Virus record (IMG/VR): IMGVR_UViG_3300028653_000024
Span: 1 to 48,916 of that record
DNA: 48,916 bases
Reading direction: 5' to 3' (one strand)
Source of the DNA: a virus
A program made the translations under genes and the position numbers. A model generated the notes under the pieces. It was not told where the DNA came from, did not search any database, and worked only from the letters and a program-made list of their open reading frames with translations. Position 1 is the first letter of the stretch; the number at the start of each line of letters is the position of its first letter. Shown here piece by piece: positions 1-48,916 of the stretch.

Positions 1-164
1 TAGTACCTTTTCTTAAAGTCTTGTAATGCGACATACTTTTCAACATGCAACTTGCCTTTTAGAGCGTACATAATCCCCGCGCCGTCTTTATTGCCTGACC
101 AACAATTTTCTATACATTTTTTAGGCAATGGTTTTTTAATTGGCTTTACTACGATAATGCACAT
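1..164 (-). CDS. Class II glutamine amidotransferase, N-terminal part (cut by window edge)
   Basis: Only the first 54 codons are inside the window. The protein begins Met-Cys-Ile, which places a cysteine right after the initiator as in Ntn-hydrolase (class II) glutamine amidotransferases. An Asn-Cys-Trp-Ser-Gly-Asn-Lys-Asp-Gly-Ala-Gly stretch around residues 20-30 matches the family pattern after the nucleophile. Such domains hydrolyse glutamine to supply ammonia. The start at 164 is preceded by CGGAGG lying in the last codons of the upstream amidoligase gene, so the two genes are translationally linked in one operon. The family call is inferred from a short N-terminus, and the rest of the gene lies outside the window. 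Confidence 0.65.
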   Translation of the reverse strand, partial: MCIIVVKPIKKPLPKKCIENCWSGNKDGAGIMYALKGKLHVEKYVALQDFKKRY

Positions 165-169
165 AATAC

Positions 170-1759
170 TTATACCTCCGTGTTAGTTGTTAATTTTCTG
201 GCCATTAGAAAAACAAATAAATTAAAATAGTCTTTTTTATTTTCATGTATGTACTTAAGAAAGTTTTTTATGGTAATACCCTGTAAGGAAGTGGTCTTTG
301 TCCATTCATATACCGCTTTAATAAATTCCATGTTTTTAAAAAAGGACATTGTTTTCAATGTTCCCCGAAAAATACGTATTTCAACTGTTTTTTCGTTTTT
401 TAAATTAATTGCCACATATCTTTCACTATTACCGGATTTATTTCGTGCCTTGTAAACAATATCTTCTTTGCTGTCTTCTAAACTTGCCCAGCGGTCAAGG
501 TGCTTTTTTTCTCTTTGGGATATTGTTGTTATAAAACCCTGATTTTTAAAAAAGAACGTCATAAACTTGTATAGGTGTATAGTCGTAAATGCCTTTTTAG
601 ATAAATGTACGTGTATCCCACAAGTACCGGGAGTATAACTTTCAAAACCTTTACGCTTTAGGTAATCGCACATAAAAGCAAATTTCTTTTTGTTTTCCAG
701 GTAATACCCCCATGAAAGGGGGTGAGTTACAATCTCAAAACCATTGTATAAAGAACCGTCTTCTTTACAATAGATAAAATCATTTCGATCAATCAAATAT
801 TCTGCCGTATCATCGTTGGTTTCTCTTTGTTTTGTGTTCTCAACTTCTAATTCAATACCGAAATACAACTCGTTCTTTTTCTCCGTATTCAATTTAAAAA
901 ATTCCGCTTCCGGCTTATAACCGTAATCATGTATATGTTCTGACTTATCTCTATAGCAACTATCACAAAATCCGTCTTGTCCATAATTATCATTGTGACA
1001 TACGTTATTACAACTTTCACAAGTAAAATAATTCTCAGCACAGCTGTCACATATTTCATTCCCGTTATTGTTTTCATAACATCCCGCGTTTTTAAACACC
1101 TTGCCGCAATCATCACAAACAGAAAATTTTTTGTCAAAACATTGCTCACAATATAGATTACAATCGCTTCCTTCTTTTGCGTCATCATTACTAACCACTT
1201 TATCACAACAATAACAAGCTAGAAAATTATCACTAAAGCAATTGTCACAATATTCATGGTTTTCCGCTTCATGTTTTTCATCATTGTCAAAATATTCCCT
1301 ACAATCGTAACATACAAAACCATCTTCCAAGCACTCAGGGCAATATTGTCGTTTTTTTCCATTATCATTTTCAATTATTTCGTCGCAATTGGCACAATGG
1401 ATAATTTTTGTTATTTCCAGGGGAAGGATTTCTTGTTTTCCGTATAGCTCTTCACACATCTTAGTGTAGTTTTCTAAAATTTCCTTTTTATTACCAAAAT
1501 AAAGAAAATATCGGTTATGTAGTATAGGTTCAATAACAGGCAAGGAAGTTTTGATTTTCTCTAACCTATTAATAAGGTTTTTTGTATTAGACCTGCCCTT
1601 TTTTGTATCATACCTGTAATTACGTATTCGGTACTTTAATTGAGATATTAAACATTCTCTTACGTATTCGGCGTTTAAAAAACGTCCTGTTTGCCTATCG
1701 ATTGCATATTTAAAATCCGGTTTTTCATCCAGGAAGGCTCCGTATTCAGTTGTAATCAT
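170..1759 (-). CDS. Amidoligase-family protein with N-terminal zinc-ribbon array
   Basis: A 529-residue protein. Residues about 297-490 carry the signature of the glutamine-synthetase-fold amidoligases (Amidoligase_2 family): GIELEVE at 301, DGSL followed by FEIVTHP near 335-347, CGIHVHLS at 380-387 and VEIRIFRGTL near 459-468. Family members are predicted to form amide bonds between amino and carboxyl groups using ATP. Residues about 122-268 hold ten CxxC pairs, i.e. about five tandem zinc knuckles or ribbons. These probably bind a protein or nucleic acid, which is inference. The first 120 residues are basic and of unknown function. The gene is followed six bases later by the glutamine amidotransferase start, which could supply ammonia to it. 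The substrate is unknown. Confidence 0.85.
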   Translation of the reverse strand: MITTEYGAFLDEKPDFKYAIDRQTGRFLNAEYVRECLISQLKYRIRNYRYDTKKGRSNTKNLINRLEKIKTSLPVIEPILHNRYFLYFGNKKEILENYTKMCEELYGKQEILPLEITKIIHCANCDEIIENDNGKKRQYCPECLEDGFVCYDCREYFDNDEKHEAENHEYCDNCFSDNFLACYCCDKVVSNDDAKEGSDCNLYCEQCFDKKFSVCDDCGKVFKNAGCYENNNGNEICDSCAENYFTCESCNNVCHNDNYGQDGFCDSCYRDKSEHIHDYGYKPEAEFFKLNTEKKNELYFGIELEVENTKQRETNDDTAEYLIDRNDFIYCKEDGSLYNGFEIVTHPLSWGYYLENKKKFAFMCDYLKRKGFESYTPGTCGIHVHLSKKAFTTIHLYKFMTFFFKNQGFITTISQREKKHLDRWASLEDSKEDIVYKARNKSGNSERYVAINLKNEKTVEIRIFRGTLKTMSFFKNMEFIKAVYEWTKTTSLQGITIKNFLKYIHENKKDYFNLFVFLMARKLTTNTEV

Positions 1760-1872
1760 AATTTTTAATCCTTTTTGTTAGTTAGTTGTTATTGTATTTT
1801 TATTGGTTGATTTACATTTTAATAAAATATTTGTTTACGAAATAATAACTAAAATAACTTGTAACTTGTTGA

Positions 1873-2394
1873 TCACATTAAAAATAATACCTGAAAGACC
1901 ACTAAACCATTGATTTTAGCTACCCGATTTTTTGAAAAGTGAGCTAAGTCATTAGGATACATTAAAATGCCCGCTGAAACTTCATTAAGTAATTGATATT
2001 TACCAATATGTAAAAAAGCGGCAAAAATTGCCCAGTTAGATAGGCAAAAATTGCCTACTAAAAATGCGGTTTTTGTCAATATTTTTTTGTTGTAAGTCAT
2101 TGATTTTTGGTCTTTGGTGTGGTGAATGGCCGCTAAGTCGTTATTTTTTCTATATAGTATGTCCAGGGGATTTATCCTATACCTCAAAATATTCACTAAG
2201 CAGGGAAGATTTAATTTTTCGTTAAAAAAACAATGAAAATACAAATAAAATTTCCCTGTTTTTATAAAACGCCGGAAGCGCCTAATAACGAGTATTAGCG
2301 CGTCAAGCACCTTTTTCCGCGAAAACACCCCCCCTGCTCCCTGCCCTTTGTCAATCCCAGCAAAAATCGTGTTTATATTGTCTTGTGAATACAT
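1873..2394 (-). CDS. Doubtful ORF, hypothetical
   Basis: An open frame of 173 codons on the same strand as its neighbours, overlapping the end of the upstream 62-codon gene by 22 bases. A weak AAGG lies nine bases before the ATG. The product resembles no family I recognise, is rich in Phe, Leu and Ile, and the frame runs across two perfect palindromes that look like DNA sites. An Asn-Asp-Leu-Ala motif occurs twice with different codons, a slight hint of coding. Alternatively the whole 1760-2372 stretch is a non-coding control region. Confidence 0.3.
   Translation of the reverse strand: MYSQDNINTIFAGIDKGQGAGGVFSRKKVLDALILVIRRFRRFIKTGKFYLYFHCFFNEKLNLPCLVNILRYRINPLDILYRKNNDLAAIHHTKDQKSMTYNKKILTKTAFLVGNFCLSNWAIFAAFLHIGKYQLLNEVSAGILMYPNDLAHFSKNRVAKINGLVVFQVLFLM
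2020..2055. repeat. Two tandem 13-bp palindromes, 23 bp apart
   Basis: GGCAAAAATTGCC occurs at 2020-2032 and again at 2043-2055. Each copy is a perfect dyad (GGCAA-AAA-TTGCC), and the centre-to-centre distance of 23 bp is close to two helical turns. The second copy extends by one pair on each side (AGGC...GCCT) to 2042-2056. This arrangement is typical of paired operators for a dimeric repressor, but no bound protein is known. The same 23-bp spacing appears in the tandem repeat at the right end of the window. Confidence 0.5.
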
Positions 2395-2561
2395 TTTGTT
2401 GACCTTGTTGATTTTACGTTATAGTAAAAATACATTACACCATTATATATGTCAATGCACTCAGACCACGTTTTAAGGAACCCTTCCCTTGTGACACAAG
2501 GCCATATTTCCCCGTCTTTACATCTTGCTACATATAGTAGTTTTTTAATTGTTTTATTCAT
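2373..2561 (-). CDS. Hypothetical 62-residue protein
   Basis: The ATG at 2561 is chosen because it overlaps the stop of the preceding 26-codon gene by eight bases and has AAGAGAA just upstream. A longer frame to 2588 exists but would bury that gene. The product (MNKTIKKLLYVARCKDGEIW...) has two close aromatic motifs (GEIWPC and YFYY) and no family I recognise. It is the last of three tightly packed small genes, so it is probably an early phage accessory protein. Confidence 0.6.
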   Translation of the reverse strand: MNKTIKKLLYVARCKDGEIWPCVTREGFLKTWSECIDIYNGVMYFYYNVKSTRSTKCIHKTI

Positions 2562-2634
2562 TGTTTCTCTTAAAGGCTTTAAGCACATTGATAATGCAGA
2601 ATAACCATGTTAGACTAATGATTACGTACAACAT
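2554..2634 (-). CDS. 26-residue single-pass membrane micro-protein
   Basis: Twenty-six codons beginning MLYVIISLTWLFCIINVLKAF, essentially one hydrophobic helix followed by a basic tail (KRNNE). It starts one base after the stop of the 40-codon gene and overlaps the start of the 62-codon gene. The TATAGGAGC at the end of the upstream gene acts as its ribosome binding site. The function is unknown; small phage membrane proteins often act on host envelope processes. Confidence 0.5.
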   Translation of the reverse strand: MLYVIISLTWLFCIINVLKAFKRNNE

Positions 2635-2635
2635 A

Positions 2636-2758
2636 TTACTTGCTCCTATAAGTTACAAGGATTAACATTTCACGTTCTACGGGCATTAGTCCGTATTTCG
2701 GTACGATTTTGCCTTGATTGTAAAGGCTTACTACTAAGTTAATTCTTTGTGTTCTCAT
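2636..2758 (-). CDS. Hypothetical 40-residue protein
   Basis: A 40-codon gene with a perfect AAGGAGT ribosome binding site seven bases before the ATG. It is the first gene of the leftward cluster facing the terminase operon. The product (MRTQRINLVVSLYNQGKIVP...) is basic and contains no motif I recognise. The strong ribosome binding site and the tight coupling to the next two micro-genes are the reasons to call it real. Confidence 0.6.
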   Translation of the reverse strand: MRTQRINLVVSLYNQGKIVPKYGLMPVEREMLILVTYRSK

Positions 2759-2851
2759 TGTCTTTACTCCTTATTCTTTCTATGTTTATATATCGCAATC
2801 TACATGCCAATAATAACAGGCGAATAAACGTAAATTAAGCCACTTATTCAC

Positions 2852-2880
2852 TTGTGATAGGTTAGTATTTACATTATAAT
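2852..2880 (+). promoter_or_regulatory. Sigma70-like promoter for the rightward virion operon
   Basis: TTGTGA at 2852-2857, a spacer of exactly 17 bases, and a consensus TATAAT at 2875-2880. The -35 box lies inside the dyad TCACTTGTGA (2848-2857), a possible operator. No other start signal as good is seen before the small terminase gene. The -10 sequence ATTATAAT is itself palindromic, so weak leftward initiation is also possible. Confidence 0.5.
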
Positions 2881-3063
2881 ACACCATAACGTATATGTAA
2901 TTGCAAAGGCCCAAAGACCAATGACTTATGATGCACGTTTTGGGGGACGCTATGCACGAAATGGGTTAGTGTGTGCTTGTGTCAAGGGATGTTGGTCCAG
3001 GGTGCAAGGGGCAAAGGGGCACGGTTCGCTATAGAATGGGTTTTTTATTTGATCACGGTTTCA

Positions 3064-3108
3064 CTTAGAAAGCGCATGGTTTGCACTTGTCAATTGCAAG
3101 TTTCTAAG
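3064..3108. promoter_or_regulatory. Nested inverted repeat in the packaging-operon leader
   Basis: The outer arms CTTAGAAA (3064-3071) and TTTCTAAG (3101-3108) are perfectly complementary. An inner dyad ACTTG...CAAGT lies at 3085-3101. A GTGTTTTTG run follows, so it could fold as an attenuator or terminator-like RNA hairpin, or serve as an operator. It sits midway in the long leader before the terminase genes. Confidence 0.4.
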
Positions 3109-3262
3109 GTGTTTTTGATAGGGTGAATTGCCTACCCCCTGCCCAAATTTTTCCGGCACCTCACCACCCCTAAAATTTTTTAGACCCAAAGACCTCGTGT
3201 CGAGTATAAAATAATAAATTATTTCCGTGACAACAACACAACCCATAAGGTATCATTGTGCT

Positions 3263-3997
3263 ATGAAGGATATAAGGCCCCCTGTCCACTTACCTGACGA
3301 AGCAACCCTCCGTGCCTATTACGAACTGTGGTGCCAAGGGCACACTGTCTCAGGTATAATGGAAGTTCTTGGTATTGACGAAAAACAATACAAGTCCTGG
3401 GAACCTTATTTCTTTTGGGCTTGTCGTAAAGGGAACATCCACAAGATAGCCGCTGGTGCTACTCCAATAGTGTTGACACAAGGACTTAGGGAAAATTTTA
3501 TTGAGTATATACGAAGCGGAATGCCGGTTGACAAAGCCGCTCGTGCAATGAATATTCCCCTTACTACTGTGTTGGAGATATGGTTCCAAGACCCGATATT
3601 CAAAGCAGAAGTTGATTTTGCCGTGGAGATGGCTAATGTAGAGATAACCCAAGCACTGTTTAAAAAAGCTAAAGGGTTTACAAGTCACAGGAAATCCACC
3701 ACGAAGACCAAGACCACGGGGCGTATAAGTGACACGGGAACCCCCCTGCCCGATTACGAATCAACTTCCACAACAGAGAGTGAAGAAGAAATATCTGGTA
3801 ATGTCGAAGCACAAAAGTTCTGGTTAATTAATAAGAGTCCCGAAGGTTGGAACCTCGATGGCAGCGCCATGAAGTCCAATAACAAAGGAGCGATTCTCTC
3901 AGCCATTGACAAAATGACAGAAATGACGGAAGAAGATCAGAAGTTCTTCGAGGTTGCGGGGGCCAAGCCATTACCAGGAGAAGAAGTTGAAGCTTAA
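3263..3997 (+). CDS. terS: Terminase small subunit
   Basis: A 244-residue protein placed directly before the large terminase and overlapping its start. A helix-turn-helix-like segment (GMPVDKAARAMNIPLTTVLEIW, around residues 90-111) fits recognition of the packaging site. A basic Thr/Lys-rich stretch follows, then an acidic C-terminus. Small terminase subunits oligomerise, bind phage DNA and load the large subunit. I chose the ATG at 3263, with AAGG twelve bases upstream, over a GTG at 3227 that has no ribosome binding site. The assignment rests on position and the DNA-binding motif. Confidence 0.75.
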   Translation: MKDIRPPVHLPDEATLRAYYELWCQGHTVSGIMEVLGIDEKQYKSWEPYFFWACRKGNIHKIAAGATPIVLTQGLRENFIEYIRSGMPVDKAARAMNIPLTTVLEIWFQDPIFKAEVDFAVEMANVEITQALFKKAKGFTSHRKSTTKTKTTGRISDTGTPLPDYESTSTTESEEEISGNVEAQKFWLINKSPEGWNLDGSAMKSNNKGAILSAIDKMTEMTEEDQKFFEVAGAKPLPGEEVEA

Positions 3998-5252
3998 CCC
4001 AAACCAGAAATTTTCTATCAAGGACTCCGATGCCAGACTAAATATTTGGGATGGGTCTGTTCGGTCGGGTAAGACGGTGGCTATTGATTACAGGTTTATA
4101 AAGGCTGTTGGAGAGGGTTGGGAAGGGTGCCCGGCTGACGCGATTGACGTGATGGTAGGAAAGACTCTTGGGGCGCTTAAGAGAAATGTTATTAACCCTA
4201 TCATTGAATTGGTCGGGTCAGGGAATGCTTGCTTTTATCCGGGCAAACAAGAGTTTAGGATATGGGACAAGACGATTTATACGGTTGGGGCGAACGATGA
4301 ACGGTCTGAGGGAAAAATCCGTGGTTCTACTATCCGTAAAGCTCTTGGGGATGAACTTACTCTGTGGCCTGAGTCTTTTTTCAAAATGCTGGACAGCCGT
4401 CTCTCCCTGGAAAACTCCCAATTCTTTGGCAGCACGAACCCTGGTCCTCCGCGCCATTACCTTAAAGTAGACTACCTTGACAGAATAGAGGAGTTAGATT
4501 TAAAGCGATATAAGTTTCTTCTTACTCACAACTTGGGGTTGATAAAACAAAATCCTCACTATGTTGAGATAATGGAGAAGAATTATACTGGTCTTTGGTA
4601 TAAAAGGTTTATTTTGGGTGAGTGGTGTATGGCGGAAGGCTCTATATATGACTTCTTCGATGAAAAGCTACATACGATCAGTGAGAAAGACTATCCAGAT
4701 GCTGTCTACCGATCAGTGGGAGTTGATTATGGAACAAGCAACCCTACTTGTTTCCTCCTCTTCGGGCACAACCATAGGACGAAACCTTGTGTTTGGTCCG
4801 AAGACGAATACTTCCACGACTCCGTTAAAGAAAAAAGGCAAAAGACGGACGAAGAGTATGTTGAGGATTTTATTTCTTTTATAATAGGGAGAAAAGACGT
4901 TACTACCGTCTTTATAGACCCTGCCGCAGCCTCTTTTAAGCTGGCTTTGAAGCGGGAATGTATGAAAAGAGGGATGTATATACAGATAAAAGACGCGGAA
5001 AATGATGTTATAAATGGAATCCGAATACAAGGAACTATGCTCAAAAGCGGTGATTATAAGGTAGGAAAACGATGTAAAAGGACTATTGCGGACTATTATG
5101 GGTATATTTGGGACGCAAAAGCCCAAGAACGGGGTCTTGATGAGCCTGTAAAGACAAATGGTGCAGATCACACCAAAGACGCAGAGAAATACGACCTTTA
5201 TACTACTTATGGAGAGCATCATATAGATTATGATGCTTTTATGAGGAATTGA
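3987..5252 (+). CDS. terL: Terminase large subunit (ATPase and nuclease)
   Basis: The start is a TTG at 3987 with AGGAG six bases before it, giving 421 residues. The Walker A motif GSVRSGKT is at residues 23-30, and the Walker B-like acidic pair is in LGDELTLW (D122, E123). The coupling motif is STNPGPP near 149-155. The RNase-H-like nuclease acidic residues are in VGVDYGT (D247), VFIDPAA (D311) and DHTKDAE (D394/D398). The protein resembles the PBSX/XtmB-type terminases. It translocates DNA into the prohead and cuts the concatemer. It overlaps the small subunit by 11 bases. Confidence 0.92.
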   Translation: MKLNPNQKFSIKDSDARLNIWDGSVRSGKTVAIDYRFIKAVGEGWEGCPADAIDVMVGKTLGALKRNVINPIIELVGSGNACFYPGKQEFRIWDKTIYTVGANDERSEGKIRGSTIRKALGDELTLWPESFFKMLDSRLSLENSQFFGSTNPGPPRHYLKVDYLDRIEELDLKRYKFLLTHNLGLIKQNPHYVEIMEKNYTGLWYKRFILGEWCMAEGSIYDFFDEKLHTISEKDYPDAVYRSVGVDYGTSNPTCFLLFGHNHRTKPCVWSEDEYFHDSVKEKRQKTDEEYVEDFISFIIGRKDVTTVFIDPAAASFKLALKRECMKRGMYIQIKDAENDVINGIRIQGTMLKSGDYKVGKRCKRTIADYYGYIWDAKAQERGLDEPVKTNGADHTKDAEKYDLYTTYGEHHIDYDAFMRN

Positions 5253-5253
5253 T

Positions 5254-5430
5254 ATGGAACCAAATGAACGTTGTACAGTAGTAGATATTAAAAAATGTGC
5301 AAGATGTGGACAAGACCACGATAAAATGTCTTTTTTAAAATTTACCAGACCTCCGCAAGAAGGGCACTATACTCATTTTTGTGTTTGCCCACAGACCCTT
5401 GAACCTATTTTAATGACGATTGAAGGGTGA
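5254..5430 (+). CDS. Small cysteine-rich protein, hypothetical
   Basis: Fifty-eight codons starting one base after the large terminase stop. The product has a CARCGQDH motif around residues 15-22 and a later C-x-C pair, suggesting a single zinc-binding knuckle. No family is recognised. Its spacing and the adjacent downstream micro-gene suggest translation coupled to the terminase. Confidence 0.6.
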   Translation: MEPNERCTVVDIKKCARCGQDHDKMSFLKFTRPPQEGHYTHFCVCPQTLEPILMTIEG

Positions 5431-5431
5431 T

Positions 5432-5551
5432 ATGGAGAACTTAGCTTTATTTGGGTGCATTTGGTTGGGTTTAATAGTTCTTGTTCTTGCTCTTTTTTCA
5501 AAGGAAGAAGACAGTGATGATGTACCTCCTGACAAATGGGATATAGTATGA
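5432..5551 (+). CDS. 39-residue membrane micro-protein
   Basis: Thirty-nine codons, starting one base after the previous stop and ending in a four-base ATGA overlap with the portal gene. Residues 4-22 form one hydrophobic helix (LALFGCIWLGLIVLVLALF), followed by an acidic tail (KEEDSDD). The tight packing supports a genuine gene. The role is unknown. Confidence 0.55.
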   Translation: MENLALFGCIWLGLIVLVLALFSKEEDSDDVPPDKWDIV

Positions 5552-7131
5552 AAGAACTGTTAGAATATACAAAAAATTTGGAAACCGTTTTTACCGACAA
5601 AACCAAGAGAGATTCATGGGAAAATCTCTTTACTGGTGTTGGTAGAGCTATTTCTGATAAGAGAATGTCCACTGTTTTCAATCCGAATCCAGGTCTTACC
5701 GAGGACGAATGCAACGCTATTTATCGCAACGAGGGCATGGGACGCCGTATCGTGGAAGTGTTGACAGAGGATATGACAAGGAAGTGGTTCAAGATTGAAG
5801 GGGACACCGATGGAGATATGGAAAAGGCTTTTGACCTCTTTGATGGCCGCACTGCCTTGGAAGAAGGTATTCGATGGGGTTTGTTGCATGGTGGGTCAGT
5901 AGGGGTTATAGGAATTGCTGACGGAGGGTATTATGAAGACCCTGTAGATGAAACTGAAATTGACGAAATAACACATATTCATGTTTTTGACCGTTGGAGG
6001 GCTGTTTGGGTTACTTCTGACTTGTATCAAGACCCATATAATCCTAAGTTCGCTACCCCTGAGTTCTACACTATCTTCCCCATTAATCCTGCTATGTCCC
6101 CCGGAAAGAGTCTTACCAAAGAACTTACAAAAAGTGGACAAGGGAGAAATAAGGGGTTTTCGTCAGGAGATCAACCAGCCCTTACCAACCTTCGAGGAGC
6201 AATGGCCCCGCTTGTAGGTGCTTTTAGAGTACATGAAAGCCGGGTGCTTCGTTTTGATGGTGTTTTAATACCGTTGAAAGAGCGTATTCGGAATAGGTAC
6301 TGGAATGACTCCTACCTTCAATCTTGTTATGAGAGAATACGGGGTCTTGGAGAGTCTTATGCTGGCTTAGAGACAATTATCCAAGAGTTTATTATCGGTA
6401 CAATGCAGATCGAAGACCTTGCCAATATGGTTGCTACAGGTAAGGAGAATCTCGCTATCAAACGTTTGGATATGTTGGACCGAAGCAAGCATATAATGAA
6501 TACTTTGCTCTTGGATAAAGAGGAAGAATACACCCGGCACTCTGCTTCGGTATCGGGACTTGGTGGATTGGTTGATTCTCTTGTCTTAGGCATCTCCGCT
6601 GCGTCAGGAATCCCTGTTACGATCCTTATGGGCCAATCCCCTGCTGGTTTGAATGCCACTGGTGCAAGCGACGTTAGGCGGTACTACGATAAGATTGCCG
6701 GTATGCAGATGTCCATGCTTAAAAAGCCTCTTGCCAAACTTTGCAAATACGTGATGCTTTCAAAGAAATCCAAGTGGAAAGGGAAGATACCGGAGAATTG
6801 GGCAATAAAGTTTCCCTCTCTTTGGGCGCTTGATGAGGTCCAAGAGTCCGAACTCCGGCTTTCTATGGCCCAAGCGGATGCTCTTTACTTGGATAGAAAA
6901 GTCATTAAGCCTGTAGAGGTGTCTAACTCTCGGTGGGGTGGTGAACAGTACTCCTTTGATACAAAACTACAAGACAGAGATGCAAAGGGAGAGTTATCGG
7001 ACGAGGATAAAGAAGAAATGCTTAGAATGGGCAAATCTACTCAACCTGGGGAGAAAAGCCCCGATCTTGATAAGGACAAAAGTTCAAGAGGCAAAGATAA
7101 AATAGCTTCTAATGGTAAAAAAGCGGTTTAA
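5548..7131 (+). CDS. Portal protein (DUF1073-type)
   Basis: A 527-residue protein of the DUF1073/HI1409-like portal family. Diagnostic stretches are IYRNEGMGRRIVEVLTEDM near residues 57-75, FRVHESRVLRFDG near 228-240 and LNATGASDVRRYYDKI near 370-385, with a charged, disordered C-terminus. Portals form the dodecameric ring at one capsid vertex through which DNA is pumped. The ATG at 5548 is preferred because it overlaps the previous stop as ATGA; an in-frame ATG at 5536 is possible. The position after the terminase is canonical. Confidence 0.9.
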   Translation: MKELLEYTKNLETVFTDKTKRDSWENLFTGVGRAISDKRMSTVFNPNPGLTEDECNAIYRNEGMGRRIVEVLTEDMTRKWFKIEGDTDGDMEKAFDLFDGRTALEEGIRWGLLHGGSVGVIGIADGGYYEDPVDETEIDEITHIHVFDRWRAVWVTSDLYQDPYNPKFATPEFYTIFPINPAMSPGKSLTKELTKSGQGRNKGFSSGDQPALTNLRGAMAPLVGAFRVHESRVLRFDGVLIPLKERIRNRYWNDSYLQSCYERIRGLGESYAGLETIIQEFIIGTMQIEDLANMVATGKENLAIKRLDMLDRSKHIMNTLLLDKEEEYTRHSASVSGLGGLVDSLVLGISAASGIPVTILMGQSPAGLNATGASDVRRYYDKIAGMQMSMLKKPLAKLCKYVMLSKKSKWKGKIPENWAIKFPSLWALDEVQESELRLSMAQADALYLDRKVIKPVEVSNSRWGGEQYSFDTKLQDRDAKGELSDEDKEEMLRMGKSTQPGEKSPDLDKDKSSRGKDKIASNGKKAV

Positions 7132-7149
7132 CTTTTTCAAGGAGGTTTT

Positions 7150-7629
7150 GTGTTTTATAAAATGTGTCTGTTGGTGTCTGTGGCGGTGGCTTATGTGATG
7201 GCTGCTGATGATAGTGTATCGGCATTGATCGCAAACCTGGGTCTTCCTGCAATGGTCCAGTGGGCTATTGTCGGTATCCTTGGTGGAAGTGGGGTATGGG
7301 GTTGGTTGTTCAAGAACAAAATGATCCGTGATCTAAGGGATGCTGTGAATGCTTTGGTTACTCTTTTCGCTAAACTTCGTGTAGCAATAAAAGACCCGGA
7401 GTTGGTTTCTGACATAAACGATTCGCTTGAGCATATTGCTTTGTGTTTCGAGGATAGTAAGCTCTTAAGAAGCAAAGCTGCCCTTATCCGAAGTGTAAAG
7501 ATTAAAACTGCTACTGCTAAGGCAATACCTGTTGTTGTGGTGCAGCCGACAAGCCCAACATCTGTTACGGAACCATTGGCCGTTGAACCGAAAGACCAGT
7601 TAGAGTCTGGAAACACTATTGTAGGTTAA
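7150..7629 (+). CDS. Membrane protein of the head cluster, hypothetical
   Basis: The start is a GTG directly behind CAAGGAGG. The 159-residue product begins with a signal-peptide-like segment ending AYVMAADD (about residue 20). A glycine-rich transmembrane helix (AIVGILGGSGVWGWLF, about 38-54), a basic amphipathic stretch and a Pro/Thr/Val-rich tail follow. No family is recognised. It lies between portal and protease genes, where membrane proteins are unusual. Its leader shares the 15-mer AACTTTTTCAAGGAG with the next gene. Confidence 0.7.
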   Translation: MFYKMCLLVSVAVAYVMAADDSVSALIANLGLPAMVQWAIVGILGGSGVWGWLFKNKMIRDLRDAVNALVTLFAKLRVAIKDPELVSDINDSLEHIALCFEDSKLLRSKAALIRSVKIKTATAKAIPVVVVQPTSPTSVTEPLAVEPKDQLESGNTIVG

Positions 7630-7650
7630 AACTTTTTCAAGGAGTTTATC

Positions 7651-7872
7651 ATGTGGTCCTGGATTAAATCGTTGTTTCAGCCAAAAGCTCTTGTGGCCGA
7701 TATGGAGAAACTTTTGACAATTATTGAAAACACCCCTACTGGTACGCTTGTGACGATTGTGCAGCAAGCCAATCAGGTGGTTGGCGGTAAGCAACAAGTC
7801 AACGTAAACAGTCTTGCTATTATTTTAACCTTTGTCAAGGCTCTTGCAGAGGTGATTGAGAGCAAAAAATAG
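7651..7872 (+). CDS. Hypothetical 73-residue protein
   Basis: A small helical protein (MWSWIKSLFQPKALVADMEK...) with a good AAGGAG ribosome binding site. The N-terminus is amphipathic, and residues about 50-70 form a hydrophobic helix (LAIILTFVKALAEVI). No family is recognised. It follows the membrane protein at 7150 with the same 15-base leader, so the two may act together. Confidence 0.65.
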   Translation: MWSWIKSLFQPKALVADMEKLLTIIENTPTGTLVTIVQQANQVVGGKQQVNVNSLAIILTFVKALAEVIESKK

Positions 7873-7884
7873 TTTATTATTTGC

Positions 7885-7914
7885 TTGTATTTATAAGTGA
7901 ATAATAAGTATAAT
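7885..7914 (+). promoter_or_regulatory. Promoter for the protease/scaffold/capsid genes
   Basis: TTGTAT at 7885-7890, an 18-base spacer and a perfect TATAAT at 7909-7914. This leaves about 23 bases to the start codon, including the AAGGAGG ribosome binding site. It overlaps an inverted repeat, TTATTATT (7874-7881) with AATAATAA (7900-7907). An internal promoter here would raise capsid and scaffold expression. Confidence 0.5.
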
Positions 7915-7937
7915 GAGGGTGTGAAAAGGAGGAAAGC

Positions 7938-9101
7938 TTGCCTTTCCGTATAGACAAAATCGCTATAAAAGGCCGAGTGTCCCGTACAGATGAAGGTTAT
8001 CTCACGGGCACGGCCCCCATTACCAGAGCCGGTGTATTTAAATATCATGGTCAGGATGGAAAACCTTATTATGAGCTACGCCATCCTGACGATGTTTTTG
8101 CTGCTGATTCTCTTGAAACTCTTAAGATGGTCCCTATCACAAACACCCACCCTTGGTTCGGAAAAGTCAAGTCTGATAATGTCAAGCGGGTACAAATTGG
8201 TATGACCGGAGAGAGTATCAAAGTGGACGCTCCTCATGTCATGTCTTCTATAAAAATCACCGATGGCCCCGCTGTAGAGGACATTGACTCAGGTAGGCAA
8301 CAGGTGTCTGCCGGGTACAAATGCCAAGTTGTAAAGGAAATAGGTGTTTTTGACGGGGTTGAATATACCAGTAGACAAAAAGACATTCGGTATAATCATG
8401 TGGCTCTCTGCGATGTTGGCCGGGCAGGACCAGACGTAGGGCTTAATCTCGATTCTCTTGACGAACAAGATACAGATATTATGGTGTGTGATTCATTCGA
8501 TAATTCACAATTCACAGGGAGTAAGAACATGGGTAAACTCGTTCTTGACTCTTGCGAGTATGAAGCCCCGCAGGAAGTCATCAATGCATATAATAAGCTT
8601 CATACTGATTCGGACGGTCTTAAAAGTCAAGTCACCAGTTTGACTAAAGACCAAGACTCCCTTAAAGGGGAAAATGCCGCTTTGAAATCGAAAGTGGATG
8701 CTTTCGAGAAAAGGGACATTGGTAAAGAGGTCCAGGACGCTGTTAAAAATCGCCGGGCGCTTGAGACTTCCGCTACTGTTGTTCTTGCCAAAGAAGTTGT
8801 GGCGAAGTTCGATAGCATGAGCGATGCTGAAATTCGCAAGGCTGTCATTGCTTCTAAGATGCCTGATCTGAAACTTGACGGTCAGAGCGATTCGTTTATT
8901 GACGGATGCTTCAATACCGTTATTGCTTTGGCAAAAACGGAAAAGAAGGCGGATGCTCTTGCTGGTCAGCGCGGTGCCAGTAAAGGCGCGGAGAGCGGAA
9001 AAGAACATCGGGAAGACGGCAAGATCAACTCAGCCGCTGCTCAGGACAAGTATCTTGACGGATTAAAAAATGGTTGGAAGAACAAAAAAGATAGCAAGTA
9101 A
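7938..9101 (+). CDS. DUF2213-type prohead protease fused to scaffold
   Basis: The start is a TTG seven bases behind AAGGAGG. The 387-residue product has an N-terminal DUF2213-like region (about 1-175; typical strings include GYLTGTAPITRAGVFKY, VPITNTHPW and VSAGYKCQV). The C-terminal region (about 200-387) is charged and helical, with a coiled coil near 225-265 (SLKGENAALKSKVDAFEK). DUF2213 proteins occupy the maturation-protease position just before capsid genes, and the coiled-coil tail resembles a scaffold. Catalytic residues cannot be fixed by eye. An internal start at 8529 probably makes the scaffold alone. Confidence 0.82.
   Translation: MPFRIDKIAIKGRVSRTDEGYLTGTAPITRAGVFKYHGQDGKPYYELRHPDDVFAADSLETLKMVPITNTHPWFGKVKSDNVKRVQIGMTGESIKVDAPHVMSSIKITDGPAVEDIDSGRQQVSAGYKCQVVKEIGVFDGVEYTSRQKDIRYNHVALCDVGRAGPDVGLNLDSLDEQDTDIMVCDSFDNSQFTGSKNMGKLVLDSCEYEAPQEVINAYNKLHTDSDGLKSQVTSLTKDQDSLKGENAALKSKVDAFEKRDIGKEVQDAVKNRRALETSATVVLAKEVVAKFDSMSDAEIRKAVIASKMPDLKLDGQSDSFIDGCFNTVIALAKTEKKADALAGQRGASKGAESGKEHREDGKINSAAAQDKYLDGLKNGWKNKKDSK
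8529..9101 (+). CDS. Probable nested scaffold protein (in-frame internal start)
   Basis: An in-frame ATG at codon 198 of the protease/scaffold gene has GGGAG seven bases upstream (8517-8521). It would produce a 190-residue protein covering only the coiled-coil, charged C-terminal half. Nested scaffolds made from the 3' part of a protease gene are well known (lambda C/Nu3). The signal here is the ribosome binding site plus the domain boundary. Translation from it is inferred. Confidence 0.5.
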   Translation: MGKLVLDSCEYEAPQEVINAYNKLHTDSDGLKSQVTSLTKDQDSLKGENAALKSKVDAFEKRDIGKEVQDAVKNRRALETSATVVLAKEVVAKFDSMSDAEIRKAVIASKMPDLKLDGQSDSFIDGCFNTVIALAKTEKKADALAGQRGASKGAESGKEHREDGKINSAAAQDKYLDGLKNGWKNKKDSK

Positions 9102-9123
9102 TTTTTAAAAAGGAGATATTAAC

Positions 9124-9666
9124 ATGCAGACCTCTTATGGCATCAATATGGGCCGGTACATTGCCGGTCAGTTGGATGACCTTCGTAGTTCGGTTATTGA
9201 AAGCTACATCGCTGATGTAGCGATGGGTTTTGGCCTGGGAGTGATGACCAGTGTTGTTCCCGGTGGTACGTATGCGGCAGGTTTTATACCTGGTCCTATT
9301 GGTGGTGGGTTTCGGCAGGGTAGTGTGAAACTTCCTACTGCTGGTGGGCAGACTTTTGCTGGTTTTACGGTCAATCAGCACAATGAACAAACCTATCCGT
9401 TTACTGCTTCGAGTGCAGCGTATGCGGCCAACGACATTGTGAACGTGTGTCGTAGGGGTTTGGTGGTTGTCACTGTTGCAGCCAACGTTACCGCAGCCAT
9501 TACGGATACTGTTTACATTGTTTGTTCCGGTGCAACTGCCGGTCAGATCACAAACAGTTCGGGTAGTTCGGCAATTGCGGCAACAAATTCGGTTTTCAAA
9601 GAAACTATGAATACGGCTTCGGCAAGTGCAACAGGTTTGTGCTTGGTCGAAATCAATATGCCTTAA
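9124..9666 (+). CDS. Probable capsid decoration/cement protein
   Basis: A 180-residue protein, Gly/Ala/Thr/Val-rich and beta-strand-like (GGTYAAGFIPGPIGGGF, then TVYIVCSGATAGQI), between the scaffold and the major capsid gene. Its composition and place fit head decoration or cement proteins (DUF2190-like or P22 gp24-like), which sit on the capsid lattice and stabilise it. It has a good AAGGAG-type ribosome binding site. The exact family is not certain. Confidence 0.65.
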   Translation: MQTSYGINMGRYIAGQLDDLRSSVIESYIADVAMGFGLGVMTSVVPGGTYAAGFIPGPIGGGFRQGSVKLPTAGGQTFAGFTVNQHNEQTYPFTASSAAYAANDIVNVCRRGLVVVTVAANVTAAITDTVYIVCSGATAGQITNSSGSSAIAATNSVFKETMNTASASATGLCLVEINMP

Positions 9667-9698
9667 TCAAGTGAAACAATTTTAAAGGAGTTGTGAAA

Positions 9699-10760
9699 AT
9701 GAATAAGTTTAAAATGGATGCGGCATATTGGAAACAGGATGATGCCGTATTGTTCGATGAAGAAGCGTTAGAGAGGATTGACGCTGTAGAAAAGAAACTA
9801 CAGTTTGTCTTCTCTATGGACTCCGGTGAATCGGCGTTCTTTGCTCGTCAGTTGGAGTTCATTAAGTCGAAGACGTATGACATCAAGTATCCGAACCTCC
9901 GGGCACAGGAACTTCTTCCTGTTTCCATGGAAGCCGGACCGGGAGCGAACACCATTACCTACCGTCAGTACAACATGGTTGGCCAGATGAAGTTTATTGC
10001 TCAGTATGCCAAAGACCTTCCCCGCGTTGACATTTACGGTAAGGAATTTCATGCTTTTGTAAAGAGCATGGGTGAGTCTTATGGTTACACGATCCAGGAA
10101 GTTCGGAATGCTATGTACGCGAACGTTCCCCTGCAACAGCGCAAAGCCAATGCCGCTCGACTTGCTTATGAGCAAGCGGTGAACCGCAATGCTTGGTTTG
10201 CTGATGGTTCGGCTACCTATGCCGGTTGTATGGGTTTGTTCTACAATAGCAACATTACCACTATGGCTGCTCCTACGGGTCTATGGTGTGACGGTACTGG
10301 CGCTTCTCTTGGTAAAACCCCGGACCAGATTATAGCGGATGTCAATGTCGCTATTAATTATGTCCCACAGCTTACCAAAATGGTAGAGTCGGTAAACACT
10401 ATCCTGATGCCCTCTATTCATTTGGCTTATATCAAATCCACCATGCGGTCCACGATTTCCGATGCCACGATCTATGAGGTTTTGGTTCGGAATCACCCCG
10501 GTGTGTCTTTTGAGGCGTTGAATGAGGCGTATGCGGTTCCTGCTTCTACGGCTACAGGTATGTCGTGGAGTTCAACGAATCCGAGTATACTTCTTGCTTA
10601 TGACAAGAACCCGGATAAGCTGACTCTTGAAATTCCTCAGCCCTTTGAACAGTTCCCTGTCCAGGAAGTTGGGTTGGAGTACGAAATTCCGTGTCATGCT
10701 CGGTATGCCGGAGTTATTACATATTATCCCCTGTCGATTCTGTTGATGTACGGTATATAG
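9699..10760 (+). CDS. Major capsid protein (DUF2184-like)
   Basis: A 353-residue protein with features of the HK97-fold DUF2184 capsid family. It has an N-arm with QLEFIKSKTYDIKYP, then GPGANTITYRQYNMVGQMKFI, an A-domain stretch with VNTILMPSIHLAYI, and a C-terminal segment ending VPFEQ-like QPFEQFPVQEVGLEYEIPCHAR. It polymerises into the icosahedral shell. The ATG at 9699 is eight bases behind AAAGGAG; the GTG at 9693 is too close to that site. A rho-independent-type hairpin follows the gene. Confidence 0.88.
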   Translation: MNKFKMDAAYWKQDDAVLFDEEALERIDAVEKKLQFVFSMDSGESAFFARQLEFIKSKTYDIKYPNLRAQELLPVSMEAGPGANTITYRQYNMVGQMKFIAQYAKDLPRVDIYGKEFHAFVKSMGESYGYTIQEVRNAMYANVPLQQRKANAARLAYEQAVNRNAWFADGSATYAGCMGLFYNSNITTMAAPTGLWCDGTGASLGKTPDQIIADVNVAINYVPQLTKMVESVNTILMPSIHLAYIKSTMRSTISDATIYEVLVRNHPGVSFEALNEAYAVPASTATGMSWSSTNPSILLAYDKNPDKLTLEIPQPFEQFPVQEVGLEYEIPCHARYAGVITYYPLSILLMYGI

Positions 10761-10767
10761 TCACCCA

Positions 10768-10789
10768 AAGGCCGTGTAAAAGCGGCCTT
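10768..10789 (+). terminator. Hairpin terminator after the capsid gene
   Basis: A perfect seven-base stem AAGGCCG/CGGCCTT with an eight-base loop, followed by ATCTT. The U-tract is short, so it may stop only part of the transcription. That would lower expression of downstream connector genes relative to capsid. Confidence 0.6.
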
Positions 10790-10809
10790 ATCTTAACAAG
10801 GAGTTACAA

Positions 10810-11328
10810 ATGAAACTGGTTTTTTCTCTTATAGCGAGTTTAGCAGTGGTTTTTTGTTTAGTGGCCGCTGCTCCTACGGACATAACTATTGATGCCAACC
10901 CTGTTCTGAATGGAAGTTGGTATGAGGCTCTTACCCCCTCTCAGATCACCCTTACTGGTGTAGGGGACACGTCCACTCTTGCGTATCAGTGGAGGCCAGC
11001 ATATAGTGGAAGTGATGTTATACTTATGAGAACGAGAGTAAGGAATCCTTCTGTGGATTCAACTGCTTATAGTGTAAACATAGATTGCTTAGATAAGAAT
11101 AAAAACTTGCTGTATACTTATGCGGCAGATACTTCTATTGATACTTTGGGCAAGCCGGTAAAACTGCCTATTGGTTCTATTTGTATTGGGAGTTTTTATA
11201 ATATTAGAATAGTGTCAGTAACCCCAAGTACCGCTGCAAGAAAACATACTTTAGGGACAGATTCTCTTGCTGCTTATTGGTGGTTGTACTATCCGAACAA
11301 AGTAATACGTAATAGCGGCGGTAAATAA
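10810..11328 (+). CDS. Exported protein in the head cluster, hypothetical
   Basis: A 172-residue protein that begins with a clear signal peptide: MKLVFSLIASLAVVFCLVAAAP, with a probable cleavage after Ala-Ala-Ala near residue 21. The rest is beta-rich (Ser/Thr/Tyr, no cysteine pair) and could be a small periplasmic or surface domain. It has a good AAGGAG ribosome binding site. It lies between capsid and connector genes. A Sec signal on a phage structural-cluster protein is unusual; it may be a host-directed accessory protein. Confidence 0.7.
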   Translation: MKLVFSLIASLAVVFCLVAAAPTDITIDANPVLNGSWYEALTPSQITLTGVGDTSTLAYQWRPAYSGSDVILMRTRVRNPSVDSTAYSVNIDCLDKNKNLLYTYAADTSIDTLGKPVKLPIGSICIGSFYNIRIVSVTPSTAARKHTLGTDSLAAYWWLYYPNKVIRNSGGK

Positions 11329-11346
11329 CTTTTAAGGAGGTCGTTT

Positions 11347-11838
11347 ATGGAAGTTAAAAAAGTAGAAACTAAAAAAGAAGAAGCGAAAGAGGTTGTAGTG
11401 ACCCCTCTCCGTATTTTTCGCAGGAGAGACAACATCAATGTTATTGCTGGTGTGACGATGTATCCTGGGATAACAGTGGTCCCGGCAAGTAAGCGTGAAG
11501 CTCTTTTAAGTAACAGGTATTTCCAGATAGAGGTAGAAGCTGGAAATGTGGAAGTGTTAAAAGACGTACCAATGCTCAAGCCGGAAGATTCACAGATTTC
11601 TCAGCCGGAAAAGCCTCTTACCGGGGATATGGATATAGACCAAGTGAATGCAATTCTTTCGACTCCTATGTTGGAAGCGGTACAAGCTATTAAGGGAGAC
11701 CCGAAGAAGAATATTCCTGGGGTTTTGAATATCCCTGTGTTGAAGAAAGTGGCTGCACAAGACACACGTCCAGGTGTGGTGGTTGCGGCAGAGCAACAGG
11801 TCGCTATGTTATCGAAACCGGACAGTGAGAAAGAGTAA
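11347..11838 (+). CDS. Head-cluster protein, hypothetical
   Basis: A 163-residue protein with a Lys/Glu-rich N-terminal 20 residues and then a compact beta segment (NVIAGVTMYPGITVVPASKREALLSNRYF). A long Pro/Glu-rich, probably disordered C-terminus completes it. It has an AAGGAGG ribosome binding site. Its last base overlaps the next start (TAATG). No family is recognised; by position it is a minor head or connector-associated protein. Confidence 0.65.
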   Translation: MEVKKVETKKEEAKEVVVTPLRIFRRRDNINVIAGVTMYPGITVVPASKREALLSNRYFQIEVEAGNVEVLKDVPMLKPEDSQISQPEKPLTGDMDIDQVNAILSTPMLEAVQAIKGDPKKNIPGVLNIPVLKKVAAQDTRPGVVVAAEQQVAMLSKPDSEKE

Positions 11839-12257
11839 TGGCTGTTGCTGATATTATTGCTGTTCGAGCGCCAGAGTATTCAACATACCCTGGCCTCGCC
11901 AGCTTTATTTCCATAGCTGATTCTCAAACAGGTGCTTTTGATTCTACGCCATTAGACAGCGCAGGGACGCTTGGGACAACAAGGGACATGGCTGTAGCCC
12001 TCAGGGCTTTGCATATGATGTGCAGGAGCAAGTACCGTGATGGCGGGTTTTCCGGGGGCCAGATTTCGTTTGAGCGAGAGGGGGAGTTGGATAAGAAATT
12101 TACGGTCGATCCGGCTCTTATCAAGAAATACCCCGACCTTGTAACAACTATTTGGGGTCTTGAATTGATTGAGATGATTAAGTCTTGCTTTGGTTTTGTT
12201 GGAATGACGCGAAACGGAACACCACCAAGTTCTGCTGGTGAGATTATAGGCCAGTAA
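11838..12257 (+). CDS. Head-tail connector protein (DUF4054-like)
   Basis: A 139-residue protein. The N-terminal helices contain the region RAPEYSTYPGLASFISIAD, and the C-terminal helix is followed by VGMTRNGTPPSS. The arrangement resembles DUF4054/gp6-like adaptor proteins that dock on the portal. It directly overlaps the previous gene and precedes other neck proteins, which supports the role. The family call is moderate. Confidence 0.65.
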   Translation: MAVADIIAVRAPEYSTYPGLASFISIADSQTGAFDSTPLDSAGTLGTTRDMAVALRALHMMCRSKYRDGGFSGGQISFEREGELDKKFTVDPALIKKYPDLVTTIWGLELIEMIKSCFGFVGMTRNGTPPSSAGEIIGQ

Positions 12258-12258
12258 T

Positions 12259-12768
12259 ATGAAAATGAAAATTACTACAACTTATAGAGATACAGATTTG
12301 GGTTTACATGAAATTATTGTAAACTCAAAAGAGTTTGCCAAGGACTATTTGAAAGTTGGGTATCCAGAAGGTGGAAAAGTGGCTGCTCCCTCACAAGAAG
12401 GAAGTCAGCATGAGCCTTTTACGGAAATGCACGAAGTTGCTTCTATAGCTTGTGTCCATGAGTATGGCTCCAAATCACGCAATGTCCCTGCTCGACCCAC
12501 ACTTGCTCCGGCGATAGATCACAACAAAGAGGAAATATCAAACAAAATCAAAGAGGTTGATGGAAAAATAATTGATGGCTCTTTGAAGGTACAGGCTGCT
12601 TGGAAGATGCTTGGTGAGATGGTTGTCAGTATGATTAAGCAGCAGATACTTACTAAGTTTGACCCTGAGTTGAAACCAAGAACCATAAAGCGTAAAGGGT
12701 TTGACAAACCCCTTATGGATAGGTTGCAGATGCTAAACACTGTTCAATATAAGGTTGTTAAAAAGTGA
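12259..12768 (+). CDS. Neck/tail-completion protein (HK97 gp10-like)
   Basis: A 169-residue protein with the recognisable combination ACVHEYGSKSRNVPARPTL near residues 64-82. A C-terminal PRTIKRKG...PLMDRLQMLNTVQYKV stretch follows, seen in virion-morphogenesis and gp10-like neck proteins. Members bridge the head connector and tail terminator. Its stop overlaps the next GTG start. Confidence 0.65.
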   Translation: MKMKITTTYRDTDLGLHEIIVNSKEFAKDYLKVGYPEGGKVAAPSQEGSQHEPFTEMHEVASIACVHEYGSKSRNVPARPTLAPAIDHNKEEISNKIKEVDGKIIDGSLKVQAAWKMLGEMVVSMIKQQILTKFDPELKPRTIKRKGFDKPLMDRLQMLNTVQYKVVKK

Positions 12769-13112
12769 GTAGCTCCTTTAGAAAAAACAGGGTTGTAAAA
12801 CGGTACGCTTCGAGTGGGGAGTATGTGAATGGTAATTTTGTTCCTGTTGGTAGCCCTGTGACTTTTCTTATTATGGCAAGTCAACAGCCGCTGACAGGAA
12901 GGGAGCTTGAAGCTCTTCCAGAAGGAAGAAGGAATAGTGACTCATATAGTCTTTTTACAGACTATCCTTTGGTTACTGCGGAAGTATCAAAAGTAAATAA
13001 TCCGGACATCGTGATGATAAACAACGAGGAGTTTGAAGTTATAAAAGTTGAGTCGTGGCAAAACGACGTTATCAATCATTACAAAGCAACAGTGGTAAAA
13101 AGAGATCAGTAA
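12765..13112 (+). CDS. Head-closure/neck protein, probable
   Basis: A GTG start overlaps the previous stop (GTGA). The 115-residue product is small and beta-rich (GSPVTFLIMASQQPLTGRELEALPEGRR, then IVMINNEEFEVIKVESWQN...HYKATVVK). This is the pattern of gp16/gp9-like head-closure or tail-attachment proteins. The position between gp10-like and tail-terminator-like genes agrees. There is no diagnostic catalytic motif because the role is structural. Confidence 0.6.
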   Translation: MSSSFRKNRVVKRYASSGEYVNGNFVPVGSPVTFLIMASQQPLTGRELEALPEGRRNSDSYSLFTDYPLVTAEVSKVNNPDIVMINNEEFEVIKVESWQNDVINHYKATVVKRDQ

Positions 13113-13648
13113 TGCAGCCCATATATCCTGAAATTATTCGTCGTGGTTTTATTGCTTGGGCACAGAAGTATGGTGGTGTTTTAGCAATTAATAGACACCA
13201 GGACGCACCAGAGCCAAGACGACCGTATATTGACGTACACAACGATTCAACCGAAAGGGAAATGGACGATCTTGAATCTTTACCTGATGGAAATGGAACT
13301 CGTTACGTACGTGGGACGCATGGGTTCAGATTATCAATTCGTTATTTCGGTAGTGTCGATGCCACTGGTTCACTTGATAAATTAGTGTCTACTTTTAGAC
13401 GCAGTGATGTAAGAAGTTTTTTAAGAAGTTATTGTATTATAGTAGTCTCAGTTGGTGTGGTACAAGACATGACTTTTCTTGAACAAATGCACAATGTTGA
13501 GAGGGCTGATGTAGAGTTGCGTTGTCGTACTTCCATTAACGTGCCTTACGGCGGGGATGGAGATTCAGACAACTCTATTATAGAGTCTGTGAGTGTTGAC
13601 GGTACGTTTGAACCGATAAACGAAACCGTTGAAATAGCAATACCTTAA
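13112..13648 (+). CDS. Neck/tail terminator protein (LIC_12616-like)
   Basis: The ATG at 13112 overlaps the preceding stop; a longer frame starting at 13055 lies inside the upstream gene and is rejected. The 178-residue protein has RPYIDVHN near residue 35, a central TRYVRGTHGFRLSIRYFG, and a C-terminal QMHNVERADVELRC. This resembles the phage neck-terminator family found before DUF3383 sheath genes. Its role is to cap the tail tube and join it to the head. Confidence 0.65.
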   Translation: MQPIYPEIIRRGFIAWAQKYGGVLAINRHQDAPEPRRPYIDVHNDSTEREMDDLESLPDGNGTRYVRGTHGFRLSIRYFGSVDATGSLDKLVSTFRRSDVRSFLRSYCIIVVSVGVVQDMTFLEQMHNVERADVELRCRTSINVPYGGDGDSDNSIIESVSVDGTFEPINETVEIAIP

Positions 13649-13662
13649 ACAAGGAGATATAA

Positions 13663-15354
13663 ATGTCACTTAATGACTTAGTAAATGTAAACATTACGAG
13701 GGAAACCGCTGTTATAGGGATTGGCTCCTTGCAGATACCAGCTATCCTAAGTAGTGAATGTAATTTTGCTGATCGGGTTCGTTCTTATGGGACTGATCTT
13801 TCTTCTCTTGCTGCGGATATGGTCGGGGGAGCGAGTTCGAGAACGTACCAGATGGCAAACACTCTTCTCAGTCAAGAGAAGTCTCCAAGCACCTTTAAAA
13901 TTCTTAATCAGTTCGGAAAACGGTATTTTGGTACTCAAGGGACTTTGCGGATAAACGACATTATTTACGTTACGGTAAATGGTGTGAAATACAGCGCCAC
14001 ATACGATGGAACGGTAAACACCACCCAGGCTGCTACGGTTACGGCGTTGTTTGCCGCTGTTGCTGCGGGGACCACGGGGCTGACCTGCACGGCCATCGGG
14101 ACCGGGATCATGTCGCTGTATGCCACTTCCGGCTCAATGGGGATAACTCTTGGTGCTTTCGGAACCACGATTTATGGGAGTAATGCCACGACTTTTACTT
14201 GCTTTCCGATCAACCCCCTTATTTTCAATGTTGGTGGAACTTCTACATATACTGCCGGGGCGACTGTTGGGGAACTTGACGGGGTTGCCTTTTCGGTTGC
14301 TTATTCAAGCACCAAAGACGGTACTCTTGGAGCCATTATCTCTGCCTTGACTGCTCTTGACGGAAACATAGTTGGTCAGCTTACCTCTGAGATACTGTAT
14401 CTCTTTGGTCTGGATGGTTCCCTCCCTGCCGTGACTCTTGATTTTACTGGTTGCACAGGAACAATCAACGCCATCGGAACAAGTACCTATCCGGTTGTAA
14501 CGGGGATAGGGACCGAAACTGTCAATTCTACTTTGTTTGGGAGGCTTATCCTTGCTGATCCTGCCTGGTATGGGTTACTTTGGGATGGAAACGGTCAGTT
14601 GACAGATTACTCTACCTATACGGCTACTCAGATGTTGATTGCTGCTTGGTCTGAGACCAATAAGAAATGGTTTGCTGTTCGATCTAAAGATGCTAACATA
14701 GCAAACCAGCTTGTTACAGCGGATACCACGTCAATTGCTGCACAAGCGAGAACCAACAGCTATACCAGAACATCAGTGTGGTTCCACACCAATGCAGATG
14801 AAAATTTCATTGATGCCGCTGTTATGGGCACTATCTTACCACGTACCCCTGGCTCATACACAGTGAAATTCAAGACGCTTACCGGAGTGGCTATTGACAG
14901 TTTGACACCCACTCAGATTGCAAATATTGAAGCCAAAAACGCCAACGACTATATTGCAATAGTAAACTTGGGGATGACTGAGCAAGGTACAATGGCCCTT
15001 CCTGAGTGGATTGATACTATTATCGGGATTGATTGGATCACAATGAACATCCAAACCAACGTGTTTTCTTCTTTGAAGAATGCTCCTAAAGTTCCTTATG
15101 ACGATACTGGAATAATCACTGTTTGTAATGGCATAGCTGCTGCTTTAGATGCTGCTGTTTCTTCTGGGTTGCTCACTAAAATTCAAAGAGACATAAACGG
15201 GAATGTGGTTGGGGGGTATGTGATTACTCCTCCAAAAGCAATCGATATTTCAGCCAACACTAAGAACTCTCGTAATCTTCCTGGAATACCCTTTACTGCT
15301 TACTTAGCGGGAGCAATACACAGTGTGGTTATCAATGGCATTGTGACGGTGTAA
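13663..15354 (+). CDS. Tail sheath protein (DUF3383 family)
   Basis: A 563-residue protein. The N-terminal region has NITRETAVIGIGSLQIPAIL. The C-terminal region has the DUF3383 hallmark GMTEQGTMALPEWIDTI near residues 437-453, then VPYDDTGI and a final AGAIHSVVINGIVTV. Sheath subunits contract to drive the tube through the envelope. Between them, residues about 103-165 and 202-265 look like two diverged copies of the same beta-alpha domain inserted in the surface region. It has a good AAGGAG site. Confidence 0.85.
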   Translation: MSLNDLVNVNITRETAVIGIGSLQIPAILSSECNFADRVRSYGTDLSSLAADMVGGASSRTYQMANTLLSQEKSPSTFKILNQFGKRYFGTQGTLRINDIIYVTVNGVKYSATYDGTVNTTQAATVTALFAAVAAGTTGLTCTAIGTGIMSLYATSGSMGITLGAFGTTIYGSNATTFTCFPINPLIFNVGGTSTYTAGATVGELDGVAFSVAYSSTKDGTLGAIISALTALDGNIVGQLTSEILYLFGLDGSLPAVTLDFTGCTGTINAIGTSTYPVVTGIGTETVNSTLFGRLILADPAWYGLLWDGNGQLTDYSTYTATQMLIAAWSETNKKWFAVRSKDANIANQLVTADTTSIAAQARTNSYTRTSVWFHTNADENFIDAAVMGTILPRTPGSYTVKFKTLTGVAIDSLTPTQIANIEAKNANDYIAIVNLGMTEQGTMALPEWIDTIIGIDWITMNIQTNVFSSLKNAPKVPYDDTGIITVCNGIAAALDAAVSSGLLTKIQRDINGNVVGGYVITPPKAIDISANTKNSRNLPGIPFTAYLAGAIHSVVINGIVTV

Positions 15355-15387
15355 ACTAAACAATTTTGTTAATAAAGGAGTTAAATT

Positions 15388-15828
15388 ATGGAAGGACAGC
15401 TTGCAACCTTTGACCCTAAGTCCCTTATTGTTATCTTTGGGGCAAGACCTTTGACTTCCTTTGCGGAAGGTACTTTTTTAACTATCTCTCGTAATGACGA
15501 TATGTTTAAAGAGTATATTGGTTCGAGCGGGGAACAAGCCCGGTCGAAATCAAACAACAGAAGCGCATTAGTTAAGCTTACTCTTATTCAAACCAGTGAC
15601 GATAATGATTATCTGTCCTCCGTCGCTATTATGGACGAAGTAACTAACAACGGTATTCTTCCATTGATAATTCACGACCTGCTTGGAACTTCCGGTTACT
15701 TTTCAAAATGGGCATACGCAAAACGTATTGCTGATGCTTCCTATAGCAAAGAAATCCAAGGTCGTGAATGGAATATTTTCTGTGCTTCTATGAATATGTT
15801 TGATGGTGGAAATGTGCCAACCCTTTAA
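15388..15828 (+). CDS. Tail tube protein (DUF3277 family)
   Basis: A 146-residue protein placed just after the sheath. Typical DUF3277 features are FAEGTFLTISRNDDMF near residues 25-40, GEQARSKSNNRSALVKLTLIQTS and the terminal FDGGN. It stacks as hexameric rings to form the DNA conduit. It has a good ribosome binding site (AAAGGAG). Confidence 0.85.
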   Translation: MEGQLATFDPKSLIVIFGARPLTSFAEGTFLTISRNDDMFKEYIGSSGEQARSKSNNRSALVKLTLIQTSDDNDYLSSVAIMDEVTNNGILPLIIHDLLGTSGYFSKWAYAKRIADASYSKEIQGREWNIFCASMNMFDGGNVPTL

Positions 15829-15849
15829 TCAATCTGAATGGAGGTCGCC

Positions 15850-16332
15850 ATGCAGAAAGAATTTTTTAAGGAGGTAAAGGGTGTAAAATATCGCACCCTG
15901 TTATTCCCCTGGTCAGCCGGGATGAATGTGAAATCCCGTTTGGTTAAGTTCCTTGGTCCTGCTATTGATACTATTACCACCACTGGAAAAGAGGGTGGTT
16001 TTCATCTTGATGCCTCTAAGTTCACTGACCGATTAATAGGCCAAGATGTCTCTTCCCTTATTGTAGATGTTCTTCAATACACGTACTCAGAAAAAGAACG
16101 AGTTTCTAAAGAGTATCTTGACAACACTTTTTCTGGTGATTACATGAGTGTTTACAAGCTTGTTTTATGGGTGGTAGAAGTAAACGGTTTTTTCGGGAAA
16201 GGCGATATTTTAGGAATCCTGAAAAAAGCGGTGACAGTAGTTCCTGGGATGTCGCCTGTAAGCAACTCGATGCAGGACTCCTTGACGAACTCCCTAAGTG
16301 GATTGTCTGGCATTCAGGAAAAGCAAGTTTAA
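15850..16332 (+). CDS. Tail assembly chaperone, zero-frame product
   Basis: The ATG at 15850 is preceded by GGAGG; the ATG at 15838 overlaps that site and is rejected. The 160-residue protein begins with a beta segment and has a helical middle. By position between tube and tape measure it is the short form of the tail assembly chaperone that coats the tape measure. After codon 126 (LKK at the A-run 16222-16227) the reading probably shifts -1 in a fraction of ribosomes to give a longer form. Confidence 0.72.
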   Translation: MQKEFFKEVKGVKYRTLLFPWSAGMNVKSRLVKFLGPAIDTITTTGKEGGFHLDASKFTDRLIGQDVSSLIVDVLQYTYSEKERVSKEYLDNTFSGDYMSVYKLVLWVVEVNGFFGKGDILGILKKAVTVVPGMSPVSNSMQDSLTNSLSGLSGIQEKQV

Positions 16333-16439
16333 AGGAGATAGAAGATGAGTGGACGATTGATGATGTGTTCAGTGCTTTGGCTGTACTTGAAATGATGTCG
16401 TACATTGAGAAAAAAGAAACAAAGAAAAGAGGGAGTTGA
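16227..16439 (+). CDS. Tail chaperone extension reached by -1 frameshift
   Basis: An open frame in the -1 register overlapping the chaperone 3' end. It has no ribosome-bound start of its own. A six-A run preceded by G (16221-16228, in-frame codons AAA AAA) has AGGA at 16212-16215 upstream, the arrangement that stimulates dnaX-type shifting. The fused product would be about 196 residues, with a continuous helical C-terminus (SWDVACKQLDAG ... DEWTIDDVFSALAVLEMM). A second candidate heptamer TTTTTTC lies at 16188-16194. This matches the G/GT chaperone pattern of many tailed phages. Confidence 0.55.
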   Translation, partial: SGDSSSWDVACKQLDAGLLDELPKWIVWHSGKASLKEIEDEWTIDDVFSALAVLEMMSYIEKKETKKRGS

Positions 16440-16442
16440 GTT

Positions 16443-16781
16443 ATGTTGTCTTTCAATGTAGAAATATTTGCAGGAATAGTAATAGCAATATTTACAGCTT
16501 TGCTTACGTACTTCATTAAAAGTGTTATGGATAGGAATATTTTAACAACAGCTATATCAGCCAGGATTGGTCAGCATGAAAAAGAATACCATAAGCAGGA
16601 AACTTGGGAAATAGCTAAACAAGCAGTAAAGGACCACATCAACTCTTGTTCTGCTCTTGGAGATATATCAGAAATGAAAGAAAGAGTTAAGGGGTTGGAA
16701 GATTCTACTTTAGCAATTAAAATGGCAATAGCCTACCTTGTAAAAATAAATAGCGGGAATCCTGCTGAGTTTGGGTTATAA
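16443..16781 (+). CDS. Membrane-anchored coiled-coil protein, hypothetical
   Basis: A 112-residue protein. Residues 7-26 are one transmembrane helix (IFAGIVIAIFTALLTYFIKS), followed by a charged helical domain (EKEYHKQETWEIAKQAVKDH, then MKERVKGLEDS). It resembles holin-like or membrane-attached phage proteins but no family is recognised. It overlaps the next start (TAATG), so it is co-translated with the tape measure. Confidence 0.6.
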   Translation: MLSFNVEIFAGIVIAIFTALLTYFIKSVMDRNILTTAISARIGQHEKEYHKQETWEIAKQAVKDHINSCSALGDISEMKERVKGLEDSTLAIKMAIAYLVKINSGNPAEFGL

Positions 16782-18226
16782 TGTCTGGACCAAATATAGT
16801 TCGTGAGTTTTTTACTAAGCTTGGTATTGAGTTCGATCCCAAGGGGGTTGAGCAATTAGAGTCTCGTTTAAAGACTTTTAATGCTTTTGTAAAAACTGGG
16901 CTTGTGGCAAACATGCAGCAGTTTGCTATGGGGGTTGAACGTGTTGGTCATCAACTTGAAAATTTAGTATCAAGACCAATCACTGACTTTATAAGTTCTT
17001 CTGTTCAGGCTTTTGCTGATCTTGAAACTTTACAAATGCCTTTCAGGTCACTGATACCCGATGCTCAGAAAATGCGTGATTTATTTTCTGATTTTGCAAA
17101 GATAAAACTTACAGGTGTTTTTAATGATAAACAAATTTATGAGTATGGTTTGAAGTTGGTACAGATTCAAAAACCAGTTGAAAAAGTAGGTGGGTTGCTT
17201 CGTACTCTTGCTAATGCTTCTCTTGGAAAACCAGCGTTAGTAAACGAAATTTTGAGAGCTATGAGCTATGGGGAAACAATGAATTTCACCCGTATGAGTT
17301 TGGCTTCTACCTTTCCTACTTTGATGGATGCTCTTACTCAAAATGCTGGTCCTAAAGGGTTGATGCTTCGTAAAAAACTTAACTTAGGGATAATAAACTA
17401 TAGTGAATTAATGAGCGCCATTGATGAGTTGGGAGAGCGTCAACGGTATGCGATGATTTTCCAAGCTAACACAATCAACGGAATTTATGCTATAATTGCT
17501 AACAATATTGACACGATAAAAAAGAAAGTTGGGGATTGGATAGACAAGAACATAGTTCTTAAACGTGCTCTTGTTACCATAGCTTATTATCTTGAAAGAT
17601 TTATTGATTTGTTTGATAAGATACCAAACAGAACTAAATGGATTTTACTTATTATTGCCGGTGTTGTTGCTGCTTTACCAGTGATATTGACAGTTCTTGG
17701 TGGGATAGCTTCTGTGATAGTATCTATTGCCGGAACTGTTTATTTAATCTCTACTTTTGCTGGAATATTTGCAGCTATAGGAGGGGTTTTATCTCCCATA
17801 ATTTTGACTTTACTTGAGGTTGTATTGGTTCTTGCTGCCGGATACGCTATAGTAAACACAATACGGTTGGTGTTTGAAAATTGGAAAGAGCTTCTTTCTG
17901 ATGTTTATTATTGGTTTGATAAGCTGATTGGGCACCCTTTTATGAAGGGGTTCAAGAGCGTAATGTCTGCTTTTAACGGATCAAGTGATTTTGGAAAAGA
18001 CCCTATGGCCGGGATGTATTATGTTCCTAAATCTGGTTCTCAGAGTTCAATAACAACTAAAAACATCAACGTTACTGTTGAAGCTAACCTACCAGAAGGA
18101 ACCCCTGATGACCATGTTCAATATGTAAAGGACGGAATACATCAAGCAATTCAAAGTGAGTTAGGGTATCATTTGTTTAATACTGATAATAGCAACGAAT
18201 GGTCAATGTTGTCTCAACAGAAGTAG
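16781..18226 (+). CDS. Tail tape measure protein (short)
   Basis: A 481-residue protein with a helical N-terminal half and two or three hydrophobic helices near residues 288-370 (WILLIIAGVVAALPVIL, ALTVLGG-like and VVLVLAAGYAIV). Its place after the chaperone and before baseplate genes identifies it. Tape measures set tail length at about 0.15 nm per residue, so a tail of about 70 nm is expected. It is short for a myophage. Confidence 0.8.
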   Translation: MSGPNIVREFFTKLGIEFDPKGVEQLESRLKTFNAFVKTGLVANMQQFAMGVERVGHQLENLVSRPITDFISSSVQAFADLETLQMPFRSLIPDAQKMRDLFSDFAKIKLTGVFNDKQIYEYGLKLVQIQKPVEKVGGLLRTLANASLGKPALVNEILRAMSYGETMNFTRMSLASTFPTLMDALTQNAGPKGLMLRKKLNLGIINYSELMSAIDELGERQRYAMIFQANTINGIYAIIANNIDTIKKKVGDWIDKNIVLKRALVTIAYYLERFIDLFDKIPNRTKWILLIIAGVVAALPVILTVLGGIASVIVSIAGTVYLISTFAGIFAAIGGVLSPIILTLLEVVLVLAAGYAIVNTIRLVFENWKELLSDVYYWFDKLIGHPFMKGFKSVMSAFNGSSDFGKDPMAGMYYVPKSGSQSSITTKNINVTVEANLPEGTPDDHVQYVKDGIHQAIQSELGYHLFNTDNSNEWSMLSQQK

Positions 18227-18229
18227 CTT

Positions 18230-18832
18230 ATGGACCAGACAGAGTTCCAATACAACAGTCAATTGCAGGATGAGGAAATATATCTTGCCAAGAGCGTATC
18301 TTTATTGAACTCTCAATCAGGGCAAGCTATCTTTACATTTGACGCATGTGTGGATGAAAATTACGGTGGAACGGCGGAGCTGACGGAGTTCCCGGTAGAG
18401 TCTGGTTCAACTGTTTCAGACCATATTTATAACAAACCAGACAGAGTTACTTTACACGGGATAGTTTCAAACTACCCTTTGTTTGCTAAGATTGATCCTA
18501 CAAGAGCGAGCCGGGCTTATAATCTACTGAATGGTGTTAAAGCAGAAAAGATTTTAGTAGACGTGGTAGGTGGGCTTACTGATTATGAACAGATGGCCAT
18601 TGTGTCTGTTGCCGCTCCTCGTAGTGTTCAGAATGGAAACGCTCTAGATATAACACTGGAACTGAAACAAGTAAACTTTGTAAATACCCAAGAGATTCCG
18701 ATGCCAAATATAAAAGCACCCATCCTTGCAAAAAAGGTTCCTTTTGGGACTCAGACTCCACAACAGATTTTACCTTTTAATCTACCTCCGTGGGCTGTAA
18801 AATTAGGAAAACAGATTTTAGGTCTACAATGA
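18230..18832 (+). CDS. Baseplate hub protein, Dit-like
   Basis: A 200-residue protein. The central DKPDRVTLHGIVSN-like stretch (KPDRVTLHGIVSNY near residues 70-83), then ASRAYNLLNGVKAE and LDITLELKQVNFV, are typical of the Dit-like phage tail N-terminal domain. A Pro-rich C-terminal extension follows. It begins the baseplate module and probably forms the ring at the tube end. Confidence 0.7.
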   Translation: MDQTEFQYNSQLQDEEIYLAKSVSLLNSQSGQAIFTFDACVDENYGGTAELTEFPVESGSTVSDHIYNKPDRVTLHGIVSNYPLFAKIDPTRASRAYNLLNGVKAEKILVDVVGGLTDYEQMAIVSVAAPRSVQNGNALDITLELKQVNFVNTQEIPMPNIKAPILAKKVPFGTQTPQQILPFNLPPWAVKLGKQILGLQ

Positions 18833-19167
18833 TAGTATCGATACCTTTTCAAGAACACCCCTATTTTTCAGAGCAAGTGGTTCTGGACAGTGTTCCTTAT
18901 GTATTCGAGTTTTATTGGAATAACAGGGGTTCTTTTTGGTCGTTGACAATTTATAACAAGAACAACAGTCTTCTAATAGCTGGGTTGAAAGTTGTTAAGA
19001 ACTTAAACCTATTGAATAATTACGGTAAGATAGATGCTCTCCCGGCAGGTCTCCTTATGGCAAAATCTCAAGCTGATGGAGACAATACTGAGATTGCTTA
19101 TGGAGATATTTACTCAGGTCTTGTAAACATTGTCTATATACCGAGGTCTGATTTTGCAACCCTATAA
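18829..19167 (+). CDS. Baseplate plug protein (Pam3 gp18-like)
   Basis: The ATG at 18829 overlaps the preceding stop (ATGA); an earlier in-frame start would lie inside the previous gene. The 112-residue product has the pattern FEFYWNNRGSFWSLTIYN...LLIAGLKVVKNLNLLNNY, diagnostic of the cyanophage Pam3 plug family. It closes the tube in the baseplate hub. The gene order Dit-like, plug, hub, spike matches minimal myophages. Confidence 0.75.
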   Translation: MIVSIPFQEHPYFSEQVVLDSVPYVFEFYWNNRGSFWSLTIYNKNNSLLIAGLKVVKNLNLLNNYGKIDALPAGLLMAKSQADGDNTEIAYGDIYSGLVNIVYIPRSDFATL

Positions 19168-20065
19168 GCAATTCAATAGAGTCATTCACGTTGAAGTGGG
19201 TTTGTCCAATAGTGCAAATGCTTTGGGGGTATCTGATCTACGTATTCATTTTGAAGTAAAAAAGACTCGTGCAGTTATGAAAAACACTGCTAAAATTGAG
19301 ATATACAATCTTGCTGAAAAGTCAAGAAACTTTTTAGAGAACTACAAAGGCATGAAGGTTATTCTCAAGGCTGGTTACAAAGATCAAATTGCTAAAAACC
19401 CAAATTCAGATTTGCTTTATATTGGAGACATACTCAGGGTCTATCATCAGAAGAAACCACCCAATATAATCACTACGATAGAAGCCATGACAGGTCAGAA
19501 GCAGTTGCTTACTAAGATGTCAATAAGTTATTCTCCTAAAACCATGTTCCTGTCAATATTGAAACATGGTATAAATCAGGTGGGGGCCGTCTTACATGAG
19601 TCCTCAAACCTGTCTACAGCGACTCAATCCTATTCAAATGGGTTTTCTTTTAATGGAACATTTAAGGACTTTCTTGATAAGATAAATGATTTTGCAAAGA
19701 CCGAGTGGAGTTGTCAGAATGAGAAGATAAAAGTTATTCCTAAAAGAGGGTCGGATTTAGCTGACTTTATCTCCGTCTCCCCGGAAACGGGTATGCTTGA
19801 CTCTCCTGTAAAGATGGCAAGTGTTGATCCAATGATACCTACTATGGGACAGGTGATAGGGAACATTGACATATTACCTGGGTGGAGAATCCGGTCCCTT
19901 TTGCTTCCTATGGTTGAGCCTGGAAACAAATTAACAGTTTCGAGTTTCAGTATTCCTCCGGGAAAGATTTTCTCTACAACTGTAGTGGAGCATCGTGGGG
20001 ACAATTACGCCAACGATTGGGACACTACGATAGAGTGTTATGAATACAAGGGGAGGGAACAATGA
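19154..20065 (+). CDS. Baseplate central hub protein (gp27/gpD-like)
   Basis: The start is a TTG at 19154 with GAGG seven bases upstream; it overlaps the plug gene by 14 bases. The 303-residue product has FEVKKTRAVMKNTAKIEIYNLAEKSRNFLENY (near residues 33-64), a motif of hub proteins in the Pam3-like set. It ends DTTIECYEYKG. The hub trimer joins the tube to the spike. A TTG at 19130 is possible but lacks a ribosome binding site. Confidence 0.75.
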   Translation: MQPYKQFNRVIHVEVGLSNSANALGVSDLRIHFEVKKTRAVMKNTAKIEIYNLAEKSRNFLENYKGMKVILKAGYKDQIAKNPNSDLLYIGDILRVYHQKKPPNIITTIEAMTGQKQLLTKMSISYSPKTMFLSILKHGINQVGAVLHESSNLSTATQSYSNGFSFNGTFKDFLDKINDFAKTEWSCQNEKIKVIPKRGSDLADFISVSPETGMLDSPVKMASVDPMIPTMGQVIGNIDILPGWRIRSLLLPMVEPGNKLTVSSFSIPPGKIFSTTVVEHRGDNYANDWDTTIECYEYKGREQ

Positions 20066-20661
20066 TACCTCAACCATATATTACCTTGACAGATGTTTTA
20101 AGCAATCATATGAAATCAGTTCTAAGTAGTTTGTACACAGCTATTCCGGGAGTGATTGAGGATTATGATTCAACTAGACCAAGCGCAACTATTAAATTGT
20201 CCATACGGAGGGTGTTTTCGGATGGTTCTTCTTTGCCAAGCGTACCAATATACAAAGTCCCTGTGTGCTTCCCTCGGTCTCAGGACGCAGCAATCTCTTG
20301 GCCTTTACGAAGTGGGGATTCAGTGTTGGTCCTGTTCTCTCAACGATCTCTTGATGATTGGGTAAATGGAAGTGGGGAGAAAGCGCCATTAGACCCAAGA
20401 ACATTCGACATGAATGACGCAATCGCCCTCCCTGGCTTATTCCCTTTTTCTCAAGGGAAGGCTTGTGATTCAAGTAACTTTTGTATTCAATTTAAAGATC
20501 AGAAAATATCCATTACTCCTTCGGGAGAGATTGATTTGGGTGTTGGGTTGCTTCCTAATGTTTCTTTGGCAACAGAGAATTTTGTAACAGCGGTTTGTTC
20601 TGCTTTGGGGGTAAATCCGATTCCCCCTATATTTTTAACTCAAATTGTAAAGGCGCAATAA
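20062..20661 (+). CDS. Baseplate spike (Gp138-like N-terminal domain)
   Basis: A 199-residue protein. VCFPRSQDAAISWPLRSGDSVLVLFSQRSLDDW (near residues 68-100) and DPRTFDMNDAIALPGLFPF are the hallmark of the Gp138 N-terminal OB-like domain. The short beta-helical C-terminus forms the spike that punctures the envelope. It has a four-base overlap with the hub gene. Confidence 0.82.
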   Translation: MIPQPYITLTDVLSNHMKSVLSSLYTAIPGVIEDYDSTRPSATIKLSIRRVFSDGSSLPSVPIYKVPVCFPRSQDAAISWPLRSGDSVLVLFSQRSLDDWVNGSGEKAPLDPRTFDMNDAIALPGLFPFSQGKACDSSNFCIQFKDQKISITPSGEIDLGVGLLPNVSLATENFVTAVCSALGVNPIPPIFLTQIVKAQ

Positions 20662-20795
20662 TGAAAACAAATAAATCAGCGGCTTTAATCGTTTTGTTCT
20701 TCACTTTTGGGTTCGGAGCAGGGAGCGGGCGGGAAAAAGTGGAAATTTTTACCGATAGCAAATCAATAGCAACATATTTGGAAGAAAGAAACTAA
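20661..20795 (+). CDS. 44-residue exported or membrane micro-protein
   Basis: The ATG at 20661 overlaps the spike stop (TAATG). The product has a basic N-terminus and one hydrophobic helix ending in Gly-rich GFGAGSG, with a 20-residue hydrophilic tail (EKVEIFTDSKSIATYLEERN). It could be a cleaved secreted peptide or a single-pass membrane protein. No family is recognised. Confidence 0.5.
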   Translation: MKTNKSAALIVLFFTFGFGAGSGREKVEIFTDSKSIATYLEERN

Positions 20796-20798
20796 CCA

Positions 20799-22058
20799 AT
20801 GAAAGATCTCTTACTTAATCCAGTTACGGGTGACTTAGCGGTTACACTTCAAGACGCTGATCTTGTTTCTGTATCGGGGGCAGATGAAGTTGCTCAACAG
20901 CTTACAATACGGTTACGGTTTTTTCTTGGGGAATGTATTTTTGATCCAAGTAAGGGGGTTAATTATTTTGGAAAGATTTTTATAGCTAACCCAAATATAG
21001 CAAGCATATCAACAATTTTAAAGAACACAATTCTTGCTACTGATGGGGTAAGAGACATATTGACTTTTGATGTTTCCTTTGATAAAAAAACAAGAAAGAC
21101 AACTGTTTCTTTTTCAGTAGACACAGTATATGGAGTGGTGAATTACAACAATGGTTTGGCTGTTCCTGTGGCCTCATCTACTGTTTATTCAACAGAGGGA
21201 GGGCACACTACCCCCCACCCTGTATCGTTGAAAGAGGGCGCTTCTCTTAACGACACACTTCTTGCTTTAAGTGGGTTGGACGATGAAGCAGGTTTTCTTT
21301 ATGAAATAGACCATATTCATTTTGTAAAATACCCGTTTGCTGGAAATGGTTCTGCTTTGTCTGTTTCTCACAGTGACCATAACCATGAAGCTACTGCCTT
21401 TCCAACTGCTTCACCCACCGTAAAGGGTGGAATAAAAACAGGAAGTGATTTTACTATGAGTGGAGAAACTTTGCAATTACGCCATGCTCCCCTGATAGTC
21501 TCTTTGTCAGGAGGCTCAGTAAACGAAAAGGGTCAGACCGTAAGCAGTGCATCGCTTTCTTGGACACTTTCTGGTGACACACCAACACACAGCAGCCTTA
21601 CGGATGTTTCCGGGTTTGACGTGAATACGGCAGGTGGAGTGCATAATTTCACAGGCTTTTCAATCACCACTGACAAAACCTACATCTTAACTATTGGAGA
21701 TGACGTTGAAAATCCGAGTTCGACGGCAAGCGTGGTCGAACATTTCACGCAAAAAATGTATTATGGAAACAATGCAACTTCATCTCTAACGAGTGCTCAA
21801 GTAGTGGCATTAGCCAATAAATTTTTAACCGATTCCAGATTGCAAACACTTTCTTTAAGCGGTGGTGGAAACTATCTTTATATCGCGTATCCGTCAGATT
21901 ATGGTCTTGCTGATATTTGGGTAGGTGGGCTTCGGGATACGTCGTGGATTCAAACGACGGTAAGTGTGACGAACGTTTCAGGAGCAACCGAAGATTTTTA
22001 TGTGTATCGATCTGTAAATAAAACTTCCGGCGCTGGCATCAGCGTAGAGGTGAAATAA
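20799..22058 (+). CDS. Baseplate wedge (W/gp25-like) fused to fibre-like domains
   Basis: A 419-residue protein. Residues 1-120 are a gp25/W-like wedge (LAVTLQDADLVSVSGADEVAQQLTIRLRFFLGE, typical of this family). The middle holds a collar with a phage-fibre-like TASPTVKGGIKTGSDFTMSGETLQL repeat. The last 190 residues are beta-rich and adhesin-like. Wedge proteins are usually about 120 residues and separate; here the wedge carries a fibre-type extension. It overlaps the next gene start. Confidence 0.72.
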   Translation: MKDLLLNPVTGDLAVTLQDADLVSVSGADEVAQQLTIRLRFFLGECIFDPSKGVNYFGKIFIANPNIASISTILKNTILATDGVRDILTFDVSFDKKTRKTTVSFSVDTVYGVVNYNNGLAVPVASSTVYSTEGGHTTPHPVSLKEGASLNDTLLALSGLDDEAGFLYEIDHIHFVKYPFAGNGSALSVSHSDHNHEATAFPTASPTVKGGIKTGSDFTMSGETLQLRHAPLIVSLSGGSVNEKGQTVSSASLSWTLSGDTPTHSSLTDVSGFDVNTAGGVHNFTGFSITTDKTYILTIGDDVENPSSTASVVEHFTQKMYYGNNATSSLTSAQVVALANKFLTDSRLQTLSLSGGGNYLYIAYPSDYGLADIWVGGLRDTSWIQTTVSVTNVSGATEDFYVYRSVNKTSGAGISVEVK

Positions 22059-23644
22059 TGAGCGCAAACACAGGCGTACTCGTTCTTGGGCCTATCAGGC
22101 CGTTTGACTCGACAGACACATATCCAACGTGCTTGTCCGACGAAATGCTTGGAGGCTTGCATGTAGGCGCAAATCTAACGGCGTTGCAGGCTATTCCTTC
22201 GCTTCGCCTGAGTGCCGGGATGCTTGGCTTTACGGATGACTCTAATACTCTTTACAAGCTCGGTGGTGATCTTGCTACCTGGACGTCACTTTCGGTTATT
22301 GGAAGTGGATTGTCCGGCTCCCTCTCAGTTGGTAAAATCTCCTATTGTTCCAACGCCACAGGGCCGGTGCTGAGTGATACAAATATTTTTTATGATGGAA
22401 TAAACGTCGGCATCGGGACGACCAATCCATTAGTAAATTTGCAGATAGGATCAAGAAATGGGTTGTTTAATATAGGCAACAATACGGAACTCTCAAACAA
22501 TCTTTACTATAACTCAGGCTGGAAATATTTGACATCTTCTTATGGTAGCGCATTAGAACAAGACGGTTCTGGCAATTTCTTCTTCTATACTGCCCCGAAT
22601 GGAACATCTGGAAATCCAGCTACGCTCACTACTGCAATGTCAATTTTATTGAACGGCAGTGTCGGAATCGGCTACGCCGCCCCGCTTTCCGCCCTATGTG
22701 TTAATGGTGGGATGAATATCGGAGGGCAGGAAAGTGTGAGCGGTCTCCGCTTGACCAGTTCTGCCGGAACATCTTACACAGATATTTATAGCGATGGAGG
22801 CAATAATTTAAATATTGCACTTGCCCCATCTTCTGGCACCAGCTATCCAAGTTCGATTAATTTTTTGCATGGAACATCGAAAGTATTTTCAATAATCGAC
22901 CAAACGCCCTACGGCACATCGTTTTTGCCGAGATCAATAAATGTTTTTTATGATGACACACACTACGGAAGCCTGAGCGTGGATATTTCTGGAAACTTAT
23001 TGCTTTCGGCTATCGGGACGATTAACTCCATGAAAAATTTTAATATTTATCACGATTCAAATGATTCGGTTTCTGGGTATTTAAATTTTTACAAAGACAA
23101 AGGGTCGTTTACAAACCCCGCCGATGTGACATATAATAACAATGTCGGAATAATAAGCTTCGGCGGATATTTCGGTGGTGCTTATAGGACCGTTGCCTCT
23201 ATGCGTGTGAGCGTTGGTGATACTCCTGCGGGTACTTATGTACCTGGATTGGTGACTTTTGCTTCCTCAACTTTGTTATCAGGCCCAAGGACGGTTTATC
23301 AAATAGACAAATACGCTGATTTTATTTTTAACACCGCTATTGTTGCGGGATCGACATTAACATCAATATCTAATGGAGGCGCAATAGATTTTGAATGCAA
23401 CAACTACAATACCCTAACGTGGACAAACACCACACCGTCATCTGATCTGGACGTGACAATTACCGGCACACCCATCGATGGCATGATAATTTTTATTCAC
23501 TCCTTCAACCAAAACGACTGCGTGAAAATAACCATTGGCGGAAACTGGATTCAAGGGTGTTGCGGGTATAACCAGCGAAGCGCTATTTTAAAATATGCAA
23601 ATAGCCAGTGGGTTATGGTTTCAAACTTTTTAGGGGCGACATAA
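22058..23644 (+). CDS. Tail fibre or spike protein
   Basis: A 528-residue beta-rich protein, Gly/Ser/Asn/Thr-rich, with the fibre-typical GINVGIGTTNPLVNLQIGS and SVGIGYAAPLSALCVNGGMNIGG motifs. These are the "GIGTxxP..LxV" repeats common in adhesin-like phage fibres. The C-terminus has TWTNTTPSSDLDVTITGTPIDGM. It is the probable host-binding protein at the baseplate. Its end is followed by the sugar-nucleotide-type gene pair. Confidence 0.7.
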   Translation: MSANTGVLVLGPIRPFDSTDTYPTCLSDEMLGGLHVGANLTALQAIPSLRLSAGMLGFTDDSNTLYKLGGDLATWTSLSVIGSGLSGSLSVGKISYCSNATGPVLSDTNIFYDGINVGIGTTNPLVNLQIGSRNGLFNIGNNTELSNNLYYNSGWKYLTSSYGSALEQDGSGNFFFYTAPNGTSGNPATLTTAMSILLNGSVGIGYAAPLSALCVNGGMNIGGQESVSGLRLTSSAGTSYTDIYSDGGNNLNIALAPSSGTSYPSSINFLHGTSKVFSIIDQTPYGTSFLPRSINVFYDDTHYGSLSVDISGNLLLSAIGTINSMKNFNIYHDSNDSVSGYLNFYKDKGSFTNPADVTYNNNVGIISFGGYFGGAYRTVASMRVSVGDTPAGTYVPGLVTFASSTLLSGPRTVYQIDKYADFIFNTAIVAGSTLTSISNGGAIDFECNNYNTLTWTNTTPSSDLDVTITGTPIDGMIIFIHSFNQNDCVKITIGGNWIQGCCGYNQRSAILKYANSQWVMVSNFLGAT

Positions 23645-23674
23645 AAATGAACACAAGAGCGATACTTCTTTGCG

Positions 23675-24310
23675 ATGGTAAGGGAACGTTGGGGTTTGTC
23701 TTGCCCAAAACACAAGGTTGAAATTAACGGGGAGATGCTTATTAGTAGGACTGTTAGATTGTTAAAAGAAAATGGCATTACTGATATTTGGATCACATCG
23801 CACGATGCCTCTTATGAGATACCAGGAATTAAAAGATATGAACCGATAGACAATCAATTTAAGATAGATCAATTTTGGGCGTGTATACCGATTTGGGAAG
23901 GCCAACAAAAAGTCATCTTTCTTTTTGGAGATGTTTATTTTAGCGAAGTAGCTATGAAAACGATTTGTAGTCATACGGTAGACGGGTACGCATATTTTCA
24001 ACGCACAAAAGCAAGTAAAATAACAGGCAAAAGATGGAAAGAAGGATTTGCATTTGTTGTTGAAAATATTGACAAGTTTAAGAAAGCGTGCGAGTTTCTT
24101 CACAATGATGCAAAAAATGAATTGCCTGAGATGCACCATAATATTTCAGCGTATTTAGAGGGAAAGCCGATAGCAGATTACTTAACCCACTGGCGCGAAA
24201 TTGGTCCTCATGGTGTTGAGATAGATGACGAAACCGACGATTTTGATAATTCAAGAGACTTGATAAATTGGAGAAAATACACCAAAATAGACAACAAGGC
24301 GTTGCTATGA
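23675..24310 (+). CDS. Nucleotidyltransferase-like protein, N-terminus frameshifted
   Basis: The 211-residue open frame has the fold signature of NTP-transferases: PKHKVEINGEMLISRTVRLLKENGITDIWI and LFGDVYFSE with the metal-binding Asp. Upstream, an ATG at 23647 with an AGGGG site encodes MNTRAILLCDGKG, the start of the same fold, but then goes out of frame and stops at 23721. The open frame begins at an ATG lacking a ribosome binding site. Reading on from the better start needs a +1 (or -2) change near GGGAACG; a two-base loss would explain it. Enzymes of this kind activate sugar phosphates with NTP. Confidence 0.6.
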   Translation: MVRERWGLSCPKHKVEINGEMLISRTVRLLKENGITDIWITSHDASYEIPGIKRYEPIDNQFKIDQFWACIPIWEGQQKVIFLFGDVYFSEVAMKTICSHTVDGYAYFQRTKASKITGKRWKEGFAFVVENIDKFKKACEFLHNDAKNELPEMHHNISAYLEGKPIADYLTHWREIGPHGVEIDDETDDFDNSRDLINWRKYTKIDNKALL

Positions 24311-24816
24311 AAGTTTTTATCCCAATACGCTCGACCGAAGTTTTGACTGAAAATGTTCAAAAAAGCATTGAGGTTCAGGGTGGAGAAATTATTTTGGTTG
24401 AGAACGAACCGCTTTCTATGCTTTCTCGCCGGGCGAGCGAATGGCAGGCACGGGATGAAATAGTAAACACGGTAAAGCTTTTGACCGATAAATACGTGGT
24501 GACAAACGACGCTAATGGATGGCATAAATACGTGGACAACTTTGCTTGTATGGAGGCTGCGCTTTACTGCGATCCGGGTCTTGGCGCGGTCGGTCTATGG
24601 AGACAGGGACAGGCTCCTGCAAAAATACCGGAGAATTTCCCGGTTTATCTTTCATGCGTTATGTGGAGGCGCGAAGTTCTCGCGGCTATGCCGAAGCTCA
24701 CTGGAAACTGCGACCCGAAAAGCTGCTGTTGTCATTACTACGGCGAGGCTGTCCGGGCGATGGGATATAAATACGAGTTCTTAGATTCTATTCACCGTAT
24801 TCAGGAGGTTTACTAA
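24307..24816 (+). CDS. Putative glycosyltransferase-like protein
   Basis: A 169-residue protein, translationally coupled to the nucleotidyltransferase. It has a Rossmann-like start (MKVFIPIRSTEVLTENVQKSIEVQGGEIILVEN), a VTNDAN motif near residue 66 that could serve as the DxD-type metal site, and YLSCVMWRREVL near 117-128 as in GT-A enzymes. It is shorter than typical GT2 enzymes. The substrate is unknown. Its neighbourhood (fibres, nucleotidyltransferase) suggests sugar modification of a virion or surface component. Confidence 0.5.
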   Translation: MKVFIPIRSTEVLTENVQKSIEVQGGEIILVENEPLSMLSRRASEWQARDEIVNTVKLLTDKYVVTNDANGWHKYVDNFACMEAALYCDPGLGAVGLWRQGQAPAKIPENFPVYLSCVMWRREVLAAMPKLTGNCDPKSCCCHYYGEAVRAMGYKYEFLDSIHRIQEVY

Positions 24817-25172
24817 TGGCTAAACTATTTCAGATCAAATTATCACCCAAGGACGTTCTTTCCGATGTACAAAAAACGGCTACCGACGAGACCAAGCTCT
24901 CGGTTCGGGAAATAGAACTCGCAGCTTTGGAAAACCTTTTTTCGACTGCGGCAAACTCGCAGAAAGACCTAAAGAAAATGAATGAGTGCTACGATTGCAT
25001 CGGGCAGGTAAAAAACTTAAAAGAGGAAGCACTCGAAATAAATTTGACCAAGCAGGATATTGAATATCTGGAAAAGGCCATTGAGTTGTCCGCTTCGCAG
25101 CGTCCGGGCTTTTGGTTTGCGGCGAGGGAGATGTTTAAATCAATAGAAAAACCAGCGGAGATAGAGGCATGA
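24816..25172 (+). CDS. Hypothetical helical protein
   Basis: A 118-residue, mostly alpha-helical protein (KTATDETKLSVREIELAALENLF, then LTKQDIEYLEKAIELSASQRPGFWF), with start and stop overlapping both neighbours. No family is recognised. A Trp-Phe rich C-terminal segment may bind another virion protein. It is in the baseplate-fibre cluster between the sugar-related pair and the J-like gene. Confidence 0.6.
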   Translation: MAKLFQIKLSPKDVLSDVQKTATDETKLSVREIELAALENLFSTAANSQKDLKKMNECYDCIGQVKNLKEEALEINLTKQDIEYLEKAIELSASQRPGFWFAAREMFKSIEKPAEIEA

Positions 25173-25249
25173 AAATAGGGTTTGGTGTTGTTTTTGGTTT
25201 GGTGTTGCTTTTGGTTTGGTTTTACCGTATATTGAGGGTGGAGGTATAA
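25169..25249 (+). CDS. 26-residue membrane micro-protein
   Basis: Twenty-six codons (MKIGFGVVFGLVLLLVWFYRIL...), one transmembrane helix followed by a short basic tail. It overlaps the preceding stop (ATGA) and abuts the baseplate J start. The nucleotide sequence of the helix is built of repeated TTTGGTGTTG/TTTGGTTTGG words, so its gene status is less sure. Confidence 0.4.
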   Translation: MKIGFGVVFGLVLLLVWFYRILRVEV

Positions 25250-26461
25250 ATGACGATTTCTTATGGAGTCACACCATCTGGCTTTGTAAACAAAACCAAT
25301 GACGTTATCTTATCGGAAATAGAAGCAGCGATAACTGCTTCTCCGGTTATCGGAGTTCATCGGCAGGACGTGGATTCTGTCTTCGGTCAATACAACAGAA
25401 TAATTTCCATGACTGCCGCTGAACTATGGGAAGTTGCTCAGGACATTTACACATCGAGAACAATTGCCGCGAGGGGGTTGGCTCTCGATGACATTTGTAA
25501 TCGGGTGCAATTATATCGTCTCCCTCCTGCTCAATCTAACGTTGATATTTTAATTACCGGAACTCCTGCCTCTACGGTCCCAACCAACTTTACAGTTCAG
25601 GACTCAAACAACAATAACCTTTGGGTTTATTCCGGTGATCCGGTTGCCATCCCCGGAGGAGGGACGTTGACGCTTAATTTTGATTCCGTGGAGTATGGGT
25701 ATCTTATCGGACTTACTGGAAACATTAATAAGATAGTTACTACCACAGCGGGAATCTCTTCTGTTGTCAATAACTCTGACGCAACATTGGGCCGTCTGAT
25801 TGAAACAGACAATGAACTTTTTATCCGGTTTCTTCAATCCAGGTCCGGTCTTGGACTAGCTACCCCTGCTGCTATACGAAACCGTATTCTACAAGATGTG
25901 GCAGGGGTTTCTTGGTGTGCTGTTTACTTCAATGACACAGACACGGTAGACGGAGCCATCGACCCTCACAGCGTTAATGTGGTGGCTGATTGTCAAGTAT
26001 CCGTTGAGCAAGCTTTGGCACAGAAGGTTTTTGATTGTGTTGCAGCGGGGATAGGGACTTCTGGTTCAAATAGTAAAACCGTTCAAGATGCTTTAGGCAA
26101 CAGTTACACTTGTAAATACGATAAACCCTACGATGTCTATGTCCATATAAATCTTGTTCTATTGTTAAGTACAAGAGTGCCTTTTCCATCTAACGGTATT
26201 GACCTTATCAAAGCGGCAATTATGGCTTATTACGCCGATCCTTCAAGTCCTTCAAAACTAAGCATAGGAGATTCTTTACTTGTAGGAACTCTTAATGTTC
26301 CGATTTACTCTATTCCAGGAGTTCAGGACATAACCACTCGACAAGTTGCTTCAACAGGTGCCCCAGGAGACTCTCCTGTTTATGGCACAAATGATTTGCT
26401 TGGTTCTGCTACTTCCCGATATAATTTTGACCTTTCTCGTATACACATTTCAGTCTCTTAA
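25250..26461 (+). CDS. Baseplate J-like protein
   Basis: A 403-residue protein with the J-family signature: GVTPSGFVNKTNDVILSEIEAAI at the N-terminus, SMTAAELWEVAQDIYTSRTIAARGLALDDIC near residues 53-83, and IRNRILQDVAGVSWCAVYFN near 206-225. J-like proteins form the wedge ring around the hub. The preceding gene overlaps its start. Confidence 0.88.
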   Translation: MTISYGVTPSGFVNKTNDVILSEIEAAITASPVIGVHRQDVDSVFGQYNRIISMTAAELWEVAQDIYTSRTIAARGLALDDICNRVQLYRLPPAQSNVDILITGTPASTVPTNFTVQDSNNNNLWVYSGDPVAIPGGGTLTLNFDSVEYGYLIGLTGNINKIVTTTAGISSVVNNSDATLGRLIETDNELFIRFLQSRSGLGLATPAAIRNRILQDVAGVSWCAVYFNDTDTVDGAIDPHSVNVVADCQVSVEQALAQKVFDCVAAGIGTSGSNSKTVQDALGNSYTCKYDKPYDVYVHINLVLLLSTRVPFPSNGIDLIKAAIMAYYADPSSPSKLSIGDSLLVGTLNVPIYSIPGVQDITTRQVASTGAPGDSPVYGTNDLLGSATSRYNFDLSRIHISVS

Positions 26462-26472
26462 AGGAGGAGATT

Positions 26473-26805
26473 ATGGCCTTTACTTTTATTAAAGCCCCTA
26501 TCAATATGGACCAGTTGCTAAAGTGGCAAGCAGGTCTTGGCGGAGAATCCGGTGTCGCTCCTATCAACGTATCGACTACTCTTATTGCTGCTTCGGATTG
26601 GGTTCCTCCAGATGGTTTCCATGCTCGTATGTTCACGGCTTCGGGTGGTACAAAGCTATATGTTGATTGGAGTGATGGAACTCTCAGCTTGACTAATTTT
26701 GTTCTCCCGGTTGAGCCGATGATGCCTTATTGGAATATTGCAAAGATATACCATGCAACTACAGATGCCACAGACCTTATTGCATGGCCAGCTATTCAAG
26801 GATAA
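26473..26805 (+). CDS. Small baseplate/fibre-cluster protein, hypothetical
   Basis: A 110-residue protein with a good AAAGGAGG site. Beta-rich with repeated Asp-Trp/Trp motifs (SDWVPPDGFHARMFTASGG, VDWSDGTLSL). No family is recognised. Its place between J-like and gpI-like genes suggests a minor baseplate or fibre-attachment part. Confidence 0.6.
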   Translation: MAFTFIKAPINMDQLLKWQAGLGGESGVAPINVSTTLIAASDWVPPDGFHARMFTASGGTKLYVDWSDGTLSLTNFVLPVEPMMPYWNIAKIYHATTDATDLIAWPAIQG

Positions 26806-26808
26806 ACG

Positions 26809-27381
26809 ATGGCTTACCCAAATTACAAAAGCACTCACGTTCTTGAAGCATACAATAGGCTAATAGAGCAATTTAAGAACAAACCTATTCTTAACGCGCT
26901 ATTAGCTATTTATGTTGAGAAGTTTCAAGAGATCGAAGACGTATTCTCTGATATTTACGACGCTCAACTTCTCGCTTCTGCAACAGGAAGTGCTTTGTAT
27001 GAGATAGGCAACATCGAAGGCATCACGATGACCAGCATAAGTGATGCTGCTTATCGGGCCATAATTGAACAAGTTCAGTTTACAAACAACAGTAGTGGAG
27101 ACTTGAATACAATCTTAGAGTTCATTGCTTTGTTTGGTACGTACACTTATTTAAACATTGTTTTCGGTGGAGCTATTTTACGAATAGACACAGATATTGT
27201 CTTGAGCATAACAGAATTAGCTTTTTTTAAGTTTATACAAAACATGCTTGCTGCGGGGATAGGGTTGCAACTTTCTTTAGGCGGAAGCAGTGTCTTTATG
27301 TATCGGTCTGTCGGAGGCACCCCCCCTGCCTTTGCCGGAACTTTTGGGGTTGGTAAGTATGCTTCTTATTTAACTGCATAG
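26809..27381 (+). CDS. Baseplate gpI-like protein (DUF2612-like)
   Basis: A 190-residue protein. The N-terminal half is helical with NALLAIYVEKFQEIEDVFSDIYDAQLL, and ALYEIGNIEGI (near residues 65-75) resembles DUF2612/gpI-type proteins found right after J. It would connect the wedge to fibres. The C-terminus is a beta domain ending GTFGVGKYASYL. Confidence 0.7.
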   Translation: MAYPNYKSTHVLEAYNRLIEQFKNKPILNALLAIYVEKFQEIEDVFSDIYDAQLLASATGSALYEIGNIEGITMTSISDAAYRAIIEQVQFTNNSSGDLNTILEFIALFGTYTYLNIVFGGAILRIDTDIVLSITELAFFKFIQNMLAAGIGLQLSLGGSSVFMYRSVGGTPPAFAGTFGVGKYASYLTA

Positions 27382-27389
27382 GAGTTTTT

Positions 27390-27950
27390 ATGTCTGTGAC
27401 TAAACCAACGGCCCTTGAGTGGGCTTCGAGTAGTAATGGCGCTGATTCAAAGGCGGCTGTACCGTCTTCTGGAAGAAAGTCTAATGGGTATGATGGTAGT
27501 ACCTTTCCTGAATTTACTTATGAGAATTGGTACAAGCGTCAAACTATGCTTTGGCAGCAATGGTTAGATCAACAGGAACAATACAGCACTGCCGGAGTTT
27601 CTGCTTTATTGGGAACGAGCGGGTCTTTTAATGCTACTTTTAACAGTGCTGTGGTGGTTTCTTTTAACTATATAAAATATGCTTCTGGATTAGTTAGAAT
27701 ATGGTGGCCCAATATAACAGGTCTTGTTTCTGATACCATAAACCAATCTACGGCAGATGTTCTTACAACCCCTGTTTTGCTTCCTTCTGCAACAAGGAAT
27801 TTTCCTGTGTGTTTAGGTTTATCTTCCCCCGAATTAGGGGTTATCCGATTTACAAACCAAACATCTCTTGTTGGAAAGATTTATATTAGTTCTTTACTGG
27901 TGCACAATTTTACAGAGGTTGGTGCAGGAATAATAGAATATTTTATATGA
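27390..27950 (+). CDS. Tail fibre/receptor-binding protein
   Basis: A 186-residue protein (MSVTKPTALEWASSSNGADSKAAVPSSGRKSNGYDG...). Its N-terminal region resembles fibre attachment domains that follow gpI-like genes (typical KPTALEWASS, with a YENWYKRQTMLWQQWLDQQ helix). The remainder is beta-rich. It ends with an ATGA overlap into a membrane micro-gene. Confidence 0.65.
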   Translation: MSVTKPTALEWASSSNGADSKAAVPSSGRKSNGYDGSTFPEFTYENWYKRQTMLWQQWLDQQEQYSTAGVSALLGTSGSFNATFNSAVVVSFNYIKYASGLVRIWWPNITGLVSDTINQSTADVLTTPVLLPSATRNFPVCLGLSSPELGVIRFTNQTSLVGKIYISSLLVHNFTEVGAGIIEYFI

Positions 27951-28117
27951 GCCTCTTTCGTCATCACACCAAATTTATCATCCGCGAAATAGGCTATGCG
28001 CTGATATTTATCGCGTGCATCGCGGCATTGTCCGGGGCCGTGGTGCTGCTTTACGCGGTCCTGAATGCCGGGTTGAAATGGCGTAACATTACAAATTTTA
28101 TTATGGGGCTATTATGA
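27947..28117 (+). CDS. Small membrane protein, possible holin
   Basis: A 56-residue protein with a basic N-terminus (FRHHTKFIIREIGY), one long hydrophobic segment (residues about 18-41) and a short charged end. It overlaps the fibre gene and the following secreted-protein gene. Its size, charge pattern and position at the head of the block ending in the endolysin fit a small holin. No sequence signature fixes this; the two-helix protein at 32824 on the other strand is an alternative. Confidence 0.45.
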   Translation: MSLFRHHTKFIIREIGYALIFIACIAALSGAVVLLYAVLNAGLKWRNITNFIMGLL

Positions 28118-29748
28118 AAAAAATAATTTTAATTCTAATTTTGGCGCTGGCAGGAATGGCAGGGGCGACGACTTACTACTGTGATTTTGCTGGCGGGTCT
28201 GACGCGGCGGCAGGAACGAGCACAGGTGCCGCGTGGAAGCACTGTCCTGGGATGCAAAGCAGAACCGGCAATGTCGCGTCGTATGCATGGCACGACAGGG
28301 ATACATTTAAATTCAAGGGCGGCGTGACATGGGACAGTTCGTGTTTCCCAGACACGATAAATACAGGCACATACAGCGGGGGACACTACGTTTTTCGATC
28401 CGATTCTTCGTGGTACACTGGCGGGTCGTTTGCACTTCCTATTTTTGATCTTATGTTAAAACCAACAAAGGTTGTTTTTTCCTGCTGGTACCATCCCGAT
28501 GTTAAGTTTGATGGGTTTGAAATTACTCATGCAAAATGCAATAATGGTTCCGATGCATCGGATATATTTTATTTTGCCGCAGAGGATACGCAAACGTTAA
28601 ATAATATTTACGTGCACGATTTTCATCCGCCAACGGGGTATTTTGCTGATATGAATTTGGTGACATTTAATAGTTGCTCAAAGGGGACAGTGGCCTATTG
28701 CCGTTTTATGGGGTTGGACAGCGGGGGGAGTGGGCCAATTACAATAGGGAGCGGAAGCACCTATAAAATGCTGCATAATACAATCGATCACGTCAATCAG
28801 GGGTTTTTAATTTCCGGCACGACCAGCCAAAATGTTGAAATAGCATATAACACCATAACTCGGATTTATGCGTTTCATTACGATTCATTGGCGCATACAA
28901 ATGCAATTTTTGTTTATAGTCCTGGTGGAGCAACCTGTGGCGGGACAATACATCATAATATCTTACACGACTGTATAACGATGGGACTATGGTCTAATGG
29001 CGGAAACTGGATGTTTTACGATAATGTTATTTACAATTGGAGCATTGTACAGCCAATGGCGTGGGAAAACACGGTTGATTGTCCAACTTGTTCCCTGCGG
29101 GTTTTTAATAATTATATTGCCAGCGGAGGTTTTTTTGTTGTTTCCAGAGGCACAAAAACGGGATATTTAGAAATTAGGAACAATGTGCTTCCCGCAATCT
29201 ACATATCTGATACCATCACAAAAACGATTATAAATAATAACCTATATTTAGGACAGGACTCTACGACCACGGCAAATTATATTGGAGTACAATTAGGAAA
29301 TGCGGCATGGGTTTATTACACGCCAGCAGTGGCGCGGGCGGCAGGATGGGATACGGCCAGTTATTGGAGTACAACTCCGCACCTTGCAACCAATGGGCAA
29401 GACTCCGTCAATTCGGTCACGGTTGGACGGGCTAAAACAGAAACAGCATGGTTTACAACAGATATTTTAGGAAACAGCCGAGGAACATCTGGTTGGGATA
29501 TTGGGGCTTATCAATATGGCGGAGCGGCACCTCCAACGACAGATACGCTCACTTATGCAAAGGCGACTATTCACAGAGGACAATCTGCCTCTTTGTCTCC
29601 CTCAAAACTTGTGGGAACCCCAACCGCTATTGGCTTTGTTCATAACGGTGCAATTCCCGGAATGACAATAAACCCGGCGACAGGAGTTATATCGGGTACG
29701 CCTACGATCAAGGGAACAAGATACGTTTTAATTTATGGGAGTTTCTAA
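28114..29748 (+). CDS. Secreted right-handed beta-helix protein with Ig-like tail
   Basis: A 544-residue protein with a clear signal peptide (MKKIILILILALAGMAGA, cleavage near 18-19). The body (about 50-440) is a beta-helix with many short NxI/NN ladders (NTIDHVNQGFLISG, NILHDCITMGLWSNGGNWMFYDNVIYNW) like pectate-lyase-fold proteins. The tail is an He_PIG-like Ig domain (PGMTINPATGVISGTP, near residues 518-535). Such proteins bind or cut surface polysaccharides. A Sec signal implies export before lysis. Base composition is more GC-rich than most of the virion operon. Confidence 0.7.
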   Translation: MKKIILILILALAGMAGATTYYCDFAGGSDAAAGTSTGAAWKHCPGMQSRTGNVASYAWHDRDTFKFKGGVTWDSSCFPDTINTGTYSGGHYVFRSDSSWYTGGSFALPIFDLMLKPTKVVFSCWYHPDVKFDGFEITHAKCNNGSDASDIFYFAAEDTQTLNNIYVHDFHPPTGYFADMNLVTFNSCSKGTVAYCRFMGLDSGGSGPITIGSGSTYKMLHNTIDHVNQGFLISGTTSQNVEIAYNTITRIYAFHYDSLAHTNAIFVYSPGGATCGGTIHHNILHDCITMGLWSNGGNWMFYDNVIYNWSIVQPMAWENTVDCPTCSLRVFNNYIASGGFFVVSRGTKTGYLEIRNNVLPAIYISDTITKTIINNNLYLGQDSTTTANYIGVQLGNAAWVYYTPAVARAAGWDTASYWSTTPHLATNGQDSVNSVTVGRAKTETAWFTTDILGNSRGTSGWDIGAYQYGGAAPPTTDTLTYAKATIHRGQSASLSPSKLVGTPTAIGFVHNGAIPGMTINPATGVISGTPTIKGTRYVLIYGSF

Positions 29749-29749
29749 A

Positions 29750-32329
29750 ATGAAAAAGATTTTGTTTTTGGTGTTTGTCCTGGCTCTCTCCGTGTCCACA
29801 CAGGCTGCGTTCTCTCTTGTAACGGCATCGAAAGATAGCGCGATGTATGATGGCATGGTATTTGATAGCATAGCCTGTAGTTATCGACAAAACGTGAGCG
29901 CGGGTAATCTGTTAACATGCGCAGTATGCAGTAATTTTAACGGTGCTCCCACTGTCAGTGACAATATAGGGACCGGTCAATCCTGGACGCTTGCGTATTA
30001 TATGTGGGACCCCACAGCGGCGGAGGGGCTGAGCATATTTTATAAGATAAATACTCAGGCGTCAACAGGAACAAATAGAACGGTCGGGGCAAGATGGGCC
30101 TCGAATATCGGGTATTTACGAATGAATATTGAGGAATGGGCAGGAGGCGGCACGGTAACATTTGACGCACTAAGTAAGGATACAGGCAGAGCAACTTTTA
30201 CGGCAGGAACAAACGCAGTGACCACCTATAAAACCTTGACCCCGACAGGTAACGGCAGCTTGCTCTATTGCGCGTATATGGGCCTGAATGTCCAGGAACC
30301 CGCTTGTACGCCTGGAACAGATTTTACGCTCGCCCAGGTAAATCCAACTGGAACAGCGTATAATTTAGGATCGGAGTACTACGTACAATCAACAGCCGGT
30401 GCCCACTATGGAACGTGGACGAATCCAGTAACGCAGGCCTATTCCGTTATGCTTGTTGTTTTTAAATCAACCCCTCTTGTCACCACCTACGACACCTGTT
30501 TTACTCTGGCATCCCACGGCGCAATTTCTCCGACAAAAAACGCGGATAGCTCCAATAATGCTAACCACACCATGACCAATACGGCGTCGGGATATACTGG
30601 ATATTCGCTGGTAGTTTGGCGTTCAAAGGGTAAGCATGTTATTTTTACGGATTCGACCAGTGCAACTTGTACCTATACATTTTCTCAAAACGACACGATC
30701 TATGATTCTCTGCTCGCCCTTCCAGCAGTTCCAATCCTCGGGAACTATAATCAATCTTTTATCGTTGGGGTTGCCGTAGACAGCACAATTCACCCCGACA
30801 CAGTTGCCAATACAGGCGGTACGGTTACGACATGGACTGCCCTTCCGGCGCTTCCTGCAGGATTAGGCTTCCGCAGCGACGGCGTGATCTACGGCACTCC
30901 CTCGGTGGTTACAACGGGGGACAGTACGGCGGATACCATTGTTGGAACAAATGCCGGAGGTCTGGACTCGACATATGTTTGGATCAAAGTTTATCCGTCA
31001 GGGACAAAACTATTTACCGATACTGTTATAGTGGACAGCCTTGGAACCTACACGCTCTATGCTTATGCCGGGACCGGTGGAACCGTGCGCCATGCGAGTA
31101 CAGCCGATAGCCTGAGCCATGTTTTTAAGGACACGGCGGATGCGGCAACCAAGTATATATTTAATGCCTGGACACTTCGAGGGACCGGAACCATTACCAG
31201 CAATCTCGCGGCAGGGACTTTCCGATTGCTTGGCAACGACACGGCTGACGCGAGTTTTACTTATAGCTACGTGACTCCAACATATACCGTGACCATTGTT
31301 AATGATCCAACGCACCCGGGCACGATCAGCCCGATCAGCGGGTCAGGCCTCGACTCCGGGGCCATGACCAAATTCACCTTTACGCATCCGGCAGGGTATT
31401 ACCTTTCTGGCGTGGTTGCAAGTGGTGGCGCGCACCTTAACGCAACCGCGGACTCGTTCTATCTGAGCGCCAATGGAACGCTGACCTTTTCGGATACAAT
31501 AGGGCATTACCTGATGACCAATGCCGCAACAAATGGCACATTCACCCCGGCGTCCGGCTTGCAGGATAGTGGAGCAACATTTACGATTACCGCAACTCCG
31601 GCAGCGCACTACGCTTTTACCAACTGGACTGTAACGGGGGGCGCTGTAGTAACGAGTTCGACTAGTATTTTGACCATGGCCTACATGACCGGGACCGGCA
31701 CGATCACGGCCAATTTCCACGGCATACAATATACGCTCACGATGGCCGCTTCTGGGCCCGGTACGATTACTCCGGTGCCAGGAGCGGTATTACTCGACAC
31801 AGCGGTTCGGCAGACCATTCACGGTACTCCTACAAGCGCCTGGGACACTCTGGCGCACTGGACCGGCACGGCAGGAATACACTTTAGTGCGGATTCCTCC
31901 GCTTGCTCCCTGAGCACCTCCGGGACCGCTACGGCACTATTTGGCATGAGGGCTGCTACGGTTCCCACGCAAACATCACCAGCCCAGGGAGACACGCTTA
32001 AAAGCAAGACCAAAGTTTTTACGTGGAGCGCCCAGGCAACAACCGACAGCGCATTTATTTTAGGACTTTCCACTGATTCTACAACGTTTACGTTTGACAC
32101 GGTAACGACAAATTCAAAGAGTAAAACACTCAGCGATAGCACAAAATATTTCTGGAAAGTCAAGGGCGGGAATCCCGGTGGATGGAGTGCATACTCAACA
32201 GTGCTGAGATTTAGGACAGCAGCCCCGGCGAGCGGGGGGTTTACAGGTTGGGGTTTATTTGGCCTTATGGGGGTTGGTGTAGCGGCTGGTTTAGGTAAAA
32301 TGTTCTTTGGTCAAAAAAGGAGGTCGTAA
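29750..32329 (+). CDS. Large secreted surface protein with Ig-like, InlB-like and FN3-like domains
   Basis: The ATG at 29750 is chosen because GGGAG lies nine bases upstream; an earlier frame start overlaps the previous gene. The 859-residue protein has a signal peptide (MKKILFLVFVLALSVSTQA), a jelly-roll-like N-domain, an He_PIG-type Ig domain and several InlB-like repeats (PTHPGTISPISGSGLDSGA; ATNGTFTPASGLQDSGA; SGPGTITPVPG). An FN3-like domain follows (PAQGDTLKSKTKVFTWSAQA...). It ends with a Gly-rich hydrophobic segment and KRRS, reminiscent of C-terminal sorting signals. This is a host-style surface protein in a phage lysis block. Confidence 0.7.
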   Translation: MKKILFLVFVLALSVSTQAAFSLVTASKDSAMYDGMVFDSIACSYRQNVSAGNLLTCAVCSNFNGAPTVSDNIGTGQSWTLAYYMWDPTAAEGLSIFYKINTQASTGTNRTVGARWASNIGYLRMNIEEWAGGGTVTFDALSKDTGRATFTAGTNAVTTYKTLTPTGNGSLLYCAYMGLNVQEPACTPGTDFTLAQVNPTGTAYNLGSEYYVQSTAGAHYGTWTNPVTQAYSVMLVVFKSTPLVTTYDTCFTLASHGAISPTKNADSSNNANHTMTNTASGYTGYSLVVWRSKGKHVIFTDSTSATCTYTFSQNDTIYDSLLALPAVPILGNYNQSFIVGVAVDSTIHPDTVANTGGTVTTWTALPALPAGLGFRSDGVIYGTPSVVTTGDSTADTIVGTNAGGLDSTYVWIKVYPSGTKLFTDTVIVDSLGTYTLYAYAGTGGTVRHASTADSLSHVFKDTADAATKYIFNAWTLRGTGTITSNLAAGTFRLLGNDTADASFTYSYVTPTYTVTIVNDPTHPGTISPISGSGLDSGAMTKFTFTHPAGYYLSGVVASGGAHLNATADSFYLSANGTLTFSDTIGHYLMTNAATNGTFTPASGLQDSGATFTITATPAAHYAFTNWTVTGGAVVTSSTSILTMAYMTGTGTITANFHGIQYTLTMAASGPGTITPVPGAVLLDTAVRQTIHGTPTSAWDTLAHWTGTAGIHFSADSSACSLSTSGTATALFGMRAATVPTQTSPAQGDTLKSKTKVFTWSAQATTDSAFILGLSTDSTTFTFDTVTTNSKSKTLSDSTKYFWKVKGGNPGGWSAYSTVLRFRTAAPASGGFTGWGLFGLMGVGVAAGLGKMFFGQKRRS

Positions 32330-32736
32330 TGGAACACTTCGTTGTTCAAGAGTTCGTCCCACCGGAAGTCTATGAAAAAACAGGTGAGGCTTCTATTCAA
32401 CTAATTAATCCTGCCATGACTGCTTTTATTCAAGCAATAAGGGAAGATTTAGGTAAACCAATAACCATCAATAACTGGCATAAAGGAGGACCATTCAAGT
32501 ACCGTGGGTTTAGGCCAGAAGGTTGTGGTGTAGGGGCCGGGCATAGCGCCCACTTATCTGGTAAAGCCCTTGACTTCGATGTCGAAGGTTCTTCGGCAGA
32601 TACTATAAGAGAATACCTGGTAGCCAATAAAAACAAATACCAAATGATAACAAGATTAGAGGATGCAGTAAATTGGGTACATGCGGATTGTCTTCCTATA
32701 GGGAATCTTTCTCGTATACACATTTTCGCACCCTAA
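32329..32736 (+). CDS. Endolysin, M15-type peptidase
   Basis: A 135-residue protein of the M15 (M15_3-like) family. Zinc ligands are seen in HLSGKALD (H75 to D82, spacing H-x6-D) and WVHAD (H118). M15 enzymes cut peptidoglycan cross-links. There is no signal peptide, so a holin must release it. It follows an AAAGGAGG site and ends in front of a strong terminator at the convergent end of the virion operon. Confidence 0.85.
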   Translation: MEHFVVQEFVPPEVYEKTGEASIQLINPAMTAFIQAIREDLGKPITINNWHKGGPFKYRGFRPEGCGVGAGHSAHLSGKALDFDVEGSSADTIREYLVANKNKYQMITRLEDAVNWVHADCLPIGNLSRIHIFAP

Positions 32737-32742
32737 TAAAAA

Positions 32743-32772
32743 GACAAGTAGGGCCGACCTCCACTACTTGTC
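32743..32772 (+). terminator. Hairpin after the endolysin gene
   Basis: A nine-base perfect stem GACAAGTAG/CTACTTGTC with a 12-base loop, a few bases after the endolysin stop. It is preceded by AATAAAAA, which would supply a U-tract for leftward transcripts. It lies in the convergent junction, so it may serve both directions. Confidence 0.55.
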
Positions 32773-32777
32773 CCACT

Positions 32778-32824
32778 GAGAACCCCTCTGGCTTTTCGTA
32801 ATAAAGCTATGGGTTCTCTTTATT
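32778..32824 (+). terminator. Rho-independent terminator at the convergent junction
   Basis: An outer stem GAGAACCC/GGGTTCTC (32778-32785, 32811-32818) with an inner GCTTT/AAAGC stem, followed by TTTATTT. The T-run suits rightward termination. It abuts the stop of the minus-strand gene ending at 32824. Confidence 0.65.
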
Positions 32825-33042
32825 TAGTAAATGACGCTCCCGTTTTTATCCTTTGAATGCAAATTACGGTCGTTTAACTTGGCTGCTATAAAACCAAGAA
32901 TAAAGAAAAAAGCAGCATTAAAAGAATAAATAAAAAGCTGGCTATTTCCCCACATTTTATCTGCAACAAACAAATATACCATAGGCAGAACAGCCACAAA
33001 AAATAAAAAGATACCTGCCCAAAAACACACTTTGTAGATCAT
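32824..33042 (-). CDS. Two-helix membrane protein, possible holin
   Basis: A 72-residue protein with hydrophobic segments at about residues 5-28 and 40-54, followed by a charged end (KLNDRNLHSKDKNG). It has a GGAG site eight bases before the ATG. It is the last gene of the leftward DNA-metabolism operon, near but opposite in strand to the endolysin. It could be a second holin candidate or an unrelated membrane protein. Confidence 0.6.
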   Translation of the reverse strand: MIYKVCFWAGIFLFFVAVLPMVYLFVADKMWGNSQLFIYSFNAAFFFILGFIAAKLNDRNLHSKDKNGSVIY

Positions 33043-33058
33043 TTAAAACACTCCTTCT

Positions 33059-34531
33059 TTAATTAAAACAAGTTCTCCAATTACTTGGTGTACACAAGTC
33101 CGCAAGCTTAGTTTTATCCCGCAATACGGAAATGATTTTATCATCTATGGTCCCCGGTGCTTTCAAATAAACATATGTGACCGGCTCAGTTTGTCCGATT
33201 CGATGTATTCGGTCTTGGGTTTGATGGTGGATATTATTATCAAAATCATAGCTAAAATAAATAGCAGTAGTAATGGCGGTAAAATTATTGCCATAACCAC
33301 CAGTTTTATCATTAGCGACAAGATAGTTAAGACCGCTGACCTCACCACCCCTTTTAAAAACTGTTTTGGCTTTCTCTCTGTCTTCATTGCTTGTCCCTCC
33401 GTGGTATGTTAAGAACGATTGAGCGCCGTATTTGTCTTTGAGAAACTCAGCTATAGCGTCAACGTCCGGTCGGAAAGACGTCCAAATCACCACTCTCCCC
33501 TGTGCTTCGTCTAAAAGATCAGATAGTGCTTTTAGGCGATTGGCAGGGAGTTTGTGGAATACTTTGTCGTCATCGGTTATGTGCCCACAGACCAATTGAT
33601 GTAGACGGAGCATCTTTGTTAAAGCTATTTTTACTGAGACTATGGGGTTGCTACCAGATTCATTTTCCACTTCTGTCATTAATCGTTTTGATAGTTCCTT
33701 ATACATTCGTTCTTGTTCTGGTGTGAGGTCAACGTTGTATTCCATATAAGTCTTTTTTGGCAGGTCAAGACAATCCTCTTTCTTGACAATGAAAGCTACT
33801 TGAGATATTGCTTGTTTAAGGGAGTCCAGGTTCCTGTATCCGTTCACCACTTTAAACGACCGTAGAACCCCTCCCCGTTGTATTTTTAGTTCTTCCAGGT
33901 TGGCATATTGCGCTCTGAAAGCGTAGTAAGAGGTAAAACCAAGGATGCCGTTGCTTAAGAACTGGAATTGTGCCCAGGAGTCCGTGGGCCGGTTATCCAA
34001 GCAGGAGCCGGTTAGAATCCTTCTGGCCTTAGCTACTGACCCTATCTTCCATGCAGCTTTCGTTCGTGCTGCCTTGGGGTTCGCTATGGTTGTGGATTCA
34101 TCTACAATGGCAAGGGTGTTGTGAGACTTGGTGAAATTGAAAGCAGCCTCAAAGCCTTTAGGAAAAGCTATAGCTTCAATGTTCATAAGAAAGAACTTCA
34201 AACACATTTCCCGTGAAGTAATGGCTTCGTTCATTTCCTTCCCTTCGTGGACTTTGTTTTTAGAAGACCAAACACCAACAGTTCTTTTAATATGATCAGG
34301 AAGGTGCTCCTCTATTGCTTGTTTCCAATTTGTATAAGAGCCGTTGTTTCCAAACACCATTACGGCATTTATCCAGCCATTGTCGTACATATAGGCAGCA
34401 GTATCAAGAGCAACTTTTGTTTTCCCGGTCCCCATATCCATAAGAAGGCCGTAGTTCTTTTGCTTCTTACTACCTTCCCAACAAGCAAGTTGGTGTTGAT
34501 AAGGAGTTGTTTTGAATTTATAAGAGTCCAT
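33059..34531 (-). CDS. SNF2-type (superfamily 2) DNA helicase
   Basis: A 490-residue protein starting at 34531, behind a purine-rich AAAGAAGAAAG leader; a longer start at 34558 has none. Walker A is MGTGKTKV (33-40), motif II is the variant DEST (D144), and motif VI is QTQDRIHRIGQTEPV near the C-terminus. This fits SNF2/DEAD-like translocases common in phages. It probably remodels DNA or assists replication forks. It overlaps the next gene upstream by 14 bases. Confidence 0.85.
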   Translation of the reverse strand: MDSYKFKTTPYQHQLACWEGSKKQKNYGLLMDMGTGKTKVALDTAAYMYDNGWINAVMVFGNNGSYTNWKQAIEEHLPDHIKRTVGVWSSKNKVHEGKEMNEAITSREMCLKFFLMNIEAIAFPKGFEAAFNFTKSHNTLAIVDESTTIANPKAARTKAAWKIGSVAKARRILTGSCLDNRPTDSWAQFQFLSNGILGFTSYYAFRAQYANLEELKIQRGGVLRSFKVVNGYRNLDSLKQAISQVAFIVKKEDCLDLPKKTYMEYNVDLTPEQERMYKELSKRLMTEVENESGSNPIVSVKIALTKMLRLHQLVCGHITDDDKVFHKLPANRLKALSDLLDEAQGRVVIWTSFRPDVDAIAEFLKDKYGAQSFLTYHGGTSNEDREKAKTVFKRGGEVSGLNYLVANDKTGGYGNNFTAITTAIYFSYDFDNNIHHQTQDRIHRIGQTEPVTYVYLKAPGTIDDKIISVLRDKTKLADLCTPSNWRTCFN

Positions 34532-34724
34532 TTTTCTTTCTTCTTTCAACAAGAGCATCTTTTGTAAGGGCCTCTATTCCCACTAGGCCTTCTGTGTATT
34601 TGGTGTATTTGGTGTATATTAGTTTATTTTCTTTTACTACTACACAAGATACACAAGGGGTTTCATTAGGTAAACAAATGTTAAAAACACAACCTTTTGT
34701 GCATCGGTTTATTGAGTGTTTCAT
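34518..34724 (-). CDS. Small cysteine-containing protein, hypothetical
   Basis: A 68-residue protein; the ATG at 34724 follows AGAGGAAAC, while an earlier frame start at 34766 has no site. Four Cys residues (NRCTKGC, then CVSC) may form a zinc knuckle, followed by a repeated KYTKYT string coded by a short TTGGTGTAT direct repeat. No family is recognised. Confidence 0.55.
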   Translation of the reverse strand: MKHSINRCTKGCVFNICLPNETPCVSCVVVKENKLIYTKYTKYTEGLVGIEALTKDALVERRKKNGLL

Positions 34725-34731
34725 GTTTCCT

Positions 34732-34818
34732 CTAATTAAGACAAATGCCCCAAGCCCTTGAACCAACTAAGAAACCATTCTTTGTAACTATGTAATCTGA
34801 TATTTGTTGAAAATCCAT
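34732..34818 (-). CDS. 28-residue micro-protein, hypothetical
   Basis: Twenty-eight codons starting ATG at 34818, with a GGGGG purine run seven to eleven bases upstream. The product (MDFQQISDYIVTKNGFLVGS...) is amphipathic with no recognisable family. It fills the gap between the UvrD-type helicase and the 68-residue gene. Confidence is modest because it is short. Confidence 0.4.
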   Translation of the reverse strand: MDFQQISDYIVTKNGFLVGSRAWGICLN

Positions 34819-34827
34819 TTTAACCCC

Positions 34828-36255
34828 CTATATTGAAAAATAACAGTTTGTTTGTTCTTGAACTATGTAAAGATTCTTTTTTGCTCTTGTAACACCCACA
34901 TAAAATACTCGTGCTTCATCATCGTAATTAGTCATCATGCTATTATAAGTTCTTTTTGAAAGGTCAGTGAACAACACCACATTTTCACTTTCCCCTCCTT
35001 TAGCCCCATGAATAGTCGATACTGTTATCCTGGGCTTTGTCACAAACGACCCTCCACGTTTACGGACGGCCAGGAAATATTCCCGATCCTCCATGCTGAT
35101 TTTATCAAGTGCCTCGAACCACGGACGGTGTTTATTCTTTTCAATATCCTTACTTGACATATAACTCAGGACATCTTTCTTATCATTATCATTTACAAGA
35201 CCTCCTTTACGAAGCTTCTCCCAATTCAAAGCAGCATCCAAAGCGTTTTCTGTGTGGTAGTCTTTCCACCGGCTTAAGTAAGTATAACCACTGAACCTGA
35301 GAAAATCAGTGATTTCTTTTATCATATACAAGTTACGAACAAGAACAAGCCACTCACCTGTTGAGAAGTCAAGGTCGTCTATGCCTGACACATACTCCAC
35401 AAACCCCGGTTCTTTCGTAGGAGCATAGGTCTTGGGCACCCGGCCTTTTATTTCCTTGACTAATGTGCTTGCTATGTTGAACACGGCCTGGGGCACCCGG
35501 TAGCTTTGCGTAAGGACAGTGGTTTTGTTAGTTGCCGCCAAACCCATGAAATATTCGATGTCAGCCCCGGACCAGCGGAAAATAGCCTGATCGTCATCCC
35601 CTGCTACATGCGTTATTCCAGAACTCTCCGATAGCCTCTCAAGGATTTTCCACTGTAGAAGGCATAAATCTTGGGCTTCGTCAACGAAAAGCACGTCTAA
35701 TTCCGGCATAACCCCTTGCTCATTGAACCGAGTGAGCATGTCCGTAAAATCATACAGGCAATTTACTTTTTTATATTTTTCATAAGTTTCTTTGAACAAC
35801 AACAAAGTATAGTAGTCAAAGTCAAGTGTTTCTTTTTTGTAAGTGATTTCCAAATCTTCACAACGCATACGTGACAAAGACTCTAAGAACACAAGCTGAT
35901 CTCCAATACTTAAATCCTCTATAGAGTACTCCAACCCACTTTTACCTTTTATTGGTACTCCTATCAAATCCCCCACTTCCATATAGTTCGACTTCTCTAC
36001 TACACTTGCTTTCATCATACTTAATTGATAAAAGGCCATAGAATGAATTGTACGGAAATAGTTAAAGTAGTCTTTATCTTGTTTAAACTTTATTGAAGCA
36101 CGGGTCTTGGCTTCTTCCACGGACTTCTTTGTAAAAGACACAAACCCTATTCTTTGTGGGTCAACACCTTTTGACAAGTATTGATCTATCAAATTTAAAA
36201 GTTCCGTGGTCTTTCCTGTTCCGGGAGGGCCTACTATTACGTTGGTGTTTTTCAT
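34828..36255 (-). CDS. UvrD/Rep-type (superfamily 1) DNA helicase
   Basis: A 475-residue protein. Walker A is GPPGTGKTT at residues 9-17, motif II is DVLFVDEAQDLC, motif III is AGDDDQAIFRWSGAD, motif V is HGAKGGESENVVLF and motif VI is YVGVTRAKKNLYIV. It is a 3'-5' unwinding enzyme of the UvrD family, shorter than cellular UvrD. The start overlaps the primase stop (ATGA), so the two are coupled in the replication operon. Confidence 0.9.
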   Translation of the reverse strand: MKNTNVIVGPPGTGKTTELLNLIDQYLSKGVDPQRIGFVSFTKKSVEEAKTRASIKFKQDKDYFNYFRTIHSMAFYQLSMMKASVVEKSNYMEVGDLIGVPIKGKSGLEYSIEDLSIGDQLVFLESLSRMRCEDLEITYKKETLDFDYYTLLLFKETYEKYKKVNCLYDFTDMLTRFNEQGVMPELDVLFVDEAQDLCLLQWKILERLSESSGITHVAGDDDQAIFRWSGADIEYFMGLAATNKTTVLTQSYRVPQAVFNIASTLVKEIKGRVPKTYAPTKEPGFVEYVSGIDDLDFSTGEWLVLVRNLYMIKEITDFLRFSGYTYLSRWKDYHTENALDAALNWEKLRKGGLVNDNDKKDVLSYMSSKDIEKNKHRPWFEALDKISMEDREYFLAVRKRGGSFVTKPRITVSTIHGAKGGESENVVLFTDLSKRTYNSMMTNYDDEARVFYVGVTRAKKNLYIVQEQTNCYFSI

Positions 36256-37769
36256 AAGATGTTTTTATCCTCAATATCGGGTACTTTATATTTTTCTTCT
36301 TTCAATCTATTAAACCTTGGAAACTTCCATATTTGTCTACTGACCCCTTTTATACTTACTGGTTGGTGCTTCCCTCCATCTTCCTGTAATATAGAAGCAA
36401 TGTTTTGTATCTTAAATTCCTTGAACCTAATGCGTTCAAGATAAGAATAAAAGTCCGATAACCTAAACCAATGATAATCCTCGTCAGTCCATGCTTTTCC
36501 CCGAAGTATTTCTTCTTTGTCTCTTGCCTGGACATTAGAAGTACAAAACTTTTCAAGATGCTCGAACAACAGCCCTTTTAAAGAAGCGTCTTTAGGAACA
36601 GCCAAGACTTCCACTTCTGACATCAACTCCTGAATGGTCATTTGCCATTGTTCTTTGGACATTACTACCGGGATAACGTTCAATGACTCCATGCAGCGCC
36701 GTTGAAAGTTTGCTTGCTTCTGTAAATCCTCAGTTGTCAACTCCAATCGCCCCATACCAACAACCTCAACAAACCAAATCGGAGGCTCTGTGTCGTACTT
36801 CTTCAAGTCCCTTAGAACAACATGACCTGATTCCCCACCTATTCCGAACTCTCTCTGTATACATATTGCCCTGTTGCAATAGTTTTTTAACGGAGACCTT
36901 GAGCAACCATAACGATACCCTTTTTTTCTTATGCTGTTTATGATTAAAGTCAACTCCTCCTCTGGTATAGGAGGAACGACTGAGTTTGCATTGTAATCTT
37001 TAAGTGTTATTGGCCAACCGTCTTCATCTTTTTTTCTTAAATACAAACCAAGCTGAAATAAAGACAGGTTCCTAATCCCAATCTTAAACCCCTGAGAGAC
37101 CATATTCTGTAGGCAAGGAGGGCCGTCTTCAACGGATATATCCCCAATAATAGAAAATGCTTCAAACTCTTTTAACGTCCATCTTTTATTGTTTACAACC
37201 GTGAAAAAGTCTTCGATTAGTAGTTGCTTTGCATCAACAGAATAAGCGTATCTTTCAGTATTGGGCTCATCAAAATAAGGAAGGTTTATCCAGCTTCCAA
37301 CATCCCCTCTGTCGGACATCAAAGATGTTTGTTTTGGGAAAATCTCACAAGAACCAAAACCAAGATAAGAGGCCATCATTTGCAGTTTACTTTGCATGAG
37401 GCTTGCGGGGATTTCTTCTCTTACAAAACAATACAGGTGTAGACCCCCGCTCTTGGTCCGGCAGGGAACCAACGGAAACCCCTCCCTGCTTATTCTATAA
37501 ATAACTTTCTTTATGTCAAGACCTTTATAAACATCGATGTCTATAGCCCCAAAAATACAAGTAGCATTGTCCGTGATTGGGACTATGCCAAGACCTGTGA
37601 CCCCTGATAGATGCCGGTCCCAAACTTCATCGGTTATTCGCTTAGATATAGTGTTCGCTTGTCCTGTAAACTTTTCTCCTTCTACTCCTTCTCCTTTCAA
37701 CTGATACTGGCCATAGGCCCGTTGTAAACCTGAGAATATTTCTTTGAAAGGAGTTAAGTATTGATTCAT
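36252..37769 (-). CDS. Archaeo-eukaryotic-type primase (TOTE-like AEP)
   Basis: A 505-residue protein. The catalytic DxD motif is in FGAIDIDVYKG (D77, D79), the s-x-H motif is in TKSGGLHLYCF (H111), and CEIFPKQTSL follows. This matches AEP primases like the TOTE conflict-system domain. The C-terminal half is probably a PriCT-like helical and zinc-binding region (CSRSPLKNYCNRAICIQ). It makes primers for the family A polymerase. The start follows an AGGTATAAA leader. Confidence 0.8.
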   Translation of the reverse strand: MNQYLTPFKEIFSGLQRAYGQYQLKGEGVEGEKFTGQANTISKRITDEVWDRHLSGVTGLGIVPITDNATCIFGAIDIDVYKGLDIKKVIYRISREGFPLVPCRTKSGGLHLYCFVREEIPASLMQSKLQMMASYLGFGSCEIFPKQTSLMSDRGDVGSWINLPYFDEPNTERYAYSVDAKQLLIEDFFTVVNNKRWTLKEFEAFSIIGDISVEDGPPCLQNMVSQGFKIGIRNLSLFQLGLYLRKKDEDGWPITLKDYNANSVVPPIPEEELTLIINSIRKKGYRYGCSRSPLKNYCNRAICIQREFGIGGESGHVVLRDLKKYDTEPPIWFVEVVGMGRLELTTEDLQKQANFQRRCMESLNVIPVVMSKEQWQMTIQELMSEVEVLAVPKDASLKGLLFEHLEKFCTSNVQARDKEEILRGKAWTDEDYHWFRLSDFYSYLERIRFKEFKIQNIASILQEDGGKHQPVSIKGVSRQIWKFPRFNRLKEEKYKVPDIEDKNIL

Positions 37770-37783
37770 TTTATACCTGAAAA

Positions 37784-37948
37784 TTATTCAAGAGTTTCTT
37801 TGAACTGGTCACATACGCAAGTAACTTCCACTTTGTTTCCTACTCTATCACATCGTAGTTGATAGGTCACTCCATCGGACGTTGAGTGCTCACAAAGTAA
37901 ACAACAGTCCGCCGCTCTGTAACGATAGGTTCTTTTATAATCTGGCAT
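37784..37948 (-). CDS. Small cysteine-rich protein, hypothetical
   Basis: A 54-residue protein with AAAGGAG before the ATG. Cysteines occur as CCLLCEH and later RCDR and CVCDQF, so it is probably a zinc-binding protein. It sits just upstream of the primase and just downstream of a terminator. Confidence 0.6.
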   Translation of the reverse strand: MPDYKRTYRYRAADCCLLCEHSTSDGVTYQLRCDRVGNKVEVTCVCDQFKETLE

Positions 37949-37960
37949 ATTTCTCCTTTG

Positions 37961-37986
37961 AAAAAATGAGCCGGTCTTTCCCGGCT
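37961..37986 (-). terminator. Rho-independent terminator within the replication operon
   Basis: On the minus strand, stem AGCCGG/CCGGCT with a GAAAGA loop is followed by CATTTTTT. It lies between the single-strand-binding-like gene and the small Cys-rich gene, and would attenuate expression of the primase and helicases. Confidence 0.6.
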
Positions 37987-38052
37987 GTCAAAGGGTCGTC
38001 AATTAGGCCCATAGACGCGACATTACTCGCACAGGGTTTTTGGCCCCGCTCT

Positions 38053-38886
38053 TTAGAAGTGTTCCGCCGCTTTAGATGTATCGACACCAACAACCCCATC
38101 CGATTCAACTGGGACAGCGGACTTGACCGCTCCGCTGGTAACATCGGAATAGAACTTCTTGGCATCCTGGTACAGTTCAGCGTTCTTTGGGTCTTGGGCA
38201 TAAAGAATTGGGCTTCCAACTATGTAACCATACCACGAACCACGGTCATTACTCTCCTCAACCGCACTAATAGCGTAAGAGTGCGAATACATCGGGGGAG
38301 TGAACTTCCGACCTTTGTAACTGACTTGCAGACTTAACATCTGCGAAAGCCAATTACGGCTCTTTTTAAGCTGCGTACTGGTCATGGAAAGAACAATCCG
38401 CTCAAACCCACCGTCTTCTTTTACAAGAAGGCACCAGTGCTTGGCCGTAGGGACAACGAGATTGCCATTAGGCAATACATCAACGTTCTTCTCATTTTTC
38501 TTTGTGCCATTGAGAATGGCACTATCGATATATTCCTTGACAAACCCACCCCCTTGTTCCCTGGGCACCCACTCAATATAAACCTTCTGGAAAGCGCAGG
38601 GGATTACGGTGATGTGGTCCTTATACCGAGCATGGGTCACTGTATTGTAGAACTCCCCGGCAACTGCTCCGGGTATCTTCGTAGGGCCATGACACTGAGG
38701 GCTATTGGACTGTAGCACCCGGATAAACGGAATGGCTATATCTTCCGGGCGAACGTTCTCAAACCCGCTTTGCCCCAAATCCTCCATAAACCCCTGCTCC
38801 GCTGGTAGTCCGGCAGGGGCCTGTACTGCAACAGCTTTTTTAGTGTCCATGTCGGACGCTCCTTTTTTGTTTGTTTTGTTGTTCAT
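38053..38886 (-). CDS. Probable ssDNA-binding protein of phage replication
   Basis: A 277-residue protein of a family common in phage replication regions: PFIRVLQSNSPQC near residues 53-65, then VTHARYKDHITVIPCAFQKVYIEWVPREQGGGF, and SYAISAVEESNDRGSWYGYIV. It ends DTSKAAEHF. It is often annotated as hypothetical, and its partner genes suggest ssDNA binding or annealing. Two starts are possible: 38886 behind the AAAGAAAGAAGAG leader seen at neighbouring genes, and 38850 behind a perfect AAGGAG. The assigned function is inference. Confidence 0.6.
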   Translation of the reverse strand: MNNKTNKKGASDMDTKKAVAVQAPAGLPAEQGFMEDLGQSGFENVRPEDIAIPFIRVLQSNSPQCHGPTKIPGAVAGEFYNTVTHARYKDHITVIPCAFQKVYIEWVPREQGGGFVKEYIDSAILNGTKKNEKNVDVLPNGNLVVPTAKHWCLLVKEDGGFERIVLSMTSTQLKKSRNWLSQMLSLQVSYKGRKFTPPMYSHSYAISAVEESNDRGSWYGYIVGSPILYAQDPKNAELYQDAKKFYSDVTSGAVKSAVPVESDGVVGVDTSKAAEHF

Positions 38887-38909
38887 ACGACTCTTCTTTC
38901 TTTTAAAGG

Positions 38910-39545
38910 TTACTTAACTTTTGTTGACCGTAAAGGATACACTTTAAACAACTCTTTAGGGAAATCCGCTCCTGATTCAATTTGTTCTTTTACAAATGAA
39001 TAAAGGGTTTGTGGGTGGACGTAGGTTTTGTCTTTGTAAAGCAACCCCAATTTTTCTAAAAGTTTTGTGAGGGTTTCATGGGCTTTTGATTCTCCTTTCT
39101 TTATGTCAGCCTCTACTTTGTGTTTAATGATGCTTTCGTGTCCATTGTCCTTTAACCAAGAGAAGCAGTTATCGGAATTTTCCTCAGTGATCGAAGCCGT
39201 ATACTTGAGATTCACTTCCACTGTACGGCCATCTTGTAGTGTAAACTTCTTCATCCCCAATTCGTCAAATAGGTCGGGGATCAGTAGGTTGTTGTATTGA
39301 GCGAAATCCTCATTGGCCTTAGACAACTCCTCAGTGGCTTTTGCAATTCGGTCCTGGGCTTTGTCCATTTTTTCAAGAAGATCGGACAATTCTGAGAGTT
39401 TTTCGGTCTTGGGGATTTCCTTTACAACCGACTCACTGTCTTCCATCATTTCATCCATAAAAACAGAGTTCTTAGGGAGGTTTTCTATAACCACTTTACT
39501 TGCTTTAGCTACTTCTTCACTATAATTAAAAGCTTTCTTTGACAT
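38910..39545 (-). CDS. Conserved phage coiled-coil protein
   Basis: A 211-residue protein. A coiled coil (about 48-88, LSELSDLLEKMDKAQDRIAKATEELSK) is followed by a globular half with LIPDLFDELGMKKFTLQDGRTVEV and YVHPQTLYSFVKEQIESGADFPKELFKVY. This pattern recurs beside ssDNA-binding-like genes in many phages; a function has not been established. It overlaps the upstream gene by 20 bases. Confidence 0.6.
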   Translation of the reverse strand: MSKKAFNYSEEVAKASKVVIENLPKNSVFMDEMMEDSESVVKEIPKTEKLSELSDLLEKMDKAQDRIAKATEELSKANEDFAQYNNLLIPDLFDELGMKKFTLQDGRTVEVNLKYTASITEENSDNCFSWLKDNGHESIIKHKVEADIKKGESKAHETLTKLLEKLGLLYKDKTYVHPQTLYSFVKEQIESGADFPKELFKVYPLRSTKVK

Positions 39546-39867
39546 ACTTTTCTTCTTTCTCGAAAAGGTTTATTGATATAGGGAAATAAGCCGATGTTTG
39601 TCTGTCCCATTTCAACAGGTTCGCCCGTCCTTGGTTCCATTTACAAGCTGTAGCTACTGCAATACCTATACAAACAGGGTCCCCAATAAGAACAAGGTAA
39701 TCATCATCGCAAAAATCAGAAAGCTTTGCGTCAATCTGTCTGGTTGCTTGACCAGCACTAAAAGAAATCTGCAATCCGGGAGGAAGAAGAACCTCTATTT
39801 TACCGTATTTTTCTGCGGGGAGAATGTTCTTCCCTTGCTGTTCTTGAACAACATAGACAGTGGCCAT
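39526..39867 (-). CDS. Conserved phage protein of the replication region
   Basis: A 113-residue protein with the pattern LPPGLQISFSAGQATRQIDAKLSDFCDDDYLVLIGDPVCIGIAVA and LLKWDRQTSAYFPI, as seen in many phages near the same partners. It has an AAAGAAAGAAGAGCC leader before the ATG. Function unknown. Confidence 0.65.
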   Translation of the reverse strand: MATVYVVQEQQGKNILPAEKYGKIEVLLPPGLQISFSAGQATRQIDAKLSDFCDDDYLVLIGDPVCIGIAVATACKWNQGRANLLKWDRQTSAYFPISINLFEKEEKYVKESF

Positions 39868-39882
39868 TGGCTCTTCTTTCTT

Positions 39883-40317
39883 TTAAAGTAATCTTCCTTG
39901 ACACATCCAATGATATTTTAAAACTTCTTTAATGCTCAAAATGAGTGTACCCCAATTAAAACCAATCTTGTTTTTTTCTGATCCCCAGATTGGAGGTATA
40001 GGCAGGTATTCTATCCTGCTTTCCATATTCCTTGCACAATAAGCTAAGATACGCTCCTTGTACCTAACAAGCACAATAACACACGCCCCTTGTTTAACCC
40101 TCCTATTATGCCACACAACTTGTTCGGGACGCAAAAGTTTTTCTACCGAGCGTTCTTTTCCTTTGTTGTCACAGACTTTTAGCTCTACCCAATAGTCAAT
40201 GCCACAAGAGCCGCTAATATCAGGCATCCCATTATCCGCCGTATTTTCAACACGAGAAACATCGCCCGGAAGGTGGGGTTTGATTAACTTCCAAAACTTC
40301 TGTTCTGTCAAGTTCAT
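39883..40317 (-). CDS. PD-(D/E)XK nuclease (VRR-NUC-like)
   Basis: A 144-residue protein with the nuclease core NGMPDISGSCGIDYWVELKV (PD and E-x-K near residues 31-48), then a conserved RPEQVVWHNRRVKQG. Enzymes of this fold process branched or flap DNA in phage replication. It follows the AAAGAAAGAAGAACCT leader. The VRR-NUC subfamily is probable but not certain. Confidence 0.75.
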   Translation of the reverse strand: MNLTEQKFWKLIKPHLPGDVSRVENTADNGMPDISGSCGIDYWVELKVCDNKGKERSVEKLLRPEQVVWHNRRVKQGACVIVLVRYKERILAYCARNMESRIEYLPIPPIWGSEKNKIGFNWGTLILSIKEVLKYHWMCQGRLL

Positions 40318-40388
40318 AGGTTCTTCTTTCTTTTTCGTCTTATTAAACTAATTGATGCCAAAACTAAAAGCAATTGAAAACGGTTGTG

Positions 40389-40805
40389 TTACTGCCCGAA
40401 GTGCCGGGCTATATAATCGTATGTTAACTTTGCATAATGTTCAGTTACGTTTCCGAACAATACGTTTTCCGGTGACAGTGGTGCCGCTTTTAAATATTTC
40501 AAAACTGTTTTCCATCCCGGCATTTCGCGGCTAACGCTGTTGGTGGATGTGCCTGCCGACTCTTTGTTTTTTGCGGGCGCGTCTTCTGTTTCAATCCAGG
40601 AGTGCTCTGTTATCATACATCCAACCATGTCCCGACCCATAAAAAACTCCGCCTCTGCTTTTGACTCATAATGCCGCGCCTTGGTCAGGTCTTGCGTCCA
40701 CCGCTTAGAAGTATCCCAATATTTGTCTTGACCATATCTACGAACCCACCAGAATGGATTACCATCAATATTTTTTTCGATCATCCAAAATGTTTTATTT
40801 GTCAT
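40389..40805 (-). CDS. Hypothetical cassette-like protein (138 residues)
   Basis: The ATG at 40805 is right behind CAGGAG; the longer frame to 40934 would overlap the upstream gene and is rejected. The product has an N-terminal domain rich in Trp/Tyr (FWWVRRYGQDKYWDTSKRW) and a C-terminal helical domain (KTVLKYLKAAP, then YDYIARHFGQ). No family is recognised. It is the first downstream member of the compositionally distinct block and ends within the palindromic element ACTTCGGGCA. Confidence 0.6.
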   Translation of the reverse strand: MTNKTFWMIEKNIDGNPFWWVRRYGQDKYWDTSKRWTQDLTKARHYESKAEAEFFMGRDMVGCMITEHSWIETEDAPAKNKESAGTSTNSVSREMPGWKTVLKYLKAAPLSPENVLFGNVTEHYAKLTYDYIARHFGQ

Positions 40806-40879
40806 TTTTTCTCCTGCGCCCGCTTCCAGTATGGTTCGGCAGGCATTTACCCCAACGTGTGACAAATTGCCCGAAGTAT

Positions 40880-41221
40880 TTAAACGCGCTCGAACCATTG
40901 ACAACCTGGATGTGTCGCGCAGTCCCATGAACATTGAAACTGATCCTTACAATCGCTACGTTTAAATATTTTGGGCTTTGGCTGTTGCACGGGGCGCTTC
41001 GCCCGAACTGTTTTGCGGCGCTCCGCTTTCTGAGAATCCATGAAATCTGCTACTTCCCTGAGACAATCGGAAGTCCACTCTGTTAAATCGGTAAAGGATA
41101 AAAACACGATAGACCTTTTAAAAACTTCACCCCTCGGATGGATACTTCCGATTTCAGTATTGCCCCGATTGGAAATAGTTACTACTTTATTTGGGCGTTG
41201 TTTGAACTTCAATAATTTCAT
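40880..41221 (-). CDS. Hypothetical cassette-like protein (113 residues)
   Basis: A 113-residue protein, basic centre (AERRKTVRAKRPVQQPKPK) and C-terminal Cys pairs (CKDQFQCSWDCATHPGC) that may bind zinc. It starts behind AAGAAAGAG. No family is recognised. The stop lies within an intergenic element related to those beside neighbouring ORFs. Confidence 0.6.
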   Translation of the reverse strand: MKLLKFKQRPNKVVTISNRGNTEIGSIHPRGEVFKRSIVFLSFTDLTEWTSDCLREVADFMDSQKAERRKTVRAKRPVQQPKPKIFKRSDCKDQFQCSWDCATHPGCQWFERV

Positions 41222-41268
41222 GGATTCTCTTTCTTAAATGGTCGCCGCAAAATTGCGTGTAACGTTCG

Positions 41269-41562
41269 CTAAACGGCTTCAAGTACCGCTATGACCGCAC
41301 TTAAGTTATATAAAGCTCCGTCGCGTTCGTCTGATCCGCAATTGTGGGATAACGAATCTAAAGCATCTTTAAGTAAAGGTATTTGAGCCTTTAGCTGTTG
41401 GCTGCGCCCGTCTTCGGGCGGAACTGTAGCGGCCAACTTGGCTTTTACCGAGGCACGAAGAAATGTATTTTCATCAAGCAATCGATTGTTTATTCCGTCC
41501 AGTTGCCCAAAAGCTTTTGCCGCTTTTGCCAATTCTGCATATAGATCTTCAATGCTCGACAT
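41269..41562 (-). CDS. Hypothetical helical protein (97 residues)
   Basis: A 97-residue helical protein (IEDLYAELAKAAKAFGQLDGI..., LLDENTFLRASVKAKL) with a perfect AGGAGG site. It resembles small phage dimers of unknown function. The coding DNA contains a GTTGGC/GCCAAC stem (41397-41437) around a CGCCCG/CGGGCG hairpin. Confidence 0.6.
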   Translation of the reverse strand: MSSIEDLYAELAKAAKAFGQLDGINNRLLDENTFLRASVKAKLAATVPPEDGRSQQLKAQIPLLKDALDSLSHNCGSDERDGALYNLSAVIAVLEAV

Positions 41563-41611
41563 TTTTGCGCCTCCTATAAAATTTGATCTTGGCCGCTATT
41601 GCAGCCGACGT

Positions 41612-41917
41612 TTACGAAACGGGCGAAGTGCCGGTTTCGGCATTTAGGCTCTCGACCAAATTCTTGGCCGCGCTCTCGATTTCTCGAAACTGCTCGATCC
41701 CAGACCAAGGCGAGGTCGAAGATTCAGGATGCCTTTCGCACCACGCGGCCAACTTCTTTACTATGTCGAGAGCCGGTGCCCTTTCGTTGTTGGTGGATGT
41801 AAATTTTTGCTCCGCAGCGTCCGTGGCCGCTTGCCAGCACGCGCGGTAATCTACGAATGCACCACAGTATTCCCACCCTTCGACATACCACCATTCCATA
41901 AATGTTTTAGCGGTCAC
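41612..41917 (-). CDS. Hypothetical protein (101 residues)
   Basis: A GTG start at 41917 with AGGGG upstream (an ATG at 41899 is the alternative). The product has an N-terminal FMEWWYVEGWEYCGAFVDYRACWQAATDAAEQKF, a pattern seen in short phage proteins with a Trp-rich start, and a helical C-terminus. No function is known. It ends within the element containing CGAAGTGCCGG on the plus strand. Confidence 0.6.
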   Translation of the reverse strand: MTAKTFMEWWYVEGWEYCGAFVDYRACWQAATDAAEQKFTSTNNERAPALDIVKKLAAWCERHPESSTSPWSGIEQFREIESAAKNLVESLNAETGTSPVS

Positions 41918-41958
41918 CTATAACCCCTGTTTCAAAAATTTATTTACACCAACGTGCG

Positions 41959-42261
41959 CTAAACTGTTGATCGTTTGCCCGTACCGTGACACGTTTGACA
42001 CTCAGTCCCAACAGGGTATCCAAAAGCATCATCCATCCAGCCGTTCCCGTTACAGATAGGACAAATGTCAACATTTAGCTGTTGGCCGACAGTTTGCGCC
42101 TGCTCCGCTTCTGCCTGCGCGGCCTCTTGTTCTGCCGCATAAGCTTGGCATTCTGCTTCTGCTTGGCCACGAGCGTTACATTCTGCGTTGTACTCATCCT
42201 GTGCCGCTTGCTGGCAAGCCATTTCGTAAGCACCACCATCATCTTCACCGCACGGATACAT
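41959..42261 (-). CDS. Zinc-ribbon protein with Ala/Glu-rich helix (100 residues)
   Basis: I chose the ATG at 42261, behind AAAGGAATAAAA; the longer frame to 42369 would start inside an attC-like hairpin. The N-terminal part is a long Ala/Glu/Gln helix (about 20-65), followed by a DnaJ-like zinc ribbon CPICNGNGWMDDA...CQTCHGTG (four Cys). Such ribbons bind zinc. Its role in the phage is unknown. Confidence 0.65.
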   Translation of the reverse strand: MYPCGEDDGGAYEMACQQAAQDEYNAECNARGQAEAECQAYAAEQEAAQAEAEQAQTVGQQLNVDICPICNGNGWMDDAFGYPVGTECQTCHGTGKRSTV

Positions 42262-42310
42262 TTTTATTCCTTTCTTGGCCGCGCCTTTGATATGGTCAGG
42301 CGCAAATTTT

Positions 42311-42382
42311 GGCCAACGGATGATAAATGGTGAAGTAACGTACTCGTTATTTAGGCTCTGCGCCACCATTTATTTGTTGGGC
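42311..42382. other. attC-like imperfect hairpin (possible recombination site)
   Basis: Reading the plus strand: GGCCAAC (42311-42317), five bases, ATAAATGGTG (42323-42332), a 31-base loop including the self-pairing TAACG/CGTTA type core, CACCATTTAT (42364-42373), two bases, and GTTGGGC (42376-42382). The ten-base arms pair perfectly and the end boxes fit the integron consensus RYYYAAC (one mismatch) and GTTRRRY (perfect). The 72-bp length is in the usual attC range. No integron integrase is visible, so a functional claim is inference. Confidence 0.4.
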
Positions 42383-42648
42383 GATTTGCCCGTTTTACTC
42401 CGATGTTTCCAGCGGCGCGATTATTTTTTTCATTTCTGTAATTACTCGTTCGATAGGGGCTACAATCCAAGAATCTCGATACAGGCGCGTGGCCTCTTTA
42501 ATCTCGGCGCTATGCGTAGAATTAATCATTTTTGCTGCTTTCAAAGCTTCGTTAAGTTCCCGCAAAGCCGCTCTTATTTTTTTCTTTCCAAATTGCATTT
42601 CGCGCCGCCTTTCAAATATCGGTTTTTAAAACGGGCATTTCGCCCAAC
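42376..42648. repeat. Inverted 21-bp palindromic elements around the 67-residue ORF
   Basis: The element at 42376-42396 begins GTTGGGC and ends GCCCGTTTT. The one at 42628-42648 is its reverse complement at 19 of 21 positions. Each contains a GGGC/GCCC stem. Between them lies only the 67-codon gene with its leader, so they bound a unit of about 270 bases like the termini of a cassette or small mobile element. Confidence 0.5.
42395..42598 (-). CDS. Hypothetical protein (67 residues), cassette-flanked
   Basis: A 67-residue basic helical protein (MQFGKKKIRAALRELNEALKAAKMINSTHS...), starting behind AAAGGCGG. It is flanked on both sides by inverted copies of a 21-base palindromic element. It could be a small DNA- or RNA-binding dimer. 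No family is recognised. Confidence 0.55.
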   Translation of the reverse strand: MQFGKKKIRAALRELNEALKAAKMINSTHSAEIKEATRLYRDSWIVAPIERVITEMKKIIAPLETSE

Positions 42649-42917
42649 TATATCAATGACGTAACATATTTCGATAGTGGTAGATTGTGTTTCTTTGCGT
42701 ATTTTATAGCAGAGGTCCAATCTACTTCGGTGTTGTGTATTGCTCCTGGGTAAATTAGCAAAATACCAAATTTCAAAAGCATGTCCGACATAGCAGAGGC
42801 CGATCCCCTTGGTTGTCTGGTAAGTTCACTTGTCAATATTTCCTTGTAATTAAGAGACTCTTTTTGAGCAATTTCCCAAACCCTGTCTTCTGTGTATGTA
42901 TTGTGTGCTTTTTTCAT
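42648..42917 (-). CDS. Hypothetical protein (89 residues)
   Basis: An 89-residue helical protein (RVWEIAQKESLNYKEILTSELTR, then TSAIKYAKKHNLPLSKYVTSLI). No strong ribosome binding site is seen; the leader contains the dyad ACTATT/AATAGT. It lies directly after the polymerase gene. The stop codon overlaps the end of the adjacent 21-base element. Confidence 0.5.
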   Translation of the reverse strand: MKKAHNTYTEDRVWEIAQKESLNYKEILTSELTRQPRGSASAMSDMLLKFGILLIYPGAIHNTEVDWTSAIKYAKKHNLPLSKYVTSLI

Positions 42918-42955
42918 GTGTTTAATATAACTATTGGAATAGTGGTTAGCAAGAA

Positions 42956-44899
42956 CTATTTTATCAATTCCACTTTTTCACAATGACCCCAATCCTTGCC
43001 TAAATCAACATCGACCTTTAAAGGAACGGTGAGTTTAAGATAATCCGCTGTCTCATGTACCATTATGTCATGGACTATCTTTGCATCTGATCTTGACTTA
43101 AAAGAATAATCATTTTCATCATGTACCGTCAAGTGAGGAACAAAACCTGCACGTCTACAAAGCACCAAAGCAACCTTGATCATGTCCGCGCTTGATCCTT
43201 GTACAACTGAATTAAGAGCTTTGTGCAAAAAGTATCGTTGTATGGGTCTACCAAAAGTTTTTAAAGCCTCATCGTACTTTTTTGGCACAAGCCCTTGCGT
43301 CCATTTCGGTGGACCCCAAAGATCGAAATGCCTTCTTCGACCAAGAAGCGTTTTCACATACCCTCGGCTTGCAGCCAATCGTGATGCCGCCTTTGTCAAC
43401 TCCCCCACATAAGGAAGAGCAGCGTGATACTTGTCAAAAAGAGCATAAGCTTCGTTTAAAGATATTCCTAACTTCTCAGCAAGCTTCTTTTTCCCCATAC
43501 CATAAGTCAAACCAAGGTTAATAATTTTTGCTGGTTTACGTTCAATAGAAGCCATGTCAGCGGTCATCTGGTGATAGTCTGTATCGTTATTATCAAGGAA
43601 TTTTTGCCTTGCTTCTTCGGCACCTTTAAACCCACTGACATATCCATAATGAATAGTGACCCGTGGTTCTTGTTGATTATAGTCACAAACCCCTAACTCA
43701 CAGCCTTCTTCCGGTATAATAAGACCACGGACTATTTCAGCCATTCTTTCATTACGGGCAGGGAATTGTTGCGCATTAGGGTTAGAAGACGAAAACCTTC
43801 CTGCAACCGTGCCATGACTATCATTTTTAACTTGCCAAAATTGAGGGTGAATACGACCGTGGACATTTAAGTCTATGATTTTTTTCCTTATAAACACGCT
43901 TCCAGAACGATCCAATGAACGGGCCTCGGCAATCATCTTCAAGAAGTCACTATCACTTGATAAAAGCCATTCCGACTGAAAGGTTGGGTTGCCTTTAGTG
44001 GTAAGGCCAAATGGAAGGCCAAGCTTCTTACAAGCTTCTTCAATACTGTCTCCCGACCAAATATCAAGGTCAAGTCCACACCGATTACGAAGTTTTTTCA
44101 TCACCCCAATATACTCTTGTTCCAACAAATCAGCCGACCTATGAGCCTGTTCCACATCCACACGAACACCGAGCATTTGCATCTCAAATAGTAAGTCCAG
44201 AACCTCCGCTTCGAGTTCAAATAATTTCCAAAGGCCATCTGTTTCCAAAGCAACTTTTTGTTTTTCAAATATGCGTATAGGTAGGTCAGCGTCCTTCTCT
44301 CCATAGGCTCCAACATACCGGGCTGGTAAGTCTCGCAAACACCCCTTGACTTGTTGGACAACGCTTTCGTCCGGGTCTCCTTTGCCTTGTGGTTTAAATC
44401 CAAAAATAAACTTACCGCATTCCAAAAGCAGTCTGTGGTCTTTATGCTCATTAAGCCACTTGACACCGAGAGCATCCAATTTAAAAGTTGCTTGGTTTTC
44501 GTCAATAAGAGGTTCCGCAATTTGGACATCCCATTTAGGACCGGCAATATCCACACCAAGATCGCACTTAGCCCACACCATATCGTAAAGGATATTAGCA
44601 CCAATTTTAGGGGTGTTATCATTTAATTGCTCCTTGAGCCATCGGACAGCGGCCTGGGGGTTGTCAACATTGTCTGATTCATGCCTAATAGGGTAATAGC
44701 CTTTAAAACCATCTTCCGTAGCGATAGAGAACCCAATAACATAACCGTCTTTACGTAAAGCCCCTGGGCCGTTTTCAAGCAAGTTTGGGTCATGGGTTTC
44801 AAGATCAAAGGACAATACTTTTGCCTTCCCTTTAAGAGTAGGGTAGTTGTTGGTTGGTCTCCAATCGGAGTTTACTAAAGATAAAAGGTTTTCGTTCAT
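42956..44899 (-). CDS. polA: Family A DNA polymerase with 3'-5' exonuclease
   Basis: A 647-residue replicative polymerase. Exonuclease motifs: FDLE (D32, E34), NILYD (D106) and Y199-x3-D203. Polymerase motif A is CDYNQQEPR (D406), motif B is R454...K458...NLGLTYG with Y466, and motif C is VHDE (593-595). The residue equivalent to E. coli Pol I F762 is Leu462. There is no N-terminal 5' nuclease domain, as usual for phage family A enzymes. It overlaps the upstream gene (TAATG) and forms the core of the replication module. Confidence 0.93.
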   Translation of the reverse strand: MNENLLSLVNSDWRPTNNYPTLKGKAKVLSFDLETHDPNLLENGPGALRKDGYVIGFSIATEDGFKGYYPIRHESDNVDNPQAAVRWLKEQLNDNTPKIGANILYDMVWAKCDLGVDIAGPKWDVQIAEPLIDENQATFKLDALGVKWLNEHKDHRLLLECGKFIFGFKPQGKGDPDESVVQQVKGCLRDLPARYVGAYGEKDADLPIRIFEKQKVALETDGLWKLFELEAEVLDLLFEMQMLGVRVDVEQAHRSADLLEQEYIGVMKKLRNRCGLDLDIWSGDSIEEACKKLGLPFGLTTKGNPTFQSEWLLSSDSDFLKMIAEARSLDRSGSVFIRKKIIDLNVHGRIHPQFWQVKNDSHGTVAGRFSSSNPNAQQFPARNERMAEIVRGLIIPEEGCELGVCDYNQQEPRVTIHYGYVSGFKGAEEARQKFLDNNDTDYHQMTADMASIERKPAKIINLGLTYGMGKKKLAEKLGISLNEAYALFDKYHAALPYVGELTKAASRLAASRGYVKTLLGRRRHFDLWGPPKWTQGLVPKKYDEALKTFGRPIQRYFLHKALNSVVQGSSADMIKVALVLCRRAGFVPHLTVHDENDYSFKSRSDAKIVHDIMVHETADYLKLTVPLKVDVDLGKDWGHCEKVELIK

Positions 44900-45114
44900 T
44901 AGGCTTTCATTCCATTCAATTTTAACATCAGATCAGATAAAGTGTTGGTTGCTTCTTGCTTCGCTTTTTCAGGGTTTTCTTGATAGTCTGAAAGATTTAT
45001 CCTGTTGTTACTGTAAGAGTTGCTTTTATCTTTAAGGTAATATACATATGTGCTTTTAAGACTATCGAAATTTCCTTGTTGCCCAAGACAAATATCTAAC
45101 TTTTCCTGTTTCAT
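44899..45114 (-). CDS. Hypothetical protein (71 residues)
   Basis: A 71-residue polar protein (MKQEKLDICLGQQGNFDSLKSTYVYYLKD..., C-terminus NTLSDLMLKLNGMKA). It has an AAAGGAG site and a one-base overlap with the polymerase start. No family is recognised; coupling to the polymerase suggests an accessory role. Confidence 0.6.
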   Translation of the reverse strand: MKQEKLDICLGQQGNFDSLKSTYVYYLKDKSNSYSNNRINLSDYQENPEKAKQEATNTLSDLMLKLNGMKA

Positions 45115-45425
45115 TCCACAATCTCCTTTAACATTGCTTCCAAGAGAATAAAGTAATTGATTATATCCCCAATCTTTTCTTCAATCACCTCAACGCTTGG
45201 GTGTTTTTTGTCCATGTTATCTACAATGTCAAAGACAGAGACAAGGTGTTTTGATAACATCCCCATCAAAGCCTTTTCTCTTGAAGTCCACAACATGGAA
45301 GCAGCCCGATTGAAATTGTGAAGCCGGTCCGTCTTAGTAGCATACTCCTTTGACTTCTTGCAAAGAATACGTTTGATCTCAGCACACCGATACTCAACCA
45401 ACTCGTCAAATTTTTTGGGTAACAT
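45111..45425 (-). CDS. NTP-PPase-like protein (DUF1599/Nmad1-like)
   Basis: A 104-residue all-helical protein with KSKEYATKTDRLHNFNRAASML, GMLSKHLVSVFDIVDN, and EKIGDIINYFILLEAML, the pattern of the DUF1599 (nucleotide-modification-associated, MazG-like) fold. Members are thought to act on nucleotides. It overlaps the next gene (ATGA) and lies upstream of the polymerase, in keeping with a nucleotide pool or modification role. Confidence 0.6.
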   Translation of the reverse strand: MLPKKFDELVEYRCAEIKRILCKKSKEYATKTDRLHNFNRAASMLWTSREKALMGMLSKHLVSVFDIVDNMDKKHPSVEVIEEKIGDIINYFILLEAMLKEIVE

Positions 45426-45428
45426 AAC

Positions 45429-45692
45429 TCATCCTTTCGTGTTTTTGTGTGTTATAGCAGCATCAATAGCCTTCTTGAGTTCGGGCCAACCTGTCAAGTT
45501 TTGTTCATCAAGCCACTCAATATAAGAGTATTTGTTAATATAGATCGTATAGAACGTGTCTCCTTTGTACTGGCCCCACGGCATTACAAAACTCCTCCAA
45601 TCAAACGTCCCACATTCTTCTTTCTCCTCTTGCCAATTCTCAGGATGACAAGTTGCACAGTCATCCGCTCCACACATACAAGGACCGTTCAT
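45429..45692 (-). CDS. Small protein with CxxC pair and ExoX C-terminal-like motif
   Basis: An 87-residue protein. An N-terminal CGADDCATCH suggests zinc binding, followed by VMPWGQYKGDTFYTIYINKYSYIEWLDEQ, like the DUF3820/exodeoxyribonuclease X C-terminal-like motif (PFGKYKG...YLxWL). Found as an accessory in DNA metabolism operons. It has a strong AAGGGGG site. Confidence 0.6.
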   Translation of the reverse strand: MNGPCMCGADDCATCHPENWQEEKEECGTFDWRSFVMPWGQYKGDTFYTIYINKYSYIEWLDEQNLTGWPELKKAIDAAITHKNTKG

Positions 45693-45725
45693 ATTGCCCC
45701 CTTCATTGGATCACTACGTGGTTAT

Positions 45726-45884
45726 TCATATTTTCTCCTTTGGATTCACAACCTCTATCATCTCTTGCGCTGTTAACCAAGTCCCTTCGACATTATGGCT
45801 ACCGCAATCTTGGCAATACCCATGCACAATCTCAGGGTTTTCGTGAATAACTACATTTTTTACATTTTTATGTTTGCACCTCAT
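45726..45884 (-). CDS. Small zinc-finger-like protein (52 residues)
   Basis: A 52-residue protein with MRCKH near the start and CQDCGSHN near residues 24-31, a likely zinc knuckle. It has a GGAGGAAC site before the ATG, overlaps the upstream stop (ATGA) and is followed by an eight-codon ORF. Confidence 0.6.
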   Translation of the reverse strand: MRCKHKNVKNVVIHENPEIVHGYCQDCGSHNVEGTWLTAQEMIEVVNPKEKI

Positions 45885-46174
45885 TTGTTCCTCCACACAT
45901 TGTCTACTATCATGTCCCTTATCCCTTTTCTAAAGATTTCTTCTTTGCAAAGAAAGGCTGCTGCCCCATTGACATATTGCGCGTTTTCTTGGTCAAAATA
46001 CAATTGTGCAAACAAACAGATAATAGCTGCATAAAGTGGGGAACCACTCAAAGTACAAAGGCGCAAGGAATCATCATAACCAATTTGCAATTCATCCCCA
46101 GGAACTATGTATTTGGTGTTAATTGCTTGTACCTCGTGGGAAATTTTATACTTAAGATAAGCTTTACTTAACAT
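45881..46174 (-). CDS. Hypothetical protein (97 residues)
   Basis: A 97-residue protein with a beta-turn N-terminal region (VPGDELQIGYDDSLRLCTLSGSP) and a hydrophobic helix (LYAAIICLFAQLYFDQ), then a basic end. No family is recognised. Overlaps on both sides show it belongs to the operon. Confidence 0.6.
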   Translation of the reverse strand: MLSKAYLKYKISHEVQAINTKYIVPGDELQIGYDDSLRLCTLSGSPLYAAIICLFAQLYFDQENAQYVNGAAAFLCKEEIFRKGIRDMIVDNVWRNK

Positions 46175-46338
46175 TACTTAACCCTTCTGTCTATGTACCA
46201 AAAGGAACTGGCAAAGGCTTCATCAACCTTACACACAATCCAACCAGAAACATTCTCTATACCAACAAATAAAGCCCGAACAGTGAAATACCAAGCATGT
46301 GCCATCAATAAAACCACTATGCTAATGAAATACCACAT
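46174..46338 (-). CDS. 54-residue membrane micro-protein
   Basis: Fifty-four codons (MWYFISIVVLLMAHAWYFTVRALF...), with AAAGGAGAAAGAAG just before the ATG. A single N-terminal transmembrane helix and an aromatic C-terminus (FWYIDRRVK). It shares one base with the next start (TAATG). Function unknown. Confidence 0.55.
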   Translation of the reverse strand: MWYFISIVVLLMAHAWYFTVRALFVGIENVSGWIVCKVDEAFASSFWYIDRRVK

Positions 46339-46380
46339 CTTCTTTCTCCTTTAACGGGCTTAGAACCGTTTTGCCGCATT

Positions 46381-46406
46381 ACAGGGAGTGCGCCTGTCCT
46401 CCCTGT
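46381..46406 (-). terminator. Hairpin upstream of the 54-residue gene
   Basis: ACAGGGAG/CTCCCTGT, an eight-base stem with a ten-base loop. No T-run follows on either strand, so it may be an attenuator or an RNA-processing site rather than a rho-independent terminator. Confidence 0.35.
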
Positions 46407-46423
46407 CTTCTGCGTAGCCTGTA

Positions 46424-47050
46424 TTACTTCATTAGTCCAAGACCTTTAAAGATATTGGATTTATGCCACGAGAAATTGTTCATCTTGTCACCGATACAAG
46501 AGAAATCTTTATCTAACTTGGCTTTGATTTCATCGGTAGTATACGTCAATTCCGTATTCGCTTTCTGTCCCTGGCCAATAAAGATTTCAAGCAGCAAGTT
46601 TGCCTGATAAGGCAAGGGTTTGCCGTTCTTGAGGCGAAGATCGGAGAAGGGCATTGCCGGAGCCACAAAGGTGAAGGTGTGCGTCATGCCCCTTCGGGGA
46701 CCGGCCAAGAGGGCTGCTTTCTCTTTTTTGGTAAGCACGATAAGCGCCCGGAGGTCTTTTATCTCTGCGGTCAAGGCTTCGATTGTCATTTTATGGGCTT
46801 CAATAGCGTGGTCTTTGGTCAACACTTCCACGCTGTCCTCTGCATAAGCCACGGCAGGACGCTCCACGTAATTGCGTTTCTTCGGAGCTTCGGCAGGGGT
46901 AGGTTCTGCCTCACCCAAGGGGGTACTGGCCGCTTCATGCGTCCCAGGGCCGTTGTAATTCTGATCGACTTCAATAACTTCTTCTTCCATAGGTTCTTCC
47001 TTCTTCGGTTTTGAATTGTGAGACTTTTCTTTCGACTTCTTTGAACTCAT
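46424..47050 (-). CDS. Coiled-coil protein with charged N-terminus, hypothetical
   Basis: A 208-residue protein. Residues 1-60 are disordered and charged (MSSKKSKEKSHNSKPKKEEP...). A coiled coil follows at about 80-105, then a globular C-terminal part (THTFTFVAPAMPFSDLRLKNGK...). It has a GGAGGTCTTT-like leader. No family is recognised. It lies between the regulatory end and the polymerase operon. Confidence 0.6.
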   Translation of the reverse strand: MSSKKSKEKSHNSKPKKEEPMEEEVIEVDQNYNGPGTHEAASTPLGEAEPTPAEAPKKRNYVERPAVAYAEDSVEVLTKDHAIEAHKMTIEALTAEIKDLRALIVLTKKEKAALLAGPRRGMTHTFTFVAPAMPFSDLRLKNGKPLPYQANLLLEIFIGQGQKANTELTYTTDEIKAKLDKDFSCIGDKMNNFSWHKSNIFKGLGLMK

Positions 47051-47062
47051 AAAGACCTCCGG

Positions 47063-47287
47063 TTAATGTTTTGTAGATAAAAAATACTCTGCTCTTGCTC
47101 TTGTTTTATATGGTTGTCCGTTATTACTATGGGGTAGAGAAACTAACCCAAAATCTGTATTGGAAATTTTCTGTACCCTTCTCCATTCTTTTTGTTCCGG
47201 TGTAGGCCACTCACCAATACGCACTCCTTTCAAGGGCTTTGGGCCTGTAATATGTTTCCCTTTTAACGGCCTAATGGGTTTGTCCAT
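47063..47287 (-). CDS. Hypothetical basic protein (74 residues)
   Basis: The ATG at 47287 has AAGGAAG ten bases upstream; the frame extends further up but without support. The product is basic (MDKPIRPLKGKHITGPKPLKGVRIGEWPTPEQ...). No family is recognised. It overlaps the upstream gene by 25 bases. Confidence 0.5.
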   Translation of the reverse strand: MDKPIRPLKGKHITGPKPLKGVRIGEWPTPEQKEWRRVQKISNTDFGLVSLPHSNNGQPYKTRARAEYFLSTKH

Positions 47288-47469
47288 GTCAGTGTCGCTT
47301 CCTTGTATACCTTGCAAGCTTGTTTAAAACAACTCAGACAAAGGTCTTTGGCCACTGATAAGATCGGCTCCCTATTAACAACGCTCACGCTCTTTACCTC
47401 TTGGAACGAGAACAACCTTTGTTCGTCCTTAAAGCATTCGTCACATTTCTTTTCTGAAATAGTCTCCAT
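47263..47469 (-). CDS. Small zinc-knuckle protein (68 residues)
   Basis: A 68-residue protein with CDEC near residue 9 and CLSC near residue 43, probably one zinc ribbon. It starts behind AAAGGAGAAAGTA. No family is recognised. Confidence 0.6.
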   Translation of the reverse strand: METISEKKCDECFKDEQRLFSFQEVKSVSVVNREPILSVAKDLCLSCFKQACKVYKEATLTWTNPLGR

Positions 47470-47485
47470 TACTTTCTCCTTTCTT

Positions 47486-47830
47486 TTAATACAACTCCTT
47501 AAATATCTTTCCGTACTTTACCATCCATTTTTCAATTTTAACAAAATCCTCAAAATCATGTGAAGCAGAGAACTTATCTACTTTCTCTATAAGACCATCG
47601 AAAAGATTTTTGAGGTCATGGACATTAAGTATACGGATTTTATCCAATACTTTTTGTATGTTTTGAACCTTCTCCTCACTTACGTCTTTGCCTTGTATGG
47701 CCCGATAGAACCACGATTGGGACATACGTAAATCTTCTCTATACCTGGAATAAAACTCTCCGGTATTGTTCCAACAAATCTTTTTTAACTCAGCAATTTC
47801 AAACTCTGTAAGGGATTCTGTGTTTTTCAT
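47486..47830 (-). CDS. HTH-like regulatory protein, leaderless mRNA
   Basis: A 114-residue helical protein. A helix-turn-helix-like segment (RMSQSWFYRAIQGKDVSEEKVQNIQKVLD, about residues 35-63) resembles Cro/CI-type DNA-binding domains; the C-terminal part is helical and may dimerise. No ribosome binding site precedes the ATG. A promoter ending at 47838 would start transcription at about the ATG itself, the pattern known for leaderless repressor mRNAs such as lambda cI. A regulator role is inferred. Confidence 0.55.
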   Translation of the reverse strand: MKNTESLTEFEIAELKKICWNNTGEFYSRYREDLRMSQSWFYRAIQGKDVSEEKVQNIQKVLDKIRILNVHDLKNLFDGLIEKVDKFSASHDFEDFVKIEKWMVKYGKIFKELY

Positions 47831-47837
47831 GCTATTA

Positions 47838-47866
47838 AAGATAATTAACGCCTAAATACAAGTCAA
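47838..47866 (-). promoter_or_regulatory. Promoter giving a leaderless transcript of the HTH-like gene
   Basis: On the minus strand, TTGACT at 47866-47861, a spacer of exactly 17 bases, and TATCTT at 47843-47838. Seven bases lie between the -10 box and the ATG at 47830, so initiation would fall on or next to the start codon. Confidence 0.55.
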
Positions 47867-47895
47867 GTAAAAAATTATTTTTTATTTATCTTTGA

Positions 47896-48294
47896 TCACT
47901 CCTTCCCCATTTTAACCTTTACATAAAAGAAATCATTTCCTGAATCTATACGTGGCAGGGGGATAATCTCCGTGTTAGGGGCTATAGGGTGATAACACCC
48001 ATGAAACCAACCGATTTCCAACGGACCGTACCGTAACCCTGCCCCTATGTCAAAATCCATGCGTATCGGATAATATTCTACGATACTGGAAGTTGACAGG
48101 GAGTACGAGGTCATTCCTCCTGTAATAAAACCTATCTTAAACAACCTGGCGGTAGCTTGGTAGTCAAAAACCCATGTATGGCTCACGTCAATATACTGGT
48201 GGTCAGTTGGTATCTCATACAAAGACATTGTGTGCCCTGGCATATAGCCAAGTTGAAGTACTCCCGACACGGTGATTGCAGCAAGAAGGTTCAT
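47896..48294 (-). CDS. Possible outer-membrane or exported beta-barrel protein
   Basis: A 132-residue protein with an N-terminal hydrophobic segment (MNLLAAITVSGVLQLGYMPG) and alternating beta-strand-like stretches with aromatic girdle-like residues (YIDVSHTWVFDYQATARLFKIGFITGG, FDIGAGLRYGPLEIGWFHGCYH). Its end (FFYVKVKMGKE) resembles a final strand. It may lodge in the outer membrane or be periplasmic; it could be a host-surface or superinfection-exclusion protein. The family is not recognised. Confidence 0.5.
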   Translation of the reverse strand: MNLLAAITVSGVLQLGYMPGHTMSLYEIPTDHQYIDVSHTWVFDYQATARLFKIGFITGGMTSYSLSTSSIVEYYPIRMDFDIGAGLRYGPLEIGWFHGCYHPIAPNTEIIPLPRIDSGNDFFYVKVKMGKE

Positions 48295-48485
48295 GGTTTT
48301 TTCCCCCTAACCCCTCTAAAAAACCCACGTAAAACACCAGACACAACCAACACCAAGAAAATAACTCCCCCTACTAAAACCTTGCCGGAGTTTTTTAACG
48401 CTGCTCTTGCTTGGTTCCCCGCCATTTCAGCTGCAGTCTCAGCCCACTTTGACCCGCCAATTATTTTTTCTTCAAAAGTATCCAT
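48291..48485 (-). CDS. Small membrane protein (64 residues)
   Basis: The ATG at 48485 is behind AAGGAGGGTGAA; the longer frame to 48692 overlaps the next gene and is rejected. A soluble helical N-terminal half is followed by one transmembrane helix (VLVGGVIFLVLVVSGVL) and a basic tail (RGFFRGVRGKKP). No family is recognised. Confidence 0.6.
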   Translation of the reverse strand: MDTFEEKIIGGSKWAETAAEMAGNQARAALKNSGKVLVGGVIFLVLVVSGVLRGFFRGVRGKKP

Positions 48486-48513
48486 TTCACCCTCCTTTTT
48501 TCTATACAGATTT

Positions 48514-48696
48514 TTACACCATGTCTTTGAAATACTTTCCCGTGCAACCCAGGGGCGGCATAGGGTGAATCGGAGAAGACTTCTTCGGCTTTTTTGGATG
48601 GTCGAAGTAATCACTCTTATCGTTGAATAAAGTTCTCCGTTTCCTTCCTGATTGACTCCCAGGATCACGATTAAACGGCTTATTGTGCTCACGCAT
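48514..48696 (-). CDS. Hypothetical basic protein (60 residues)
   Basis: A 60-residue basic, probably unstructured protein (MREHNKPFNRDPGSQSGRKR...; KKPKKSSPIHPMPP), behind AAAAGGAGGG. It is the first gene after the promoter beside the tandem repeat. No family is recognised. Confidence 0.55.
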   Translation of the reverse strand: MREHNKPFNRDPGSQSGRKRRTLFNDKSDYFDHPKKPKKSSPIHPMPPLGCTGKYFKDMV

Positions 48697-48741
48697 TTCT
48701 AACCCTCCTTTTTCTATACAGGTTTTCGTATACAGAATTTT

Positions 48742-48771
48742 AATATACACTTTTTACCGGCCTCTTGGCAA
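48742..48771 (-). promoter_or_regulatory. Promoter for the leftward regulatory genes
   Basis: On the minus strand, TTGCCA at 48771-48766, an 18-base spacer and TATATT at 48747-48742. The -35 box overlaps the first unit of the 23-bp tandem repeat. Strong match to the consensus (five of six in each box). Confidence 0.55.
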
Positions 48772-48916
48772 GACGGTCACTGGCCCGAAGGCAAGACGGT
48801 CACTGGCCTAAGGGCAAGCGGATCACTGGCCTAAGGGCAAGCGGATCACTGGCCTAAGGGCAAGCGGATCACTGGCCTAAGGGCAAGCGGATCACTGGCC
48901 TAAGGGCAAGCGGATC
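48767..48916. repeat. 23-bp tandem repeat at the window edge
   Basis: Six full units of 23 bp (48767-48789, -48812, -48835, -48858, -48881, -48904) and a 12-base partial unit to the end. The later units begin GGCAAGCGGATCAC and end GGCCTAAG; the first two are diverged (GGCAAGACGGTCAC). The array continues beyond the window. It abuts a leftward promoter, so it may be an operator array, iterons of an origin, or a repeat that stopped the assembly. Confidence 0.85.

Follow-up and report, generated by a model that had tools for sequence, protein, structure and literature searches.

Paired amidoligase and class II glutamine amidotransferase genes at the end of a viral contig: a candidate two-component amidating ligase

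The two genes and their products

The window analysed here is the whole 48,916-nucleotide stretch of the IMG/VR record IMGVR_UViG_3300028653_000024. At its left end, on the minus strand, lie an amidoligase gene and, directly downstream of it, the beginning of a class II glutamine amidotransferase gene, with the following features:

170..1759, minus strand: amidoligase gene, 529 aa with an ATG start (Amidoligase_2, PHROG 16683, AF2 model)
956..1396, minus strand: acidic zinc-finger-like array, residues 122-268, with ten CxxC motifs in five paired units
200..913, minus strand: ligase domain, residues 283-520 (AF2 and Foldseek)
839..859, minus strand: GIELEVE motif (E303, E305), residues 301-307; G, E and E in 87/87 family members
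599..622, minus strand: CGIHVHLS motif (H383, H385), residues 380-387; both His in 87/87
362..385, minus strand: VEIRIFRG motif (E460, R462), residues 459-466; E and R in 87/87
3..164, minus strand: first 54 codons of the class II glutamine amidotransferase gene, truncated at the edge of the contig (profile E = 1.4e-8)

A Pfam profile search matched the 529-residue protein to Amidoligase_2 (PF12224) with 36.8 bits against a cut-off of 22 (E = 5.1e-9), confirming the assignment that a sequence-only reading had made from the three motifs; this open reading frame gave the only match to the family in the whole record. The protein also matches PHROG 16683 (E = 4e-38) and PHROG 22302, both listed as of unknown function, and more weakly PHROG 2443, 'amidoligase'. 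The AF2 model of the full-length ligase has a mean pLDDT of 83.9, and that of residues 276-529, with a pLDDT of 95.2 and a pTM of 0.92, shows the fold whose absence would, on the sequence-only reading, have refuted the proposal. Using Foldseek, we found that the ligase domain resembles YbdK (2.4e-5), Dop, GmaS, PafA, plant glutamate-cysteine ligase and glutamine synthetase, with modest TM-scores to PDB entries of 0.36-0.53 on the query. In a viral structure library, the named top matches were phage amidoligases and a Mycobacterium phage Tesla protein. From these models we predict with confidence a glutamine-synthetase/carboxylate-amine-ligase fold, which the domain would share with the YbdK/glutamate-cysteine ligase/glutamine synthetase superfamily at 10-14% identity in the structural matches; unlike those enzymes, the window ligase is fused to a zinc-finger-like array. 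As this fold is common to enzymes attaching ammonia, methylamine, cysteine or Pup, it does not fix the amine that is used. The residues GxExE, D, S, E, HxH, R and ExR are invariant in all 87 family members compared, and ExE, HxH and ExR are those that we take to correspond to the active-site residues of glutamine synthetase. No assayed enzyme of this ligase subfamily was found in the literature searched.

With the full-length model, Foldseek matched the array to the LIM domains of PINCH-1. Its units have the form CX2C-X(14-19)-CX2C and are separated by about 6-8 residues, a spacing that departs from the LIM definition (two zinc fingers, a two-residue linker and usually a His ligand), and we therefore call the array LIM-like only. 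The region is strongly acidic, with a net charge of -22 over residues 118-275. In a freshwater clade (read at loci L023, L032 and L040), the region has lost its CxxC pairs but is still strongly acidic, suggesting a greater importance of the acidic surface than of the metal. Indirectly, an acidic array of this kind favours a protein or peptide as the substrate.

The amidotransferase fragment starts with Met-Cys at position 164, reaches the contig end at base 3 and carries an N-x-D-G-x-G motif as in its relatives. The profile that matches it was built from six isolate-phage and scaffold proteins only, with the window fragment left out, and in the alignment the fragment is 41% identical to MEP402 gp07; searched alone, it matched no Pfam and no PHROG family. 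These results uphold the class II assignment of the sequence-only reading and its operon-like pair. Five bases (165-169) separate the ligase stop codon from the amidotransferase ATG, which begins at the sixth base after the stop, in agreement with the six-base spacing described earlier. Attempts to extend the contig yielded no further sequence of this gene: the window is the complete record, and the one near-identical contig, found via the terminase (L088), ends at window position 2260. The right end of the window (48767-48916) consists of 6.5 copies of a 23-bp tandem repeat, which is probably the reason why the assembly stopped.

Pairing and co-divergence in phages and bacteria

Scanning viral contigs with an alignment of ligases yielded 79 loci, while a scan with the single ligase sequence gave none. 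In 78 of the 79, the ligase has a class II amidotransferase nearby in the same orientation, downstream in 77 and upstream in one (L070), with a typical gap of -10 to +21 bases; the sole ligase of this set without such a partner is at L058. As a control, an amidotransferase was present in 0 of 18 loci fetched via the terminase of the window. The pairing is thus beyond chance. In bacteria, 73 of 80 loci carry the amidotransferase, and since four of the seven partnerless ones end no more than 140 bases from the ligase, the usable count is 73/76. The loci are partly non-independent, as the 87 ligases first compared form 53 clusters at 60% identity. The two families also diverge together: their distances correlate with r = 0.91 over all pairs and 0.61 over distant pairs, and none of 500 permutations reached the observed r or exceeded 0.14. 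No natural fusion of the ligase with the amidotransferase was seen in the viral loci, and neither protein matched the PADLOC defence-system models. Clostridioides difficile phage AR1086-1 (L006, 5001-5732) encodes a ligase relative with neither a CxxC array nor an adjoining amidotransferase.

The glutaminase residues of class II enzymes are preserved in the relatives, with Cys2 in 85/85 and Arg70, Asn96-Gly97 and Asp111 in 84/84, the last three sites lying beyond the 54 residues present in the window. Against the PDB, the amidotransferase profile matched the glutaminase domains of GlmS and PurF with E down to 8e-16. Most relatives are 240-330 aa long, too short to hold a known synthase domain, and the acceptor enzyme would most simply be the neighbouring ligase. 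Judged from these sequences, the amidotransferase is a likely ammonia donor, as the sequence-only reading had proposed. A further CxxC motif is found in the C-terminal part of 64 of 82 amidotransferases. At L033 (6676-7749) and L072 (7039-8277), the residue before the conserved Cys is Ile rather than Met, which points to a rare start codon of the isoleucine type.

The same reading had raised the possibility of a novel system, which does not hold, because the adjacent pair is annotated as gp105/gp106 in mycobacteriophage Marvin and as gp06/gp07 in Methylophilales phage MEP402 and has been in the literature since a 2009 study. Both families occur there in the order and adjacency of the window, with a 79-base gap in Marvin and overlapping genes in MEP402. 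Their ligases are 25-26% identical to that of the window, whose closest viral relative reaches 44% over the aligned part. The Marvin array is shorter and MEP402 has few CxxC pairs, whereas the window ligase carries ten CxxC motifs as well as an additional N-terminal region. PMC10580990 places the genes in MEP401, MEP402 and more than 30 metagenomic relatives.

Larger clusters of the phiEco32/LUZ24/HP1 type combine ATP-grasp, COOH-NH2 ligase, amidoligase, amidotransferase and gamma-glutamyl cyclotransferase genes. HP1 and UFV-P2 resemble the window in having an amidoligase and a class II amidotransferase, but clusters of this type differ from it in their several further enzymes and in the PHROGs of their ligases (2443, 7469 and 7631). 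The relatives of the window pair mostly have none of these extra enzymes, although in the window itself the contig stops before the second gene is complete. Of the 79 viral pairs, only 3 have ATP-grasp and gamma-glutamyl cyclotransferase relatives nearby, and the viral loci showed no further enzyme recurring beside the pair. Taken together, sequence comparison places the window pair as a diverged two-gene, zinc-array example of an already known kind.

Genomic setting and mobile elements

The recurrent neighbours of the pair in viral loci include genes for primase/helicase, SSB and PD-(D/E)XK nucleases. In the window, the pair points away from a rightward block with terminase, portal and capsid genes, and leftward replication genes lie at 33-48 kb; if the genome is circular or permuted, these would follow the pair. 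The gene order fits, without proving, early expression of the pair, and it supports the early position suggested before, at the start of an early/replication gene block. Promoter-like sites in the region (21 seen against 15.2 expected, sd 3.8) were given no weight, and the open reading frame at 1873-2394 (minus strand) has no Pfam family match. The primase encoded at 36252-37769 (minus strand) matches PF22548 (E = 1e-12), which is the archaeo-eukaryotic primase domain found in TOTE conflict systems, and Pam3 gp33/gp34-like genes are found at 38053-39545 (minus strand).

At L107, the pair sits between a divergent terminase small subunit gene and replication genes. This phage contig, with genes for a terminase small subunit, a DnaB helicase and a primase, was assigned to the bin of a Lokiarchaeota genome. 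As a phage contig inside a metagenome bin has an uncertain host, we dropped the locus as evidence against a cell-wall target.

In Clostridia, the pair is accompanied by integrases, serine recombinases, relaxases and DUF960/DUF3846 genes, which indicates that it is cargo of mobile elements generally and not of phages alone. Of 64 bacterial loci, 38 encode a small serine recombinase of ~190-200 aa (Resolvase, PF00239) near the pair, usually in the same orientation and 1-2.5 kb after the ligase (e.g. L118, L120, L122 and L143). Butyricicoccus pullicaecorum has several copies of the pair; five copies of ~2.5 kb with both genes (L142, L148, L151, L173 and L181) are 86-88% identical to one another and have unrelated flanks, and a DUF960 gene was read in front of the pair in L142. 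A TATAAT-like box and a hairpin leader mark the start of the shared stretch. We considered a small transposable unit and rejected it, as the shared part of ~2.5 kb starts at this promoter-like leader and not at recognisable transposon ends. Directly 3' of the amidotransferase, a conserved open reading frame of 22-28 aa encodes a hydrophobic body with an acidic C-terminal tail (e.g. MGFGTILVVIGEIIDLLEEDDDD). It was seen in Butyricicoccus/Intestinibacillus copies only (L142, L145, L148, L151, L154, L162, L173, L181 and L182), and its product is a possible peptide substrate of the pair.

A candidate glutamine-dependent amidating ligase

Separate glutaminases that feed an ATP-dependent, carboxylate-activating enzyme are known from the tRNA-dependent GatCAB and GatDE and from MurT-GatD. 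These are analogous to the window pair in the way they would work only, since their glutaminases come from other families, and neither system was matched in searches with the window proteins. On balance, we favour the reading that the products of the two genes work as a single glutamine-dependent amidating ligase of two components, which would act on a host molecule through protein or peptide docking. The amidotransferase would hydrolyse glutamine with its N-terminal Cys nucleophile and pass the released ammonia to the ligase, presumably within a complex of the two proteins. The ligase would activate a carboxylate with ATP by means of its glutamine-synthetase-like fold and form an amide on it, and the array ahead of the ligase domain probably docks the protein or peptide substrate. 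Given the place of the pair at the start of the early/replication block, the modification probably falls on a host molecule during takeover.

Other roles have been proposed for such genes. The 2009 comparative study, as cited in PMC10580990, suggested a cell-wall or superinfection role for phiEco32, a suggestion repeated in PMC11318856, and PMC3267633 describes MurT-GatD as a glutaminase and ligase able to amidate wall peptides. The pair could accordingly modify, for example amidate, host peptidoglycan stem peptides with a MurT-GatD-like outcome and so exclude superinfecting phages. We regard this as unlikely, as an acidic zinc-finger-like array would be unexpected in an enzyme of small wall precursors and the recurrent neighbours of the pair include no recognisable wall-related gene. 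For Phage-ZRK32, PMC10945688 proposes a role in nitrogen metabolism; the genes of that phage encode an amidotransferase, an amidoligase, a glutathione synthase and a cyclotransferase. Auxiliary metabolic genes that boost nitrogen assimilation of the infected cell nevertheless seem a very improbable explanation of the pair, because the growth data for that phage do not single out these genes and a large substrate-docking array appears ill-suited to a bulk metabolic enzyme.

PMC10580990 cites the Marvin paper for secondary metabolites. In a further reading, the pair would serve small-molecule or peptide synthesis: the amine that the ligase joins to a carboxylate would be an amino acid, another amine or a peptide in place of ammonia, and the class II domain would be an amidase or transferase that helps to make or trim the product. 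Among the closest solved folds are enzymes that use other amines (YbdK, glutamate-cysteine ligase, GmaS and the Pup ligase PafA), and the HP1 and UFV-P2 clusters add ATP-grasp and cyclotransferase enzymes. However, such enzymes are almost absent beside the two-gene form, and the complete set of glutaminase residues in the family fits ammonia release, making this role, in our estimate, quite improbable.

We return to the two-component amidating ligase as the preferred reading. A more specific version of it, in which the zinc-array ligase and glutaminase are a post-translational amidation or tagging system for host proteins in phages and Clostridial mobile elements, is put forward tentatively, as a possibility about which we are doubtful. 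If true, host-protein amidation would be a glutamine-dependent route beside those of the GatCAB and MurT-GatD types, one that combines a class II glutaminase with a carboxylate-amine-ligase fold. The minimal form of the enzyme pair would need two proteins, glutamine and ATP. The presence of a near-obligate enzyme pair in very different phages and in mobile elements of gut Clostridia implies that the chemical modification it makes is a useful one.
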